NCBI RefSeq assembly: GCF_014203955.1
Contig: NZ_JACHKA010000001.1
Coordinates: 3,193,001 to 3,257,000, forward strand
DNA: 64,000 nucleotides
Direction of reading: 5' to 3'
From: Sphingobium lignivorans
GTDB lineage: Bacteria > Pseudomonadota > Alphaproteobacteria > Sphingomonadales > Sphingomonadaceae
Shown here piece by piece: positions 1-64,000 of the stretch. Below the pieces are notes generated by a model, which was not told the DNA's origin, ran no database searches, and saw only the letters and a list, made by a program, of their open reading frames with translations. Position 1 is the stretch's first letter, and each line of letters starts with the position of its first letter. The position numbers and the translations under genes were made by a program.

Positions 1-1248
1 GGACCGTTCGCGATCCTCTCGGGCATGGAGCCCGGTTCACCCGATGCGGAATGCCGCATCGAGGATCTGGTGGACCGCTATCTGTTGCGCGATGTCGCTT
101 ATGCCGACCCGTTCACGGGCGATCCCGCCAATCCCGTTGCGCTCATCGACAGTCTCGCGGGCTGGCGCGACCTCATCGATGCCAACCGCCCGCTTGCCGC
201 TGCCTTCGGCTTCGCGCACTGGAAGCGGGACACGGTGGCGCCGCTGCTCTGGGGCGGGCATGCCGTTCCCTTCAGAAGTGCCAGCCGCAGTGCCCTGGAC
301 GCATTGCCGCCCGGCGCCGCCGTGGCCGTCTGGAAAGCGCGCGTGCCGGCGGCCTTTCTCGCCGAGCTTGAGTACGGGCCCTGGCGCATCCTCGAAGTCG
401 AGGATGGGTTCATCCGGTCTGCGGGCCTCGGCGCAGACTGCGTACCTCCGCTCTCGATCGTGGTGGATGATCTTGGCGTCCATTATGATCCGTCGCGGCC
501 GAGCCGGCTGGAAGAGATGCTCGCGCGCGACGACACCTCCCCGGCCGATCGCGCGCGTGCGCAGCGCCTGTGCGCCTGGCTGGTGCGCGAGGGCGTCAGC
601 AAATATGGCGTCGGCGGTGGCGCTGCGGTCCCGCGCCTCGGCGGAAGCAAGCGGCACATTCTCGTGGTCGGCCAGGTGGAGGATGATCGGTCCGTCCTTT
701 CGGGCGGCGGCGATGTCCGCTCCAATCTCGAATTGCTGCGGCGTGTGCGCCGGGATGCGCCGGATGCATGGATCGTCTATCGGCCTCACCCCGATGTGGA
801 GGCCGGCCATCGCCGCGGCGCCATCCCCGCGCCGGCGGCCCTGAGCCTCGCCGACGCGATCGATGCGGAGAGCCCGATCAGCGGCCTCATCGCGATGAGC
901 GACGAAGTCCATGTCATCACCTCGCTGGCGGGCTTCGAGGCGCTGTTGCAGGGACGAACCGTCGTCACGCACGGCACGCCGTTCTTCGCAGGCTGGGGCC
1001 TGACGCGGGATCTCGCCGCGCCCGTGTCCCGCCGCGGCAAGCCCCTTTCCATCGATGCGCTCGCGGCGGCCGTGCTGCTACGCTATCCCCGCTATCTCGA
1101 CCCTGTGACAAATTTGCCCTGCCCGGCGGAAATTGTCGTCCGGCGATTGCTCTCTGGTGTTCAGCGCGAAAATATTGCACTAGTTCAGTCACGCCGGTTG
1201 GTTGGGTGGGCCAGACGCGCATTTGCGCAACTTGTGGGAACAAGATGA
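1..1248 (+). CDS. kpsC: capsular polysaccharide beta-Kdo transferase KpsC, 3' part
   Basis: The reading frame is open to the left edge, so only the C-terminal ~415 residues are present; full KpsC proteins are longer, with two glycosyltransferase modules. Visible motifs are EDGFIRSAGLG, a nucleotide-sugar-fold segment ILVVGQVEDDRS, YRPHPDVEAG, and near the end HGTPFFAGWGLTRD, all typical of the KpsC/LpsZ family. KpsC adds Kdo units of the poly-Kdo linker that joins group 2-type capsule to its lipid anchor, on the cytoplasmic side of the inner membrane. The stop codon overlaps the start of kpsS (ATGA), so the two are co-transcribed. The methionine at 25 is probably internal. Confidence 0.88.
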   Translation, partial: GPFAILSGMEPGSPDAECRIEDLVDRYLLRDVAYADPFTGDPANPVALIDSLAGWRDLIDANRPLAAAFGFAHWKRDTVAPLLWGGHAVPFRSASRSALDALPPGAAVAVWKARVPAAFLAELEYGPWRILEVEDGFIRSAGLGADCVPPLSIVVDDLGVHYDPSRPSRLEEMLARDDTSPADRARAQRLCAWLVREGVSKYGVGGGAAVPRLGGSKRHILVVGQVEDDRSVLSGGGDVRSNLELLRRVRRDAPDAWIVYRPHPDVEAGHRRGAIPAPAALSLADAIDAESPISGLIAMSDEVHVITSLAGFEALLQGRTVVTHGTPFFAGWGLTRDLAAPVSRRGKPLSIDALAAAVLLRYPRYLDPVTNLPCPAEIVVRRLLSGVQRENIALVQSRRLVGWARRAFAQLVGTR

Positions 1249-2489
1249 AGTACCAACCCATAGCGCACCGGAATTTCCTGTTTCTGCAAGGCCCTCCCGG
1301 CAGCTTCTTCTGGAGTCTGGCCGAAAGGCTTCGCGATCTTGAGTGCGGGATCTTCCGCATCAATCTGAACGGCGGCGATCGTGCCGACTGGCCGGGAGAC
1401 GCGACAGATTACCGCGGCACCCGCAGGCGCTGGACCTTGTTCATCGACAGGTTCCTGAGCGAGCATGGCATTACGGATATCGTGCTCTTTGGCGATTGTC
1501 GGCCGATGCACATGGCTGCCCATCACATGGCGCAGCTCCGCAAGATCGATGTTCATGTTTTCGAGGAAGGCTATATCCGTCCGGACTGGCTGACGCTGGA
1601 ACCGAGCGGCGTCAACGGCAACTCGTCGCTTTCCCGCGACCCCAGATGGTACCTCGAAGCCGCGAAGAAGCTCCCTCCTCTGCCCGATCGCCCACCGATC
1701 ACCGCCAGCTTCCGCCGCCGGGCGCGCGACGCCTATCGTTATTATTCCCAGGTTGTCCTGAAGCGGCCATTCTATCCCTTCTACACATCCCATCGCCGGG
1801 GATCGCTGCTGCTCGAGGGCTTTGGCTGGCTCTACAAATTCGCGCGCGAAAAGGCGGATGAGAATCATGCCGCGAAGATCGTCGCCCGCCTGCCGGAAGC
1901 GCCTTATTTTCTCTTCCCGCTCCAGCTTTCCAACGACTACCAGATCCGCGAGCACTCACCGTTCCAGAACATGGCGGAAGCGGTCGACTATGTGCTCTAC
2001 AGTTTCGCGCGCCGGGCGCCGCAACATGTGCGTCTTCTCGTCAAGGAACATCCGCTCGATGCGAACTTCCTCAGCTGGCGGCGGCGCATCGAGGCGCGGG
2101 CACGGCGCCTGGGCATTGCGGACAGGGTGATGCATATCGCCGGCGGGGACCTGTCCCTGCTGACGGAAGATGCCTGTGGGATGGTGACCGTGAACAGCAC
2201 ATCCGCCACGCTGGCACTGGCGGCTGGCGTTCCCACCATGGCACTGGGCAAGGCGATTTACGACATTCCCCAGCTCACACATCAGGGCCGGCTCGACGAT
2301 TTCTGGACGCGCCCGCAGGCGCCCAATGCCCGGCTGTTCGACGCCTTCCGGCGCGTCCTGTATGATCGCTGCCTCATCTATGGCGGTCTGGCCAGCCAGT
2401 CGGCCACGGAAATCCTCGTGGAATCGGCAGTCGAACGCCTCGCGGGCGATCGCGTAAGCCACTGGGCGCCGGAGCTTATCCGGGCGTGA
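1245..2489 (+). CDS. kpsS: capsular polysaccharide Kdo transferase/export protein KpsS
   Basis: A 414-residue protein starting at the ATG that overlaps the kpsC stop. Family motifs are EEGYIRPDWLTLEPSGVN (about residues 107-124), LFPLQLSNDYQIR, LVKEHPLD, and a C-terminal donor-binding segment VNSTSATLALAAGVPTMALG. KpsS adds the first Kdo to the lysophosphatidylglycerol anchor, after which KpsC extends the linker. The frame stays open for about 475 bases upstream, but that stretch is antisense-like noise inside kpsC. The 3' end overlaps the convergent glycosyltransferase gene by 14 bp. Confidence 0.9.
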   Translation: MKYQPIAHRNFLFLQGPPGSFFWSLAERLRDLECGIFRINLNGGDRADWPGDATDYRGTRRRWTLFIDRFLSEHGITDIVLFGDCRPMHMAAHHMAQLRKIDVHVFEEGYIRPDWLTLEPSGVNGNSSLSRDPRWYLEAAKKLPPLPDRPPITASFRRRARDAYRYYSQVVLKRPFYPFYTSHRRGSLLLEGFGWLYKFAREKADENHAAKIVARLPEAPYFLFPLQLSNDYQIREHSPFQNMAEAVDYVLYSFARRAPQHVRLLVKEHPLDANFLSWRRRIEARARRLGIADRVMHIAGGDLSLLTEDACGMVTVNSTSATLALAAGVPTMALGKAIYDIPQLTHQGRLDDFWTRPQAPNARLFDAFRRVLYDRCLIYGGLASQSATEILVESAVERLAGDRVSHWAPELIRA

Positions 2490-3666
2490 TAAGGAACTCC
2501 AGCCAGTGGTCGACTTTCGCGAAGTGAGCTTCCCAGCGGGGCGGCTCCCAGCCTGAAAGACGACCGAGCTGGCTGGCGCGCGAGGGGCTATTCTCCAGCG
2601 CATAATCCTCGATCAGCCGGGCCCAGCCGAGACCATCGATCGGGCTCAGATAATCGGGAATTTCGCCGGCAAGCTCGCGGAAAACGGGCAGATCGCTTGC
2701 AATTGCCGGCGTACCACAGGCTAGCGCCTCGACCAGCGGCAAGCCATAGCCTTCCGCGAACGAAGGAAAGAGAAGCGCGCGCGCACCGCGCATATAGGCG
2801 ATCAGCGCGGCATCGTCGCAACGGGAAAGCTCGATCACATGCCCCCGGATCGCCTCACTGCGCTCGAGCATGTCGACCGTCTGCTCGCATTCCCAGCCGC
2901 GCTGCCCGATGATGACGAGTTGCGGGCAGGCTGCCCCCAGTCGCCGCGCCATCTGCGCCCAGATATTCAGGATCAGGAGGTGATTCTTGCGCGCCTCGAT
3001 GGTCCCGACCATCACAAAATAGGGACGCCCCGGCAGGAGCGGTACAGGCCCCTTCTCGGGCATAGCCGGCGCGGCCACACCCAGCGGCGCCATCAGCGAC
3101 GGCGGCAAGCGCAATGTTCGCTGCAGACCCGCGAAGACGGCGAGTTCGTGGAGTGTATCCCGGCTGTTGCCGATCACGCCCGCGCCATGATGCAGGAGCG
3201 AGGTCATGCGCCGGAGATGCTTCTCGGGTTCGCCGGGACGGCAATATTCGGGATGAGTCAGGGGAATGAGATCATGCACGAAGTAGATGGGCTTCACGCC
3301 GGTCCGTTCCAGCCAGGCGGCATGACCCGGCCGATCCAGCCCCGTATGACCGACATTGAGGTAAATCCGGTTGGCGGCATTCCGCTTTCCCGGGCTCCCC
3401 ATGAGAGCCCCCGGGAGCGTCGCCAGCAATCGGGAACGCACCTCACCGCCCTGAGCGAGCAGCAGATCGAAGAGCCGCACTGAATCCCGCCGTGTCAGGA
3501 CACGCGTGAGCCCGCCCCGCTGCACCACGGCCCGGGCACGCTCCCGGAAATGTCGTACATAAGCGAGACACGTCCGGTCGATCCCCGTCGGGAACAGACC
3601 TTCCCATGCCCGCCAGACGAGCCGGCTGACGTCCAGGAGGATTTCAGTGCCATCTCCGCTTTGCAT
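2476..3666 (-). CDS. glycosyltransferase family 4 (GT-B fold)
   Basis: A 396-residue GT-B glycosyltransferase without membrane segments. The N-terminal half has FVHDLIPLTHPEYC and VIGNSRDT. The C-terminal half has VGTIEARKNHLLIL and the donor-site signature FPSFAEGYGLPLVEALACG followed by TPAIASDLPVFRELAGE, as in mannosyl/rhamnosyl transferases of exopolysaccharide loci. It probably adds a sugar to the capsule repeat unit, given kpsC-kpsS next door; sugar and acceptor cannot be read from sequence. It is convergent with kpsS and begins 17 bp after the stop of the export-protein remnant on the same strand, so it was probably the next gene in that operon. Confidence 0.85.
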   Translation of the reverse strand: MQSGDGTEILLDVSRLVWRAWEGLFPTGIDRTCLAYVRHFRERARAVVQRGGLTRVLTRRDSVRLFDLLLAQGGEVRSRLLATLPGALMGSPGKRNAANRIYLNVGHTGLDRPGHAAWLERTGVKPIYFVHDLIPLTHPEYCRPGEPEKHLRRMTSLLHHGAGVIGNSRDTLHELAVFAGLQRTLRLPPSLMAPLGVAAPAMPEKGPVPLLPGRPYFVMVGTIEARKNHLLILNIWAQMARRLGAACPQLVIIGQRGWECEQTVDMLERSEAIRGHVIELSRCDDAALIAYMRGARALLFPSFAEGYGLPLVEALACGTPAIASDLPVFRELAGEIPDYLSPIDGLGWARLIEDYALENSPSRASQLGRLSGWEPPRWEAHFAKVDHWLEFLITPG

Positions 3667-3683
3667 GACAACAGCCGGGGCGA

Positions 3684-3840
3684 TCAGACGATGGTCTGCG
3701 ATACGGCCTGAGGAACCTTCGAGAAGTCCGCCTGCGGCACGTTCGTCACGTGGATCACATCCATGTCCCTGATCTTCGAAATCTCGGTCACTCTACTCAG
3801 GTTGATCCTCAAACCGACCATCCGATCCTGATAACGCACG
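3684..3840 (-). pseudogene. 3' remnant of a polysaccharide biosynthesis/export protein
   Basis: The last ~48 codons before the stop at 3684 read like the C-terminus of Wza/KpsD-type outer-membrane export proteins: a stretch with INLSRVTEISKIRDMDVIHV followed by TNVPQADFSK, matching the usual pattern of a charged patch, D-D/M-DVI-V-NAP and a short tail. Upstream the frame continues but turns into arginine/serine/proline-rich noise, and no start or rest of the family is visible. The glycosyltransferase gene starts 17 bp downstream on the same strand. The simplest reading is that a kps-locus rearrangement left only the 3' end. The resemblance is judged by eye and the upstream limit is approximate. 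Confidence 0.4.
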
Positions 3841-4185
3841 AACAGCCCGCTGGATAACATCCCCTGGTGGCGGCGTCTTCCACGCCGCGGTGGCTCGGCT
3901 TCGGCATGCCCGGCAATCGACGTCTTTGCAATGCATAAAGGCTGCTCCGCGCACGCATGACGGTCACGACCTCGTGGCGCGCAGCTGCTTCTTCTCGTGA
4001 CGGAATCGGCCTCATCTTCCCTTGGAGATGCTCGACCGCGCCCACTCGCGATCGGAACGAGGAGCGCGGCGGCGGCATCGCTCGTCCTGGCTCCTGCCAG
4101 CCACGCCGGGATGTTGACGGCTTGCTGACCGGCCCCAAGCACGTCAAGGAGCGGACTGAGCATCCAAAAGCGAGTCTGGTTCATC
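3841..4185. other. gene-free stretch between capsule remnant and aguA
   Basis: About 345 bases without a convincing coding frame on either strand. It should contain the aguA promoter. No repeat or clear hairpin was seen. Confidence 0.5.
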
Positions 4186-5169
4186 ATGTCCCTTCTCATG
4201 CCTCCCGAATGGGCGCCGCAGGAGCGGCTCTGGATCGGCTTTCCCGGCGATCCTGCCGAGTGGCCCGCTGCCCTGCCGGCTGCGCAGAGGCAGGCTGCGG
4301 CTTTCGCCAGTGCGGTGGCGGATGCAGAGCAGCCGGTCACGCTGCTTGTCCGCAGCGAGGCTGACCTTGCCATCGCCCGATCTCTCGCCGCGCCTGCTGT
4401 CACCGTCCAGCACATGCCCTTCGGGGACGTCTGGCTGCGCGACACGGGCCCGCTCGGCATCCTCGGGCCCAACGGCGCCCGCGCGCTCGTCGATTTCGAT
4501 TTCAACGGCTGGGGCGGCAAGTTCAGGATGCCCGGCGATGAGGATATCGGCGCGCGCCTCGCCGCGACGACCGGCCTTCCCTGCCGCCATGTGCCGATGA
4601 TCTTCGAGGGCGGCGCGGTGGATACGGACGGCACCGGCCTGTTCGTCACCACCGAGCAATGCCTCCTCAACCGGAATCGCAATCCCGGACTGGATCGCCG
4701 CCAGATCGAGACACTGCTGGCCGGCTCGCTTGGCCTTTCCGCCATGCTCTGGCTGGGCGACGGGCTGGTCAACGATCATACCGACGGCCATGTCGACAAT
4801 CTCGCTCGCTTCGTGGCGCCCGGTGTGCTGGCCGTCCCTCAGGCGACTACGCCTGACGACCCCAACACGGCCATCTATGCCGATGCCGCCGAGCGCGCCC
4901 GTGCCTTCGGGCTGGAGATTGCGCCGATGCCCTCGGTCGGCCGCTATGAAGTGGACGGCGCGATCGTGCCGGCCAGCTACATGAATTTCTGCATCACCAA
5001 CGCTGTCGTCATCGTTCCCCAATATGGTGCGCCGAATGATGGCGCGGCGCTGGAGGCGCTGGCGCCCTTCTTCCCCGGCCGCACCCTTGTGGGCCTGCCG
5101 TCGGACGCCATATTGCGCGGCGGCGGCAGTTTTCATTGCATGAGCCAGCAGCTGCCCGCCGCCGCCTGA
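4186..5169 (+). CDS. aguA: agmatine deiminase
   Basis: A 327-residue member of the guanidino-group modifying (pentein) family that converts agmatine to N-carbamoylputrescine and ammonia in the cytoplasm. Characteristic sites are FGDVWLRDTGP (about residues 80-90), NDHTDGHVDN (about 197-206) and the C-terminal GGGSFHC motif carrying the catalytic cysteine (about residue 318). Length is slightly below the usual 340-370. The ATG at 4186 is used; a second ATG four codons later is an alternative. The next gene, 21 bp downstream, is the following enzyme of the same pathway, which makes the assignment firm. Confidence 0.93.
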   Translation: MSLLMPPEWAPQERLWIGFPGDPAEWPAALPAAQRQAAAFASAVADAEQPVTLLVRSEADLAIARSLAAPAVTVQHMPFGDVWLRDTGPLGILGPNGARALVDFDFNGWGGKFRMPGDEDIGARLAATTGLPCRHVPMIFEGGAVDTDGTGLFVTTEQCLLNRNRNPGLDRRQIETLLAGSLGLSAMLWLGDGLVNDHTDGHVDNLARFVAPGVLAVPQATTPDDPNTAIYADAAERARAFGLEIAPMPSVGRYEVDGAIVPASYMNFCITNAVVIVPQYGAPNDGAALEALAPFFPGRTLVGLPSDAILRGGGSFHCMSQQLPAAA

Positions 5170-5190
5170 TTTCCACCGCAGGATCGCCAG

Positions 5191-6057
5191 ATGTCGAAAG
5201 TCACCGTCGCCGCCCTTCAACTCGCCTTCTCGGATGACGAGGCCGCCAACATCGCGCTTGTCGAGGAGAATGTGGCCAAGGCCGCCGCTCGCGGCGCGCG
5301 GATCGTGCTGCCGCCCGAACTGTTCGAGGGCCCCTATTTCTGCACGGTCGAGGATGAGGCTTTGTTTGCCCGCGCCCGGCCGATTGGCGAGCATCCCGCC
5401 GTTCTCGCCATGCAGCGGGTGGCCAAGACGCAGGGCGTCTACATTCCCGTGAGCTTCTTCGAGCGCGACGGGCAGCATCATTACAACAGCCTCGCCATGA
5501 TCGATGACGAAGGCGAGGTCATGGGGGTCTATCGCAAGAGCCACATCCCGGACGGCCCGGGCTATGAGGAGAAATATTATTTCCGCCCCGGCAATACCGG
5601 CTTCCGGGTGTGGGAAACCCGCTATGGCACCATTGGCGTCGGGATCTGTTGGGATCAGTGGTATCCCGAGGTCGCGCGCGCCATGGCGCTGATGGGGGCC
5701 GAGCTGCTGTTCTACCCCACCGCGATCGGCACCGAGCCTTATGATGCCGAACTGGATACCAGCCGCATGTGGCGCCGCGCCATGCAGGGCCATGCGGTTT
5801 CCAACTGCATGCCCGTGATCGCTGCCAACCGCATCGGCGAGGAAGCCATGCCGGGCTGCGCTGGCCCGCAGCGTTTCTATGGCCATAGTTTCATCACCGA
5901 TGAATGGGGCGACCTCGTCTCGGACGTGGAAGACTGGCAAACGGGCGCGCTCGTCGCTACGCTCGATCTGGCCCAGGCTCGCCGCCATCGCGCGGGCATG
6001 GGCTTCTTCCGGGATCGGCGGCCGGATCTCTACGGCCGGCTGGTCCAGGATATCTGA
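5191..6057 (+). CDS. aguB: N-carbamoylputrescine amidase
   Basis: A 288-residue nitrilase-superfamily enzyme that hydrolyses N-carbamoylputrescine to putrescine, CO2 and ammonia. The Glu-Lys-Cys triad is visible: LPPELFEGP (Glu at about 44), YRKSHIPDGPGY (Lys at about 116) and GVGICWDQWYPE (Cys at about 154). Length matches the family. It follows aguA in the same direction, forming the usual aguA-aguB pair for making putrescine from agmatine or using agmatine as a nitrogen source. Confidence 0.93.
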   Translation: MSKVTVAALQLAFSDDEAANIALVEENVAKAAARGARIVLPPELFEGPYFCTVEDEALFARARPIGEHPAVLAMQRVAKTQGVYIPVSFFERDGQHHYNSLAMIDDEGEVMGVYRKSHIPDGPGYEEKYYFRPGNTGFRVWETRYGTIGVGICWDQWYPEVARAMALMGAELLFYPTAIGTEPYDAELDTSRMWRRAMQGHAVSNCMPVIAANRIGEEAMPGCAGPQRFYGHSFITDEWGDLVSDVEDWQTGALVATLDLAQARRHRAGMGFFRDRRPDLYGRLVQDI

Positions 6058-6085
6058 ACGGCCTCACCTGCAAGGAGAGCAAAGC

Positions 6086-6376
6086 ATGACCGTTGCCCGC
6101 CTCTACATCATTCCCGCCGCCGACGGGAAAAGCGCCGAAATGGAGGAAGCCCTCGTGGAACTGTCGAAAGTGGTCTCGGCCGCTGATGGCAGCGAAGGCG
6201 TGGAGCTTCTGCGCGACCTCGGCAACGAGCATCGCTTCATCTTCATCGAGAAATGGGCGAGCGAAGAGCATCACGCCCGCAGCCTCGCGACGCTGCCGGC
6301 AGGGTCGCTCGACGGTGTCCAGGCCGCCGCGGGCGGTCCGCCGGACGGGGCCTATTACGACTATCTGCTGTCCTGA
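6086..6376 (+). CDS. antibiotic biosynthesis monooxygenase-fold protein
   Basis: A 96-residue protein of the ABM/quinol monooxygenase-like dimeric alpha-beta barrel type. It starts at ATG 6086 after a good AAGGAGA ribosome site. The pattern ARLYIIPAADGKSAEMEEAL, then RDLGNEHRFIFIEKWASEEH, is the standard ABM layout (first strand, long helix, EKW strand, helix with HH). Such proteins act on quinols or aldehydes, or have no known substrate. It lies 28 bp after aguB and is probably in the same operon, though a role in polyamine metabolism is not established. Confidence 0.78.
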   Translation: MTVARLYIIPAADGKSAEMEEALVELSKVVSAADGSEGVELLRDLGNEHRFIFIEKWASEEHHARSLATLPAGSLDGVQAAAGGPPDGAYYDYLLS

Positions 6377-6388
6377 GTTCACTGCCGC

Positions 6389-6412
6389 GCGCCGCTTCCT
6401 CGGGAGCGGCGC
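6389..6412 (+). terminator. GC-rich hairpin after the agu operon
   Basis: An 8-bp perfect stem GCGCCGCT/AGCGGCGC with an 8-base loop, 12 bases after the operon's last stop codon. No T-tract follows, so it is at best an imperfect intrinsic terminator or 3' stabilising hairpin. Confidence 0.35.
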
Positions 6413-6474
6413 CATGGTCCCTGCGGAAGACACTGGTCGGGAGGGTCACCCTGCGCCGCCAAGCGTAACCGCGC

Positions 6475-6745
6475 GCGGTCCAACCGTGCCGGCCCAACAC
6501 TGCACAGCGGGCTGGAAGTTTACAAAGATGACGGCACGTCCCCGTCATCTTCCGCTTCCGTGAACCTCGCGGGAGGGCCGATATGGCGGACGCCTGCGCC
6601 CATCCCCGCAAGCCTCTGCGGCCTGACCGATTGATGAAAGCGCTCCGAGAAGAAAGAGCCGTACATGGACTGTCTCCGTCGATGGCAAGAGGCGTCGGGC
6701 GGGGTTGCCATGGGGGATAGGGTGTAGGACAGCGGAAAAGCGAGG
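6475..6745 (-). repeat. dispersed intergenic repeat, copy A
   Basis: Read on the minus strand, this ~270-bp stretch matches a plus-strand stretch at 58428-58685. Shared blocks in the same order are GCTTTTCC-CTGTCCTACACC, CATGGCA, GACGCCTC, GGCTCTTTCT, GTCAGG, GGAAGCGGAAGATGAC, and TCATCTTT followed by TAAACTTCCAG. Spacers between blocks are diverged and differ in length, which breaks any shared reading frame, so the element looks non-coding. The distal part forms a hairpin with stem AAGATGACGG/CCGTCATCTT and a 7-base loop. Confidence 0.75.
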
Positions 6746-7429
6746 CTGATGGAAGATGAAGTCGAGTTCAACGCCGGCCCGGCCCATCCCATCCGCCTGC
6801 CCTGTAGCGGGACGCGATGGGCGCCATGCACGTTCCGTGTGGGCCCCTCCATCTGGTTGGCGAACTCTTCCTGACGATGGCGCGGTTCCCTGCAGCAATC
6901 TTTTGTAATGTATCGGCGCAAATCGCGAAACAATCCGGTGGCACTCCTCGCATGGATAATCCACGGAGGTTCCCGCTTGAGTTCCCGTCCGCGGTGTGCG
7001 CGATCAGCCCGTTCTGCCCAGGTTGCGCGCCCTACAGTTCGCACGGTCTCTCGTGTCGGGACGAACCATGCCGCTTCCTGCGGGCTTCCGCCTGCGCTGG
7101 CGCCCTTTCTCGCCAGGGGGCTTGAAGAGGTTGTTCCCCGCATCGCCGCAGGATATGAGCCGGGTTCGCGCGTGGCTCACGCCCGGGGATGATCTGCACC
7201 GCACTGGCAATCCCGCAAAGAGGGACAGTTCCCGGGCTGACGCCGCAGTTTTACAGTAAGTGCTGAAGACATGGCGACGGGGGAGCCGGGGACCGGCCTG
7301 ATCCGAAAGGATCTGATGAAAGGAGAGGGAGTCGATGCCGGTTGTCCGGCTATTTCGCTTGGGAAGGCGGCCGATGTTGCGGCTGTCCCCACCATTCAAC
7401 AAAACGACTTCAAAGAGCCCCGAAACCCT
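6746..7429. other. gene-free stretch upstream of the two-component pair
   Basis: Nothing with coding character is seen on either strand. With copy A of the repeat, this makes a gap of about 1 kb between the agu operon and the response regulator gene, whose promoter it must contain. Confidence 0.55.
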
Positions 7430-8144
7430 ATGACTGCCCAGACTATCATTCTCGTCGAAGACGACCCGGCCCTGCGCACGCTGATTGCGCGGCTCCTGCA
7501 GGAAAACGGCTTCATGGTGCGGACCGCCGCGACGGCGCCGGAAATGTGGGTCGCGCTGGAAAACGGCCCCGAGGCGGACCTGATCATCCTGGATATCATG
7601 CTGCCCGGCACCAACGGCATCGACTTGTGCCGCAAGATCCGCAAGAGCAGCGACGTGCCCATCATCTTCATCAGCGCGAAAGGCAGCGACGAGGACCGCA
7701 TCCTGGGACTCGAGCTCGGCGCCGACGACTTCCTGTCCAAGCCTTTCCAGCCGCGCGAACTCATCGCGCGCACTCGGGCGATCCTGCGCCGGGGGCCGCG
7801 CACGGACCGGGACGATTCGCGCGGGCGCAACGAATTCCAGTTCAACGGCTGGACCGTCTTCTTCTCCCGCCGCGAGTTGCGCTCGCCAACGGGCGCAGTG
7901 GTCGATCTGACGGGTGCGGAGTTCGATCTCCTCGCCACATTCGTGTCGCAGCCCATGCGCGTCATCGGCCCGCGAGCGATTGATCGAATTGTCGCGCACG
8001 CGGCTGAGCGACAGTTCGGACCGCAGCATAGACGTGCTGGTCAGCCGGCTGAGACGCAAGCTCGCGGCGGCCGGGGGCGATCCGCCCATCGTGACCATCC
8101 GCGGCGTCGGCTACATGTTCAGCGCGCAGGTCACGCCGGCTTGA
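7430..8144 (+). pseudogene. OmpR-family response regulator with a +1 frameshift
   Basis: The receiver domain starts at ATG 7430 with ILVEDDPALR; the phosphoacceptor Asp is in LIILDIMLPG (about residue 55) and the Lys in FLSKPFQP. The winged-helix DNA-binding domain begins normally up to about residue 180 (PMRVIG). One extra C in the CCC run at 7969-7971 then shifts the frame. The rest of the winged helix is intact in the neighbouring frame (RERLIELSRTRL, RSIDVLVSRLRRKL, TIRGVGYMF) and stops at 8144. Removing one base gives a normal 237-residue regulator. As written, the frame reads straight on into the kinase, giving a receiver-kinase fusion. Sequencing error is possible. Confidence 0.85.
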
Positions 8145-9514
8145 TGCGCCTGCCGTCCGTCGGCCTGCTGGGCAGGATCGTGCTGATCCTCGCCTTCGTG
8201 CTGATAACCGAGTTCGTCGCCAACACATTCGTTTTCGAACGGGTGAGCCGCTTCGCGCTTCAGGACGACGAAGCCAATCTCATGGCGGAATATCTCGTGG
8301 TGGCGCGCCGGGTCATGGATCGCACGCCGCCCCAGGATCGGGATGCGGTCGCGCGCGAACTCAGTACGCCCCGGCTGCAACTGAACTGGCACAAGGGCAT
8401 CGACAGCCGGGCGGCACGGTTCAATCTCGACGAACTGCGCTCGCAAATGCTCGCCATCGAGCCCAAATTGCGGGAAGCGAAGCTGCGCCTCTATCTCATG
8501 CCGCTCAGCCGTGGCGGGGAAGTGGGTGGCAGCGTGGAGCTGAGCGACCACACGACCGTGATGTTCCGGGCCGTCCAGCCCCATGCCTTCTGGCCCCTGA
8601 CGGTCGGCCGCATGCTCGCTCTGTCGGTGCCGATGATCCTGCTGGCGGTGCTGGGCGGCCTCATGATCCGCGCGACCCTGAAGCCCCTGAGCATGCTGAT
8701 GCACGCCACGCGAACCCTCGGCAATCAGGAACCCGTGCCCGTGACGGAGCGTGGCCCGCGCGAGGTCCGCACGCTCATTCGTGACTTCAACATGATGCAG
8801 CAGCGCATCCATCGGCTGGTCTCCGCGCGGACGCAGGCGCTTGCCGCGGTCGGGCATGATCTGCGCACGCCGCTCGCCCGCATGGAGCTGCGGCTCCACG
8901 GTGCAAAGGTCGACGAGGAGACGCGAGCCGCGCTCATCAAGGACATCGGAGAGATGAGCGACCTGCTCCAGTCGCTCCAGACCTATCTTGGCGGCGAGGG
9001 CGATACCCTTCCGGTGGAGAAAGTGGATATCGCCGTGATGGCGGCCACCATCGTCGACGCCGCGAGCGACGCCGGTCACGATGCGACCTATGATGGCCCT
9101 TCCAGCCTCGAGGTCATGACCCGTGCCGTCTCGATGCGCCGCGCCATCTCAAATCTCGTCGAGAACGCGCTTCATTATGCGGGCAATGTGCGCGTCAGCG
9201 TGCGCGAGGAGAACGGCGCCGTCCTCATCTGCGTGGAAGATGATGGCCCCGGCATTCCGGCGGAAAAGCTGGAAACAGCCCTCCAGCCCTTCGTCCGCCT
9301 GGACGAAGGCCGGGCGCGGAACACACGCGGCATGGGGCTGGGCCTCGCGATCGTCCACAACGGCGTGCGGGCGGAAGGCGGGACGCTGAGCCTGACCAAT
9401 CGTTCCGAGGGTGGCCTGCGCGCCGTCATCCGTTTGCCGACCGCCCGTCACGATGCGTCGCGCAGCAATATTTCCTTACAAGACGGAGCAAGCGCAGAAA
9501 TTTTCCGTGGCTAG
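8144..9514 (+). CDS. EnvZ-type sensor histidine kinase
   Basis: A 456-residue inner-membrane kinase. Transmembrane segments are near residues 5-27 (GLLGRIVLILAFVLITEFVA) and in LSVPMILLAVLGGLMI, with a periplasmic sensor region of ~130 residues between them. A HAMP linker follows, then the H-box AVGHDLRTPLARM (His at about 238), N-box NLVENALHYAG, and G-boxes EDDGPGIP and GMGLGLAIV. The start ATG overlaps the stop of the upstream regulator in that gene's corrected frame (TGATG). Together they form an OmpR/EnvZ-like pair; the signal is unknown. Confidence 0.9.
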   Translation: MRLPSVGLLGRIVLILAFVLITEFVANTFVFERVSRFALQDDEANLMAEYLVVARRVMDRTPPQDRDAVARELSTPRLQLNWHKGIDSRAARFNLDELRSQMLAIEPKLREAKLRLYLMPLSRGGEVGGSVELSDHTTVMFRAVQPHAFWPLTVGRMLALSVPMILLAVLGGLMIRATLKPLSMLMHATRTLGNQEPVPVTERGPREVRTLIRDFNMMQQRIHRLVSARTQALAAVGHDLRTPLARMELRLHGAKVDEETRAALIKDIGEMSDLLQSLQTYLGGEGDTLPVEKVDIAVMAATIVDAASDAGHDATYDGPSSLEVMTRAVSMRRAISNLVENALHYAGNVRVSVREENGAVLICVEDDGPGIPAEKLETALQPFVRLDEGRARNTRGMGLGLAIVHNGVRAEGGTLSLTNRSEGGLRAVIRLPTARHDASRSNISLQDGASAEIFRG

Positions 9515-9561
9515 ATTTCCTGAAACGCGGGCCCTGGCTCGCCATCAAGGAGATTTCTGCG

Positions 9562-10257
9562 ATGAACGAACTGATCGGACGAGTTTTCAGCTTCGAAAAA
9601 AGCGTCTTCCCGGGGAGCTTCGACCTTTATTCCAAGCTTGCCGCTCATGGACAAAGCCCCAAGGCACTGATGATTTCCTGCGCGGACTCCCGCGTCGTGC
9701 CGGAGCAGATCATGCAGGCGCAGCCGGGCGACCTTTTCGTCTGCCGCAACGCGGGCAACATCGTGCCGCCCTTTGCCACCCAGAATGGCGGCGTGTCCTC
9801 GACGGTCGAATATGCCGTCATGGCGCTGGGCGTGCGGGACATCATCGTGTGCGGCCATTCCGACTGCGGCGCGATGAAGGCCCTCAGCAAGCCCGAATCC
9901 CTGGCGACGATGCCGAACGTGGCAGCGTGGCTGCGTCATGGCTCGGCAGCCCAGCATGTCGTCGACACCTGCTATGCGCATCTGGAGGATGATGCCCGCA
10001 TCCGCGCCATCAGCCTCGAGAATGTGATTGCCCAGCTCGCGCACCTGCGCACGCACCCTTCCGTGGCGGCCGCCATCGCGCGTGGCGAGATGAGCCTGCA
10101 CGGCTGGTTCGTGGACATTCATGCCGGCCATGTGCTTGGCCTCGACGGCGAGACCGGACGCTTCCGGCCGCTGCGCGAGAACCAGCCGCTTCCGGTCGCC
10201 GTGCCGGCCTCGACGCGGATCGTTTCCGACTTCTACGCGGTCGAGGCTGCCGAATGA
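9562..10257 (+). CDS. beta-class carbonic anhydrase
   Basis: A 231-residue cytoplasmic zinc enzyme interconverting CO2 and bicarbonate. Zinc ligands and the catalytic dyad are visible in ISCADSRVVPE (Cys ~40, Asp ~42, Arg ~44) and CGHSDCGAMKAL (His ~99, Cys ~102); NAGNIVPP is the conserved substrate-pocket segment. A clear AAGGAG site lies before ATG 9562. The stop codon overlaps the start of the SulP transporter (ATGA), so enzyme and transporter are translationally coupled. Confidence 0.93.
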   Translation: MNELIGRVFSFEKSVFPGSFDLYSKLAAHGQSPKALMISCADSRVVPEQIMQAQPGDLFVCRNAGNIVPPFATQNGGVSSTVEYAVMALGVRDIIVCGHSDCGAMKALSKPESLATMPNVAAWLRHGSAAQHVVDTCYAHLEDDARIRAISLENVIAQLAHLRTHPSVAAAIARGEMSLHGWFVDIHAGHVLGLDGETGRFRPLRENQPLPVAVPASTRIVSDFYAVEAAE

Positions 10258-11795
10258 TTGGCGCGCTGAAGGGCCGATCCTTGGGCGGCGGGGCGGAAGG
10301 CGGCACCTTCACCCGCGACTTCACCGCTTCGATCGTGGTGTTCCTGGTGGCGATGCCGCTTTGCATGGGCATCGCCATCGCTTCGGGGGTCCCGCCCGAA
10401 AAGGGGCTCATCACCGGCATCATCGGCGGCGTCGTCGTCGGCTTTCTCGCCGGTTCCCCCTTGCAGGTCAGCGGCCCCGCCGCTGGCCTGGCCGTCATTG
10501 TGTTCGAGTTCGTGCGTGAGCATGGCCTCGCCGCGCTCGGCCCGGTGCTCCTGCTGGCAGGCGTTCTGCAGTTCGTGGCCGGCATGGCCCGGATGGGCGG
10601 TTTCTTCCGCTCGGTCTCGCCGGCGGTCGTCCACGGGATGCTGGCGGGCATCGGCGCGCTGATCGTGGTCGGGCAGTTCCATATCCTGTTCGACAACCAG
10701 CCGATGTCCAGCGGTCTGGAGAACATTGCTCTGATGCCGGCCCGGGTGCTGGGCTTGTCGCCCTACAGCCTCCAGTCGGCCGAATATGCGCTGTTCCTCG
10801 GCCTCGTCACCATCGGCGCGATGGTGGGCTGGGAGAAGCTGCGTCCCGCGAGCATGAAGCTGGTGCCCGGCGCCCTTCTGGGCGTGGTCGCTGCGACCCT
10901 GATTGCGTGGCTGGCTCAGCTCAACGTGGCGCGGATCGACGTGCCTGCCTCGATTGCCGGCGCGATCGAATCCCCCGGCGTGAATTTCCTCGACCCGCTG
11001 ATGCAGCCCGCGCTGCTGGTGGCGGCCCTTGCCATCGCCTTCATTGCCAGTGCGGAGACCCTGCTCTCGGCGGCGGCTGTCGATCGCATGCATGATGGCG
11101 TCCGCACGGATTATAACAAGGAACTGCGCGCACAGGGCGTCGGCAACCTGCTCTGCGGTCTCGCGGGCGCCTTGCCGATGACCGGCGTGATCGTCCGCAG
11201 TTCGGCCAACGTCCAGGCCGGAGCCAAGACCCGCTGGTCGGCCATCCTCCACGGCGTGTGGATCCTCGGCTTCGTCGCGCTGCTGCCTGGTCTGCTCCGC
11301 GAAGTCCCGATGGCGGCCCTTGGCGGCGTCCTGGTCGTCACCGGCTGGCGGCTCGTGAGCCTGACGCATGTGCGCCACCTGTTCGCCAATTACGGCATAT
11401 TGCCGGCGGCGATCTGGGCGGTCACCTTCATCCTCGTGGTGACGACTGACCTTCTGACCGGCGTTCTGGTGGGCCTTGGCCTCTCGGTGATCGAGCTGAT
11501 CCAGCATCGCAAGACGCTGCGGCTCAAGGTCGAGGAGGAGCGCTCGGAGGAAATCAGCCATCTGCGTCTTGATGGCTCGGCCACCTTCGTCAGCCTGACC
11601 CGGCTCACGCAGGTGCTGGAAAGCATTCCCCGCGAGCATGCCGTCGAACTCGATCTCCATCGGCTGCACGGCATCGACCATACCAGCACGGAGCTGATGC
11701 GCGAATGGGTCGCGCGCCGGAAAGCCACGGGCAAGCCCGTGACGCTGCTCGGCCCCGATCACCTCGTCAAACGACTGGCGTTCAACGCCCACTGA
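10254..11795 (+). CDS. SulP-family anion (bicarbonate/sulfate) transporter with STAS domain
   Basis: A 513-residue inner-membrane transporter. About a dozen hydrophobic helices run from residue ~22 (FTASIVVFLVAMPLCMGIAI) to ~410, including the SulP signature region SGPAAGLAVIVFEFV. A cytoplasmic STAS domain follows (about 425-510; AVELDLHRLHGIDHTSTELM). SulP proteins carry sulfate, bicarbonate or other anions. Coupling to carbonic anhydrase, seen in known bicarbonate-uptake pairs, makes bicarbonate the likelier substrate here; this is inference from context. Confidence 0.88.
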   Translation: MIGALKGRSLGGGAEGGTFTRDFTASIVVFLVAMPLCMGIAIASGVPPEKGLITGIIGGVVVGFLAGSPLQVSGPAAGLAVIVFEFVREHGLAALGPVLLLAGVLQFVAGMARMGGFFRSVSPAVVHGMLAGIGALIVVGQFHILFDNQPMSSGLENIALMPARVLGLSPYSLQSAEYALFLGLVTIGAMVGWEKLRPASMKLVPGALLGVVAATLIAWLAQLNVARIDVPASIAGAIESPGVNFLDPLMQPALLVAALAIAFIASAETLLSAAAVDRMHDGVRTDYNKELRAQGVGNLLCGLAGALPMTGVIVRSSANVQAGAKTRWSAILHGVWILGFVALLPGLLREVPMAALGGVLVVTGWRLVSLTHVRHLFANYGILPAAIWAVTFILVVTTDLLTGVLVGLGLSVIELIQHRKTLRLKVEEERSEEISHLRLDGSATFVSLTRLTQVLESIPREHAVELDLHRLHGIDHTSTELMREWVARRKATGKPVTLLGPDHLVKRLAFNAH

Positions 11796-11827
11796 CCCCC
11801 AGGGGAGGCGCCCCCAAATCCCTCCCC

Positions 11828-11862
11828 AAGGCCGGATCGTGGCAATGCCGCGGTCCGGCCTT
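11828..11862 (+). terminator. rho-independent terminator after the carbonic anhydrase-SulP operon
   Basis: Stem AAGGCCGGA/TCCGGCCTT, 33 bp after the SulP stop, followed by TTTCCTG. It closes the two-gene operon. Confidence 0.7.
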
Positions 11863-12121
11863 TCCTGTTCAGGCGTCCGCATCGGGCGCTTTGCTCTCCC
11901 GCTTCACGGACAAATCGCGGCCCTGCCCACTCGCTGGCGGGACGAATCGAAAACTGTGGAAGCCAAAAGCACAGATAAGCTGTATGGGGCCCTTCAAGGC
12001 ATCCGCTGACGCGGCCGGCCCACTACAGCCGCCAGATCATGCGCGCGCCCGATGCCGGGCCGCGAAAGCGTCTATTGCCACATTCCGGGCCGCGCGCGGC
12101 TCTTCTTGATTTGCGAGTCAC
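11863..12121. other. non-coding leader region upstream of the DEAD-box gene
   Basis: With the terminator this is a 326-base gap. No coding frame of note; it must contain the helicase promoter and 5' leader. DEAD-box helicase genes of the DeaD type often have long leaders, but no specific structure could be named. Confidence 0.5.
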
Positions 12122-13888
12122 ATGTCCTTTTCCAATCTTCCGCTTGTTCTTGGCGATGCGCTGTCCGAGCATGGCTACACTGCCCCCACAGCCGTCCAGG
12201 CCACCGTCCTCGAGGCAGAGGCCCATGGCCGCGACCTCATCGTCTCCGCGCAAACCGGCTCCGGCAAGACCGTTGCCTTCGGCCTGGCCCTTGCGAGCGA
12301 TCTGCTTGGGGACGATGGCCTCATGCCGCCGCCCGGCAAGCCGCTGGCGCTCATAATCGCCCCGACGCGGGAGCTGGCCCTGCAGGTCAGCCGCGAGTTC
12401 ATCTGGCTCTACGGCAAGGCCGGCGCGCGCATCGCGACCTGCGTCGGCGGCATGGACGCGTCGAGGGAAAGGCGCGCACTCAACCACGGCGCGCATATCG
12501 TGGTGGGCACCCCCGGGCGCCTGCGCGATCATCTGGAGCGCGGCGCGCTCGATCTGGCGGCGCTCCGCGGCGTGGTGCTCGATGAAGCCGACGAAATGCT
12601 CGACATGGGCTTTCGCGAGGATCTCGAGGAAATCCTCGACGCGACGCCGTCCGAACGGCGGACCCTGCTCTTCTCGGCAACGATGCCCGCGCCGATCGTG
12701 GCGCTCGCCCGGCGCTATCAGCGCGACGCCCTGCGCATCTCGACCGTCTCGCAGGATCGCGGCCATGGCGACATCAGCTATCAGGTCATGGCCATCGCGC
12801 CGTCCGATATCGAGAATGCCGTGGTCAACCTGCTTCGCTTCCACGAGGCGGAGACAGCGATCCTGTTCTGCGGGACGCGAGACAATGTCCGCCACCTCCA
12901 TGCCAATCTCGTGGAGCGTGGCTTCGGCGCCGTCGCGCTGTCCGGCGAGCACAGCCAGAACGAGCGCAATCAGGCGCTGCAGGCCCTGCGCGATCGCCGC
13001 GCGCGCGTCTGCGTGGCGACCGACGTGGCCGCGCGCGGCATCGACCTGCCCAATCTCAGCCTCGTCATCCATGTGGATATCCCCCGCGACGCCGAGACGC
13101 TGCAGCATCGCTCCGGCCGCACCGGGCGCGCGGGCAAGAAAGGCACGGCCGTGCTGATCGTGCCCTATCAGCGGCGCCGGCGGGTCGAGTCCATGTTGCG
13201 GGGCGCCCGTATCCCCGCCGAATGGGTCTCGCCGCCTTCCGCGGACGACATTCGCCGTGCTGACAGCGAACGCCTGCTGACCACCCTCCTCGCCCCCGTG
13301 GAGCTCGACGAGCAGGACCACAAGCTGGCCGACCGGTTGCTGGCCGAGCGAAGCGCGCATGACATTGCCGCGGCGCTGGTCCACGCCCATCGCGTCCGCC
13401 TGCCCGCGCCCGAGGATCTGCTGGGCAGCGATGCGCCTCAGGAAGCGCGCCAGCCCCGCGCGGGGTTCGAGGGGAGCGCGTGGTTCCGCCTCAACATCGG
13501 CCGCCGACAGAATGCCGAGGCCCGCTGGATCCTGCCGTTGCTCTGCCGGCGCGGCCATGTGAGCCGCAACGAGATCGGCGCCATCCGCATCGCTGCCAGC
13601 GAGACGCTGTTCGAGGTGCCCGGTGCCCTCGCGTCACGGTTCCTGGATGCCGTCCGCCGCACGGCGAATGAAGAGGATGATGTCGAGATTCAGCCGGTCG
13701 AGGGCAAGCCGCGTGACGCCGCGCGCCAGAACCGCCGCGAGGAGAACCGTCCGTCCGATGGCCCCCGCCCCCTTCGGGCCCGTCTCGGGCGGGCCGATCA
13801 TGGCAAGCCGGATGGCGGCAAGGGCCGCAAGCCCGGGCCGGGGGCTGGCAAGGGCGGCTGGCGCAAGAAGAATGGGCGGGAGAGGTGA
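12122..13888 (+). CDS. DEAD-box ATP-dependent RNA helicase (DeaD/DbpA type)
   Basis: A 588-residue RNA helicase. In order: Q-motif region (GYTAPTAVQ), Walker [23 protein letters not shown] (in [13 protein letters not shown]), SAT, then the second RecA lobe with ARGID and [11 protein letters not shown] DbpA/CsdA-type RNA-binding domain lies at about 445-505 ([35 protein letters not shown]), followed by a basic, Gly/Lys/Arg-rich tail of ~70 residues. This points to ribosome assembly or cold-adapted RNA remodelling. The stop overlaps the GTG start of the DUF188 gene. Confidence 0.92.
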
Positions 13889-14358
13889 TCCGCATCCTGG
13901 TGGATGCCGACGCCTGCCCCGTGAAGGACGAGATATACAAGGTCGCTTTCCGGCATGAGGTCGCCGTCAGCATCGTCAGCAACAGCCCGATGCGGGTTCC
14001 CGTCGCCCCCCTGATCGAGCGCGTGATCGTCTCCGACGGTTTCGACGCCGCCGATGACTGGATCGCGGAGCGGGCCGACGGGGAAGCCGTCTGCATCACG
14101 GCGGACATCCTGCTTGCCGACCGGTGCCTCAAGGCCGGGGCGATCGTGATTGCCCCGAACGGCAAGCCCTTCACCATGGCCTCTATCGGCGGCGCGATCG
14201 CCACGCGCGCCATCATGGCCGACCTGCGCGCCGGAGGCGATATCATCGGTGGGCCCGCCCCCTTCAGCAAGACCGATCGCTCCCGCTTCCTCTCGGCCCT
14301 CGACGAAGCGCTGGTGCGCCTGAAGCGTGCAGGTAGCAGGCATAGCCGCGAGGGGTAG
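13885..14358 (+). CDS. YaiI/YqxD family protein (DUF188, UPF0178)
   Basis: A 157-residue protein starting at GTG 13885, overlapping the helicase stop (GTGA). The N-terminal [20 protein letters not shown] and the segments [16 protein letters not shown] and [20 protein letters not shown] are signature regions of the DUF188 family, which has a PIN-like nuclease fold with conserved aspartates (DADACPVK). The biochemical function is not established. Coupling to an RNA helicase fits an RNA-related role, but that is inference. Confidence 0.88.
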
Positions 14359-14482
14359 GGTTGGTCTTTTGATATGGATTACGGGCGCTGGGCTGAGGTG
14401 TCTGCGCGGGGCCTTTATCGGGATCCGACGTCGGAAAATTGTTCGACCGGCTCTGATTACGGACTGGGTGTGGCGATCGTCT

Positions 14483-14881
14483 TCAGCTGAGCGGCCCAAA
14501 ATCCCGACGGAAAACGGCGGCGCGGATATTGGTGTAAAGGTCACCTTCATACTCATAGAGCGCGAAGCTGTTGATACGGTAGCGATCGCCCTTCTTGAGC
14601 GGGCCGGACGTGAAATCAGGAGCATCCACGATGGCCTCAAACTCCGAGGCCAACTCCGCGACAAGGCGCTTGCCGTCCGTAAAGCTGTGGCGGACTTCGA
14701 TAATTCGGCGGGTCTGCTGGTTAACCTTACGATAGAATTCGATGATGGCATGATGTCCGATCATCTGGGTGCCATTGCCGATGGTGAGGTGCACGTCGGG
14801 CGCATAGTGGCGCACCAACTCGCTCCAGTTCTGTGCATTGAAGGCCGCAATGTAGGCGCGGAACCGCTCTTCCTGGTTCAT
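14483..14881 (-). CDS. NTF2-like (SnoaL-type) protein
   Basis: A 132-residue cytoplasmic protein of the nuclear transport factor 2-like fold: YIAAFNAQNWSELVRHYAPD (helix and first strand), GHHAIIEFYRKV, then the antiparallel strands ending in YEYEGDLYTNIRAAVFRRDF. The family includes small-molecule isomerases, cyclases and binding proteins; the substrate here is unknown. It starts four bases inside the end of the upstream gene (ATGA) and so is translated with a second NTF2-like protein. Confidence 0.75.
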   Translation of the reverse strand: MNQEERFRAYIAAFNAQNWSELVRHYAPDVHLTIGNGTQMIGHHAIIEFYRKVNQQTRRIIEVRHSFTDGKRLVAELASEFEAIVDAPDFTSGPLKKGDRYRINSFALYEYEGDLYTNIRAAVFRRDFGPLS

Positions 14882-15402
14882 GCGCTGCGTCCCTTTTGTG
14901 GGCTGAACCGGGCTGAACGGACACGGGTGAACAGTCCCTTCGCAATGTCATACATCACGAAGTTCACGCTCTCGCGCGTGTCTCCCGCTTTCAGCGGGCC
15001 CGTGGGCATATCCGGCCAGTCCTTATGCGCCACCAACGTGGTTCTCAGCACGGCAAGCATGTGCGCGCCTGTGGGATCGCCAACAAAGGTCTGGAGCTCC
15101 ACACGCTCATGAAGATATTTCCGGACTGTTCTGTAGAAGTCCATGACAGCCTGCCGACCCGTAACCTGAGCAGCTTGGCCGAAGAACTGCACATCATCGG
15201 CATAATAGGCACCGAACCTTTCTTCGTCCGCACGATTGAACGCGTCGAGATACGTCTCGAACCAGGGCTGGGATGCAACGGGATGGGGGGTGGTAGAGAT
15301 GGCCAGCGCGCTTTTGCCACCGAGGCCCAGAACAGCGGCACCTCCAATAAACCCTCGTCGAGAAGCGGTAAGGAATTGGTGCTCAACTGGTTTCTTGGCC
15401 AT
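14878..15402 (-). CDS. exported NTF2-like protein with Tat signal
   Basis: A 174-residue protein with a twin-arginine signal (SRRGFIGGAAVLGLGG, about residues 14-29) ending near ALA, so the mature protein should be periplasmic. The mature part is NTF2-like: YLDAFNRADEERFGAYYADD, GRQAVMDFYRTVRKYLHE, and C-terminal strands GLFTRVRSARFSP. It resembles the downstream gene in layout, suggesting an old duplication in which only this copy kept or gained an export signal. The substrate is unknown. Confidence 0.75.
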   Translation of the reverse strand: MAKKPVEHQFLTASRRGFIGGAAVLGLGGKSALAISTTPHPVASQPWFETYLDAFNRADEERFGAYYADDVQFFGQAAQVTGRQAVMDFYRTVRKYLHERVELQTFVGDPTGAHMLAVLRTTLVAHKDWPDMPTGPLKAGDTRESVNFVMYDIAKGLFTRVRSARFSPQKGRSA

Positions 15403-15630
15403 GATCCTCTCCGCTGCCGGCTGCCCGGCATGCTACCATGGTGCCTCACCGATGTTGAGAGATCAACAGCCCGTGACGACGCCGTTGGTTCAGTCACGGC
15501 TCAAAGAACCGCGTTCCCTGGCAGAAGACATACGCTCATGTATGTACGGCGAACTCCGGCATGAGAGCATTCCTTTAGACAGCAGACAGCAAGTCGAGAG
15601 TGATCAGTGTTCCGCTGCGCTTATGCATCG

Positions 15631-17217
15631 TCAGGCACGCACGATCACGGCTTCGTGAGGGGCCACGGCAAAACGCGCCAATGTGTTCGCGCTCCCACCC
15701 GGCTTCTGGACCTGGTCGATCACCTTGACGTCCGTGCGCCACAGCGCCGGTTCGATATCGAACCGGTCATAGCCGCGCTGGTGATTGGCAAGAGCGAGAT
15801 TGGGGTTGCGGCCATCCAGATAGGCCTGGATGGCAGGCGTTACCGGAGCGCCATCGCCCTCGGAGGAAATCGAGCTGGCCATGAATTCGACAGCGGCGGC
15901 TGGTCCATCGGGCTCATCGTCCCGCATGGGCACGGTCCCGACATTGTGCATATGCGCGTCTCCCGTGGCGACAATGACATTGGTGAGGCCGGCTTGGGCG
16001 ATCTCGCTCACCAGCCGCGCGCGCGCTTGCGGGTAACCGCTCCACGTATCGGTCGGAGTGGGTAGCGCTTCGCCCGCCGGCCCGCGCCGGACCAGCGGCA
16101 TCATGCGCACCTGTTGCGCGATCAGGTTCCAGCGGGCCGTGCTGCCGCGCAGGCCCTCGGCCAGCCAGGCCTCCTGGGCAGGGCCGATCATCGTCGAGTC
16201 CGGGATCTCGTCGGTGCGGCAATGATGGTCGTCCGATCCCATGCAGAGCTGGTCGGTCCGGTGGCTGCGCGTGTCGAGCACATGGATGCGGCAGAGGGCA
16301 CCATAATCCAGCCGCCGAAACATGGCGAGACCGTCGGCATGGGGGAACTGCGCGCGCCGTACCGGCACATGTTCGTACCAGGCCTGCATCGCGGCGAAGC
16401 GGCGTAGCAGGAAAGCCTCGGGCGGCGTTCCGTCCTGATCGAATGCCTCGACCCAATTATTATCCACTTCATGATCGTCGAACGACATGATGAAGGCCGC
16501 CGCCGCATGGGCGGCCTGCAGATCGGGGTCGCTCTTGTAGAGCGCATAGCGGCGGCGATAATCGTCGAGGCTGTATGTTTCGCCGCCCAGATGAGCGCGG
16601 CTGACCACTTTGCCCAAGGCATCGCAGATGACCTTCTTCGAGGGGCCGCCATCCTCATAGATATAGTCGCCATAATGGAACACGGCGTCGATGTCGGGTT
16701 CTTCGGAAATATGGCGCCAGGCGCTATACCAGCCATGCTGATAATTCTGGCAGCCCGCCACGATCAGGCGCATCTGTTCCGGCAGATCGCCCGGGGCGGG
16801 CGCCGTGCGCGCCATCCCGACCGGGCTTTGGGCAACCCCACCGATGGCAAAGCGATACCAATAGGGTCGGCGCGGACGCAGTCCCCCCACTTCCATATGG
16901 ATGCTGTGCGCCAGTTCCGGTCTTGCCAGCGTATCGCCCTTCCGGACCACGCGCCGGAAGGCCGGGTCCTCCGCCACTTCCCATTGCAGCGCGACGGCCG
17001 CCTTGGGCATGCCGCCATTCTCCTCGAGCGGTCGAGGCGCGAGCCTCGTCCAGATGACGAAGCCGTCCGGCCAGGGATCGCCAGCCGCTACCCCCAGCGC
17101 GAACGGATCGTCGGGAAAACGCGGGGCCGCCCAGAGCCTGTCCACGCGTCCCAGAGCGCCGGTCAGGGCCAGCCCGCCCGTCGCTGCCAGAAAATGCCGG
17201 CGATCGCATGTCAGCAT
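15631..17217 (-). CDS. PhoD-family alkaline phosphatase/phosphodiesterase
   Basis: A 528-residue exported metallophosphatase. It begins with a Tat-like signal (RRHFLAATGGLALTGALG). A PhoD N-terminal domain follows (FALGVAAGDPWPDGFVIWTR), then the catalytic domain: VAGCQNYQHGWYSAW, AVFHYGDYIYE, FIMSFDDHEVDNNW and VATGDAHMHN provide the Asp/His/Asn metal ligands. PhoD enzymes release phosphate from mono- and diesters in the periplasm or outside. The gene begins 13 bp after the stop of a TonB-dependent receptor, so receptor and phosphatase form one unit, downstream of a FecI/FecR-type pair. Confidence 0.9.
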   Translation of the reverse strand: MLTCDRRHFLAATGGLALTGALGRVDRLWAAPRFPDDPFALGVAAGDPWPDGFVIWTRLAPRPLEENGGMPKAAVALQWEVAEDPAFRRVVRKGDTLARPELAHSIHMEVGGLRPRRPYWYRFAIGGVAQSPVGMARTAPAPGDLPEQMRLIVAGCQNYQHGWYSAWRHISEEPDIDAVFHYGDYIYEDGGPSKKVICDALGKVVSRAHLGGETYSLDDYRRRYALYKSDPDLQAAHAAAAFIMSFDDHEVDNNWVEAFDQDGTPPEAFLLRRFAAMQAWYEHVPVRRAQFPHADGLAMFRRLDYGALCRIHVLDTRSHRTDQLCMGSDDHHCRTDEIPDSTMIGPAQEAWLAEGLRGSTARWNLIAQQVRMMPLVRRGPAGEALPTPTDTWSGYPQARARLVSEIAQAGLTNVIVATGDAHMHNVGTVPMRDDEPDGPAAAVEFMASSISSEGDGAPVTPAIQAYLDGRNPNLALANHQRGYDRFDIEPALWRTDVKVIDQVQKPGGSANTLARFAVAPHEAVIVRA

Positions 17218-17229
17218 GGCTGGCCTCGC

Positions 17230-20200
17230 TCAGAAGGTTGCCCGGATGCCGAAGGTCGCGCTCCGCCCGTAAGCCCGATAGTCCCCGGCATGGTCGCCGA
17301 CCGGACCGCCCGGCGTGTCGACGCCGGGCAGCATGATGAGCGTCTTCTCGTTGAGCAGGTTGCGCATGGACATGAACAGTCGCACGCGGGGGCTCAGCGA
17401 ATAGCTGCCCGAGAAGTTCATGTCGGTGCGCGGCCGGATGTAGGAGCCGGTCGCAGCGCTGTTGAGCTTCCGGCCGGTCCAGAGGCTGTTCAGGTTGAAG
17501 GCAATGGGCCCCTTCTTGTAGGCCAGCGACGCGGAGATCAGATGCCGTGCCGAAAGGGCGATGGGGACTTCCGGCGCGGTATAGGTGTAAGAGCCCCGCA
17601 CCGTCAGTCCGCTCAGCAGGCCCGGCAGATAATCGAGCGAATGATTCAGCTCGAGCTCCAGACCGCGAATGTTGATGGCGTCGCCCGATACCGTCCGCGT
17701 CGTGCGGAAAATGTATCCGGCATAGTCGGTACCGGTATAGCCGAACTCCTCCGCCGTCATTTCCTCGGTCTGGAACTGGCCCTTCACACGGTTCTGGAAA
17801 TAGTTGATGGCGACGAGACCCACCGGCTCGAAATATTTGACGATCCGCGCGGAAAAATTGTCGGATACCTCCGGTTTCAGGCCGGGATTGGGCGCGGTCA
17901 CCGTCAGCGTGGCGTCGTTCACCGACCAGACGCCCGCCAATATGTTGACTTCGGGCCGCCGGATCGTGCGGCTGTAGCCGAGCTGGATGTCCAGGCTGTC
18001 CGTGGGCGAAAATTTGAGCGACGCGCTCGGGAAGAAATAGTCGTAGCTTCCTTTCCGGTCGATCAGCGGATTGCTTTCATATTGATATTTGATGCCTTCC
18101 AGCGTCGAGGCACGCCCCGTGCTCGCCGTGACCGCATAGCCAGCGGCGCGAACGGCGTCGGCGGACAGGGCATCGAACTCGCGCGCCCGGGTCCGCGTCT
18201 GCTCCCAGCGCAGGCCGGCCCGGAACTTCAGGCGGGCGGTAATGTCGGCCGTGCCCATGAAATAGGCGGCATTGGTGTCTTCCTCGAAATGCCGGCGGTT
18301 CGCGATATAGGCTGTGTAGTAGTTCGCGGCAGTCAGCGTATGCTCGAACAGGTCGGGGTTCGAGAGGAACATCTGCCCGATCTTCTGGTTGCTGGGCATG
18401 TAAAGCCGGCTGCTGCCGGACAGTGAGGTGATGTCGATATCGAGTTGATCGAAGGACAGTTCGTTGGCGCTCTGGTTCAATGCCAGGAAGGCAGCCGGGC
18501 TGAGCGGCCCCGTGTAGCGATATTGGCTGGCGGCACGCTCATTGGCGAAGTCATAGACGGCGCGCTGGAATTTCACGCCTGTCTTGAACAGGATCGGCAA
18601 GGCTTCGAAAGGCGAGTGGAACGAGAGGTTCAGCCCGCCGCCCCATAATTCGGTGCGCGCCCAGCGTCCGTCCTGCGTGTTGAGCACGATCGAGGTCGGG
18701 CTCGTATAGCTGGCCGCATCGCTCCAGTCGGCACCGGTCAGCTGGGTGATCGCCCAGTCCTGCGTGTCCAGGCCCGAGCGATGCACGGAGAAGCTGCCCC
18801 GCGCGTTGGGAGCGGTGGCGAGACTGAAGATGGCGCCCTCATTGCCCAGCGGATCATAATTGCTGGTCGAGTTGGAGTAGGAGAAATTGCCGTCGAGCGT
18901 GAACCGCTCGTGCTTATATTCGAAGCTCGGGAGCAGCGTCAGGCCTTTGCCACGCTTGGAAATGGCGTTGGACACCGCCTCGACGCTGGCCGTGCTGGAC
19001 TTGGTCGTGAAATCCACGGCGGGATCGCCGATCACACCGGCCGCCCGCGCGCCGGTGATGAAGCTGTAGGCGCGCTGTCCGGACCAGAGGTGGGACCGGT
19101 TGTAGATGCCGGCCATGGAAAGTGTCAGCGCGTCCGTCGCACGGAAGTCCAGCGTCAGCGACGAGGCGAAGCGCGAGACCTCCTGCGCGCGCATATGCGC
19201 GTAGATACTCGTCAGCGCCAATGGCTCGGGGCTGGCGGCGGTGGGCACGTAGCTGCGCGGATAATAGACCTGCTCCATCTCCGTATAGGTCTTGGACTGG
19301 CTGATGCTGGCCACCACGCCCAGGCGATTGCCGAAGAAGACATCGGAATATTCAAGTTGCCCATTGGGTCGAAAGCGCCCTTCGTGCTTGCCTTCGCCCG
19401 GCCCCGTCACGCGATCGCGCCACATGTCGTCGTGAGTGTAGCCGCTCAGCTGGACGTTGATCCGTCGCCCCTTGCGATCGAAAGCGCGCTTGGTCCGCAG
19501 ATTGATGGTGCCGGCCGGGGCATTGGCGTCCACGTCGGCGCTGATCGTCTTGGAAATCTCGATCGAATCCACACTGCTCAGCGAGACCTGCTCGAAGCTG
19601 AAGGAGCGCGAAGTGGTCGAGCCGTCATTCGCGTCCGCTGCGGCCATGCGCACCCCGTTCACGGTGATGGCGGTGTATTCGGACGGCAGGCCGCGCAGGC
19701 GGACATAGCGCACCGTATCATCACCTTCGCCAGCCGTGTCGACGCCGGGCATGAACTTGATGAACTCGCCGACATTGCCTTCGGCGATATCGCCGAAGGA
19801 TTCCGAGGAAAGACTGTTGGTGATGTTCATCGACTTGCGCTGGCTCATGATCGCGCGCGCATCGCCCTCTCGCACGGTGCCGGTCACCACGATGTCATTT
19901 CCGGACGACGCTTGCGTCACGCCGGTCTGCTGGAGATCGAAATTCAGCGTGGTCGTGCCGCCTGCGGTGATTTCGACCGTCTGGGAAATCTCCTCATAGC
20001 CCGTGTAGCTGACGGTGATCTGCGCGGTGCCTGCAGGCAGATCGGCGATGCGATAGGCCCCTTCGTTATCTACGGTCGTGACATGCCGGTCACCTTCTGC
20101 AGTCGTCAGCCGGATGATGGCGTCACGCATATAGTTGCCGGTGACGGGGTTCAGGACCTGGCCGGTGACGCTGCCTTTCTCCCGAACGGCCCGCACGGTG

Positions 20201-20499
20201 GACTGGAGCATGATGAGCTTTCCGTTGTCCGACACGATGCGCAGTGGCGTGCCTTCGAGCAGGCGGCGAAGCGCGACGCGAATATCCAGCGAGCCGATGA
20301 CCGCCTTTGTGCGAACGCCCTGGAGGTCGCCGGCCGGCGCGATGATCTGGATCTGCGCCTGCCGCGCGAACTCGGGAATGCCGCTGACAGCAGGCTGCTC
20401 TGAAACATTGAAGCTGCGCGTCTGTGCCTGCGCTGGCGTGGCAGTCGCAAGCACGGCAAGAGCCACGCCGCCCGTCAGGACGGCTGCACGAATAGTCAT
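17230..20499 (-). CDS. TonB-dependent receptor with STN signalling domain
   Basis: A 1089-residue outer-membrane receptor. In order: signal peptide (to about residue 25, TPAQAQ), STN domain (about 40-110, AVIGSLDIRVALRRLLEGTP), carboxypeptidase-regulatory-like repeat (about 112-185, GSVTGQVLNPVTG), plug (about 200-330), and a long beta-barrel ending in an aromatic F (SATFGIRATF). STN domains of transducer-type receptors contact FecR-type anti-sigma factors across the periplasm, and such a pair lies directly upstream. The ligand is unknown; the phosphatase gene 13 bp downstream suggests a phosphorylated compound. Confidence 0.9.
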   Translation of the reverse strand: MTIRAAVLTGGVALAVLATATPAQAQTRSFNVSEQPAVSGIPEFARQAQIQIIAPAGDLQGVRTKAVIGSLDIRVALRRLLEGTPLRIVSDNGKLIMLQSTVRAVREKGSVTGQVLNPVTGNYMRDAIIRLTTAEGDRHVTTVDNEGAYRIADLPAGTAQITVSYTGYEEISQTVEITAGGTTTLNFDLQQTGVTQASSGNDIVVTGTVREGDARAIMSQRKSMNITNSLSSESFGDIAEGNVGEFIKFMPGVDTAGEGDDTVRYVRLRGLPSEYTAITVNGVRMAAADANDGSTTSRSFSFEQVSLSSVDSIEISKTISADVDANAPAGTINLRTKRAFDRKGRRINVQLSGYTHDDMWRDRVTGPGEGKHEGRFRPNGQLEYSDVFFGNRLGVVASISQSKTYTEMEQVYYPRSYVPTAASPEPLALTSIYAHMRAQEVSRFASSLTLDFRATDALTLSMAGIYNRSHLWSGQRAYSFITGARAAGVIGDPAVDFTTKSSTASVEAVSNAISKRGKGLTLLPSFEYKHERFTLDGNFSYSNSTSNYDPLGNEGAIFSLATAPNARGSFSVHRSGLDTQDWAITQLTGADWSDAASYTSPTSIVLNTQDGRWARTELWGGGLNLSFHSPFEALPILFKTGVKFQRAVYDFANERAASQYRYTGPLSPAAFLALNQSANELSFDQLDIDITSLSGSSRLYMPSNQKIGQMFLSNPDLFEHTLTAANYYTAYIANRRHFEEDTNAAYFMGTADITARLKFRAGLRWEQTRTRAREFDALSADAVRAAGYAVTASTGRASTLEGIKYQYESNPLIDRKGSYDYFFPSASLKFSPTDSLDIQLGYSRTIRRPEVNILAGVWSVNDATLTVTAPNPGLKPEVSDNFSARIVKYFEPVGLVAINYFQNRVKGQFQTEEMTAEEFGYTGTDYAGYIFRTTRTVSGDAINIRGLELELNHSLDYLPGLLSGLTVRGSYTYTAPEVPIALSARHLISASLAYKKGPIAFNLNSLWTGRKLNSAATGSYIRPRTDMNFSGSYSLSPRVRLFMSMRNLLNEKTLIMLPGVDTPGGPVGDHAGDYRAYGRSATFGIRATF

Positions 20500-20589
20500 T
20501 CCCTACCCCCGATTTACGATGATGCAGTGATCGGGGTGGTTGACGTTCGGCAGAGCGACTTCCGCCACTTGCCATCAGATTATTTTTGA

Positions 20590-21579
20590 TCAGGCGGCCG
20601 GACGGCTCAAAACGATGCTGCTGCCCTGGCGGACCAGATGGGCGCCGAACAGGCTTGCAATAGCCTTGCTGAACCCGACCGGATCATTGGCCGCGAACAA
20701 GCCCGTGACCTGCTCCTGCCGCAAAGCCTCGTCGCGAATTTCGATTGATGGATCGCCATAGCGTGCGAAGGCCTCCGCTGCCTGTGCGAGCGTCTCGCCC
20801 TGAAAGGCGATCTTGCCGTCGCGCCAGGCAAGATCGCGAATGATCTCCTCCGCCGAAATCGGGACGGGGCGTGGCCGGCCCGGGGAGTCCAACGCCATAT
20901 CCAGACGGGTTCCCGCCCGCAGCAGGACATTGTGGCCGGCAGCAGCGGTAGCGCTCACCTGCCCCTCGTCGACGAGAATGCGGGCCGGCCGATCTTCCAG
21001 CAGTCGCACGCAAAAACTGGCGCCCCCGGTGCTGATGCGATCCTCACCGGCCTCGACCGTGAAGGGACGTTTCGCATCGGGCGCGACGGTGAAGAAGGCT
21101 TCTCCCTTGACCAGATCGACACTCCGCACGCCGCCGGCATAGCGCACGGAAACGCGCGTATCGGTGTTGAGGAAGATGCTCGACCCGTCTTCGAGGCGCA
21201 CGAGCCGCCGTTCACCGCGCTCCGTTGCATAAGCTTGCGGCATGAGCAGGCCGAAACCGAGCCCGCCGACAATCACAGCGGCAGCCATGCCGCTGCCCGC
21301 CATCAGCAGACGCCGCCGCGAGACTTGAGGGGCGGAGATATCCGCCTTGGCCTCGATCTGGAAATCTGCCGGATCATAACGATTGCCCAGAGCGCCGGCG
21401 GCCTCGCTGCGCAGGAACACCGCCTGCGCTCTCAGGAGCGCGCCGGGCCGGCGCACGTCTCCCATCAACCAATGCTGAAAAGCCGCCTCTTCCTCTTGAG
21501 TCAGATCCGCCCGATCACGACGAGCCACCCAGTCAGCCGCCGCCTCATCAATGCTCTGACTGGACTCGGACTTGATCAT
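20590..21579 (-). CDS. FecR-family anti-sigma factor
   Basis: A 329-residue inner-membrane regulator. The N-terminal cytoplasmic DUF4880-type helix region (IDEAAADWVARRDRADLTQE, EAAFQHWL) is followed by one membrane segment (LLMAGSGMAAAVIVGGLGFG) and the periplasmic FecR domain (RLEDGSSIFLNTDTRVSVRY, GEAFFTVAPDAKRPFTVEAG), with a C-terminal STN-binding part. The ATG at 21579 is preferred because it puts the cytoplasmic domain at the usual distance; it overlaps the end of the sigma gene by 32 bp. It should sequester the sigma factor until the STN receptor signals. Confidence 0.88.
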   Translation of the reverse strand: MIKSESSQSIDEAAADWVARRDRADLTQEEEAAFQHWLMGDVRRPGALLRAQAVFLRSEAAGALGNRYDPADFQIEAKADISAPQVSRRRLLMAGSGMAAAVIVGGLGFGLLMPQAYATERGERRLVRLEDGSSIFLNTDTRVSVRYAGGVRSVDLVKGEAFFTVAPDAKRPFTVEAGEDRISTGGASFCVRLLEDRPARILVDEGQVSATAAAGHNVLLRAGTRLDMALDSPGRPRPVPISAEEIIRDLAWRDGKIAFQGETLAQAAEAFARYGDPSIEIRDEALRQEQVTGLFAANDPVGFSKAIASLFGAHLVRQGSSIVLSRPAA

Positions 21580-22150
21580 GCAGGGTCGGGCTCTCCGGTT
21601 TCGCGATCTTAGAGGATCGGGCATTGGTCTTTCCGCCATTCCCGAACCAATCCGTCAAGAAACGAATTCCCCGCGATATATGTTTCTCGACCGTATTCTC
21701 GGACAAGTTGAGCTCTTGCGCGACTTCACGCTGGGAAAGTCCGTTCACCCGCCGGAGCGTGAACGCCTTGCGCGTCTGCGGCGGCATGGCGGCGATGGCG
21801 CAGGCAAGCTGGCGCAATTCGTCACGATCGATGGCCTGCCGTTCGGGCGACGGCGCGTCGTCCTCCCAATCGCCCGTATTGAGATCCTCCAGCGCCTGGA
21901 AGGACACGATGCGCGCCCGGCGAATATGGCGAATGACCAGCGAATGCGCAATCTGGAACAGATAGGCCCGGGGAAAGCGGATATCGGCGACGCTTTCGCG
22001 GCATGCCAGGGTGCTGTAGGTTTCCTGCACGATATCGTCGACATCGATGCCGATCGACCTTTTCGAGGACAGCCACGCCTTGAGCGCCGGCTCATGAGGC
22101 AGGACATGCCGCATGAACCACGATGTTCTGTCTTCATCGATCGTGATCAC
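21548..22150 (-). CDS. FecI-type ECF sigma factor
   Basis: A 200-residue sigma-70 family ECF protein starting at GTG 22150. The sigma2 region has IDVDDIVQETYSTLA and FPRAYLFQIAHSLVIRHIRR; the sigma4 region has MPPQTRKAFTLRRVNGLSQR and EVAQELNLSENTVEKHISRG. It is followed by an overlapping FecR-type gene, an STN receptor and PhoD, the standard cell-surface signalling order. A Pho-box-like site lies 45 bp upstream (22195-22212), suggesting PhoB starts the cascade under phosphate limitation. Confidence 0.9.
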   Translation of the reverse strand: MITIDEDRTSWFMRHVLPHEPALKAWLSSKRSIGIDVDDIVQETYSTLACRESVADIRFPRAYLFQIAHSLVIRHIRRARIVSFQALEDLNTGDWEDDAPSPERQAIDRDELRQLACAIAAMPPQTRKAFTLRRVNGLSQREVAQELNLSENTVEKHISRGIRFLTDWFGNGGKTNARSSKIAKPESPTLHDQVRVQSEH

Positions 22151-22194
22151 GACGGCCCCATTCCCGAAAATCTGGGGCTCGCTAATGCGCTATT

Positions 22195-22212
22195 CTGACA
22201 GTCTGATGACGG
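22195..22212 (-). promoter_or_regulatory. candidate Pho box upstream of the FecI-type sigma gene
   Basis: On the minus strand: CCGTCAT, 4-base spacer CAGA, CTGTCAG. Each heptamer matches the PhoB consensus CTGTCAT at 6 of 7 positions with the correct 11-bp period. The site points towards the sigma gene and ends 45 bp before its GTG, nearly the same distance as the longer array upstream of the second TonB receptor-PhoD unit. It lies in the divergent gap shared with the MarR-type gene. Two units only, so less certain than the other site. Confidence 0.55.
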
Positions 22213-22308
22213 TGAGGTTCAGGTGGCTTCAATTGGCGCTTGCTTCGCCTATCGTTCTCCCGCGGGCAACACTGGCCAATTGAGGCCGAGACGCGATATG
22301 CGGGCAGA

Positions 22309-22740
22309 ATGAGTGATCCCACTGAAGACCAGCTCGTCGCGCTCGGCACTGCGTTCGAAACGTTCGCGCGAAGATACAAGCTTGCGGACGCACTGCGGTC
22401 CGAGCGGCCCCTTGCCGAGCTGGACAAGGCAGTGCTGCAATACATTGCGGATCATGCCGGCTGCGGGCCCACCGACGTGGCTCGCTTCCTGGGCGTGCCC
22501 ACCACCACGTTGTCCTCGGCGACGGACCGGCTCGTGAAGCGCGGCTTCCTGAAGCGCGAGCGCATCGAAGCGGATCGTCGGGCGGTCGCGCTGACCCTGT
22601 CCGAGGCTGGCGCGGCCTACGCACAGGCCCAGAGGGAGACCTATCGCCGGATGTATATGCTGATGCTCTCGCGACTGTCGCCAGATGAACGGGATCGGTT
22701 CATCGCGATGATTACAAAGATCGTCTACAACGACAGTTGA
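22309..22740 (+). CDS. MarR-family transcriptional regulator
   Basis: A 143-residue winged-helix regulator. The DNA-binding core is ELDKAVLQYIADHAGCGPTD, VARFLGVPTTTLSSATDRLV and RGFLKRERIEADRRAVALTL (recognition helix and wing), with dimerisation helices at both ends. ATG 22309 is preferred; longer in-frame starts would add a run of atypical residues. It lies 72 bp upstream of the molybdenum hydroxylase operon in the same direction and is a plausible regulator of it, responding to an unknown, perhaps aromatic, ligand. Confidence 0.85.
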   Translation: MSDPTEDQLVALGTAFETFARRYKLADALRSERPLAELDKAVLQYIADHAGCGPTDVARFLGVPTTTLSSATDRLVKRGFLKRERIEADRRAVALTLSEAGAAYAQAQRETYRRMYMLMLSRLSPDERDRFIAMITKIVYNDS

Positions 22741-22812
22741 ATAGTCCGAACTTCGTTGTATCTTGCTTGCGACGCTGACCGGCTTGGTCGCGTCAGCGAG
22801 TGGAGCGAAGTC

Positions 22813-23322
22813 ATGGCGATACGCGTGAACGGTGTGGACGTCTTGCCGCCTGACGACGCCAGGGTCTCGCTGCTCGACCACTTGCGGGAGCATCTCCACC
22901 TTACCGGCACCAAGAAAGGATGCGACCAGGGCGCCTGCGGGGCCTGCACGGTCCTTCTCGATGGGAACCGCGTCCTGTCCTGTCTCACGCTCGCCGCACA
23001 GGCGGACGGGAGCGACGTCCGGACGATCGAAGGCCTTGCCGCTGAGAGCGGGGAGCTGCATGCGCTCCAGCAGGCCTTCATCGAGCATGACGGACTGCAG
23101 TGCGGCTATTGCACCCCCGGCCAGATCTGCTCGGCGATCGCGATGGCGCAAGAATTGCGGCGCGGCGACCCCAGCTACGTGACCCTCGACATCGCCGCAG
23201 GCCCGCCGGTCGTGACGCGCGCGGAAATCCGCGAACGCATGAGCGGCAATCTCTGCCGTTGCGGCGCGCATAACGGGATCGTCGAAGCGATCGAGGCCAT
23301 GCTGGCGGAGACCGCGGCATGA
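22813..23322 (+). CDS. molybdenum hydroxylase small subunit, 2x[2Fe-2S]
   Basis: A 169-residue iron-sulfur subunit of the xanthine dehydrogenase/aldehyde oxidoreductase family. The plant-type [2Fe-2S] site is CDQGACGACTVLLDG; the alpha-helical second cluster has CGYCTPGQ and GNLCRCGAHNG. No Tat signal is present, unlike periplasmic PaoA-type subunits, so the enzyme is probably cytoplasmic. ATG 22813 follows GAGCGAAG. The stop overlaps the FAD-subunit start (ATGA). Confidence 0.92.
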   Translation: MAIRVNGVDVLPPDDARVSLLDHLREHLHLTGTKKGCDQGACGACTVLLDGNRVLSCLTLAAQADGSDVRTIEGLAAESGELHALQQAFIEHDGLQCGYCTPGQICSAIAMAQELRRGDPSYVTLDIAAGPPVVTRAEIRERMSGNLCRCGAHNGIVEAIEAMLAETAA

Positions 23323-24305
23323 CGCCGCTGCGCTATGTCCGCGCGGCGGATCGGGCCGATGCCTTGGCGCGGTCTGGCAGCGGCGCGCGGTTTCTGGGCG
23401 GCGGGACCAACCTGGTCGATCTGCTGCGCCAGAATGTCGAACAGGCGGGCGAGCTGGTCGACGTCAGCCGTCTGGATGGCGCTATCCGAGAAAGCGATGG
23501 CGGTGGCTTGCTGATCGACGCATCGGTCAGGAACGCCGCCCTTGCCGCCCATCCGCTCGTGCGACGCCGCTATCCGGTGCTCGCGCGCGCGCTCCTCGCC
23601 GGGGCCTCCGCACAGATTCGCAACATGGCCACGGTCGGGGGCAATATCCTCCAGCGTACGCGCTGCATGTATTTCTACGATGTCGAGGGCGCCCGCTGCA
23701 ACAAGCGACAGCCGGGGGCCGGTTGCGACGCGCTCGACGGATTCAATCGCTATCATGCGATCCTGGGCGCGTCGGACCAGTGTGTCGCCACGCATCCCTC
23801 CGACATGTGCGTCGCGCTCGCCATGCTCGATGCTGTGATCCATCTCTCGGGCCCCGACGGCGCGCGATCAGTGCCGCTGGCGGACTTTCATCTCCTGCCC
23901 AATGCCACCCCGCAGACAGAGACCGTGCTGAAGCCAGGAGAATTGATCACCGGCGTCGCGCTGCCGCCGCCTTCGGACGCAGTCAGGTACTCGGAGTACC
24001 GCAAGGTCCGCGACCGCGCCAGCTACGCCTTCGCGCTGATCTCCGTGGCAGGCGGCCTGGCGCTCGCCGACGGGCGCATTTCCGAAGCCCGAATCGCGCT
24101 GGGCGGCGTCGCCGCCAGGCCCTGGCGGGCGACGCGGGCCGAGACGGCGCTGATCGGTGTTGCGCCGACCCGCGACGCCATCCTTGCCGCGATCCGGGAA
24201 GAGCTGGCGGATGCCCGGCCCCTGTCCGCCAATGCCTTCAAGATCGGCCTCGTCGAACGAACGGTGGTCGCCCTCCTCTCCACTCTCGCGGGAGCGCGCG
24301 CATGA
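23319..24305 (+). CDS. molybdenum hydroxylase FAD-binding medium subunit
   Basis: A 328-residue subunit of the CoxM/PaoB type. FAD-binding segments are RFLGGGTNLVDLLRQNVEQA and NMATVGGNILQRTRCMYFYD. Between about residues 108 and 160 there is an insertion with four cysteines (RTRCMYF, ARCNKRQPGAGC, SDQCVATHPSDM), the layout that binds an extra [4Fe-4S] cluster in PaoB and 4-hydroxybenzoyl-CoA reductase-like proteins. It passes electrons between the iron-sulfur clusters and an acceptor. It is coupled on both sides by 4-bp ATGA overlaps. Confidence 0.92.
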   Translation: MTPLRYVRAADRADALARSGSGARFLGGGTNLVDLLRQNVEQAGELVDVSRLDGAIRESDGGGLLIDASVRNAALAAHPLVRRRYPVLARALLAGASAQIRNMATVGGNILQRTRCMYFYDVEGARCNKRQPGAGCDALDGFNRYHAILGASDQCVATHPSDMCVALAMLDAVIHLSGPDGARSVPLADFHLLPNATPQTETVLKPGELITGVALPPPSDAVRYSEYRKVRDRASYAFALISVAGGLALADGRISEARIALGGVAARPWRATRAETALIGVAPTRDAILAAIREELADARPLSANAFKIGLVERTVVALLSTLAGARA

Positions 24306-26614
24306 CCAGGCTGCAGAACGCCATTGTCGGCGGCGTGCGCGCCGTCCTTGGCCATGTCCCGGCGAGCTGGCTGCCCGGCGGCACCCCCGATCCGCTGATC
24401 GACAAGCGCGTGGCGCTCGGCGGACAGCAGTCGCGGGTCGACGGGCCCGACAAGGTGCGCGGCGCGGCGCGGTTCGCCGCCGAGGTGCCGATGGAAGGGC
24501 TTCTCTACGCGGCCTTCGTCCATTCCACGATCGCGCGCGGCAAGATCGCCGAACTGGACATATCCGCAGCGCAAGCGGCGCCCGGCGTCGCGCTGGTTAT
24601 GACCTATCAAAATGCGCCCAGAATGAGCGTTCCGCCGCCCATCGGGATGACCAACCTGAAGGCCGCCGGCAATCACACATTGCCGATCATGCAGGACGCC
24701 GAGATTCGCTGGAACGGGCAGGTTGTGGCCGTGATCCTCGCCGAAACGCGCGAGCAGGCCGATCATGCCGCCACCTTGGTCCGCGTGCGCTATGATGCCA
24801 TGGCGGCCCGCACGCGCTTCGAGGAAGGCAAGGCGAGCGCCTACACGCCGGAATCGATCCTTGTCGAGCGCAACCGCCTCGACAAAGGCGATGCACGAAG
24901 GAAGTTCGCCGAAGCGGCCTGCAAGGTCGATGCCGTCTATACGACGCCCTGGGAGAACCATAATCCGATCGAGCCGCATGCCGCGACGATCGTCTGGCGT
25001 GAGGGGAAGCTGATCGTTCACGACGCGACCCAGATGGTCCACGGAACCGCCGGTTCGCTCGCGAAGATATTCGGGCTGAAGGCAGGCGATGTCCATGTCA
25101 GCTCGCCCTATGTCGGGGGCGGGTTCGGCGCGAAGGGCCTGTGGGATCATCAGATCCTCGGCGCGGCAGCCGCAAAGCTCACGGGCCGCCCGGTGCGCGT
25201 CACCCTCTCGCGCGCCAGCATGCACCGGCTGGTCGGCGGGCGCACACAGACCGAGCAGCGGGTGGCACTGGCTGCGGACGCGGATGGCAAGCTCAAGGCG
25301 CTGCTTCACCAGGGCTATGGCGTGAAGCCGCAGCACAGCGTCTGCGACGAAGGGTTCAGCCTCACTGGCCGCTCCCTCTACGCCAGCGAGAGCTTCGATA
25401 TCGTCCAGCATTATGTCGATCTCGACCTTCTCGCGAACAGCTTCATGCGCGGCCCCGGCGAGACGCCTGGCACTTTTGCGATCGAATGCGCGATGGATGA
25501 GCTGGCGCATGCCCTCGGCATGGACCCTATCGAACTGCGCCGAATCAACGCCGCGAGCCGTGACCCGGTGAGCGGGGCGCCCCACTCGCAGAATGCGATG
25601 ATGGAGGCCTATGACCTGGGCGCGGCGCGCATCGGCTGGGACCGGCGCACGGCGGAGCCAGGCATGCGGCGGGACGGCGAATGGCTGATCGGCATGGGCT
25701 GTGCCACCGGCACCTTTCCGTTCACCCGAATGCCCGGTACATCCGTCCGGATCACCATCGACGCCGCCGGCGACGCCCATGTGGCCAGCGCCGCCCACGA
25801 AATGGGCATGGGCACCGCGACGGTCCAGCGGCAGCACGCGGCCGATCGCCTCGGCCTCCCGCTCGATCGCGTCACGGTGACGATCGGGGACTCGAGCCTG
25901 CCTTTCGCCAGCTTTGCCGGCGGATCGTCGCAGACCGCATCACTGGCGGCGGCCATCAGCGCGGCCAGCGGAAAACTCGCGGTTCAGCTTATGCGGATGG
26001 CGGGCAACGACACGCCGCTGGCGGGCCTCAAGCCAGGCGAGGTCGAATTCGCGGACGGCGGCTTGCGCAGTGTCGAGGATCCCGCCCGCCACGAAAGCTT
26101 CGCCTCCATCCTGGGCCGCGCCGGCCGACACGAGCTGAGCGTGGTCGGCGAAAGCGGTGCGCCGCTCGAAATACTGAAATACGCCATGCACAGTACCTCG
26201 GCGATCTTCTGCGAATTGCGGGTCAGCAACGTCACGGGCGAAATTCGCGTCGATCGTCTGGTCGGTGCCTTCGATTGCGGTCGCATCCTGAATGCCAAGA
26301 CAGCCGCCAGCCAGTTCAAGGGTGGCATGATCATGGGCCTGGGTATGGCCCTGACCGAGGAGACTCTGCTCGACGAGCGCACCGGCCGCATCATGAGCAC
26401 GTCCCTGGCCGACTATCATGTGCCCGTGCATCTCGACGTGCCCGACATTGATGTCTTGTGGACCGACATCCCCGATCCCCGCACGCCCCTCGGCGCGCGC
26501 GGGATCGGCGAAATCGGAACGACCGGCGTGGCGGCAGCCCTCGCCAATGCTGTCTTCAACGCAACGGGCAAGCGCGTGCGCGACTTGCCCCTTACACTGG
26601 ACAAGCTGATCTGA
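24302..26614 (+). CDS. molybdenum hydroxylase catalytic subunit (molybdopterin-binding)
   Basis: A 770-residue catalytic subunit of the xanthine dehydrogenase family. The N-terminal a/b-hammerhead domain starts at RVDGPDKVRGAARFAAEVPM. Cofactor-binding loops include VGGGFGAKG, and the C-terminal GARGIGEIGTTG carries the base-catalyst Glu. The ATG at 24302 overlaps the FAD-subunit stop; the frame is open further upstream, but that is noise inside the preceding gene. The substrate (aldehyde, purine or N-heterocycle) cannot be read from sequence. No XdhC/PaoD-type maturation gene follows. Confidence 0.92.
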   Translation: MTRLQNAIVGGVRAVLGHVPASWLPGGTPDPLIDKRVALGGQQSRVDGPDKVRGAARFAAEVPMEGLLYAAFVHSTIARGKIAELDISAAQAAPGVALVMTYQNAPRMSVPPPIGMTNLKAAGNHTLPIMQDAEIRWNGQVVAVILAETREQADHAATLVRVRYDAMAARTRFEEGKASAYTPESILVERNRLDKGDARRKFAEAACKVDAVYTTPWENHNPIEPHAATIVWREGKLIVHDATQMVHGTAGSLAKIFGLKAGDVHVSSPYVGGGFGAKGLWDHQILGAAAAKLTGRPVRVTLSRASMHRLVGGRTQTEQRVALAADADGKLKALLHQGYGVKPQHSVCDEGFSLTGRSLYASESFDIVQHYVDLDLLANSFMRGPGETPGTFAIECAMDELAHALGMDPIELRRINAASRDPVSGAPHSQNAMMEAYDLGAARIGWDRRTAEPGMRRDGEWLIGMGCATGTFPFTRMPGTSVRITIDAAGDAHVASAAHEMGMGTATVQRQHAADRLGLPLDRVTVTIGDSSLPFASFAGGSSQTASLAAAISAASGKLAVQLMRMAGNDTPLAGLKPGEVEFADGGLRSVEDPARHESFASILGRAGRHELSVVGESGAPLEILKYAMHSTSAIFCELRVSNVTGEIRVDRLVGAFDCGRILNAKTAASQFKGGMIMGLGMALTEETLLDERTGRIMSTSLADYHVPVHLDVPDIDVLWTDIPDPRTPLGARGIGEIGTTGVAAALANAVFNATGKRVRDLPLTLDKLI

Positions 26615-26807
26615 CCCGACCGGAATGGCGGCCGGCGGCTCAGCAAGGATGAGATCGTAGCGCCCGGGATGGCGTTGGCACTCGCGGAACGAACGGAGAA
26701 AACCCGCCCGAGTGAAAAAAGATCGGCGGATATGTCACACTGCCTCTTCCTGCGTCGTCAGGGTTGGCGAGCGTTTTTGAACGCCGCCCAAGAGGAAGGA
26801 AATCATC

Positions 26808-27263
26808 ATGAGCAAAGACAAGCGACTGATCTGGCACGAGGTCGCCCCGCAGGGCGCCAAGGCGCTGTTCGGCATCCACCATTATGTCACCACAGGCACC
26901 AACCTTCCTGAGGAACTGATCCACCTCGTCTTCCTGCGTGTTTCGCAGATCAACGGTTGCGCCCATTGCATCGATCTGCACACGCGCGATCTGCTGAAAA
27001 CCATGCCGATCGACAAGGTCGCGCTACTACCGGTCTGGGCCGAGGTGCCTCATCTGTTTCCCGAGCAGTATCGCGCGGCGCTGGCCTGGGCCGAGGAGGT
27101 GACGCTGCTCAGCGAGACGCACGCATCGGATGAAGCCTATGCAGCAGCTGCGACCGCGTTCCCACCCAAGGACCTGGTTGATCTCACCATCACGATCGCA
27201 GCGATGAACGCCTTCAATCGGCTCGGCGCACCGTTTCGATTGCCCGTGAAGGCTCAGGCCTGA
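26808..27263 (+). CDS. carboxymuconolactone decarboxylase/AhpD-like protein
   Basis: A 151-residue all-helical protein of the AhpD-like superfamily. The redox/active motif is INGCAHCIDLHTRDL (CxxC with the downstream His/Asp, about residues 47-61), preceded by PEELIHLVFLRVSQ. Such proteins are small peroxidase-type or thiol-dependent reductases. Good GGAAGGAAA ribosome site. It stands alone between the molybdenum hydroxylase operon and a damaged NTF2-like gene. Confidence 0.88.
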   Translation: MSKDKRLIWHEVAPQGAKALFGIHHYVTTGTNLPEELIHLVFLRVSQINGCAHCIDLHTRDLLKTMPIDKVALLPVWAEVPHLFPEQYRAALAWAEEVTLLSETHASDEAYAAAATAFPPKDLVDLTITIAAMNAFNRLGAPFRLPVKAQA

Positions 27264-27334
27264 TCTGCGCCGGCGATTCCGTACCGCGCTGCGAACCGAA
27301 ACTCTTCTCATGACACCCAACAAGGAAACTGCCG

Positions 27335-27903
27335 ATGGCTTCCAAGCCTGAACTCTCCCGCGCGCTGGAGGGATCGTCCCCTCGCTCCTCCAGCATTTCA
27401 ACTCGATGGATATCGACATCATGTGCGGCTTCTATGAGCCCGACACCATATTGGTCAGCGCCAATGGCGAACCACAGCGCGGGGCCCCGGCCATTCGGGC
27501 TGAGTTGCTGAAATATTATAGCGCGCAACTGCCGATGGTGATCATCGCCCGCCACATCTTAGTGGCGGACACGATTGCATCGCTCGTGCTCGACTGGAAC
27601 ATCGTTGGGAAGACACCGACTGGTCAAGACTTTCACATGGTCGCAACGTCGAATGACATCGCCCGGCGCGGTCCGGACGGATATTGGTGGTACATCATCG
27701 ACAACCCCTTCGGCACACGAGTCCGTCACTCGCCTGACCTGCTTTGTGCGTCTGGTCCGGGGCGGACGCCTTGTAAGAGCCTGTCGAGCGGAGGGTGCGG
27801 GGTGCCCCTAGAAGGGGTAGCGGGAGACAGGTCGGCCCCTGCTCAGGGGATGACTTTCCCCAGGAGCATCGACTCTCAGCGGCAAAACACAGCCGCCCCA
27901 TGA
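27335..27903 (+). pseudogene. frameshifted NTF2-like (SnoaL) gene
   Basis: The gene appears to start at ATG 27335 after AAGGAAA, giving MASKPELSRALEG. A base is then missing around 27371-27374, and the sequence continues in the next frame as GIVPSLLQHFNSMDID, GFYEPDTILVSANGEPQRGA, AIRAELLKYYSAQLP, and so on to WWYIIDNPFGTR, a typical SnoaL-like fold. After about 27725 the frame runs on for ~60 residues without family character, so the original stop may also be lost. A downstream ATG (27406) would give only a truncated protein. Sequencing error is not excluded. Confidence 0.55.
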
Positions 27904-28039
27904 GGGATCTGAGCAATTACGCTGGGCACTCGACGCTCGCGGGTTCCGAACCCCTGGACACCAGGTGGACACCAGCAGCCAAGCACCGGCGCTCCCCGAG
28001 ATGGGAGGCTTTGCAACACATTGACATAAGGAAGAAAAC

Positions 28040-28114
28040 TGGAGCGGGCGAAGGGATTCGAACCCTCGACCCCAACCTTGGCAAGGTTGTGCTCTACCCC
28101 TGAGCTACGCCCGC
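28040..28114 (-). tRNA. tRNA-Gly (GCC anticodon)
   Basis: On the minus strand the acceptor stem GCGGGCG pairs with CGCCCGC; the D-arm has TAGCTCAGGGGTAGAGCA, the anticodon loop is TTGCCAA (anticodon GCC), and the T-arm has GGTTCGAATCC. The 3' CCA is encoded (28040-28042). Length is 75 with CCA, normal for bacterial tRNA-Gly. Confidence 0.96.
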
Positions 28115-28286
28115 TCTGGCGGACCGGAGAGTTGCCCCCGGTCGGGTGAGCGGCGCACCTAGCACCGCCTCCCGGGGGCGGCAAGCCCCTTTTTCATCTC
28201 CTCAAAGAATTCGGCGCGCCCTTGCGAAGGAGGCGCGTTCCACCCCATATGGGCCCAGTCAAACGGGCGCAGCAGGAGACAGGAAC

Positions 28287-29198
28287 GTGGCCACTCTCGG
28301 GTTGAGCGAGCAAGACAAGCAAGCCGTTGCGGACTTCCGCCGCGACGTCGTCGAGCCGTCGCAGACCAAGCTCGTGCTCGTCGATTTCTGGGCGGAATGG
28401 TGCGGCCCCTGCAAGCAGCTCTCGCCAGTGATCGAGAAGATCGCGGCCGAATATGCCGATCGCGGCGTCCTGCTCGTCAAGATCAATGTCGACGAGAATC
28501 GCTTCATCGCCAGCCAGTTCCGGGTCCAGTCGATCCCCACGGTCTATGCCGTCTTCCAGGGACAGCCGGTGGCCGATCTCACTCAGGCCCGGACGGAAAG
28601 CCAGTATCGCCAGATGCTGGACCAGATCCTCGCCCAGTTGCCGATCGAGAGCGAAGCCGGGCAGCGCGCGCAGGATCTCGAGCCCTTGCTTGCCATGGGC
28701 GAAGAGGTGCTGAACGCAGGCGATGCGGAGCGGGCCCTCGCCATCTTCGCGCAGATCAGCGAAATGGCGCCGGAAAGCGCCGAGGCCGCTGGCGGCCAGG
28801 TCCGCGCGATGGCTGCGCTAGGCCTTACCGACGAGGCCGAGGCGCTCATCGCCTCGCTCCCGCCCGAGCTGTCGAAAGAGGCCGCCATCGAGCGTGGCCG
28901 GTCGGCGATCGCGCTTGCCCGGTCCGCCAAGCCGGGCATCGATGTTGCGCCCCTCCAGGCCCGGCTCGAGGCCAACCCGGACGATCATGAAGCCCTGTTC
29001 GAGCTGTCATCCGCCTATATGGCCAATGGCGATCGCGATGCGGCAGCGGATGCCCTGCTCCGGAGCATCGAGAAGGATCGTTCCTGGGAGGACGGGAAGG
29101 CCCGCGCGCAGCTTCTCCAGCTCTTCGAGGTGGTGGGTCTTGAGGATCCCTGGGTCGCTGCCCAGCGGCGCCGCTTGTCCGCCATCCTCTTCGCGTAA
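28287..29198 (+). CDS. thioredoxin-TPR co-chaperone (CnoX/YbbN type)
   Basis: A 303-residue protein with an N-terminal thioredoxin domain (about 10-115; active site FWAEWCGPCKQL, cis-Pro in VQSIPTVYAV) and C-terminal tetratricopeptide-type repeats (about 140-300; MGEEVLNAGDAERALAIFAQ, FELSSAYMANGDRDAAADAL). This is the CnoX/YbbN layout: a holdase that protects and hands over clients to chaperonins during oxidative stress. GTG 28287, after CAGGAGA, is preferred over upstream starts. Confidence 0.88.
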   Translation: MATLGLSEQDKQAVADFRRDVVEPSQTKLVLVDFWAEWCGPCKQLSPVIEKIAAEYADRGVLLVKINVDENRFIASQFRVQSIPTVYAVFQGQPVADLTQARTESQYRQMLDQILAQLPIESEAGQRAQDLEPLLAMGEEVLNAGDAERALAIFAQISEMAPESAEAAGGQVRAMAALGLTDEAEALIASLPPELSKEAAIERGRSAIALARSAKPGIDVAPLQARLEANPDDHEALFELSSAYMANGDRDAAADALLRSIEKDRSWEDGKARAQLLQLFEVVGLEDPWVAAQRRRLSAILFA

Positions 29199-29206
29199 GC
29201 CATATC

Positions 29207-29824
29207 GTGGGACGGCGCCTGGCGATCTTCCCTTTGGGTGGCGCGATCCTGTTCCCGCGCATGCATCTGCCCCTGCACATTTTCGAGCCGCGCTATCGTG
29301 CGATGGTGATGGAGGCCATGGCGCGAGACCGCCGGATCGGCATGATCCAGCCGAGTGGTCCGGGCGAGCCTGCGCCGCTTTATTCCGTTGGCTGCATCGG
29401 GCGCATTGCCGAGGTGGAAGCGCTGGAGGACGGGCGCTTCAACATCATTCTGACGGGAGAGACGCGGTTCCGCGTCGCGCGCGAACTCGACGTGACCACC
29501 CTGTTCCGGCAAGTCGAGGCCGAACTGCTGGACGAGGAGGAAGCGGAGCCGCAATTCCTGGCGCCCAGCGAACGTGCGGCGCTCGAAGAGGAGGCCCGGA
29601 CCTTCGCGGACGCTCTGGGCTATGCCGTGGAATGGGATGCCGTTGCCACGCTGGACGATGAGACGCTTGTCAACGCCATTGCCCAGATCGCCCCTTTCGA
29701 CACCGCTTCGAAGCAGGGCCTGCTCGAGGCGGAAGGCCTCTCCCAGCGCTCGGAAATGACCATCCAGCTCATGCAGTTCTTCCGTCGTGGCGAGGACGGA
29801 CAGGGAAGCATGCGCCTCCACTGA
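29207..29824 (+). CDS. Lon protease substrate-binding domain protein
   Basis: A 205-residue stand-alone LON-SB (Lon N-domain) protein without ATPase or protease parts. The characteristic start is RRLAIFPLGGAILFPRMHLP, then LHIFEPRYRAMVMEAM and later LTGETRFRVARELD. Start is GTG, 8 bases after the upstream stop, so it is co-transcribed with the thioredoxin-TPR gene. Such proteins are common in alphaproteobacteria beside this thioredoxin; the function is presumed in protein quality control but not established. Confidence 0.87.
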   Translation: MGRRLAIFPLGGAILFPRMHLPLHIFEPRYRAMVMEAMARDRRIGMIQPSGPGEPAPLYSVGCIGRIAEVEALEDGRFNIILTGETRFRVARELDVTTLFRQVEAELLDEEEAEPQFLAPSERAALEEEARTFADALGYAVEWDAVATLDDETLVNAIAQIAPFDTASKQGLLEAEGLSQRSEMTIQLMQFFRRGEDGQGSMRLH

Positions 29825-29931
29825 GGCTCCTGGCCTGCGACAGCCTGCACCCTGGACGCATCAGAGCGCGGGAGCAGGCTGTTTGGATCCACCGCCGACG
29901 CCCGGATGAGGCGTCGCGACGGATTATAAAG

Positions 29932-30237
29932 TCAGGCCGCGACCGCGACGGGCAGCAGGTCGTCATTCTCGGCATCAACCGCGTCCGACGGGGACACCGT
30001 CGACACGGGCTGCTGGACGGCAACCTTGCGCGGCGCCTTGAAGAGGAGCCGGCTCGCCAGCACGATCGCGCCTGCGGCGAGATAAAGCGCGACCGCAGCA
30101 GTCAGATTGAAGAAGACCAGAGTTGCGAAGGCCACCCGCAGCCATGTGGGGTTGACGCCCAGATCCTCACCGATCGCTTCGCAGACGCCCAACAGGGTAT
30201 CGTTCCGGGCGACGAGGGAAGGCTGGTAGGTCTGCAT
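29932..30237 (-). CDS. PspC-domain membrane protein
   Basis: A 101-residue protein with a PspC domain (about residues 8-65): ARNDTLLGVCEAIGEDLGVN, TWLRVAFATLVFFNLTAAVA and LYLAAGAIVLAS, one or two membrane helices. The C-terminus is a hydrophilic tail ending in alanine/valine-rich residues. PspC domains occur in envelope-stress proteins; no other psp gene is adjacent, so the role is open. Convergent with the Lon-domain gene. Confidence 0.85.
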   Translation of the reverse strand: MQTYQPSLVARNDTLLGVCEAIGEDLGVNPTWLRVAFATLVFFNLTAAVALYLAAGAIVLASRLLFKAPRKVAVQQPVSTVSPSDAVDAENDDLLPVAVAA

Positions 30238-30475
30238 ATCTGGCTCCTGTAATCTCGTTTGGCCGGACAGTCGGCCATCTGTTGTCTTGCTCTATGCAGG
30301 GACCGTGCCATTCCCGAAAATGGCTGTTTTCCGCCCTTTCTATAGACGCACCGTCTCATGCTCGGCTCTACAACTCAGTGCCGGGTGCCAAATGTTGGCG
30401 TTTTCCCCATATCGGTGGAGTGTCGATGCAAGACCGCGATGGGCCGCATTGTGCACTGCAACACGTTAACCGCGC
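30238..30475. other. non-coding stretch upstream of the PspC gene
   Basis: No long coding frame. It holds the PspC promoter region and, at 30449-30463, an imperfect palindrome TTGTGCACTGCAACA (TGCA-C-TGCA core), resembling TGC/GCA-type operator sites. A 49-codon frame follows at 30476-30625. Confidence 0.4.
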
Positions 30476-30625
30476 ATGTACGTGCCTCCTGCGCCAGCGG
30501 AAAGCCTGCAGATCGAAGAGGCACGAGCACTCGCCCTGGCGGATGCTTTCGCGAGATGGGGCGGGGCGGCCTCGCCGGGCGCGACGCCTGCGGGTTGGGC
30601 CGCGCTTGCGGAACCGGGCAGCTAG
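30476..30625 (+). CDS. possible 49-residue protein, unrecognised
   Basis: A short frame with protein-like composition (helix-forming EEARALALADAFARWGG, then Gly/Pro/Ala-rich) and GC-rich third codon positions. It has no clear ribosome site, overlaps the 3' end of the ubiH-type gene by 4 bases in convergent orientation, and matches no family I recognise. It could equally be the broken end of an older gene. Confidence 0.25.
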   Translation: MYVPPAPAESLQIEEARALALADAFARWGGAASPGATPAGWAALAEPGS

Positions 30626-31830
30626 ATCGCTTCGCCCAGCAGGAGCCGCGGCTTGGCGCCGCTCTCCCCACGCGCTTCGGCCATGAAGCGGGACTTGAGC
30701 GGTTCGAGGCGCTGGACAGCGGACAGGCCGGTCCGCCTCAGCAGGGAGGCCGGACGGCCGGGCACATCGAACAATCTCACCAGCCCGTCCATCATGATCG
30801 TCACGCTGAGCGAATCCAGGGCTCTCCAGCGCTGGTAGCGGGTAAGCAGTTGCGCATCGCCCGGCTCGAGGCCGATGCGCATCCCCTCGACAATGACTTC
30901 CGCGAGCGCGGCGGCATCGCGATAACCCAGATTGACCCCCTGCCCCGCAATCGGGTGGATGCCGTGCGCGGCATCGCCCACCAGCGCCAGGCGGCGATCG
31001 ACGATCCGCGCGGCGCGGTGATATCCCAGCGGATAGCTCTGCACTGGCGCTGCCAGCTTGATCGCGCCGAGGAAACTGCCCATCCGCTTTTCCGCCTCGG
31101 CGAGAAGCGCCGTCTCCGGCAGCTTCATATAGGCGGGGGCATGACCGGTGGGCACGGTCCAGACGATGGCCGAGCGGGTGCCGGGCAGCATCGGCAGCAG
31201 CGCGAAGGGGCCGCCGGGATAGAAGATCTCATAAGCGGTGTTGCCGTGCGCCACCTCATGATCGATCGCCGTGACCAGCGCGGTGTGCGGATAGGACCAT
31301 CGGGCGACGGGAATACCCGCCAGCTCGCGCGTGGGGCTGCCACGCCCTTCCGCACCGACGAGCAGGCTTCCGGACAGCGCGGCGCCACTTGCCAGACGAA
31401 CACGCACCCCGTGCTCCTCCCGCTCCACCGCCACCGCGCTGTCCGGCTGGAACCGGGTGATGCCGCTGGTCAAGCGTGCAGCCGCCTCGATGCCGATCCG
31501 CATGTCGCGGTTCGGAATCATGTAGCCCATGGAGCCATCGTCCGGATCGGGCGTGAAATCGAGCGCGCCGCCCGAAAGCCCTTCGCTCACCCAGATGCGG
31601 TCGATCGGGCAGATCTTGCCGTCCAGATGCGGGGCGACGCCGATCGCCTCGAACAGCTTCCAGCTCGCGCTGGCAATGGCCGAGACGCGTCCGTCGAAGC
31701 CGGGAGCCAGCGTGCCGGCCGGATCGGCGGGATCGATGACGGCGCTGGACACGCCATGGCGGCCCAGAGCGATGGCGAGACTGAGGCCGACCAGACCGCC
31801 GCCCAGGATGATGACGTCAAATCGCTGCAT
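30622..31830 (-). CDS. UbiH/UbiF/COQ6-type FAD-dependent monooxygenase
   Basis: A 402-residue flavoprotein hydroxylase. N-terminal FAD-binding FDVIILGGGLVGLSLAIALG, the mid motif PNRDMRIGIEA, and the second FAD motif LVGDAAHGIHPIAGQGVNLG (about 281-300) identify the UbiH/UbiF/UbiI/COQ6 group, which hydroxylates the ubiquinone ring. Which ring position it acts on cannot be told. It is transcribed alone; downstream lies only a doubtful convergent short frame. Confidence 0.88.
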   Translation of the reverse strand: MQRFDVIILGGGLVGLSLAIALGRHGVSSAVIDPADPAGTLAPGFDGRVSAIASASWKLFEAIGVAPHLDGKICPIDRIWVSEGLSGGALDFTPDPDDGSMGYMIPNRDMRIGIEAAARLTSGITRFQPDSAVAVEREEHGVRVRLASGAALSGSLLVGAEGRGSPTRELAGIPVARWSYPHTALVTAIDHEVAHGNTAYEIFYPGGPFALLPMLPGTRSAIVWTVPTGHAPAYMKLPETALLAEAEKRMGSFLGAIKLAAPVQSYPLGYHRAARIVDRRLALVGDAAHGIHPIAGQGVNLGYRDAAALAEVIVEGMRIGLEPGDAQLLTRYQRWRALDSLSVTIMMDGLVRLFDVPGRPASLLRRTGLSAVQRLEPLKSRFMAEARGESGAKPRLLLGEAI

Positions 31831-31925
31831 GCTGCCTCTCTAGCTCCGGCAATGGCGAAAGGCGACGGAAAATGCCGCACCCGCGTGGCGAGCGACAGCA
31901 GAATGATGGCCCGGAAGGGCGCACG

Positions 31926-32684
31926 TCAGACGCGCGGGCGACTCACCAGCACCGTGTCCTCGTCGAGCCGCGCATAAGCGAATGCCACGCCGAACACCGC
32001 TTCCAGCGCTTGGGGTGTCATGACCGATTTCGTGGGGCCCGCCGCCGCCAGCCGGCCACGATCGAGCAACACCACCTCGTCGGCAAGTTGCGCCGCGAGC
32101 GCGAGATCATGCACCACCACCACGACGCCGATGCCCCGCGCGGCGATCTGCCGAAGCTGCATCATCAGCGCCTGGCGATAAGCGATATCGAGTGCCGCGA
32201 AGGGCTCATCGGCCAGCAGCCAGCGCGGCTCTCCGGCCAGGACTCTCGCCAGCATGGCCCGCGAGCGCTCTCCCCCGGAGAGGGTCCCGGCGAGCCGATC
32301 AGCAAAGCCGGTCATGCCCGTCTCGTCCAGCGCTTTCGCGATGGCGCGCTGCCCCGCCTCGCTTTGTGCATCGCCATGCGGGACGCGGCCGAGACTGACG
32401 AGCGCGCGCACAGAAACGTTCCAGTGCAGCGGCGGGTCTTGTGGCAGGTAGCCGATGTCCCGCGCGCGCGCCTTCGCTGCACGGTCCGGCAAGGGCGCTT
32501 CATCGAGCAGCACATCTCCACGCGCGGGCGACAGAAGCCCGGCCAGGCAAGCGAGCAAGGTCGACTTGCCGGCGCCGTTCGGACCAATGATCGCCGTCAC
32601 GCGCCCCGGCGCGAGCGACAGGTAGATCTTGTCGAGCAGAACGGCATCGCCTGCCTTCACATGCACGCCCTGAGCCGCAAGCAT
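31926..32684 (-). CDS. btuD: vitamin B12 ABC transporter ATP-binding protein
   Basis: A 252-residue ABC ATPase: Walker A GPNGAGKST (about 35-43), Q-loop in YLPQDPP, signature LSGGERSRAML, Walker B WLLADEPFAALD and switch His in VVVHDLALAA. Its ATG overlaps the permease stop (ATGA). It is last in the riboswitch-controlled btuB-btuF-btuC-btuD unit, which fixes the substrate class as cobalamin or a related corrinoid rather than siderophore. Confidence 0.87.
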   Translation of the reverse strand: MLAAQGVHVKAGDAVLLDKIYLSLAPGRVTAIIGPNGAGKSTLLACLAGLLSPARGDVLLDEAPLPDRAAKARARDIGYLPQDPPLHWNVSVRALVSLGRVPHGDAQSEAGQRAIAKALDETGMTGFADRLAGTLSGGERSRAMLARVLAGEPRWLLADEPFAALDIAYRQALMMQLRQIAARGIGVVVVVHDLALAAQLADEVVLLDRGRLAAAGPTKSVMTPQALEAVFGVAFAYARLDEDTVLVSRPRV

Positions 32685-33652
32685 CAGACCAGCTCCCGTC
32701 GGTAGCGCGCCAGCAGCGCGAAGAAGAAGGGCGCGCCGATCAGCGCCATCGCGACGCCGAGCCGCAATTCGCCGGCACCGGGCGTGAGCCGTACCAGGCT
32801 GTCCGCGACCAGCACGAGCAGGGCGCCGCCAAGTGCGGACGGCAGCAGCAGGCGGGACGGCTCGGCGCCGAAGAAAGGCCGCAGCATGTGCGGCACCATC
32901 AGTCCCACAAAGCCGACAATGCCGGTGACCGCGACCGATCCGCCGACCGTGAACGCAAGCGCCACGGCCAGCATCCACTGCAGCCGGGCGAGATCGACGC
33001 CGAGCGAGCGGGCCACCACTTCGCCAAGCGTCAGCGCATCGAGCGCGCGCCCCTGCGCCAGGACGAGCAGGCTTCCGGCAAGGACGAGAGGCGCGGCGAT
33101 CCGCAGCTCCGCCCAGCCCCGATCGGTCAACGCGCCCATCAGCCAGTTGATGATCTCCGAGGTCGCGAAGGGATTGGGCGCCAATGTGATGAGCAATGCG
33201 GTCAGGGCACCGGCAAGCGAGGACAACACGGTCCCCGCCAGCAGGAAGGCGACGGCGCTGGCGGTTCGGCCCGCAAGCAGGCCGAGCAGCAGAACCGCCA
33301 GCGCGGCCCCCGCCATGGCAAAGGCCGCCACGATCTCGCCCGATGCACCCAGGCCGAGGAAAATCGCCGTCACCGCGCCGAGCGCCGCCAGCGCGGAAAT
33401 GCCGAGGATTGCCGGATCGGCGAGGGGATTGCGCGTGTAGCCCTGCAAGGCCGCGCCGGAGAGGCCGAGGCCCGCGCCAATCGTCATAGCGAGCAGCGCG
33501 CGCGGGAGACGCAGGTCCATCATGATGATCGCGCGCGGATCGCCACTTGCCATCCCCCCGATCGGCACCCAGACCTTGCCTGCGAGGAGCGCCAGCACGA
33601 ACGCCAGCACGACGCCCGCGCACAGCAGCGCAAGTTTCCCGCCCCGGCTCAT
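32684..33652 (-). CDS. btuC: vitamin B12 ABC transporter permease (FecCD family)
   Basis: A 322-residue FecCD/BtuC permease with about nine or ten membrane helices. Family motifs are RLPRALLAMTIGAGLGLSGA, LQGYTRNPLADPAILGISAL, TGIVGFVGLMVPHMLRPFFG and LVADSLVRL, followed by RLGVAMALIGAPFFFALLAR at the end. ATG 33652 overlaps the stop of the binding-protein gene. It imports corrinoid across the inner membrane with BtuD and BtuF. Confidence 0.9.
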   Translation of the reverse strand: MSRGGKLALLCAGVVLAFVLALLAGKVWVPIGGMASGDPRAIIMMDLRLPRALLAMTIGAGLGLSGAALQGYTRNPLADPAILGISALAALGAVTAIFLGLGASGEIVAAFAMAGAALAVLLLGLLAGRTASAVAFLLAGTVLSSLAGALTALLITLAPNPFATSEIINWLMGALTDRGWAELRIAAPLVLAGSLLVLAQGRALDALTLGEVVARSLGVDLARLQWMLAVALAFTVGGSVAVTGIVGFVGLMVPHMLRPFFGAEPSRLLLPSALGGALLVLVADSLVRLTPGAGELRLGVAMALIGAPFFFALLARYRRELV

Positions 33653-34485
33653 GCGCCTGTCGCCCCGCGCCGGATCGTCGCGAGCGTCCCGGCCGCTTCG
33701 ATGAGATTGGGGCCAGCGCATTGCAGCAGGCGGGACGGAAAATCGGCCACTCGCAGGCCCGGAACCCGCGCGAGCATCGCTTCGCGGGTGCCCGGACCGG
33801 CCCCATCCGTGAGCAGCAGATGCGGCGGCCGGGCGATCAATGGTTCCAGTGGCAGCATGTCCCACATCGCAAGGCCATAATCATGGCTCATGTTGCGGAA
33901 ACCAGTCCGTGCGAGCAATTCGTCCGCCAGCGTTCCCTGCCCCGGCACCAGTCCGCCGCCCAGCCGGATGAGGGCAGGCACCGGCGAGCGACCCGGTGCC
34001 GGCCGCGCTGCCGCCAATGCCGTGTCGATCCGGTCGAGCAGGCGCCTGCCACGTGCCTCATGCCCGATCGCCCGCGCCACCTGCAGCACCTGCGCCCGGC
34101 TCTCCTCGATGGTCGCGGGCACGCCCACGGTTTCCACGCGCACACCTGCGTCGGCGATGGCCCGCTGCGTCGCCGGCGCGACATGGGAGCCGAGCAGAAC
34201 GAGATCGGGGCCAGCGGCGATCACTTCCTCCGCCGTGCCGCCATTGGCCGGGAAGCGCCGGGCCACATCCAACGGAGCCGAGGTCGCACGAGGATCATGG
34301 CTATAGTGGCTGATCGAGAGGATCTGACCGGGGTCGGCCACGGCCAGGAGAATGGCGTCGATGCAGGGATTGAGGGACATGACGCGCGGCGGCGCCCCTG
34401 CATGATCGGCGGGCGGCACCGGCCCGCGCTGTGCCACCCCGCAACCGGCGAGCGCCAGCAGCAGTGCCAGCCCTCCCAGTCGCAT
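33649..34485 (-). CDS. btuF: vitamin B12 ABC transporter substrate-binding lipoprotein
   Basis: A 278-residue periplasmic binding protein with a lipoprotein signal (LALLLALAGCG, lipobox LAGC at about 13-16). It has the type III binding fold: PPRVMSLNPCIDAILLAVAD, a second lobe after a long helix, and GPDLVLLGSH. The ATG at 34485 overlaps the btuB stop (ATGA). It captures corrinoid released by the outer-membrane receptor and presents it to BtuC. Confidence 0.85.
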   Translation of the reverse strand: MRLGGLALLLALAGCGVAQRGPVPPADHAGAPPRVMSLNPCIDAILLAVADPGQILSISHYSHDPRATSAPLDVARRFPANGGTAEEVIAAGPDLVLLGSHVAPATQRAIADAGVRVETVGVPATIEESRAQVLQVARAIGHEARGRRLLDRIDTALAAARPAPGRSPVPALIRLGGGLVPGQGTLADELLARTGFRNMSHDYGLAMWDMLPLEPLIARPPHLLLTDGAGPGTREAMLARVPGLRVADFPSRLLQCAGPNLIEAAGTLATIRRGATGA

Positions 34486-36362
34486 CAGATCCTCACCCGG
34501 ACGCCGCCATAGGCGGCGCGGCCATATGTCGCGTAGCCATAGGCCGTTTCGTAATCGGTATCGAAGGCATTCTCCAGCCGCCCGTAAAGCTCGATATGCT
34601 CGCTGATCGGCAGGCTTGCCCGCAGATCGACAAGCACATAGCCATCGAGCGTGCCGGCCGGCGCCACCGGATCGACCGCATCGCTGGCCATGCGCAACGA
34701 GACGCCGGTGGCGAGGCCGAACCACCAGCGCTGGTCCACTGACGCACTGATGCCATGCACCGGCCGCCGGGCGAGATGCCGGTCGTAGTTCAGCGAGCCC
34801 GGCGAACGATCCCGTGTATCGACAAAGCTGTAGGCCAGCGCGAGGTCGAGACTGTCGACCGGGCTCACCGAGACTTCCAGCTCCACGCCCTGCGCCCTGG
34901 TGCGGGCCAGATTGGCGTACCGATAGGTCGCCATGTCGAAATCGATCTGGTTGCGGGTCGTGCGCGTGAACAGGGTCAGCGAGACACGGCCCCGTCCGTC
35001 CGCGATGCGCCGGTCCAGCCCGAGGTCGTAGCTCTCGGACCGCTCTGGCGCGAGGTCGCTGGTGCCGCTGAACGTGTCGTAAAGCTGATAGAGCGAGGGC
35101 GTGCGGAAGCCCTCGCCATAAGCGAAGCGGATGCGCGTCCGCTCGTCCGCCAGCCCGAGATTGGCATTGGCGCCGAAAGTCGTGACGCCACCGAAGGCGC
35201 TGTGCGAATCATGGCGCACGCCGCCGGTGAGCGAAAACCGGCTGGTCGGCTTGAGGATCAGCATGCCATGCACGCTGTCCGTATTCGCTTCGTGCCGTTC
35301 GTCCGAACCGAAACCGAAGAAGCGGTAATTCGGCGCATCGTGCGTGTAGCCGAACGTCAGGTCCACGCCGGGCGCGGCTGCCATCTGGCCGCGATAGTCG
35401 ATCCGCCAGTTTTCTCCACGATAGCCGAATTCGACAGGCCCGTCGGGCGCGTAGCGATAGTCGCGGCGATTGCCGAGATAGGTCACCGACAGGCGGCTGC
35501 GCAGCACGCCGCCGAAACTGCTGGCATTGAGGCCGGCATAGCCCGTCGCCTGACGGAACTTGCTGGTATCGGCACTGTCCGCCGGCGCTCCGAAGAAGCT
35601 GTCATAATCGAGCGTCGCGTCGATGGCATAGCCCCGCAGATCGAGGCTGAGGCCGGCCCCCAGCGGTGCCTCGATGCGCGCATGCGCCGTCCAGTTCTCC
35701 AGCCCGTCGCGCTCGCTGGCGCCGAAGCGCGTGGCGGCGCTGGAAATGCCGTCGGTGCGCAAGCCCGCAATGCCTGCATCCACCCGCAGCTCTCCCGCCC
35801 GCCAACCCAGATCGGCCGTCCCGCGCATCGTCTCGGCATAGCCGCCTTCAGCCGACCCGCGCAGGGACAAGCCCTCGGGCACGTCCGGATCGCGCGTCGA
35901 GATGTCGATCACCCCGCCGATCGCTTCCGAACCATAAGGAACGGCATTGGAGCCGCGCATCACTTCGATCCGCCGGATGTTCCCCACGAGCAGATTGCCG
36001 AAGTCCACCGCATCGGCCGTGCTGCCCGGATCATTGACCGGCACGCCGTCGATGAGCACCAGCGTCTGCCCGGTTTCCGCGCCACGCAGGGAAATCCCCG
36101 TCACCGCGCCCAGGCTGCCATTGCTGTTCACCCGCACTGAAGGGAGCCGGGCGAGCAGATCCCCCACGCTCCAGGACTGGCTGCGATCGATCGTCGCGCT
36201 GTCGATGATGCTGATCGCCTGCCCGCTCTCGTCCCGGTCCTGCGGGGCACCGGTGGCGGTGACGATGATCGTCTCCTGCATCGCCTGTGCCATTGCCGGA
36301 ACCGGCATGAGCAAACCAAGCGCCGCGACGGGCACTGCCGAATGTCTTCTTCCTCGCGTCAC
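34485..36362 (-). CDS. btuB: TonB-dependent vitamin B12 receptor
   Basis: A 625-residue outer-membrane receptor: signal peptide ending near AMAQA, TonB box region ETIIVTATG, plug (about 40-150, with GAETGQTLVLIDGVPVNDPG and VMRGSNAVPYGSEAIGGVID), and a 22-strand-type barrel ending in GRAAYGGVRVRI. Length matches BtuB. The cobalamin riboswitch upstream and the btuFCD genes coupled downstream support B12 as ligand. Confidence 0.9.
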   Translation of the reverse strand: MTRGRRHSAVPVAALGLLMPVPAMAQAMQETIIVTATGAPQDRDESGQAISIIDSATIDRSQSWSVGDLLARLPSVRVNSNGSLGAVTGISLRGAETGQTLVLIDGVPVNDPGSTADAVDFGNLLVGNIRRIEVMRGSNAVPYGSEAIGGVIDISTRDPDVPEGLSLRGSAEGGYAETMRGTADLGWRAGELRVDAGIAGLRTDGISSAATRFGASERDGLENWTAHARIEAPLGAGLSLDLRGYAIDATLDYDSFFGAPADSADTSKFRQATGYAGLNASSFGGVLRSRLSVTYLGNRRDYRYAPDGPVEFGYRGENWRIDYRGQMAAAPGVDLTFGYTHDAPNYRFFGFGSDERHEANTDSVHGMLILKPTSRFSLTGGVRHDSHSAFGGVTTFGANANLGLADERTRIRFAYGEGFRTPSLYQLYDTFSGTSDLAPERSESYDLGLDRRIADGRGRVSLTLFTRTTRNQIDFDMATYRYANLARTRAQGVELEVSVSPVDSLDLALAYSFVDTRDRSPGSLNYDRHLARRPVHGISASVDQRWWFGLATGVSLRMASDAVDPVAPAGTLDGYVLVDLRASLPISEHIELYGRLENAFDTDYETAYGYATYGRAAYGGVRVRI

Positions 36363-36484
36363 ATGACGTCCTTTGCCATGAGCCGCCCCCGGCCAAGTGG
36401 CCGGCGACGTCCTTCTGCCTTGTCGTCACGCGAGGGTTTCGGCCCCGTTCGTCCGGCACATCCCGACCGGCGAAGGACAGACTG

Positions 36485-36695
36485 TCAACGGGCAGGTCTC
36501 CTGGCTCCCGGGTCAATGCATCCGCACCGCCTTCCCATGGCATTGGCCGGGAACATCCCGACCGCCACAGTGGCATGAAAGGCGCGTCACTCGCCGGTTA
36601 CAGTTGCGGGAACAGCACCGGACTTGCGGCGGACCGCGCACCGGACTTCCCTTTTGCTCCCCGCTCGCGCGGGAACCCGTAACAGGGTGCTGTCT
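36485..36695 (-). promoter_or_regulatory. cobalamin (AdoCbl) riboswitch
   Basis: On the minus strand, in the leader of btuB, the conserved elements occur in order: AAAAGGGAAGTCCGGTG, CAAGTCCGGTGCTG, CCCGCAACTGTAACCGG, the B12-box-like GCCACTGTGGCGG, and near the 3' end GGGAGCCAGGAGACCTGCC. It ends about 120 bases before the btuB start. Binding of adenosylcobalamin should shut off expression of the whole uptake operon. Confidence 0.93.
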
Positions 36696-36769
36696 AGGCG
36701 ACAGACTCGCCCCGGCGCAACCAGATATGGATGGCGCGCATGGCCCACAGGGAGATGCCGCGAGGGTCT

Positions 36770-37990
36770 TCAGCCGGATCGGCGGGCTGCCCAGCGCCAC
36801 AGCCGTTCGGCAGGCCCCTGCCCGAACTGACGACGCCACAGTGTGGACCAGGCGATCATCACGGCCATCATGGCCACGGCCACGAGCATGAGGCCCGCCC
36901 GGTCCAGCCGGCCGAACAGACCCGCACCATAACCGTAGAAGAGCGTGGTCATCGCGAGGCTCGTGAGCAGATAGTTGGACAAGGCCAGACGACCGACCGA
37001 CTCGATGAGCCGCACGGGCAGTGACTGGGACCGGGCAGCCGCGATTCCCATGGCGAGCGCCGCCAGTCCCACGGCAATGGGAAGGCGCAGGGGAATGGAC
37101 CAGCCGAAAGCCGCCGACTGGGCCGCCAGAGGATCATGCGAGACGAGCACCCAGATCGCCAGCCCGCCCATGGGGACCAGCCCCACCAGCAAGGCGCGGC
37201 GCCACGTCGCCTGATAATGGGAAACCGCCCATTGTCCGGCCAGGAAACCGCCCTTCAGCATCGCCATGCCAAGCGCGGTAAAGGCCAGCATTTCCGGCAG
37301 GAAATAGACGAGCTGACCAAGCATGTCGCTCGCGAAGGACGCGAAGCGCTCGCCGAAGATCTCGCCATAGCCGGACCGATAGCGGATGATTTCCCGGGCG
37401 ACGGCGCCACTCTCGCCGATACCCAGCTGATCGGCATATCCTTGCCAGCGCGCCACGGCAGCGGCGGATGCGCCGGGCGCCGCGGCTGCCGCACGGACGC
37501 CGAAACCCGGCAGCGTGACGGACAGATCGATGATGGTCTGCAGGACGAGCAGCCCCAGCGAGAGCTTGATGAGGCCCAGCGTCTCCAGCCGCACGAAGAG
37601 CGTCGCGATGAGTCCGCAAAGGGCCAGCATCAGCAAGATGTCTCCCGACCACAGCAGGAGATGATGCGCGAGGCCGATCGGCAGCAGCCACAGCATCCGC
37701 AGGCGATGCGCACGCATACCGTCCCGGCCGGACATCTCGGCGGATTCCATGACCAGCAGCGTGGAGGCGCCGAGCAGCATGGCGAAGATGGCGCGCATCT
37801 TCCCGTCCACCAGCAGGAAATTGAACAGCCAGGCAGCCAGATCGCCCGTCCCGGTCGTCCCCACCGTGAAGGGATTGAACAGCGCCGCAGACGGCAATCC
37901 GAAAAGGACGATATTGGGAAACAGGATCCCCATCACCGCGCAACCGCGCAGGAAATCCAGCCCACCGATGCGAAAGCTCTCGTCTGCCAT
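36770..37990 (-). CDS. DUF418 (YeiB-type) membrane protein
   Basis: A 406-residue polytopic inner-membrane protein of about 9-10 helices. The N-terminal RIGGLDFLRGCAVMGILFPN is the usual DUF418 start, and the C-terminal DUF418 domain includes ALGMAMLKGGF and ESVGRLALSNYLLTSL, then WSTLWRRQFGQGPAERLWRW. ATG 37990 is preferred; the frame stays open upstream but without family character. Function unknown; related to acyltransferase-3-like membrane proteins. It is divergent from bioC. Confidence 0.83.
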   Translation of the reverse strand: MADESFRIGGLDFLRGCAVMGILFPNIVLFGLPSAALFNPFTVGTTGTGDLAAWLFNFLLVDGKMRAIFAMLLGASTLLVMESAEMSGRDGMRAHRLRMLWLLPIGLAHHLLLWSGDILLMLALCGLIATLFVRLETLGLIKLSLGLLVLQTIIDLSVTLPGFGVRAAAAAPGASAAAVARWQGYADQLGIGESGAVAREIIRYRSGYGEIFGERFASFASDMLGQLVYFLPEMLAFTALGMAMLKGGFLAGQWAVSHYQATWRRALLVGLVPMGGLAIWVLVSHDPLAAQSAAFGWSIPLRLPIAVGLAALAMGIAAARSQSLPVRLIESVGRLALSNYLLTSLAMTTLFYGYGAGLFGRLDRAGLMLVAVAMMAVMIAWSTLWRRQFGQGPAERLWRWAARRSG

Positions 37991-38048
37991 GGCGCTTCCT
38001 ATCGTCTTTTGGCGTGACGTCCAGCCCCCGGCATGGCAAGCGCGGCGC

Positions 38049-38813
38049 ATGCCCCTCGAACGCAAGGCACTGATCCGATCCGCCTTTGCCGCCGCTGCCG
38101 GGCAATATGACGCGCACGCCCCGGTCCAGCGCGCGGTCGCCGAGGATCTGGCAGCCTGGGCAGGCGCGGCACGCCCCGCTCCGCCGGAGCGGATTCTGGA
38201 GATCGGATGCGGGACAGGTCTCCTTACTGCCGAGCTCCGCCGCCGCTGGCCGCAGGCAGATCTCACCGCCACCGATCTGGCACCGGAAATGGTGGATGCC
38301 ACTGCCCGGCGATGCCCCGGCGTGGAGACGATGGTGATGGACGGCGAGGCCCCGGCCTTCCGCGAAGCCGCGTTCGACATGATCGTCTCCAGCCTGACGT
38401 TCCAGTGGTTCGAAGATCTCCCCGCCGCCCTTTCCCGCCTTCGGGGGCTGCTTCGGCCGGGCGGCAGCCTGTTCTTCTCGACCCTGGGCGCGGAGAGCTT
38501 CTCCGGCTGGCGCACGGCATATCAACAGGCAAATATCACGGTCGGCCTTCCCGTCTATCCGGACGCAGGAGAATTGCGGGCGATGCTGAGCGCGATCGCC
38601 ACCGGCGCCGAGGTCCGGGAGGGCCATTATCGCTTGCCATCCGTCGGGGGGCTCGCTCTCATGCGCCATTTCCGCGCGATCGGCGCGCAGGTGCCTCATC
38701 GGGGCTACCGGCCTCTCCCGCCCTCCGCTCTACGCCGCGTTGTCGATCATTTCGACCGGAGCGGCGGCGAGACGCTTTATCATGTTCTGTTCGGACGCAT
38801 CGACAATGGCTGA
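38049..38813 (+). CDS. bioC: malonyl-ACP O-methyltransferase BioC
   Basis: A 254-residue SAM-dependent methyltransferase that caps malonyl-ACP with a methyl ester to start pimeloyl synthesis for biotin. N-terminal RSAFAAAAGQYDAHAPVQRA and motif I ILEIGCGTGLLTAEL are as in BioC; FDMIVSSLTFQWFEDLPAAL (about 111-130) is the typical post-I region, and LRPGGSLFFSTLG follows. No other bio gene is nearby. It ends 8 bases inside the start of the GNAT gene. Confidence 0.85.
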   Translation: MPLERKALIRSAFAAAAGQYDAHAPVQRAVAEDLAAWAGAARPAPPERILEIGCGTGLLTAELRRRWPQADLTATDLAPEMVDATARRCPGVETMVMDGEAPAFREAAFDMIVSSLTFQWFEDLPAALSRLRGLLRPGGSLFFSTLGAESFSGWRTAYQQANITVGLPVYPDAGELRAMLSAIATGAEVREGHYRLPSVGGLALMRHFRAIGAQVPHRGYRPLPPSALRRVVDHFDRSGGETLYHVLFGRIDNG

Positions 38814-39348
38814 CACTTCGCCCACCCCTCGCATCCGGCCTGCGACGAGGCATGACGTACCCGCGCTGGCCGCCCTGAAGCTGCGCTGCTTTCGCGAGAC
38901 GTTCCTGGAGGACTTCGCCGTCCCTTACCCACCCGCCGACCTCGGCGTCTTCGAGCGGACGGCCTATGGAGAACCCACCATCGCTGCGGAGATCAGCGCG
39001 TCGGATCACGCCACATGGGTCTGTGAGGCAGGGGACGGTGCGTTGGTCGGCTATGCGCATGCCGGGCCGTGCAAGCTGCCGCACCCCGATGTGACGGACA
39101 GGTCAGGCGAGCTGTACCAGCTCTACCTGCGGCGGGATGCACAGGGCATGGGGCTCGGGCGGCGATTGGTCACCACCGCGCTCGACTGGCTCGATGAGCA
39201 TTTCCCGGGGCCGCTCTGGCTGGGCGTCTGGTCCGGCAATGCGCGCGCGATTGCGGTGTATCAGTCGCTCGGCTTCCGGAAGGCAGGGGAATATCAGTTC
39301 ATGGTCGGCAATCACCGCGACGATGAATATATCCTGCGGCGCGACTGA
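38806..39348 (+). CDS. GNAT-family N-acetyltransferase
   Basis: A 180-residue acetyltransferase. The acetyl-CoA-binding motif A is LYLRRDAQGMGLGRRLVTTA (about 102-121; QGMGLGRR is the P-loop-like part). Motif B is WLGVWSGNARAIAVYQSLGF. Start ATG 38806 overlaps the bioC stop, so the two are co-translated. The substrate (amino acid, aminoglycoside or protein N-terminus) is unknown. Confidence 0.85.
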   Translation: MADTSPTPRIRPATRHDVPALAALKLRCFRETFLEDFAVPYPPADLGVFERTAYGEPTIAAEISASDHATWVCEAGDGALVGYAHAGPCKLPHPDVTDRSGELYQLYLRRDAQGMGLGRRLVTTALDWLDEHFPGPLWLGVWSGNARAIAVYQSLGFRKAGEYQFMVGNHRDDEYILRRD

Positions 39349-39383
39349 CCGGGAGCGCAGAAAGCATCCCCCGGCCGTTTCGC

Positions 39384-41615
39384 TCAGATCTCCGCGTCCA
39401 TCAGGGCCGGGAAGAAACCTTCATGAGCCTTGCGCAGGTCGGCCAGCGAAACAGCGTGGTCGCTCTGCGGCAGCTCGAAGATCACCCGGTTGGCGATCGT
39501 CCGCCCCAGCCGCGCGACCTCGATGCCTTGCGCCTCTGCCTGGCTGAGCAGCTCGACCAGCGCGACATCGCGCGCCGTAATGACATAGAGGCCCTGGTCC
39601 TCGGCGAAATAGGTCTGCGCGGCAGTGCCCGAAAGCGGCTGGTCCAGGATCGCGCCGATGCCGCTCGCCAGCGCCATTTCCGCGACGGCGACCGCGACGC
39701 CGCCGTCCGACACGTCATGGCAGGCGGTGATGGCGCCGCACTGGATGGCGCTGCGAATGAAGGTGCCGGTCCTGCGTTCTGTCTCGAGGTCGACGCGCGG
39801 TGGTGGCCCGGCGTCCTTTCCTTCGATGCCATGGCATTCGCGCAGCCAGAGCGACTGGCCGAGATCGCCATGCCTCTCGCCGACCAGCAGGATGATGTCG
39901 CCCGTGCCCTTGAACGCGATCGTGCACATACGATCGATATCGCCGAGCAGCCCGACGCCGCCGATCGCCGGTGTCGGCAGGATGGCGCTGCCCCCTCCGG
40001 TGGCCTTCGACTCATTGTAGAGGCTGACATTGCCGGACACGATGGGGAAATCGAGCGCGGTGCAGGCCTGCGCCATGCCCTCGATGCAGCCCACGAACTG
40101 GCCCATGATCTCGGGGCGCTGCGGGTTGGCGAAGTTCATGCAGTCCGTCGTGGCGAGCGGCGTGGCGCCAACCGCCGTGATGTTGCGCCAGCATTCGGCG
40201 ATCGCCTGCTTTCCGCCTTCGACCGGATCGGCGAAACAGTAGCGCGGCGTGCAGTCCGTGCTGATCGCCAGGCCCTTGCTGGTGCCGTGGACGCGCACCA
40301 CGGCTGCATCGCCACCCGGGCGCTGCAGCGTGTCGGCGCCGACCATATGGTCATACTGCTCCCAGATCCACCGGCGCGAGGCGAGGTCCGGCGAGCCCAT
40401 CAGCCTGAGCAGGTCGGCGGCGGGATCAGCGCTGTCCGGCACTGTCGCGAGCGGCGCGAGTGTGGGCGTGGGGACATGGGGCCGGTCATAGACCGGCGCG
40501 TCATCGGCAAGCGGGCCCAGCGGAATGTCGCACACCGTCTCGCCATGATGGACGAGCACCATCCGCCCGGTATCGGTCACTTCGCCGATCACGGCGAAGT
40601 CCAGCTCCCATTTGCGGAAAATGGCTTCCGCGAAAGCCTCCCTGCCCGGCTTGAGCACCATGAGCATGCGCTCCTGGCTTTCCGAGAGCATCATCTCATA
40701 GGCCGTCATGCCCGCTTCGCGCTGGGGAACCTTGTCCATGTCCAGCCGGATGCCGACGCCGCCCTTGCTGGCCATTTCGACCGAGGATGAGGTGAGGCCC
40801 GCGGCGCCCATGTCCTGAATGGCGACGATGGCATCGGACGCCATGAGTTCGAGGCACGCCTCGATCAGCAGCTTCTCCGTGAACGGATCGCCCACCTGCA
40901 CGGTGGGCCGCTTCTCCTCACTGTCCTCGCCGAAGTCGGCCGAGGCCATGGTCGCGCCGTGAATACCGTCCCGCCCGGTCTTGGAACCGACATAGACGAT
41001 CGGATTGCCGACGCCCGAAGCGGCCGAATAGAAGATCTTGTCGGTCTCGGCCACGCCCACCGTCATGGCGTTGACGAGGATGTTGCCGTCATAGGCCGGA
41101 TGGAAGTTGGTCTCGCCGCCCACCGTGGGCACGCCGACGCAATTGCCATAGCCGCCAATGCCGCGCACCACGCCCGCGATGAGGTGCTTCATCCGGGGAT
41201 GATCGGGGCGGCCGAAACGCAGTGCATTCATGTTCGCGACGGGACGGGCGCCCATGGTGAACACGTCGCGCAGGATGCCGCCCACGCCGGTCGCGGCGCC
41301 TTGATAAGGCTCGATATAGCTGGGGTGGTTATGGCTCTCCATCTTGAAGATGGCGGCCTGCCCATCGCCGATGTCGATCACGCCGGCATTCTCGCCGGGC
41401 CCGCAGATCACCCAGGGCGCCTTTGTCGGCAGCTTCTTCAGATGGATGCGGCTCGACTTGTACGAGCAATGCTCGCTCCACATCACGGAAAAGATGCCCA
41501 GCTCGGTCAGATTGGGCTCTCGACCGATCGCCTGGACGATTCGGTCATATTCTTCCGGCGTGAGCCCATGATCCGCGACGATCTGGGGCGTGATGGCGGG
41601 CGTGTTGGTCGACAT
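39384..41615 (-). CDS. purL: phosphoribosylformylglycinamidine synthase subunit PurL
   Basis: A 743-residue small-type PurL, the FGAR amidotransferase synthetase subunit of purine biosynthesis (works with PurS and PurQ). Recognisable segments are [20 protein letters not shown], the ATP/FGAR site [40 protein letters not shown] and [19 protein letters not shown]. Length matches the family. Convergent with the GNAT gene, 35 bases apart. Confidence 0.96.
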
Positions 41616-41727
41616 GCTGCGCCTTTATCGCTGCATCCCGGACGGCACAACCATGCTCGGCGGCGTTTGCGCAGATTTGCGCGGCGCGCACTCGACAGGT
41701 CGCGGGCGAGGCGCCAGAGTGAGGGCC

Positions 41728-43107
41728 ATGCACTTGACCGGACTCCCCCGCTTTCGCGCCGCCAGCCCTTTCCAGGCCGCTGCCGCCCTCGCCATTCTCC
41801 TGTGCGCCGGCAGCGCGACCGCGCAATCCCCCAATGCGCCGCAGCACAGTGCGGCGCAGGCGCAGGATGAAAGCAGCAAGGCCAGCCTGGCTCTCGCGGA
41901 GCTGGCCCGCACCTTCCTTTCCCTGGCGCTGGAAGTGGGCACGCACGAAGCGGAATATGTCGACGCTTATTATGGACCGGCCTCCCTGAAAGCGGCGGCG
42001 GACAGCGCGCCCCGCTCCCGCAAGGACCTGCAGAAGGCGGCGGAAGCGGCGGTCGTGCGGATCGATGCCTTGTCGCCCGCCTTGCGCGCGCCGCAGGATC
42101 AGGCCCGCGCCCGCGCCCTTCGCGGCTTCTATCGCGCGGCGGCCACGCGCCTCGCCATGATCGGCGGCGCGCGCTTCCCGTTCCTTGATGAAGCGGAAGG
42201 CCTGTTCGGCATTCGGCCCGATCTCAAGCCGCTCTCTCATTATGATGATCTGCTAGCTCGGCTCGAGACATTGCTGCCCGGACCGGGCACGCTGGCCGCG
42301 CGGGTCGATGCCTTTCAGGATCGCTATGTCGTGGCCAAGGATCGCGTGCCGGCTGTCATGAAAGCGGCGATCGGAGAGTGCCGCCGGCGCACGCTCGCCC
42401 ATTTCGACCTGCCGGCCGACGAGAGCTTCGACATGGGGTTCGTCACGGACAAGCCATGGTCCGGCTACAATTACTACAAGGGCGCCTTCCACAGCCGCAT
42501 CGAGATCAACATGGACCTGCCCGCCAGGGTCGGCCGCGCGGTCGACCTTGGATGCCATGAAGGCTATCCCGGCCATCATGTGCTCAACATCATGATCGAG
42601 CGGACGCTCGTCGGGCAGCGAGGCTGGAAGGAATATCAGGTCAATCCGCTCTATTCGCCGCAGAGCCTGATTGCCGAGGGCAGCGCCAATTACGGAATCG
42701 ACCTCGCATTCCCGGGCGAGGAGCAGCTCGCTTTCGAACGCGATGTGCTCTTCCCGCTCGCCGGGCTGGATCCCGCCGGCGCCGAGGCGCTGTGGAAGGT
42801 CCGCAAGGCAACGGAGGAACTGGGCGGCGCGCGCATGACCATCGCGAAAATGTATCTCGATGGCGAAGTCGACCGGGCGACCGCCCTGGAACTGCTGAAG
42901 ACCTATCAGCTGGTGAGCGCCGAGCGGGCCGAGCAGTCACTCGGTTTCATCGAGCATTACCGCAGCTACGTCATCAATTATCATCTCGGCCGCACGCTGG
43001 TGCACGACTATGTCGAGCGCGGCGCGCCCGACGAGGCGACGCGCTGGGAGCGGATGCGCCATGTGCTGTCCGACGCGGTCCTGCCGACGGACCTGCTGGT
43101 TCGCTGA
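41728..43107 (+). CDS. exported HExxxH peptidase-like protein (DUF885-related)
   Basis: A 459-residue protein starting at ATG 41728 with a signal peptide (FQAAAALAILLCAGSATAQ). The C-terminal half carries DLGCHEGYPGHHVLNIMIER (HExxxHH, about 275-290), followed by AEGSANYGIDLAFPGEEQL, the arrangement seen in DUF885-type putative zinc carboxypeptidases. The N-terminal half is helical. Likely a periplasmic metallopeptidase; substrate unknown. Divergent from purL. Confidence 0.72.
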   Translation: MHLTGLPRFRAASPFQAAAALAILLCAGSATAQSPNAPQHSAAQAQDESSKASLALAELARTFLSLALEVGTHEAEYVDAYYGPASLKAAADSAPRSRKDLQKAAEAAVVRIDALSPALRAPQDQARARALRGFYRAAATRLAMIGGARFPFLDEAEGLFGIRPDLKPLSHYDDLLARLETLLPGPGTLAARVDAFQDRYVVAKDRVPAVMKAAIGECRRRTLAHFDLPADESFDMGFVTDKPWSGYNYYKGAFHSRIEINMDLPARVGRAVDLGCHEGYPGHHVLNIMIERTLVGQRGWKEYQVNPLYSPQSLIAEGSANYGIDLAFPGEEQLAFERDVLFPLAGLDPAGAEALWKVRKATEELGGARMTIAKMYLDGEVDRATALELLKTYQLVSAERAEQSLGFIEHYRSYVINYHLGRTLVHDYVERGAPDEATRWERMRHVLSDAVLPTDLLVR

Positions 43108-43248
43108 CACTGGTCCGGACCGCACGCGGCCTGCCCGTGCAAAGAAGGTTTCATTTCCCTTCCTCTCCAGACTAGTCTTCTCCCCGGCAATCAAGCATTC
43201 TGCCCGCGATACCAATGGATCCGGGGAGAACCCCGGGGAGAGGACATC

Positions 43249-43761
43249 ATGCTTCGTCATTCGCTCGCGGCCCTCGCCTTGCTCAGCCTTGCAGCGCCCA
43301 TGCCCGCCCAGGCGCAGGAGCCTGTCACCGGAGTCGACAATCCGGAGGCACTCTTCACGGACAGCGACCCCGTTCTACACCGCAACAAACAGGCTGCGCT
43401 CCACATCATGCGGGAATTGCTGCAGTGCAATCACTGGAGCGACGCCGGGCAATGGCTCACGGAGCGCTACATCCAGCACAATCCGAATGTCGTGTCCGGC
43501 CTTGCGCCGGTCATGAAATATTTTGGCAGCCGGCCGCGGACCGAACCTTGCGGCCCCTTGAAGACGCCCATTGTCGCCGTCTTCGCGCAGGGTGACCTCG
43601 TCTCCGTCGTGATGGGCCGAACTCTCCCTCACCCGACCGAGCCCGGCAAGACCTACTCGACCAGCTGGTTCGACATGTGGCGCTTCGTGGACGGCAAGGC
43701 CGACGAGCATTGGGACGCGGCAGAACTGGCCCGGCCCAGACCCGCACCGCCGGCGAAATGA
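43249..43761 (+). CDS. exported SnoaL/NTF2-like protein
   Basis: A 170-residue protein with a signal peptide (LAALALLSLAAPMPAQAQ, cut near residue 23). The mature SnoaL-like domain has ALHIMRELLQCNHWSDAGQW, ERYIQHNPNVVSGLAPVMKY and DMWRFVDGKADEHWD; the final EHWD is typical of the SnoaL-like group. Function unknown. A GGGGAGAGGA ribosome site precedes the ATG. Confidence 0.8.
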   Translation: MLRHSLAALALLSLAAPMPAQAQEPVTGVDNPEALFTDSDPVLHRNKQAALHIMRELLQCNHWSDAGQWLTERYIQHNPNVVSGLAPVMKYFGSRPRTEPCGPLKTPIVAVFAQGDLVSVVMGRTLPHPTEPGKTYSTSWFDMWRFVDGKADEHWDAAELARPRPAPPAK

Positions 43762-43777
43762 CGGCGGGCCAATGAAA

Positions 43778-43802
43778 AGGCCGGCTCTCGCGGAGCCGGC
43801 CT
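43778..43802 (-). terminator. rho-independent terminator
   Basis: A 10-bp perfect stem AGGCCGGCTC/GAGCCGGCCT with a 5-base loop. On the minus strand it is followed by TTTTCATT, so it mainly ends the lipoprotein transcript (43840-44223); it also lies 17 bp after the convergent SnoaL-like gene. Confidence 0.7.
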
Positions 43803-43839
43803 GGAAAGAGCAAAAGGAACGGAACGACCGCTCGCCGGC

Positions 43840-44223
43840 TCAGCCGGTCTTGCAGGCCTGGCCGTTGTAGCTGATCTCGTCGCCCGAACCGGTGATGGTC
43901 GTGGCGCCATCGGCCGAGACGAAAGGCTCTCCGGCCTCCGGAGCGGCGAGGTGGACCACCGGCGCATCCTTGGCGGAGCGGAAGTTGGCCGTCTTGTCGT
44001 CGGTCATGAAATCGACGAAAATCAGGCTGTTGTCCTTGCACCGATAGGTGTGGCTGGCCTTGATCATCGGTACGGCCGGCGGCGGCGCGGCATTCGCCAG
44101 CTCTTCGGCCGTCGGATCGTCGGCGCTCATGTTGGAGGAATCCGGCTCGCTGTTGCAGGCAGCCAGGGTGAGGAGCGAGGCGCAAAGCGCCATCGATATT
44201 GCGGTGCGACGTGAGTTTTTCAT
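43840..44223 (-). CDS. MliC-like lipoprotein
   Basis: A 127-residue lipoprotein: signal MALCASLLTLAACNS with lipobox LAAC (about 19-22), a proline/alanine-rich spacer, then a C-terminal domain with SHTYRCKDNSLIFVDFMTDD and EISYNGQACKTG, two cysteines spanning it, as in MliC/PliC lysozyme inhibitors. That match is by pattern only; the domain is short and could be another small beta-barrel. Confidence 0.6.
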   Translation of the reverse strand: MKNSRRTAISMALCASLLTLAACNSEPDSSNMSADDPTAEELANAAPPPAVPMIKASHTYRCKDNSLIFVDFMTDDKTANFRSAKDAPVVHLAAPEAGEPFVSADGATTITGSGDEISYNGQACKTG

Positions 44224-44346
44224 AGCCCTCTCTCTATTTCGTGCTGCATTTGCGTGGTCAACTCAATTTCCGCGACAGCCGGGCATTTTTCCTTTGGATG
44301 ATGAGAGCGCTTGACCCTGTGCGGGAGGCGGGTCAATGCAGGGACC

Positions 44347-44592
44347 ATGGCTGACAGCGCCGAAACCCAGATGTTAAGCTTCGAGGATGCGCTCCGACGC
44401 CTGGAAGCCATCGTCCAGCAGCTTGAGCGCGGCGACGTGCCTCTCGAGCAGTCCATCACGCTCTATGAAGAGGGAGACCGACTGCGCGCTCAGTGCCAGC
44501 GCCGCCTTGAAGCCGCGCAGGCCCGGATCGAGCAGATCGTGAGCAATGCTGGCGGCGACGCAACCAAGACGGCTCCTTATCCGGTCGAATGA
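44347..44592 (+). CDS. xseB: exodeoxyribonuclease VII small subunit
   Basis: An 81-residue XseB. The family core is SFEDALRRLEAIVQQLERGD followed by VPLEQSITLYEEGDRLRAQC and a coiled-coil tail. ATG 44347 gives the usual length. It forms exonuclease VII with XseA, which is not in the window. It sits 7 bases upstream of ispA, the common xseB-ispA arrangement. Confidence 0.92.
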   Translation: MADSAETQMLSFEDALRRLEAIVQQLERGDVPLEQSITLYEEGDRLRAQCQRRLEAAQARIEQIVSNAGGDATKTAPYPVE

Positions 44593-44599
44593 CAGTCTG

Positions 44600-45502
44600 A
44601 TGCGCATCGACGCGCCGCCCCGGCTTCCCGCAGCCATGACCGCCATGGCCGAGGCGATCGATCGCCAGTTCGATCAGTGTCTCGCGCTGCCGGAGGACCA
44701 GCGTGCCCGGCTCTACGCCGCGATGCGCCATAGCGCGATCGGCGGCGGCAAAAGGCTGCGCCCCCTGCTCGTCCAGGCGAGCTGCGACCTGTTCAACGTG
44801 TCGTTCGAGAGCGCCGTGCGCACTGGCCTCGCCGTCGAGTGCATTCACGTCTACTCCCTGATCCATGATGATCTCCCGGCGATGGACAATGACGATCTGC
44901 GCCGGGGCAAGCCGACAACGCATCGGGCCTTCGACGAAGCGACAGCCATTCTCGCCGGGGATTGCCTGCACGACCTGGCCTATTCCATCCTCGTCGACGA
45001 GCGGACGCATCCTGATCCCTTCGCGCGCTGCGAGCTGGTGAAGGCACTGGCCGCGGCGAGTGGCCCGGGCGGCATGGCGGGCGGCCAGATGATGGACCTG
45101 ATCGCCGAGACCATGGCCTTCGACCTCGCCACGGTCACGCGCATGCAGCAGCTCAAGACAGGCGCGCTGATCCTGTTCTGCGTCGAGGCCGGCGCGATCC
45201 TGGCGCGGGTCCCGGAAGACAAGCGCGTCGGTCTGCGCGGCTATGCCCATGACCTCGGCCTTGCCTTCCAGATCGCGGATGATCTGCTTGACGTGGAAGG
45301 CGATGCCGAAACGACCGGAAAGGCCGTGGGCAAGGATGCCGTGGCCGGCAAGGCGACGTTCGTCTCGCTGATGGGGCCGGCGCAGGCGCGCGCACAGGCG
45401 GAGATGCTGGTCGCGCAGGCGAAGGATCATCTCCATGGCTTCGGCAACGAAGCGGCGTTGCTGCGCGAGATCGCGGACTTCGCCATCGCGCGCAAGCACT
45501 GA
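44600..45502 (+). CDS. ispA: polyprenyl (farnesyl/geranylgeranyl) diphosphate synthase
   Basis: A 300-residue trans-prenyltransferase. First Asp-rich motif IHDDLPAMDNDDLRRGKPT (about 90-108), second LAFQIADDLLDVEGD (about 222-236), with GGGKRLRPLL and GGQMMDL between. ATG 44600 is taken; the frame is open a little further upstream but overlaps xseB. It condenses IPP with allylic diphosphates; chain length cannot be fixed by eye, but xseB linkage favours IspA (farnesyl diphosphate). Confidence 0.9.
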   Translation: MRIDAPPRLPAAMTAMAEAIDRQFDQCLALPEDQRARLYAAMRHSAIGGGKRLRPLLVQASCDLFNVSFESAVRTGLAVECIHVYSLIHDDLPAMDNDDLRRGKPTTHRAFDEATAILAGDCLHDLAYSILVDERTHPDPFARCELVKALAAASGPGGMAGGQMMDLIAETMAFDLATVTRMQQLKTGALILFCVEAGAILARVPEDKRVGLRGYAHDLGLAFQIADDLLDVEGDAETTGKAVGKDAVAGKATFVSLMGPAQARAQAEMLVAQAKDHLHGFGNEAALLREIADFAIARKH

Positions 45503-45511
45503 GGGATCATC

Positions 45512-46012
45512 ATGGTACAGCGCATCGGCCTTTATCCCGGCACCTTCGATCCGGTCACGCTCGGCCATATGGACATCATCCGGCGCGGCGCGAAGCTGGT
45601 CGACCGGCTGGTCATAGGCGTCACAACCAATCCCAGCAAATCGCCTCTGTTCAGCCTGGAAGAGCGGCTGACGATGGTGCGCCGGGAATGCGCAGGCATT
45701 GCCGACACCGAGATCGACGTGCGCGCGTTCGATTCGCTGCTGATCGATTATGCCCGCTCGGTCGGCGCATCGATCATCCTGCGCGGTTTGCGCGCGGTTG
45801 CCGATTTCGAGTATGAATATCAGATGGCCGGCATGAATCAGTATCTCGATCCGGGCATCGAGACGGTATTCCTGATGGCGGACGTTGCGCTGCAGCCGAT
45901 CGCCTCGCGCCTGGTCAAGGAAATCGCGTATCTGGGCGGCGATATCAGCCGGTTCGTGCCGCCCACGGTGCGGGACGACATGCTGGCCCGGATCGCGGCC
46001 AGAAAGACGTGA
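45512..46012 (+). CDS. coaD: phosphopantetheine adenylyltransferase
   Basis: A 166-residue nucleotidyltransferase for the fourth step of coenzyme A synthesis. Nucleotide-binding YPGTFDPVTLGHMDIIRRGA (T/HxGH as TLGH), IILRGLRAVADFEYEYQMAG and the C-terminal ISRFVPPTVRDDM are diagnostic. It starts 9 bases after ispA and is probably in the xseB-ispA-coaD operon. Confidence 0.96.
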   Translation: MVQRIGLYPGTFDPVTLGHMDIIRRGAKLVDRLVIGVTTNPSKSPLFSLEERLTMVRRECAGIADTEIDVRAFDSLLIDYARSVGASIILRGLRAVADFEYEYQMAGMNQYLDPGIETVFLMADVALQPIASRLVKEIAYLGGDISRFVPPTVRDDMLARIAARKT

Positions 46013-46071
46013 TGAAAACGGTCAGCGCAGGTTCAGCCATGCGCGGCCAGGGACATGAAATGAGGACTCGA

Positions 46072-46776
46072 ATGATGCGTGTTTCCCGTCTGATCGGCCC
46101 TGCCCTGGCCGTCGCCTTGCTGGCAACCGGCGTCACGCCGGCCTTCGCGCAGCGCACGGGCGCGGACGTTCTCAAGGAAGCGGAAATGGCCGCCCGCGCG
46201 CGCAAGGATGCCGACGCGCTGCGTGACGAGGCCGAGAAAACCGCCGTGAAGCCGGTCACCGCCATGGCGCCGGTCACGCCGGAGAATGTCTGGGTGCTGG
46301 AGCTTTCCGATGGCAAGCGGGTGCGCGTCCTGCTGCGCCCGGACATCGCGCCCAGCCATGTCGAGCGGATCAAGTCACTGACGCGGCAAGGCTTCTATAA
46401 CGGTCTCGCTTTCCATCGCGTGATCGATGGTTTCATGGCGCAGGGCGGCGATCCCAAGGGCGACGGCACCGGCGGCTCGGAATTGCCGGACCTCAAGCAG
46501 GAATTCAACTGGCTCCCGCACATGCGTGGCACCGTTTCGATGGCCCGCGCGGAAAGCGAGGACAGCGCCAACAGCCAGTTCTTCATCATGCTGATGCCGC
46601 GCCTGCAACTCGACAACAAATATACCGTCTTCGGCCGGGTGATCGACGGGATGGCCGGCGTGGACGCCATCGCCAAGGGCGAGCCTCCCGCGACGCCAAC
46701 CAAGATCGTCCGTGCATGGATCGAGGGCGACCAGCAGGCCGCGGCGCCGGCGCCCGGCGGGCATCCGGCGGGATAA
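46072..46776 (+). CDS. exported cyclophilin-type peptidyl-prolyl isomerase
   Basis: A 234-residue periplasmic PPIase. Start ATG 46072 is chosen for its GAGGA ribosome site five bases upstream and because it places the signal peptide (LIGPALAVALLATGVTPAFA) at the N-terminus; earlier in-frame starts exist. The cyclophilin core has FYNGLAFHRVIDGFMAQGGD, GTVSMARAESEDSANSQFFI and KYTVFGRVIDGMAGVDAI. A charged, possibly helical linker (ADVLKEAEMAARARKDADAL) precedes it. Confidence 0.9.
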   Translation: MMRVSRLIGPALAVALLATGVTPAFAQRTGADVLKEAEMAARARKDADALRDEAEKTAVKPVTAMAPVTPENVWVLELSDGKRVRVLLRPDIAPSHVERIKSLTRQGFYNGLAFHRVIDGFMAQGGDPKGDGTGGSELPDLKQEFNWLPHMRGTVSMARAESEDSANSQFFIMLMPRLQLDNKYTVFGRVIDGMAGVDAIAKGEPPATPTKIVRAWIEGDQQAAAPAPGGHPAG

Positions 46777-47571
46777 TCTGCCGTCACGAAGCCGGGCGGT
46801 AACCTGTGCTGACTTCATGACATGAAGGCCGTGGAACAAGCCGGGGCGCTGCCGCCGGCTGTTCGTCTCAGCCCTCGCGCTCCGGCTCGAAATACCGGAT
46901 CATTTCACTGGAATACTTGCCCGAATTGCAGCGCCCCGGCCCATCCGGCGCGCCCTTGGGCTTCGGAAGCATGGCGCTGCGAGCGCATCGGCTGGCGCAA
47001 GGGCATGCATAGGTGCCCGGGGGCGTTCGCGACAACCGACCTCTCAAATGTGGGCAGTCCGCCACGCGAAGGAGGGAGAGCATCAATGCGCGTAGCAGCC
47101 GCTTCCGGAAGCGGCCGAGACGTCATCACGCCCGCCCTCGCGGGACAGTGCGCGTGCATGGACAGACGACCACTATTGCCAGCCTCGCGACGGCGCCGGA
47201 AGGCGCTGATCGAAGGACATCGCGCAGCAAGATAGTGGACGGGGCAGCGCGTTCAGGGCGTTTTGATCCGCGCCGCATCGGTCGCCCCATTGGGCCGGGG
47301 CCGCTCCCCTCGGGCCTCCAGTTCCAGCTTGTCATCCGCCGTAGACAGGAAGCTGCCGGAGAGCGCAGCACGTCCTGCGACTCCAGGACCGATCGAGATC
47401 CGCACCGGCGATTGCAGCGGGTGGTTTCCGCTTCCCCGGCTTTCCGCGCGCCCTGCCTTGAATGCGCTGCGCGCCCGGTTCCGAAGAACCACCATTCCCG
47501 TTACGCCATCATCTGAATGTCGATCAATCCAGAGGTTCAACCGGACATGGCGCGCCAGCCCGGAAAAGAGA
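46777..47571. other. 0.8-kb stretch without a convincing gene
   Basis: Several frames of 70-140 codons exist on both strands, but none has family character or a good ribosome site. The least noise-like is a minus-strand frame at 47253-47540 (ending LELEARGERPRPNGATDAA) and a Cys-containing minus frame at 46868-47086. The region may hold decayed genes. No repeat shared with the rest of the window was seen. Confidence 0.45.
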
Positions 47572-47604
47572 AAGGCGCCAGCGATCCCACGATGCTGACG
47601 CCTT
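47572..47604 (-). terminator. bidirectional intrinsic terminator after PEP-CTERM gene 1
   Basis: Stem AAGGCGCCAGC/GCTGACGCCTT (one mismatch in 11) with an 11-base loop. T-rich sequence follows on the minus strand (TTCTCTTTTC) and also on the plus strand (CTTCTTTG). It ends the transcript of the gene whose stop is at 47655. Confidence 0.6.
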
Positions 47605-47654
47605 CTTCTTTGCTTTGAGAGCGGAGACGAGCCTGACGCTCGTCCCTGCCTTGA

Positions 47655-48182
47655 TCAGCTGAACGCGACGCGGACGTTCCGAGCGCGACGACGCATCGTC
47701 ATGCCGACAGCCGCGATACCGGCAACCATCATGGCCCAGGTGGCGGGCTCGGGAACCGGCGACACGTTGATGTTGCCGCCATAGCTCGCAGCACCGAAGG
47801 CCGTACCTTCGACGACGAGCGTGTGCGCACCGGCACCCAGCCAGACGCCAGCGACAGTTGCGAGGTCAACGCCACCGAACTGGTTGTTGTAGATATCGAA
47901 CAGGATCGTGCCGTTGAACGACACCTTCGTGAAGTCGATATCCCCGGCGCCCTTGAGCGTCGTCAGGATCGACGTGATCGACGACGAGGTCAGTGCGCTC
48001 GGCGTGTCCAGAAAGAAGTCAAAGGTGTCGACGAAATCGCCGGCGCCCGAAACCACTCCGGTGAACGCGTCGGTGACCTTGCCGCCCGACAGGTCGATCG
48101 GATCAACGACCGCAGCGTTAGCGGCCGGCGCGAGGCCGAGTGCCGCCATTGCGGCTGCCGCCGCAAACACAACCTTCTTCAT
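47655..48182 (-). CDS. FxDxF-type PEP-CTERM sorting-domain protein 1
   Basis: A 175-residue exported protein: signal peptide (VVFAAAAAMAALGLAPAANA), a beta-rich body with the FVDTFDFFLD (FxDxF) signature at about 50-60, and a C-terminal sorting tail with PVPEPATWAMM, a hydrophobic helix and a basic end (MRRRARN). The tail should be recognised by exosortase for surface or exopolysaccharide-linked display. It is a clear paralogue of the gene upstream. The role is unknown. Confidence 0.88.
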   Translation of the reverse strand: MKKVVFAAAAAMAALGLAPAANAAVVDPIDLSGGKVTDAFTGVVSGAGDFVDTFDFFLDTPSALTSSSITSILTTLKGAGDIDFTKVSFNGTILFDIYNNQFGGVDLATVAGVWLGAGAHTLVVEGTAFGAASYGGNINVSPVPEPATWAMMVAGIAAVGMTMRRRARNVRVAFS

Positions 48183-48555
48183 AAAATTCTCCCACATGCC
48201 TTGGTTGGCGATTCCTTAATGCCTTTCGCGCTCGCGAAATTCAAGCATGTTAGGCATAACTGATTTCGCCCCTGTGTCAGAATGAGATGCCTCGGGGCAG
48301 GAAAACGGCACGGAAAACGCCGCATTCTCGCTAGAAATCAATCATCTCAATCCGCTGGGCAGGATCGGAGGCGTCGGGAATCCGCCGTCCGCAGGCTGGC
48401 GATTCATTAACCAAAGATCGCAACGCAGCATTTAGGGAGATCGAATCCCGGCAGCAAGCGCCAGCCGCCCGCCCTCGATGCGACGAAGGCGCCGATCCGT
48501 TCAGGATGGCGCCTTCTGTGTGAACCGATGGAGCGCGAAGTCCCGTCGGACCGTC
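48183..48555. other. spacer between the two PEP-CTERM genes
   Basis: A 373-base gap holding the promoter region of PEP-CTERM gene 1 and, near its right end, the hairpin at 48485-48516. No coding frame is supported. Confidence 0.5.
48485..48516 (-). terminator. hairpin after PEP-CTERM gene 2
   Basis: A perfect 9-bp stem GAAGGCGCC/GGCGCCTTC with a further inner ATCC/GGAT pairing, 40 bases after the stop of the second gene. No T-tract follows, so termination strength is uncertain. Confidence 0.45.
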
Positions 48556-49080
48556 TCAGCCGAAGCTGATCTGCGCCTGCGGCTTGCGACGCCGCATCGC
48601 CCAGCCCAGCGCCGAGAGACCGACAAGCATCAGGCCCCAGGTTGCTGGCTCGGGCACCGGCAGGATGTTGATATTGCCGCCATAGCTTGCCGGCGCATAG
48701 GCAAAGCCGCTCACCGTCAGCTGATGGGAACCGGCCGCGAGATAAACGCCGCTGATATGAGCCACGTCGGTCGTGCCGGCAAAATTCGTCTCGACGTCGA
48801 AGAAGATCGAATTGTTGAAGGTGACCTGCGTGAAGTCGATGTCGCCGGCACCGCCAAGCGCCGTCAGAATGGACGTGATCGAAGAAGACGTCATCGCGCT
48901 CGCCTTGTCGAGCGTGAACGAGAAGACGTCCGTGAACGCTCCCGCGCTGGCGATCACACCGCTGAAGGAGTCAGTCGTCTTGCCCGTCAGATCGATCGGA
49001 TCGACCACAGCGGCATTCACCGCCGGTGCCGCGAACAGCGCCGAAAGAGCGGCCGAAGCCGCGATCAACTGCTTCTTCAT
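48556..49080 (-). CDS. FxDxF-type PEP-CTERM sorting-domain protein 2
   Basis: A 174-residue paralogue of the preceding protein: signal peptide (AASAALSALFAAPAVNA), AVVDPIDLTG start of the mature part, FTDVFSFTLD (FxDxF), SSSITSILTALGGAGDIDFT shared almost word for word with gene 1, and C-terminal LPVPEPATWGLMLVG plus basic MRRRKPQ. ATG 49080 is preferred to an upstream in-frame start. Each copy has its own promoter gap and hairpin, so they may be expressed separately. Confidence 0.88.
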   Translation of the reverse strand: MKKQLIAASAALSALFAAPAVNAAVVDPIDLTGKTTDSFSGVIASAGAFTDVFSFTLDKASAMTSSSITSILTALGGAGDIDFTQVTFNNSIFFDVETNFAGTTDVAHISGVYLAAGSHQLTVSGFAYAPASYGGNINILPVPEPATWGLMLVGLSALGWAMRRRKPQAQISFG

Positions 49081-49269
49081 TGAACGTCTCCCACATACCC
49101 AATGAAAGATGATCTCATGGTTCGGGGTCGCGCGCAACGAATTATTAACGTTTTGCGTCAACCCTGCGAGCGCACCTGTCTCGAAACGGCACGAATTTAT
49201 AATAAGCAATATCAGTAACTTATCTGGCTTCTCAGGACCTCGCCGCCAGTTCTTCAATGAGAAAGGAAA

Positions 49270-49300
49270 GGGCGCGCATTAACCCTTTGAATGCGCGCCC
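49270..49300 (-). terminator. rho-independent terminator after the M13 peptidase
   Basis: Perfect 11-bp stem GGGCGCGCATT/AATGCGCGCCC with a 9-base loop, followed on the minus strand by CTTTCCTTTC, 30 bases after the peptidase stop. Confidence 0.65.
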
Positions 49301-49329
49301 TGTAGTCCTGCCAGCAACGACTTTACCGG

Positions 49330-51396
49330 TTACCAGATGCGCACCCGGTTCTCCGGCGAAAGAGCCAAGCGGGCCGTGGCGGGCACGGTGTAAGCCTCAT
49401 ACCAGGGGTCGAGATTGCGCACGATCGCCACGCGTTCCTTGGAAGGCGCATGGGGGTCGGTCAGCAGCCGCTGCCGCAGATTCGCCTCGCGATAATTGCG
49501 ACGCCACACCTGCGCCCAGCCGAGATAGAAACGCTGATCGCCGGTCATGCCATCGATCACGGGTGCGTCCCTCCCGTCCAGGGAGGCCTTGTAAGCCTCG
49601 TAAGCGACCGTGAGGCCGGCGAGATCGGCGATATTCTCTCCCAGCGTGAGCGATCCGTTCACATGCTCGCCGGGCAGGGGTTCATAAGCATCATATTGCT
49701 TCACGAGCTTGTCCGTGAGCGCCTTGAAGTTCTTCACGTCCTGCTCGGTCCACCACTGCACGAGACGGCCATTTTCGTCATATTTCGCGCCCTGGTCATC
49801 GAAATGATGGCTGATCTCATGGCCGATCACTGCCCCGATGCCGCCATAGTTGATGGCGGCGTCCGCATACGGATCGAAGAAGGGCGGCTGAAGGATGGCG
49901 GCGGGAAAGGCGATCTCGACCATGCCGAAATTGGCATAGGCATTGATCTCCATCGGCGTCATGAACCATTCCCAGCGATAGATCGGCTGGCCGAGCTTGC
50001 CGATATTATAGTCATAATCGAACTGGTTGGAGCGCATGGCATTGCCGAAGAGGTCGTCCCGGCGCACGTCCAGCCCGGCATAGTCGCGCCATTTGTCGGG
50101 ATAACCGATCTTGGGGATGAAGGCGTCCAGCTTCTTGTGGGCCCGGGCCTTGGCTTCGTCGCTCATCCATTCGAGGCCGTCGATCCGCTTGCCCATCGCG
50201 ACAAGCACGTTGCGCACGAGCTCGTCCGCCGCAGCCTTCGTCTCGGGCGGGAAGTAGCGCGCGACATAAACCTTGCCCACTTCCTCGCCGAGCGATCCCT
50301 TTACGAAGTTGACGGCGCGCTTCCAGCGCTCCTCGCGCTGCGGCGTGCCGCTGAGCGTCGTCCCGTAAAAGGCGAAGCTCTCCGCGCCGATCGCGTCGGG
50401 CAGATAATCCGCATAATCGTCCAGGCTGCGGATCAGGAGCTGATCCTTCAGCACCGCGAGCGGCGCCTTGGAGAGAATCTCCGCTTCGCCCTTGATGGCG
50501 CTCGGCTGCGAGACCAGCAGCGTATCGCTGTGGATCCCCGCGCCCTTGAGCATCCCGGCGAAATCGAAACCCGGCGCGAGCTTCGCCAGTTCGGCGAGGG
50601 TCATCTTGTTATAGGTCTTCTCGGCGTCCCGGCTGTCGACCCGGCTCCAGTGGATCTTCGCGATCGCCGTCTCCAGTTCCATGATCGCGGCGGCACGTCT
50701 CTCTCCGTCCGGCTCGCCGGCCAGCGCGAACATCTTTGCGAGATGCGCGACATAGGCCTTGCGCGTCGCCTCCATCTTCTCGCCCGGCTGCAGGTAATAA
50801 TCGCGGTCGGGCATCCCCAGCCCGCCCTGCATCATCACGAAGATATACTGATCGGGCGCCTTGTCATCCTGTCCCACATAGCCCCGGAACGGGCCGGAGA
50901 CGCCATTGCGCGGCGTCTGCGCCAGCAGCGCGACATAGTCGGCGCGGCTCTTCACGGCCTTGATGGAATCGAGCCAGGGCTGGATCGGCGCCAGCCCCTT
51001 GGCCTCGACCGTCGCCGCATCGAGATAGGCAGCATAAGCATTGCCGATCTTGCTGGTGGCGTCGTTCTTGGCCTCATCGAGGATTTCCTGCGTGCGCTGC
51101 TTGGAAAGATCGTCGAGCACGGTGAACATGCCATAGTTGGACTTGTCCTCGGGGATCGGCGTGGCCTTTTCCCAGGTGCCGTTGGCATAGGCATAGAAGT
51201 CGTCGCCGGGCGCGACGCCGGCATCCATGCCGTTCATGTCGAAGCCGAAGTCCCCGATGGCGGCCTTGGGCGCGGCGGCAGTTTCCGCAGCAGCAGGCGC
51301 GGTTGGTGCAGCTGGTGCGGCCGTTTCGGAGAGGCGGGCCGAACAGGCCGAGAGGCTGGCTGACGCCAGGGCAATGGCAAGAATGGAGCGATGCAT
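49330..51396 (-). CDS. M13-family metallopeptidase, lipoprotein
   Basis: A 688-residue neprilysin-like zinc peptidase. Lipoprotein signal (ILAIALASASLSAC, lipobox LSAC), an alanine/proline spacer, then the M13 N-terminal helical domain (DDFYAYANGTWEKATPIPED) and catalytic domain with VIGHEISHHFDDQG (HExxH, about 524-537) and ENIADLAGLTVAYEAY (third ligand). C-terminal VRNLDPWYEAYTV and a Trp end fit the family. ATG 51396 is preferred. It probably degrades peptides in the periplasm. Confidence 0.92.
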   Translation of the reverse strand: MHRSILAIALASASLSACSARLSETAAPAAPTAPAAAETAAAPKAAIGDFGFDMNGMDAGVAPGDDFYAYANGTWEKATPIPEDKSNYGMFTVLDDLSKQRTQEILDEAKNDATSKIGNAYAAYLDAATVEAKGLAPIQPWLDSIKAVKSRADYVALLAQTPRNGVSGPFRGYVGQDDKAPDQYIFVMMQGGLGMPDRDYYLQPGEKMEATRKAYVAHLAKMFALAGEPDGERRAAAIMELETAIAKIHWSRVDSRDAEKTYNKMTLAELAKLAPGFDFAGMLKGAGIHSDTLLVSQPSAIKGEAEILSKAPLAVLKDQLLIRSLDDYADYLPDAIGAESFAFYGTTLSGTPQREERWKRAVNFVKGSLGEEVGKVYVARYFPPETKAAADELVRNVLVAMGKRIDGLEWMSDEAKARAHKKLDAFIPKIGYPDKWRDYAGLDVRRDDLFGNAMRSNQFDYDYNIGKLGQPIYRWEWFMTPMEINAYANFGMVEIAFPAAILQPPFFDPYADAAINYGGIGAVIGHEISHHFDDQGAKYDENGRLVQWWTEQDVKNFKALTDKLVKQYDAYEPLPGEHVNGSLTLGENIADLAGLTVAYEAYKASLDGRDAPVIDGMTGDQRFYLGWAQVWRRNYREANLRQRLLTDPHAPSKERVAIVRNLDPWYEAYTVPATARLALSPENRVRIW

Positions 51397-51714
51397 GGAA
51401 ATCCCTTCATGTCTTTGTCGTCCTGCCATCCGGCAGGCGGATGGCGCTTCCTAGCAACGCGGCCGCCGCAACTGAACCCGGGATCGGCGGCCCGGACCCT
51501 GATCGCACCGGGTTTTCCGCATGTGTGGCATTCCGGCGGCGCCTTGCGGGCCCGCGCGCTCCCCCACCCAGGGACAAGCGAAGCGCCCGCCGCTGCCGCC
51601 CTGCCCCGGGAAACGGGCGGCTATGCGACATTCCTGTGAAAAGCTGCTGGCGTCTTGCCCGCGCTTGCGGCATGCTTGTGCGATGCAGCATATGTCCGAG
51701 GATCGCTGACCCTC
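51397..51714. other. divergent promoter region, M13 peptidase/LysR
   Basis: A 318-base gap between divergently transcribed genes; both promoters should be here. LysR proteins often control the divergent neighbour, but no LysR box was picked out. Confidence 0.4.
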
Positions 51715-52593
51715 ATGCGCCGCCTACCCCCGCTGACGGCCCTGGAGGCATTCGTTCAAGTCGCCCGCACGGGGTCCGTCAAGGCGGCGGCGGAGGAGCT
51801 CGCCCTTTCGGCGCCGGCGCTCAGCCGTCGTATCCAGGCGCTGGAGCGCTTCCTTGGCTACAACCTGTTCGATCGCAAGCATCAGCAGCTGGAACTCAAC
51901 CAGCATGGGGTCGGCCTGCTGAAGGAGATCGCCCCGGCGCTCGATGCGCTGAGCGCGGCGATCGAGACGGCGACAAGCGGCGCGCGGACCATGCGGGTGC
52001 GCCTCGGCATGCTGCCGCTCTTCGCCAGTCAGCGGCTGTTTCCGCGGCTTGGCGAGTTCCATCGCGCGCATCCCGACGTGCATCTCGACGTCGACACCAG
52101 CCCGAACGCCATCGCGCGGCTTGGAGAAGGGCTGGACGCGGCCATCGCGCTTGCGCGCGATGTCGATTCCTCCCTGTACGCGCGCGAGCTTGATCGTGAC
52201 GACGTCTATCTCATCGGGTCCCGGGCCATGCTCGAAGGAGAGAAGGCCATCCGGACGCCGCAGGATATCGCGCGCCAGACCATCCTGGTTCATCGCGACA
52301 TGTCCGCCACATTCGATGTGTGGAAGGAGGCCGTGGGCCTGCCGCAGCTGATGCCCGCCTCGGTCGATTATTATGATTCGGGCGCGCTCATGCTCGAAGC
52401 GGCGGCGCAGGGGCTCGGCATTGCGATCATGCATGGTCGTCACTTCGCGCATGCCCATGATCCGCGCCTGGTGCGCCTGTTCGACATCCATGTGGAAAGC
52501 CCCTACCGCTACTTCTTCGTCTGCCGGCCCAGGGCACTGGAGCGCCGCGGCGTAAGGCTGTTCCACGACTGGCTCATCCAGGCCGAGATCTGA
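51715..52593 (+). CDS. LysR-family transcriptional regulator (GcvA-like)
   Basis: A 292-residue LysR protein. The N-terminal winged helix is RRLPPLTALEAFVQVARTGS, VKAAAEELALSAPALSRRIQ and LERFLGYNLFDRK; the effector domain follows (RLGMLPLFASQRLFPRLGEF to about residue 285). The PPLTALEAF start is typical of the GcvA/TrpI group. ATG 51715 is preferred. Target and ligand unknown; the divergent M13 peptidase is the nearest candidate. Confidence 0.87.
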   Translation: MRRLPPLTALEAFVQVARTGSVKAAAEELALSAPALSRRIQALERFLGYNLFDRKHQQLELNQHGVGLLKEIAPALDALSAAIETATSGARTMRVRLGMLPLFASQRLFPRLGEFHRAHPDVHLDVDTSPNAIARLGEGLDAAIALARDVDSSLYARELDRDDVYLIGSRAMLEGEKAIRTPQDIARQTILVHRDMSATFDVWKEAVGLPQLMPASVDYYDSGALMLEAAAQGLGIAIMHGRHFAHAHDPRLVRLFDIHVESPYRYFFVCRPRALERRGVRLFHDWLIQAEI

Positions 52594-52865
52594 GAGCCCC
52601 TGAGAGGCATTTACCATTTGTTGACGGATCGGCGTGTAAAGAGAGCGCATTCCCGCGCCGATTGCCGCCGGCTTCTCCCACTCGGCCCGCAGTCGGCGCG
52701 GAAGACCCCTCCCCACCCCTATCCAGACTCCTTGCCCCGCCCTTGCCGGTCCGCGTCCGCGCGTTGATCGCTCGCGGATCATGGGCCGGCTGATAGGCGG
52801 CCGCGCCGGTCGCGGAACCATTTATAAACGCGATCTCCCTATCGTCCGGTCAGAAGGCCGGCAGG

Positions 52866-53261
52866 ATGGCCAGCAACGGAAGGCGGTCCATGCCGACAAC
52901 ACGGATTTTGACGGTCGACGACAGCAGGAGCATGCGCGCGTTGCTGCGCATGACGCTGGCCGGCAATGGCTTTGAAGTGATCGAAGCCGAGGATGGCCAG
53001 GCAGCCCTCGACTGGCTCGAGGACCATGACGTCGATCTCATCATCACCGACATCAACATGCCGCGACTCGACGGCTTCGGGCTGATCGGGCGGCTGCGCG
53101 AGGAACGCCGGCGCCATGTCGGCCGTCCCATCCTCGTGCTCACCACGGAAGCATCGGACGAGAAGCGGGCGCTGGCGCGCGCCGCCGGTGCGACAGGCTG
53201 GATCGTCAAGCCCTTCGATCCCGAGCGGCTGATCGCGGCCGTGCGGCATGTCGTGCACTGA
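52866..53261 (+). CDS. CheY-like single-domain response regulator
   Basis: A 131-residue stand-alone receiver: TRILTVDDSRSMRALLRMTL (acidic pocket), phosphoacceptor Asp in LIITDINMPRLDGFGLI (about residue 62), Thr in VLTTEAS, and Lys in WIVKPFDPERLIAAV. The DDSRSMRALLRMTL pattern matches CheY-type proteins of chemotaxis rather than transcription regulators. A later ATG (52890) is an alternative start. No che genes are in the window; the next gene is an orphan, 21 bases downstream. Confidence 0.87.
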   Translation: MASNGRRSMPTTRILTVDDSRSMRALLRMTLAGNGFEVIEAEDGQAALDWLEDHDVDLIITDINMPRLDGFGLIGRLREERRRHVGRPILVLTTEASDEKRALARAAGATGWIVKPFDPERLIAAVRHVVH

Positions 53262-53282
53262 GACCGACGTCGACCGCGGCAC

Positions 53283-53618
53283 ATGGCATCCCGTTCCCCT
53301 GCTCCCCTGCCCCTCCCTGAACGCGCCCAGCCGTCCGAGCCGTTCATGCGCGGCCTCATCGCGGATGAGCTGGACCGTATCCGACTCGTGATCGAGGATT
53401 TCGGCGTCCAGCTCTGCGGCGACCCGGTTGTCGTGCGCAGCCATTTCAGCGTTCTCCAGGCGATCGACGAGCTGTGCCAGAGGCATGAGAATCTGGCGCG
53501 CATGCTGCGTTCGGACGACATGGTGCGGGAGACGGCGGGGATCACGCTCGAATCGCTGCGCGCCCGCTTGTCGGCGAGGCTTGCCGATGCCCGGGATGAC
53601 ATCCACCGGCCAGATTGA
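53283..53618 (+). CDS. hypothetical protein downstream of CheY-like gene
   Basis: A 111-residue, mostly helical, acidic protein, possibly forming a small helical bundle (IADELDRIRLVIEDFGVQLC, VLQAIDELCQRHENLARMLR, ITLESLRARLSARLADAR). No membrane segment or signal. I do not recognise the family. It follows the CheY-like gene by 21 bases in the same direction and could be its partner, for example a phosphatase or target, but nothing in the sequence proves it. Confidence 0.6.
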   Translation: MASRSPAPLPLPERAQPSEPFMRGLIADELDRIRLVIEDFGVQLCGDPVVVRSHFSVLQAIDELCQRHENLARMLRSDDMVRETAGITLESLRARLSARLADARDDIHRPD

Positions 53619-53742
53619 CCGCAAGCGAGCGTGGCTTTCGGAGCGCGGCGGCGGGCAAAGTGCATGTCCTGCATCTTGCCTCTTTTCATGACCCCGGCCT
53701 GCTCTTAGTGTGACGGTCTCGTGAACGCCTGTGTGAGGGGCA

Positions 53743-54363
53743 ATGGCCACCAAGGGATCTGTGCTGACGGAGCGCCGCACAAGCGCCAGCGACTATATTA
53801 AGTTTCTCCATGCCTGGATTCGCAAGCCCCGGCAGACGGCGTCGATCGTGCCGAGCAGCCCCTATCTGGGCCGGATGATGGCGTCCCAGATCGATCCGCA
53901 AGGCGGACCGGTCATCGAGTTCGGGGGCGGCACGGGCGCGCTCACGCGGCAGATTCTGGCCACTGGCCTGCCCAGCGACCAGCTCGAGGTGGTGGAGATC
54001 AACGAGACGCTGGCGCGCAACCTGCGCCGGAGCCTTCACGGCGTGCGGGTGATCGAGGCGCCGGCCCAGTCCGTCCTGGCGGAAGCAGCGGGCGGCGCGG
54101 GCGGCTATCAGTGCGTCATCAGCGGCCTGCCGCTGCTGGCCATGAGCAAGTCGCTGCAGCATGCCATCGTCGCCGAGGCGTTCCGGTTGCTCAGGCCCGG
54201 CGGCGCTTTCATCCAGTTCACTTATTCGCCGCGCCCGCCCCTCGCGGAGAGCGTGGCCGATGCGCTCGATCTCGGCGTGGAACGCATCGGGACGATCGTG
54301 CGGAATGTGCCGCCGGCCACCGTCTTCCGCTATCGCCGCGCGGCAGACATCGCGCAGGACTGA
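53743..54363 (+). CDS. phospholipid N-methyltransferase (PmtA-like)
   Basis: A 206-residue SAM-dependent methyltransferase. N-terminal FLHAWIRKPRQTASIVPSSP is the PmtA-type start; motif I is VIEFGGGTGALTRQIL (about 58-73), then LEVVEINETLARNLRR and the C-terminal segment FIQFTYSPRPPL. Such enzymes methylate phosphatidylethanolamine stepwise towards phosphatidylcholine. An rRNA adenine dimethylase-like relative is the alternative, but the FTYSP/PP segment favours the lipid enzyme. Confidence 0.8.
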   Translation: MATKGSVLTERRTSASDYIKFLHAWIRKPRQTASIVPSSPYLGRMMASQIDPQGGPVIEFGGGTGALTRQILATGLPSDQLEVVEINETLARNLRRSLHGVRVIEAPAQSVLAEAAGGAGGYQCVISGLPLLAMSKSLQHAIVAEAFRLLRPGGAFIQFTYSPRPPLAESVADALDLGVERIGTIVRNVPPATVFRYRRAADIAQD

Positions 54364-54469
54364 GCCGGTTCGGCCACGGGGCCAGATGCCCCGCGCCACA
54401 TGATCTGACCGACGCCGGCAATGCGCCACCCCGCAGACACTGCCCGTTACGGGGGAGCCAGCCCGCGCC

Positions 54470-55798
54470 TTATTCGGCCGCGATCGGGCCGGGCTCGTTG
54501 GCTACGATGGACAGCACCTGCGTCCAGGCCTCGACATTCTGCTCCAGCAGCGCCGGGTCGACCTTGTCGAGTGTGTCATCCGCCGTGTGGTGAAGATTGA
54601 AATAGTCCGTGCCGTCCTGCGCCAGGTCGATCACCGCCAGCTTCTGCTTCGCGATGATGGCGCCCACATCGGCACCGCCGCCCGCCATGTCACGCCCCGT
54701 CACGATGCCCATCGCGGCGAGCGTGGCGGATATGCGCTCGGCCATAGGCTTGTTCTGGGCCCCGAGTTTCATCTCCACCTTCCAGATGCGCCCGGCGCCG
54801 AAATCGCTTTCCATGGCCAGCGCATGGGGCTCGCTGCCATGTTTCTCCGCATAAGCCGCGCCGCCGAACACGCCGATTTCCTCCGAGCCCGCCCAGAGCA
54901 CGCGGATGGTGCGCAGCGCCTTCCCGTCCCGCTGCGCGCGCAGCGCCGCATCGGTGACGATGGCGCAACCCGCCCCATCATCGATGGCGCCCGTGCCGAT
55001 GTCCCAGCTGTCAAGATGGCAGGCGACGAGGATCGGCGGCAGCGAGGGATCGCGCCCGACCAGATCGGCGACGACATTGCCGGACGGCAGGTTCTCCGTG
55101 GTCCGGCCGGTGAGCATGAGCGAAAGCCGCATCGGCTTGCCCTGCTTCGCCACGCGGGCAATGAGATCGGCATCGGGATTGGACACGGCGCCGGCGGGAA
55201 TGGCCGTGACGCCCTCGGGAAAGGTCGTGACGCCCGTGTGAGGCACGCGATGGCTGTCCGTTCCGACCGAGCGGATCACCGTGCCTATGGCGCCCTTCTG
55301 CGCGGCCAGAGCCGGCCCCTGCCGCCGCGCGGCGCCGAACGGACCATAGCCGCTTCCATCCTGATTGGCTTTCATGGCGTGATCGATGAAGGCGATCTTG
55401 CCCGCAAGCGACCCGGCCGGCGCGGCGCGCAGCGCATCCATTGTCGGGAAATAGACCAGTTCCGCCTCGATGCCCTTGTCCGGCGTCGTCCCGCTATAGC
55501 CGAGCGCCGTGATCGCCAGCGGCTGCTCATAAGGCGCGGTGAGGCGCGCGCGGTCCTCTCCGCGCACATAGCTGCGCACCGTGAAGGGCTCGATGGCGAC
55601 ATTGGAAAAGCCCAGCTTGCGCAGCCTCGCGGCAGCCCAGTCCCGCGCCCGCGCCTCGGCCGGGGAACCGGCAAGGCGCGGTCCTATCTCTGTCGTGAGG
55701 CCGGCCACGATGTCCCACGAGACCGTCTGCGGTTCGGCCGAGGCCATCGATGCGGGGAGAAGAGCGGAAAGCGCCGCGGCGCGCAGGAAAATAGCCAT
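54470..55798 (-). CDS. exported M28-family aminopeptidase
   Basis: A 442-residue protein: signal peptide (LRAAALSALLPASMASAEP), a PA-type insertion (LAGKIAFIDHAM region, about 130-230), and the M28 zinc domain with ILVACHLDSWDIGTGAIDDG (His and Asp ligands), LWAGSEEIGVFGGAAYAEKH (Glu pair) and FNLHHTADDTLDKV near the end (His ligand). It cleaves N-terminal residues of peptides outside the cytoplasm. ATG 55798 is chosen because it directly precedes the signal; the longer frame lacks character. Confidence 0.88.
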   Translation of the reverse strand: MAIFLRAAALSALLPASMASAEPQTVSWDIVAGLTTEIGPRLAGSPAEARARDWAAARLRKLGFSNVAIEPFTVRSYVRGEDRARLTAPYEQPLAITALGYSGTTPDKGIEAELVYFPTMDALRAAPAGSLAGKIAFIDHAMKANQDGSGYGPFGAARRQGPALAAQKGAIGTVIRSVGTDSHRVPHTGVTTFPEGVTAIPAGAVSNPDADLIARVAKQGKPMRLSLMLTGRTTENLPSGNVVADLVGRDPSLPPILVACHLDSWDIGTGAIDDGAGCAIVTDAALRAQRDGKALRTIRVLWAGSEEIGVFGGAAYAEKHGSEPHALAMESDFGAGRIWKVEMKLGAQNKPMAERISATLAAMGIVTGRDMAGGGADVGAIIAKQKLAVIDLAQDGTDYFNLHHTADDTLDKVDPALLEQNVEAWTQVLSIVANEPGPIAAE

Positions 55799-56072
55799 GA
55801 CGCATCTGTTAGCAAGGGACGCGGCGGATGCAAATGCCGGGACGCGCGAGGGCTGGCGATGTGCGTTCCCGCAGCGACATGCCGGCGATCCGGGGGGGCC
55901 GGAAGGCGCGGTCCTGCGCCATGCCCGGTTCATCCACGAACCGGCATGAACTGCCGAACCCGGCCAGACGTGAAAGTTGGGTTCCCTTATCGGCCGCGTC
56001 CGGATAACCGGGCGGCTCTCCCCGGCGCCGACCCGGAACAATAGTGCAAGGATATCGGTTCAAGCGATAATC

Positions 56073-56711
56073 ATGACGGACTTACCCGCTCTCCTCCTCG
56101 ACTTCATCGTTCGTCACGCGGCCTGGGCAGGGCCGATCGTCGGCGTCCTCGCGTTCCTGGAGTCGCTCGTGATCATCGGCCTTTTCATCCCCGCCATCGC
56201 CACGATGATCGCGGTCGGCGGGCTGATCGGGGCCGGAATCATCGAACCGGTCCCCGTGATTGTCCTGGGGATTGTGGGCGCGATTCTCGGCGATTGGGTA
56301 TCTTATGCGCTTGGCCGTGCCATGGGGCCGGCCATTTACAGCCATCGCTGGCTGCGGGGCCATCGCATCGCCTTTGCCCGCGCCAGACTGTTCTTCCGCC
56401 GCTTCGGTTTCCTCGCCGTCCTGCTCGGCCGCTTCCTCGGCCCGGTCCGCGCGACGGTGCCGGTCGTCGCGGGCGTGCTCAGGATGCCGCAGATTTCCTT
56501 TCAGGCCGCCAATGCGCTGTCGGGCCTGATCTGGGTGCCGGGGCTGATGCTGCCGGGTTATCTGGCGGGCACGCAGGCGGCCGCGATGGGCTTCGAGGTC
56601 GAGTATCTTCTGCCGCTCGCGGTCGCTCTCTGCCTGGTTCCGCTGGCCGGCGGCTGGATCGCGATCAAGCTGTTCAGCCGTCCGCGTCAACGGGAGAGTC
56701 GCCGGCCATAG
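56073..56711 (+). CDS. DedA-family membrane protein
   Basis: A 212-residue polytopic protein: GPIVGVLAFLESLVIIGLFI, GAILGDWVSYALGRAMG and the DedA signature FLAVLLGRFLGPVRATVPVV, then GLIWVPGLMLPGYLAG. DedA proteins are linked to undecaprenyl phosphate or phospholipid recycling and proton homeostasis. ATG 56073 follows AAGGAT more than 20 bases upstream, so the ribosome site is weak. It is divergent from the M28 gene. Confidence 0.88.
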   Translation: MTDLPALLLDFIVRHAAWAGPIVGVLAFLESLVIIGLFIPAIATMIAVGGLIGAGIIEPVPVIVLGIVGAILGDWVSYALGRAMGPAIYSHRWLRGHRIAFARARLFFRRFGFLAVLLGRFLGPVRATVPVVAGVLRMPQISFQAANALSGLIWVPGLMLPGYLAGTQAAAMGFEVEYLLPLAVALCLVPLAGGWIAIKLFSRPRQRESRRP

Positions 56712-56783
56712 GGGGGAGCGCTTCCGCCGGCCTTGCGGCCGCCCCTGTTCAACGGCGCCGATGACGGATAAGGGCCCTGCCCC

Positions 56784-57815
56784 ATGCGTGTCGACCTTTT
56801 CGATTTCGATCTTCCCAGCGAGCGGATCGCTCTGCGCCCGGCATCGCCCCGCGACGCGGCGCGCATGATGGTGGTCGCGGGCAGCCAGATCGACGACCGG
56901 GGCGTGCGCGATCTGCCGGCCCTGCTGCGCAAGGGCGACTGCCTTGTCTTCAACGACACGCGCGTCATCCCCGCCCAGCTCGAAGGACGGCGAGGCGAGG
57001 CGAAAGTAGGCGTCACGCTCCACAAGCGCCTTGGCCCGCGGGACTGGCAAGTGTTCGTGCGCAATGCCAAGCGCGTACGCCCCGGCGATCTCATCGATTT
57101 CGCGGCAGGCGTTCAGGCGCGCGCGGGCGAGCGGGACACCGATGGCGGCATGACACTCGCCTTTCTCGGCGAGGAACCCGTGGAACTGCTACTGGAGCGC
57201 GCGGGCCAGATGCCGCTGCCGCCCTATATCGCCAGCAAGCGCCCGACCGATGCGCGGGATCAGGACGATTATCAGACGATGTTCGCGCGGGAGGCCGGCG
57301 CCGTCGCCGCCCCCACGGCCGCGCTGCACTTCACGCCCTCCCTCATGGATGCGCTGGCCGGGGCGGGCATCGCGCACGAGACGCTGACGCTGCATGTCGG
57401 CGCGGGGACTTTCCTGCCGGTCAAGGCGGACGACACCAGCGATCATCGCATGCATGCCGAATGGGGCCGGATCGATGCCGCCACGGCCGATCGGCTGAAC
57501 GCGGTGCGCGCGCACGGCGGCCGACTGATCGCCGTGGGCACGACGAGCCTGCGCCTTCTGGAGAGCGCCACGGACGAGCAGGGCACCATCCGCCCGTTCG
57601 CCGACGAGACGCGGATCTTCATCACGCCGGGCTATCGCTTTCGCGCGGTGGATGGGCTCATGACCAATTTCCACCTGCCGCGCTCGACTCTGTTCATGCT
57701 GGTCAGCGCTCTCATGGGGATGGAGACGATGCAGGCTGCTTATGCCCATGCCATCGCCCAGGGCTATCGTTTCTACAGCTACGGGGATGCGAGCCTGCTG
57801 CTCCCCGCGCGGTGA
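56784..57815 (+). CDS. queA: S-adenosylmethionine:tRNA ribosyltransferase-isomerase
   Basis: A 343-residue QueA, which transfers and isomerises the ribosyl of SAM to form epoxyqueuosine in tRNA. Diagnostic segments are [75 protein letters not shown] and [19 protein letters not shown]. Length and order match. It is 72 bases after the DedA gene. Confidence 0.96.
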
Positions 57816-57839
57816 ACCGAGCGGGAGACCGCGCTAGCG

Positions 57840-58238
57840 CTACAGAAGCCCCAGCCGGCCCAGTTCGGCCGCCACGCCCTCGGGAAGCGAGTCGCCGTCA
57901 TGCGCGGCATCCAGATCGGGCGGAACATCCTCCTCGGCCAGATAGCGCCAACCCTGATGCGCGCGCTTGGGTCTCGGAACCACGGCGATCAGGGTCGGCG
58001 CGAGGCGTATCCAGTGCTTGCCGTCGGGCCGCTCGGCGAAACCCAGAATAGGGCTGCGTCCCACCAGATGATGGCCGAGAATCCAGTAGAGCGATCCCCC
58101 TTCCATCTCCGCATGCCGCTTGGGCAGATACCGCGTCGTGAGCCGCGCTTCTCCCGTCCCGGCATGGCTTTCCAGCCAGGCGCGCAGCGTATCGGCACTT
58201 TCCGACTGAAAGGCGATTTTCGTCATGTGCAGGGGCAT
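57840..58238 (-). CDS. DUF1489 family protein
   Basis: A 132-residue protein typical of alphaproteobacteria: MPLHMTKIAFQSESADTLRA, TTRYLPKRHAEMEGGSLYWI, LVGRSPILGFAERPDGKHWI, and PRPKRAHQGWRYLAEEDVPP. The family is conserved but uncharacterised. Convergent with queA, 24 bases between stops. Confidence 0.8.
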   Translation of the reverse strand: MPLHMTKIAFQSESADTLRAWLESHAGTGEARLTTRYLPKRHAEMEGGSLYWILGHHLVGRSPILGFAERPDGKHWIRLAPTLIAVVPRPKRAHQGWRYLAEEDVPPDLDAAHDGDSLPEGVAAELGRLGLL

Positions 58239-58427
58239 GGCGCCGCTTTAGCCAAGCCGCGCCGTCAACTCCACTGCCGCTTGACGGTCGCGGCGGCGGG
58301 AAGAATGCGCGTGCATGGACCGGCCGGAATGTCCCGAGGCTCTTCATTCGAAAGACGATCAGTCCGGAGGTAGCCCCTTGTGTCGCAAGGCCCTTTCGTC
58401 TGCGGGGATGGAGGACACCGAAGCCCC
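58239..58427. other. non-coding stretch upstream of the DUF1489 gene
   Basis: Contains the DUF1489 promoter region and leads directly into repeat copy B; with the repeat, the gene-free gap is about 505 bases. No coding frame supported. Confidence 0.5.
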
Positions 58428-58685
58428 CGCTTTTCCCCTGTCCTACACCCCCTCCGTCATGGCAGCCGTGCCGGACGCCTCCCTCCGGAAACAGAAGCAG
58501 GCAAGGCACGGCTCTTTCTCATTGAAGGACCTTCATCGTCCGTCAGGTCATGCAGTCCTGCCGGAACAGGTGCTGATGTCCGCCTCGTCGAAAGTTGAGG
58601 GAAGCGGAAGATGACACGGACGTGTCGTCATCTTTATAAACTTCCAGGCCGCAGCGCCCTGTTGGACGGGCATGGTCGGGCCGTC
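58428..58685 (+). repeat. dispersed intergenic repeat, copy B
   Basis: Plus-strand counterpart of the element at 6475-6745 (there on the minus strand). Shared blocks include GCTTTTCC-CTGTCCTACACC (58430-58450), GGCTCTTTCT, GTCAGG, GGAAGCGGAAGATGAC (58600-58615), and TCATCTTT followed by TAAACTTCCAG. The distal hairpin is kept as AAGATGAC/GTCATCTT with a different loop. As with copy A, the element points at the 3' end of the next gene, here PhoD, which is transcribed towards it. Confidence 0.75.
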
Positions 58686-58743
58686 GTTGAGCCGTCCGCC
58701 AGCGCTGGAGCCGAAGGCGTCCGTAGGACAATGTCGATCCGCC

Positions 58744-60427
58744 CTACCCTCCCTCGGCGCTTGTCGAAGCCCGCTCCAGCGTCCGGGGTTGCGCCGCTGC
58801 CGCGACTTCGAAGCGCGCCAGCAGACGCGCTTCATAATCCCGCGCAAAGATGGTCGACATTGCGACATAATCGGCCACTGCCGTCTCGCGCGTCAGCCGG
58901 AGCAGGATGTAACCCTTGGCCCGCTGGTCGCAGAAGGCGACTTCCGGACTGGACCGCGCGAGGAAGTCGCCGAGTGGCAGTTGCGGGATCGCGTCGCCCA
59001 CGGAGGGGCTGCTGATGCCGCTGGTTCCGAACTCCACCGCGACCGGCTTTCCCTGCCGATCGGCAAGAGCGTTCGCCCAGAAGGCATGGCTGTCGCCCGA
59101 GAGTATCAGCGGCTGTGATCCGGCACGCCGGAAGCTGTCATAGAGCCGCTCCCGCGCCCCGGGATAGCCGTCCCACGCGTCGAGATTGAACGGCAGTCCG
59201 GCCCGATAGCCTGCCTGTGCGGCCTCCACCTGCGCGCGCGTGCCCGCGTCCAGTCCCCCGATGGCACCCGCTGCACGCTCCGCCCCGAGCAGGGCCGCAA
59301 GGTCCGGACCGTTCACACGGGCCATCACCACCTGATTGCCGATCAGTTGCCAGGGCACGCCTGCCGCCACCGATGCCGCGAGTTCCCGTTCGAGCCAGGC
59401 GCGCTGGGGCTCGCCAAGCAATTCGCGATCCGGACGGTTGCGCTCGGCAAGCACAGCGGCGATGTCTTCGGCAGCCGGCGTCGCGCCCTTGAAACCGGCC
59501 TGTTCCGATCGCGCCAGCAAGCGCGTCTCGACCATCGCGAGAGTCGCCAGATCACCGAAGGCGAAACTGCGATTGATCGCGTCCCATGGCGCCCCGGGGG
59601 CAGGATCGCGGATCGGCATCCATTCGAAATAGGCCTGCATGGCAGCGGCCTTGCGGTCCGCCCACTGGCCCTCGCGCTCCGGCTGATGATTCTCCGCACC
59701 GTGCAGCCACGCATCATTGGCGGTCTCATGATCGTCCCACACACAGATGAAGGCCGCGCGGGCATGAGCCGCCTGGAGCGCCGGGTCGCTCTTGTACTGC
59801 GCGTGGCGCATGCGATAGTCGGCCAGCGTCACGATCTCGTGCGGCGGTTCGACGGAGCGGCCGATCTTGCTGCCGATCGCGGCGCCATAACCCTCCGCGC
59901 CATATTCATAGATATAGTCGCCCAGATGGATGACCGCATCCAGCCGATCGAGCCGCGCGACCGAATCCCAGGCATTGAAGAACCCGCCGGGAAAGAGCTG
60001 GCAGCTCGCGACAGCGAGAACGAGGTCCGCCGTCTCGCCTGCCGGCAATGTGCGGAACCGGCCCACTGGCGAACGCGTGCCGTCCGCCAGCTCGAACCAG
60101 TAGACATAGTCCCGCCCCGCCTTGAGGCGGCGCGGCTGGACCTTCACCGTGAAATCGCGCGCGGGCCTTGCTGCGGCGGACCCGTGCTCGATCGGTTTTC
60201 CCTCCGGCGTGGCGGCGACGAACCACCGGACGGGGACGGCCCCGACATGATCCGGATCGCCCGGCGTCACGCGCGTCCACAGCACTGCCCCGTCTCGCGA
60301 GGGATCGCCGCTGGCGACGCCGTGGCGGAAGGATGCGTTCCCGGGGCCCTGCGCGCGCGCGGGCCGCGACGGGGAGGATAGCGCCCGAGCCGAACAGGCC
60401 GAGCGCGCGGCGACGATCGACCTTCAC
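58744..60427 (-). pseudogene. second PhoD-family phosphatase, frameshifted near the N-terminus
   Basis: Starts at GTG 60427, overlapping the receptor stop (GTGA), with a Tat signal (DRRRALGLFGSGAILPVAAR). One extra base in the run at 60343-60346 (GGGG on the plus strand) shifts the frame. The next frame continues at once with NASFRHGVASGDPSRDGAVL, the PhoD N-domain, and the full catalytic domain: VASCQLFPGGFFNAWDS, VIHLGDYIYEYGAEG, CVWDDHETANDAW and ILSGDSHAFWANAL. Without the extra base it is a normal 560-residue enzyme. Translation from internal ATG 60285 would give 513 residues with no export signal. Sequencing error is quite possible. Confidence 0.85.
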
Positions 60428-62961
60428 CGGGCACCTCCGAAGCGGAAGCCAAGCGCAACGCCATAGAAGCGCGGCGCGCCCGCGATGAAGGTCGGCAGGC
60501 CGAGGCTGTCCCCCGTATTACCCGCGTCCATGATGTATGCCTTGTCGAAGAGATTCTCCACGAAGGCTTCGACCCGCCAGCCGCCATCCCGCGATTCATA
60601 GCCGAGCCGTGCGTTCACGAGCGCATAGCCGTCCTGATATTCGTCCTGGATATTGTCGGCGACCAGGGCCGCGGGGGGCTGCTGGAGGTCCGGCCGGTCA
60701 TTGTCGTCATCGAAGAATATCTTCGATTGCACCGTCACGCTCGGGGAGAAGCTGACCCGTCCTGGTCCGGCCGGCACGGAGACGATCGCGCCAAGCGATG
60801 CACTGTGATCCGGATTGAGGCGGAACCGGTTGTCTTCCCGCACGCCCGTCTTGAACCGTCCATGGCTGTAGGCATAAGTCGCGAACAGGCTGAGCACGTC
60901 GTTGGGCATCCAGCGGACCTGCCCCTCGAAGCCGTAGCTTTCCGCCCTGCCCGCATTGGTGGTGATGAACTGCGTGCCCTGCTGCTCGGTGGTCTGGAAA
61001 TTCTCATACTGGTAGAAGAACACCGCGCCGTCCACGAAGAGGCTCCGGTCGAGCAACGCCGCTTTGGCGCCAAGCTCGAAGCTGTCCACCGTCTCGGACG
61101 GAAGAACCGGGAAGGTCACCGCGCCGAATGGTGCGCCGGGTCCCCGGGGCGAAAGGATCTCGGGCCGGCGCCCGCGCGCATAGGTCGCATAGATGCTGCT
61201 ATCGTCGTTGGGCAGGTAGCGGGCGGTCAGGCGCCAGGAAAATCCGCCATTCTTGTGCGTCGCTTCCACCATCTCGCCATTGCCGGCCGTGGGCTGGGCG
61301 CCCAGGCCGAAGAGCGGCACCGGATAGGCTGCCGAAGGCGGGATGGTCGCCGCCCCGGGCACGGCCAGCGCCTGCAGCAGGGCTGTGCGCGTGGCCGCCG
61401 GCTGCGACAGCGCACCAATGAAGCCGCCCACGATGGAACGGCCATTCAGCACGGACGCGGTATAACCGCTGCGCTTGTCGTCATGCGTGTAGCGCAGACC
61501 CGCGCCTAGCTCGAAGCGTTCGGAGACCCGCATGGTCACGTCGCCGAACAGATCGAAGGCATTGGTGCGAGCAGTGTTCGTGCTGGTTTCCAGATGAGCG
61601 CTCTTGAGATTGGCGGCAATCGCCTGCGCCTGCGCGGAAGAGAGCGCGACGCCATAAGCGCCCGCCACGCCCTGGAGCAGCATGCCGGTGAAGGCGGGAT
61701 TGGCGAACAGGGCAGCCGGCGCCGGGTCGGTTGCAGCCCTGCCCGGAATCGCGCCGCCCCCGTTCAGCGCGCCCGCGAGCCGTGCCAGCACCATGCGCTC
61801 GTCGAACTGGGCCGGTCCGCGCTGCGAGCCATCCTCATGGAAATAGCTTGCACCCACGAAGGCCGTGAGCGGTCCTTGCGCGAAGGCAAGCCGCAGTTCC
61901 TGGCTGAACTGCTTGCCCTCGGCGCCTTCCGCGGCGGTCAGGATCGGAAGCGAAAGGCCGTCCGCGTCGAAAATCTCGAGGGACTCGAACCGCCGATAGG
62001 CCGTGATGGACGTGAGCGTGAAGCGGTCGTCCAGTTCCAGATTGGCAAGGCCGGTTACGCTCCACACCTCCCGGTCGAGCCCGAGGGGCTTGCCGCCCTC
62101 GAATCCTCCTGCTCCCGCGACCAGCGCCGCGCCGCTGTTGCGTCCACGGTCGCCGATCACCGCGCCGGTGGCCGGGTCCGTCGGATTATAGGCGATGGAC
62201 TTGAAGGACGTCCCGGCCGGACGGTCCTTCTGATAATTGCCGATGAGATCGAACGTCAGCTTGCCGGCTTCCGCGTGCAGGGCGCCGCGAATGGCCTTGG
62301 TGTCCGCTGAATTGAAGTCCTCGCCACCCAGCAGATTCTCGACATAGCCGTCGCGCTGGCGGACACGGCCGGCGATACGGATCGCGACATTGTCGCCGAT
62401 CGGCGCATTGACCATCGCCTCGCCGATGAAGCTCTCGTAATTGCCGTAGGACAGGGCGGCGGCGCCCTCGATACGGCCGAGTTTCGCCTTGTTCTGGATG
62501 ATGTTGACGGCGCCGGTCAGCGCGCCGCGGCCGTAAAGCGTCGATTGCGGACCTTTGGCCACCTCGACGCGCTCGATGTCGAACAGCTCGACATAGGAAC
62601 CGCGCGATTTCGATATGGAGACGCCGTCCTGGAACACGGAGACGCGCGGCTCGTTTGTCGCCGCGCCACTATCGGACGTGATGCCGCGCATGACGAAGCC
62701 GGGATTGTTGGGCGACTGGTTCTGCACCACGAAGCCGGGCACGAAGCGCGACAGCTTGTCCAGCTCCTGAAGGCCGAACCGGTCCAGTTCGTCCGCGCCG
62801 ATGGCAGTGAGCGCCATGGGAACGGCGATCGGATCCTGCTCGCGCAGCTGCGCGGTAACGATGATCATGTCGGCATCGGCTGGCTCAGCCTCCGCACGGG
62901 CCTGCGTGGCTACAAGTGTCGAGAGGCTGGCGCCAGCCAGCGCGAGAATCCGGAAGTTCAT
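60424..62961 (-). CDS. TonB-dependent receptor of the second PhoD unit
   Basis: An 845-residue outer-membrane receptor: signal peptide (ILALAGASLSTLVATQARAE), TonB-box-like MIIVTAQLREQDPIAVPMAL, plug (about 45-160; VVQNQSPNNPGFVMRGITSD, VEVAKGPQSTLYGRGALTGA), barrel ending in FYGVALGFRFGGAR. No STN domain, in contrast to the receptor at 17230. Its stop overlaps the PhoD start. The four-unit Pho box 44 bp upstream suggests induction by phosphate starvation, and a phosphorylated ligand or one released by PhoD. The ligand itself is unknown. Confidence 0.88.
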   Translation of the reverse strand: MNFRILALAGASLSTLVATQARAEAEPADADMIIVTAQLREQDPIAVPMALTAIGADELDRFGLQELDKLSRFVPGFVVQNQSPNNPGFVMRGITSDSGAATNEPRVSVFQDGVSISKSRGSYVELFDIERVEVAKGPQSTLYGRGALTGAVNIIQNKAKLGRIEGAAALSYGNYESFIGEAMVNAPIGDNVAIRIAGRVRQRDGYVENLLGGEDFNSADTKAIRGALHAEAGKLTFDLIGNYQKDRPAGTSFKSIAYNPTDPATGAVIGDRGRNSGAALVAGAGGFEGGKPLGLDREVWSVTGLANLELDDRFTLTSITAYRRFESLEIFDADGLSLPILTAAEGAEGKQFSQELRLAFAQGPLTAFVGASYFHEDGSQRGPAQFDERMVLARLAGALNGGGAIPGRAATDPAPAALFANPAFTGMLLQGVAGAYGVALSSAQAQAIAANLKSAHLETSTNTARTNAFDLFGDVTMRVSERFELGAGLRYTHDDKRSGYTASVLNGRSIVGGFIGALSQPAATRTALLQALAVPGAATIPPSAAYPVPLFGLGAQPTAGNGEMVEATHKNGGFSWRLTARYLPNDDSSIYATYARGRRPEILSPRGPGAPFGAVTFPVLPSETVDSFELGAKAALLDRSLFVDGAVFFYQYENFQTTEQQGTQFITTNAGRAESYGFEGQVRWMPNDVLSLFATYAYSHGRFKTGVREDNRFRLNPDHSASLGAIVSVPAGPGRVSFSPSVTVQSKIFFDDDNDRPDLQQPPAALVADNIQDEYQDGYALVNARLGYESRDGGWRVEAFVENLFDKAYIMDAGNTGDSLGLPTFIAGAPRFYGVALGFRFGGAR

Positions 62962-63004
62962 GCGACTTGTCCCCTTTCTTTGGCAGGGGCGCTAGGCGCG
63001 ATCC

Positions 63005-63044
63005 GTGAAACATCGGTGACAGGTGCGAGACACGCAAATGACAG
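63005..63044 (-). promoter_or_regulatory. four-unit Pho box array
   Basis: On the minus strand, in order: CTGTCAT, spacer TTGC, GTGTCTC, spacer GCAC, CTGTCAC, spacer CGAT, GTTTCAC. All four heptamers follow the 11-bp period of tandem PhoB sites; the first is a perfect match to CTGTCAT, the third 6 of 7, the second and fourth weaker. The array ends 44 bp before the ATG of the TonB receptor-PhoD unit and points towards it. Confidence 0.75.
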
Positions 63045-63051
63045 GTCGCGC

Positions 63052-63092
63052 CAACGCGTTCATGCCCGCACAAGTCGAGCATGAACGCGTTG
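63052..63092. promoter_or_regulatory. 14-bp perfect inverted repeat next to the Pho box
   Basis: CAACGCGTTCATGC and GCATGAACGCGTTG flank a 13-base spacer. Each arm contains the palindrome AACGCGTT, centred 31 bp apart (three helical turns). It starts 8 bp upstream of the Pho box. It could be an operator for a dimeric regulator pair or an RNA hairpin; no T-tract follows. Confidence 0.55.
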
Positions 63093-63139
63093 ATAATCGA
63101 GTGATTTTGCTCCGCCGGCGCGCCTGACTATATCAGCAA

Positions 63140-63160
63140 ATGCGCGCGGTTGGCGCGCAT
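63140..63160 (-). terminator. hairpin after the small hypothetical gene
   Basis: Stem ATGCGCGC/GCGCGCAT with a 5-base loop, 38 bases after the stop at 63198, followed on the minus strand by TTGCTGATAT. Weak as a terminator because the T-run is short. Confidence 0.35.
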
Positions 63161-63197
63161 GCGGATGGGCGGGGAAGCGTCGGGGACGCGACCCGCG

Positions 63198-63407
63198 TCA
63201 CCCCATGCCCGCTTCGTCCAGCCTGCGCTCTTTCTCCAGAGCGTCATGCTGCTTCTGGGCTTCGACCCGAATCAGGCGATCCGCCATGGCCTGCCAGGCC
63301 GCTTCGGCGCGCAAGCAGCGCTCCTTCACATTGACGAGATCGCTTTCGCGAGCGGCTTTGGCGCTTTCAGCGGCCCGGGAAAGATAGAAGTCGACGGTGG
63401 CGGACAT
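63198..63407 (-). CDS. small hypothetical protein
   Basis: A 69-residue, charged, helical protein (FYLSRAAESAKAARESDLVN, ERCLRAEAAWQAMADRLIRV, then EAQKQHDALEKER). Protein-like composition and a GGAGCG ribosome site support it. The pattern of a helical hairpin around ERCLRAEAAWQAMA resembles small conserved proteins of sphingomonads, but I know no function. Confidence 0.7.
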   Translation of the reverse strand: MSATVDFYLSRAAESAKAARESDLVNVKERCLRAEAAWQAMADRLIRVEAQKQHDALEKERRLDEAGMG

Positions 63408-63442
63408 GTGAGCGCTCCTTGCTGCCGGTTATTCGGCCTCGC

Positions 63443-63580
63443 TCAGTCGATCATCTCGGCAACGAGGTCCCGCAGCACATGGCGGGGCAAGATCGAAAGG
63501 TGCGGCTGATGACGCGAATGGTGCGGCCGCCGGCTGAACGCCGGTGCTGGCCGATGGGTAATCTGAAATTTCTTCTGCAT
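63443..63580 (-). CDS. possible 45-residue protein
   Basis: A short frame: ATG 63580 after GAGGATC, basic and His/Arg/Pro-rich N-terminal half, then LPRHVLRDLVAEMID. The helical C-terminus looks protein-like, and the ribosome site is good. It lies 35 bases upstream of the 69-residue gene, in the same direction. Not recognised. Confidence 0.4.
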   Translation of the reverse strand: MQKKFQITHRPAPAFSRRPHHSRHQPHLSILPRHVLRDLVAEMID

Positions 63581-63894
63581 TTTGATCCTCGGAGCCGTTT
63601 CCTTGAACGACCCTCTTTATTGGTATGGAACACCCCTTCAGGGGGTGGAAGGCGCCGGCAGGTCCGCTGGACCGCGCCCGGCGCGCGCTCGTCGGGGATA
63701 AGGTTCTCCGTGGAGCGCGGGAGCGGCGAGATCGTCCGGTTCACACCGGGAAATAATCGCCGATCGCCATTCGAACGAGGCAGCCGCGCCAGTCGGCAGC
63801 GCTGCGCCCGATCTGCTTGTGATCGCGACCGGAGGGACGGACAACCGCCCATCCGGCCGTAAATTTTTGCCGGGCTAGTGCCTCGGCGCCAAGC
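63581..63894. other. gene-free stretch upstream of the small genes
   Basis: 314 bases between the cold-shock gene stop and the small minus-strand frames. It probably holds their promoter; no coding frame or repeat is supported. Confidence 0.45.
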
Positions 63895-64000
63895 TCAGAC
63901 GTTTTCGAGCTGGGTCGCGGAGAAACGTCCGCGCTGGTCCTTCTGGACCTGATAGCTCAGACGCTGATCCTTGTTGAGCGTGGCCATGCCGGCCTGCTCG
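63895..64000 (-). CDS. cold-shock protein, C-terminal end (cut by window edge)
   Basis: Only the last 34 codons are present: AGMATLNKDQRLSYQVQKDQ, then RGRFSATQLENV. This matches the end of CspA-type proteins, where the last OB-fold strands read LxxGQxLSYE...GKxSAxNL. Cold-shock proteins bind single-stranded RNA/DNA. The start and RNP motifs lie beyond the window. Confidence 0.85.
   Translation of the reverse strand, partial: EQAGMATLNKDQRLSYQVQKDQRGRFSATQLENV

Follow-up and report, generated by a model that had tools for sequence, protein, structure and literature searches.

A probable Pho-type promoter before a FecI-like sigma factor gene in a TonB receptor-PhoD cluster of Sphingobium lignivorans

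The window, that is, the whole 64,000-nucleotide stretch of Sphingobium lignivorans contig NZ_JACHKA010000001.1 that was analyzed, carries genes for an ECF sigma factor, a FecR protein, a TonB receptor and PhoD on the same strand (Table 1). A preliminary description of the stretch had called this cluster, and profile matches agree with it. The sigma factor matches sigma-70 regions 2 and 4 over the Pfam cut-offs and the TIGR02937 superfamily model over its cut-off, and FecI models match it below their own cut-offs. In the FecR protein, PF04773 scores 66.2 bits and PF16220 25.1 bits against a cut-off of 25. The receptor had been described as an STN receptor; it is a TonB receptor, but the STN domain is a weak match that falls under the Pfam cut-off (E=4.8e-4, 20.3 bits against 28.4). 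Its N-terminus aligned to the FecA model over positions 6-117 (residues 2-112). The gene order of the cluster is conserved in the orthologs that we compared (loci L012-L017, L123, L124 and L252), which come from the genus and from other genera.

Table 1. Features of the sigma-FecR-receptor-PhoD cluster and of the comparison promoter, in window coordinates.
Feature	Position	Strand	Basis or remark
Pho-type promoter, CCGTCAT-CAGA-CTGTCAG-N9-TTAG (tandem PhoB half-sites and -10-like element)	22182..22212	-	Pattern searches, models
Pho box of the preliminary description	22195..22212	-	Only the 3' half-site, 22195-22201, kept in orthologs
FecI-like ECF sigma factor gene, 200 aa, GTG start	21548..22150	-	ORF, domain matches
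FecR-like anti-sigma factor gene (DUF4880 and FecR domains)	20590..21639	-	Domain matches
FecR-receptor gap with conserved element GGCGGAA...TC-A	20500..20589	-	Probable promoter for ECF sigma; no convincing Pho box
TonB-dependent receptor gene, 1089 aa, with plug, barrel, carboxypeptidase-regulatory-like domain and weak STN match	17230..20499	-	Domain matches
PhoD-like alkaline phosphatase/phosphodiesterase gene	15631..17217	-	12 bases after receptor gene; N-terminal Tat-like DRRHFL motif
Second Pho promoter in the window (tandem array and CTAG), comparison case	62992..63044	-	Before TonB receptor-PhoD pair 62961-58744

The Pho box reported in front of the FecI-type sigma gene is present on the minus strand, as direct repeats of 7 bp set 11 bp apart (CCGTCAT-N4-CTGTCAG, with CAGA as the spacer), each half matching at 6/7 positions. 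From the site to the GTG we count 44 bases, where 45 had been given. Nine bases downstream of the box there is a -10-like TTAG (22182-22185), a spacing also seen in other Pho-type genes. As had been pointed out, the array near 63005 has the identical orientation, and its distance to the ATG of a TonB receptor gene at 62961 is nearly equal to that of the sigma site. This second TonB receptor-PhoD pair, at 58744-63044 on the minus strand with its tandem Pho array and CTAG, has no FecIR pair adjoining it. We also considered the divergent marR gene as the target of the sigma-gene site, which we judge unlikely because the box and the -10 element face the sigma gene.

Members of the PhoB regulon include phoA and pstS in E. 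coli and phoX, phoD, plcP, btaA and phn in alphaproteobacteria. Like their promoters, the site before the sigma gene consists of tandem half-sites in a 7-4-7 layout that precede a -10 element by about 10 bases; unlike them, the -10 here is CTAG or TTAG, the upstream half-site is often degenerate, and the target is a second regulator.

Pattern searches of the genome, made on one 4.207-Mb contig, indicate how much of this could arise by chance. The 18-mer alone gave 5 matches in the window at up to 3 mismatches against 3.2 expected, which is not significant, and 66 matches in the genome at up to 2 mismatches against 29 in the reversed control, which is unconvincing by itself. The site becomes significant because the -10-like TTAG 9 bases downstream is added to the 18-mer: CTGTCAY-N4-CTGTCAY-N9-YTAG with up to 2 mismatches occurs at 4 sites in 4.2 Mb against 0.23 expected from 30 order-2 Markov genomes, a figure that serves as a guide and not as a strict p-value, because the nine-base spacing was first seen in the same data set. 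That the 18-mer is a chance match, as its frequency taken alone would allow, is therefore very improbable given the rarity of the full architecture, and the 3' half-site and -10 element are moreover kept in orthologs of several genera. The four sites precede a TonB receptor-like gene (at 741 kb), phnX (phosphonoacetaldehyde hydrolase; TIGR01422 over cut-off), the sigma gene and the second receptor-PhoD pair of the window. At up to 3 mismatches the pattern gives 12 sites against 4 in reversed controls, among them sites at phoD2 and at a DUF3419 gene that we take to be BtaA-like. Two weaker Pho-type matches with 3 mismatches (L243 and L244; G000:C1 813643 and 895312) precede efflux-adaptor-like and transporter-like genes, and chance matches are expected at 3 mismatches.

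The shorter pattern TGTCAYA-N8/9-CTAG taken alone showed no enrichment over the reversed control in seven genomes, and only the genes lying behind its matches made it informative. Within the genus, a half-site followed after 8 or 9 bases by YTAG is found upstream of 13 of 26 phoD homologs and of 6 of 30 PlcP-like metallophosphoesterase genes, the other 24 being without it; the PlcP-like label is ours, for a Metallophos-family protein with a glycosyltransferase-like frame after it. The phoX promoters have tandem 11-bp arrays and no CTAG signature, and for this reason they were left out of the matrix training described below. In the host genome, phoX carries CCGTCATGCAACTGTCAT, and Pho boxes are found both at phoX and at a Porin_O_P gene that lies close to the gene for PhoB itself (901642-902313; TIGR02154 at 337.9 bits, over cut-off). 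The window contains an OmpR/PhoB-type response regulator gene of its own at 7432-8144 on the plus strand, with an apparent frameshift near 7960 that puts the first part of the regulator in frame with the next histidine kinase gene, in one ORF of 747 aa.

It had been proposed that the site may place an ECF sigma factor under PhoB, and conservation in related genomes had been named as a check. In the orthologous clusters, the 3' half-site and a CTAG, TTAG or CTAC are kept, but the 5' half-site CCGTCAT is not, and in many of them there is only a single clear half-site. The proposed PhoB control of the sigma gene is supported in that its promoter geometry matches that of Pho-type genes in the host and related genomes and its signature is kept in orthologs, though not in the two-sided form first described. 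A matrix trained on phoD and PlcP-like promoters only, with no sigma gene included, gave p=0.0012 for the window and p<=0.00045 for all of the orthologs, while nine other ECF genes of the host genome had p>=0.018; the test is not fully independent, because the training pattern was picked after the sigma upstream regions had been seen; near-identical loci are non-independent, and two models were tried per region. By the matrix, the signature is upstream of every close sigma ortholog tested, including those in other genera, and of 0/9 other host ECF genes. A geometric model of two half-sites plus YTAG scored 16/18 in the window (p=0.0003), a score reached by 0/3000 random regions, with p>=0.44 for the nine other ECF genes. 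Six further PhoD-linked clusters (L127, L128, L136, L137, L138 and L141) show this promoter geometry too, at a sigma factor identity of only ~30%, with p<=0.002 in one or other model; L133 and L135 were weaker. Of 317 ORF upstream regions in these loci, the only ones with high scores were those of sigma genes, of phoD2, of the window's receptor-PhoD pair and of one 396-aa gene adjoining a sigma gene. The last (L072:10855-12042, minus strand) encodes a secreted-looking protein with no Pfam match, and its Pho signature is among the strongest (PWM 22.8).

Another possibility is that a different factor, for example another ECF sigma, uses CTGTCACA-N8-CTAG as its promoter or operator, and that the resemblance to a Pho half-site is convergent. 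The dominance of one half-site in many orthologs would fit this, as would the TGTCACATTTTTTTCAT elements at PhoD-less FecI homologs. TGTCAC elements stand before several of these (L020, L025, L030 and L039), which means that the half-site also occurs outside phosphate clusters. We nevertheless regard this explanation as decidedly unlikely, given that the signature is found at phoD, PlcP-like, phnX and DUF3419 genes and that tandem 11-bp arrays stop 9 bases before the same YTAG. In L020, L023, L024 and L026-L031 a conserved ATCCGCCAT-N-TGTCACATTTTTTTCAT lies upstream of the FecI-homolog sigma gene, and no PhoD was found in those of the clusters that were read at 12 kb.

FecI genes are typically under iron (Fur) control. 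For the sigma gene here only this family precedent speaks for such control; the best upstream match to the 19-bp Fur consensus is 9/19, inside the shuffled range, and we give the idea very little weight. A Fur box had been named as the alternative to look for, and none above chance was found upstream of the sigma gene with the classical Fur consensus. Comparison of promoter sequences, by contrast, gives good support for control of the sigma gene by PhoB.

The receptor gene has an upstream element of a different kind, GGCGGAAC...TC-AGC, of which GGCGGAA...TC-A is kept in seven loci. It is the kind expected for a FecI-like sigma. In the 200 bases before the receptor gene there is no convincing Pho signature (window PWM p=0.038, geometric score 11). 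Autoregulation by the sigma factor was considered and rejected because the conserved receptor-gene element differs from the sigma-gene element. Since the gap before the receptor gene has this different element and no convincing Pho box, the likely order is that PhoB acts on sigma-fecR and the released sigma factor on receptor-phoD.

A cascade from PhoB to an ECF sigma factor is already known in Pseudomonas aeruginosa, and the present cluster shares its upstream logic. In the VreA-VreI-VreR system (PUMA3), the ECF sigma and anti-sigma genes lie behind a PhoB-bound pho box and are controlled by phosphate, not by iron and Fur; their operon begins with the gene for the receptor-like VreA, a protein reportedly located in the periplasm with no part in uptake, and the target promoters of the sigma factor are bound by PhoB as well (PMC4971064). 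Here too a pho box precedes the sigma operon. Unlike in VreAIR, the receptor gene here lies after fecR, has a conserved element of its own in front, and encodes a full-length TonB receptor with plug and barrel, accompanied by PhoD, and it lacks the convincing Pho signature that PhoB binding at sigma-dependent promoters would lead one to look for. With the ferric citrate system FecI-FecR-FecA of E. coli the cluster shares the order sigma, anti-sigma, receptor, a GGAA-type element in front of the receptor gene, and a FecR with DUF4880; it differs in that its upstream control resembles a Pho promoter rather than a Fur box, and in that its cargo is a phosphatase. Our literature search turned up no account of this cluster from sphingomonads.

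When phosphate is low, phosphorylated PhoB would bind the tandem half-sites and recruit the housekeeping RNA polymerase to the TTAG -10 element, and sigma factor and FecR would then be produced, a dependence to which the promoter and its conservation point. By analogy with FecA, FecR and FecI, FecR would hold the sigma factor until the TonB receptor, with its putative N-terminal signalling domain, is occupied by a ligand that is probably a phosphorylated organic compound. The freed sigma factor may then read the separate GGCGGAA...TC-A promoter, as its conservation suggests, and drive the receptor-phoD operon. Low phosphate would thus arm the system and the ligand would fire it, a serial AND gate that we infer because of the FecI/FecR/FecA homology and the distinct promoter-like element that is conserved in front of the receptor gene. 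With a PhoB promoter at the sigma gene, the receptor and the phosphate-releasing enzyme would therefore probably be made only under phosphate shortage and in the presence of the right nutrient. The gate could be absent and the sigma factor active whenever it is made, in a plain relay from a true PhoB promoter, which the weak STN match would permit. We consider this unlikely, since the FecR has both DUF4880 and FecR domains, the FecA model can be aligned to the N-terminal part of the receptor, and the genes stand in the order of a signalling system, an order kept in orthologs. The full reading, with a PhoB-dependent promoter for the sigma/FecR pair, a ligand-fired sigma factor and serial AND logic, is in our view likely to be correct.

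We lean, with some reserve, towards the broader view that FecI-FecR-TonB receptor-PhoD systems in the Sphingomonadaceae have repeatedly come under PhoB and form a family of serial phosphate-AND-ligand gates for organic phosphorus compounds. FecI-type receptor signalling has been studied mostly as iron control, and the same module could also serve phosphorus scavenging with substrate sensing. A half-site, 9 bases and YTAG is a practical lead for reading sphingomonad Pho regulons, including receptors without an assigned substrate. One scan of genome contigs with the receptor as query yielded nothing beyond the same-species genome SYK-6 and two loci that were partial or distant. Near-identical clusters occur in genomes of two genera, L124 (in G151) and L071 (in G043), which suggests recent transfer; the match to the receptor gene in G151 is interrupted by ~2.4 kb.
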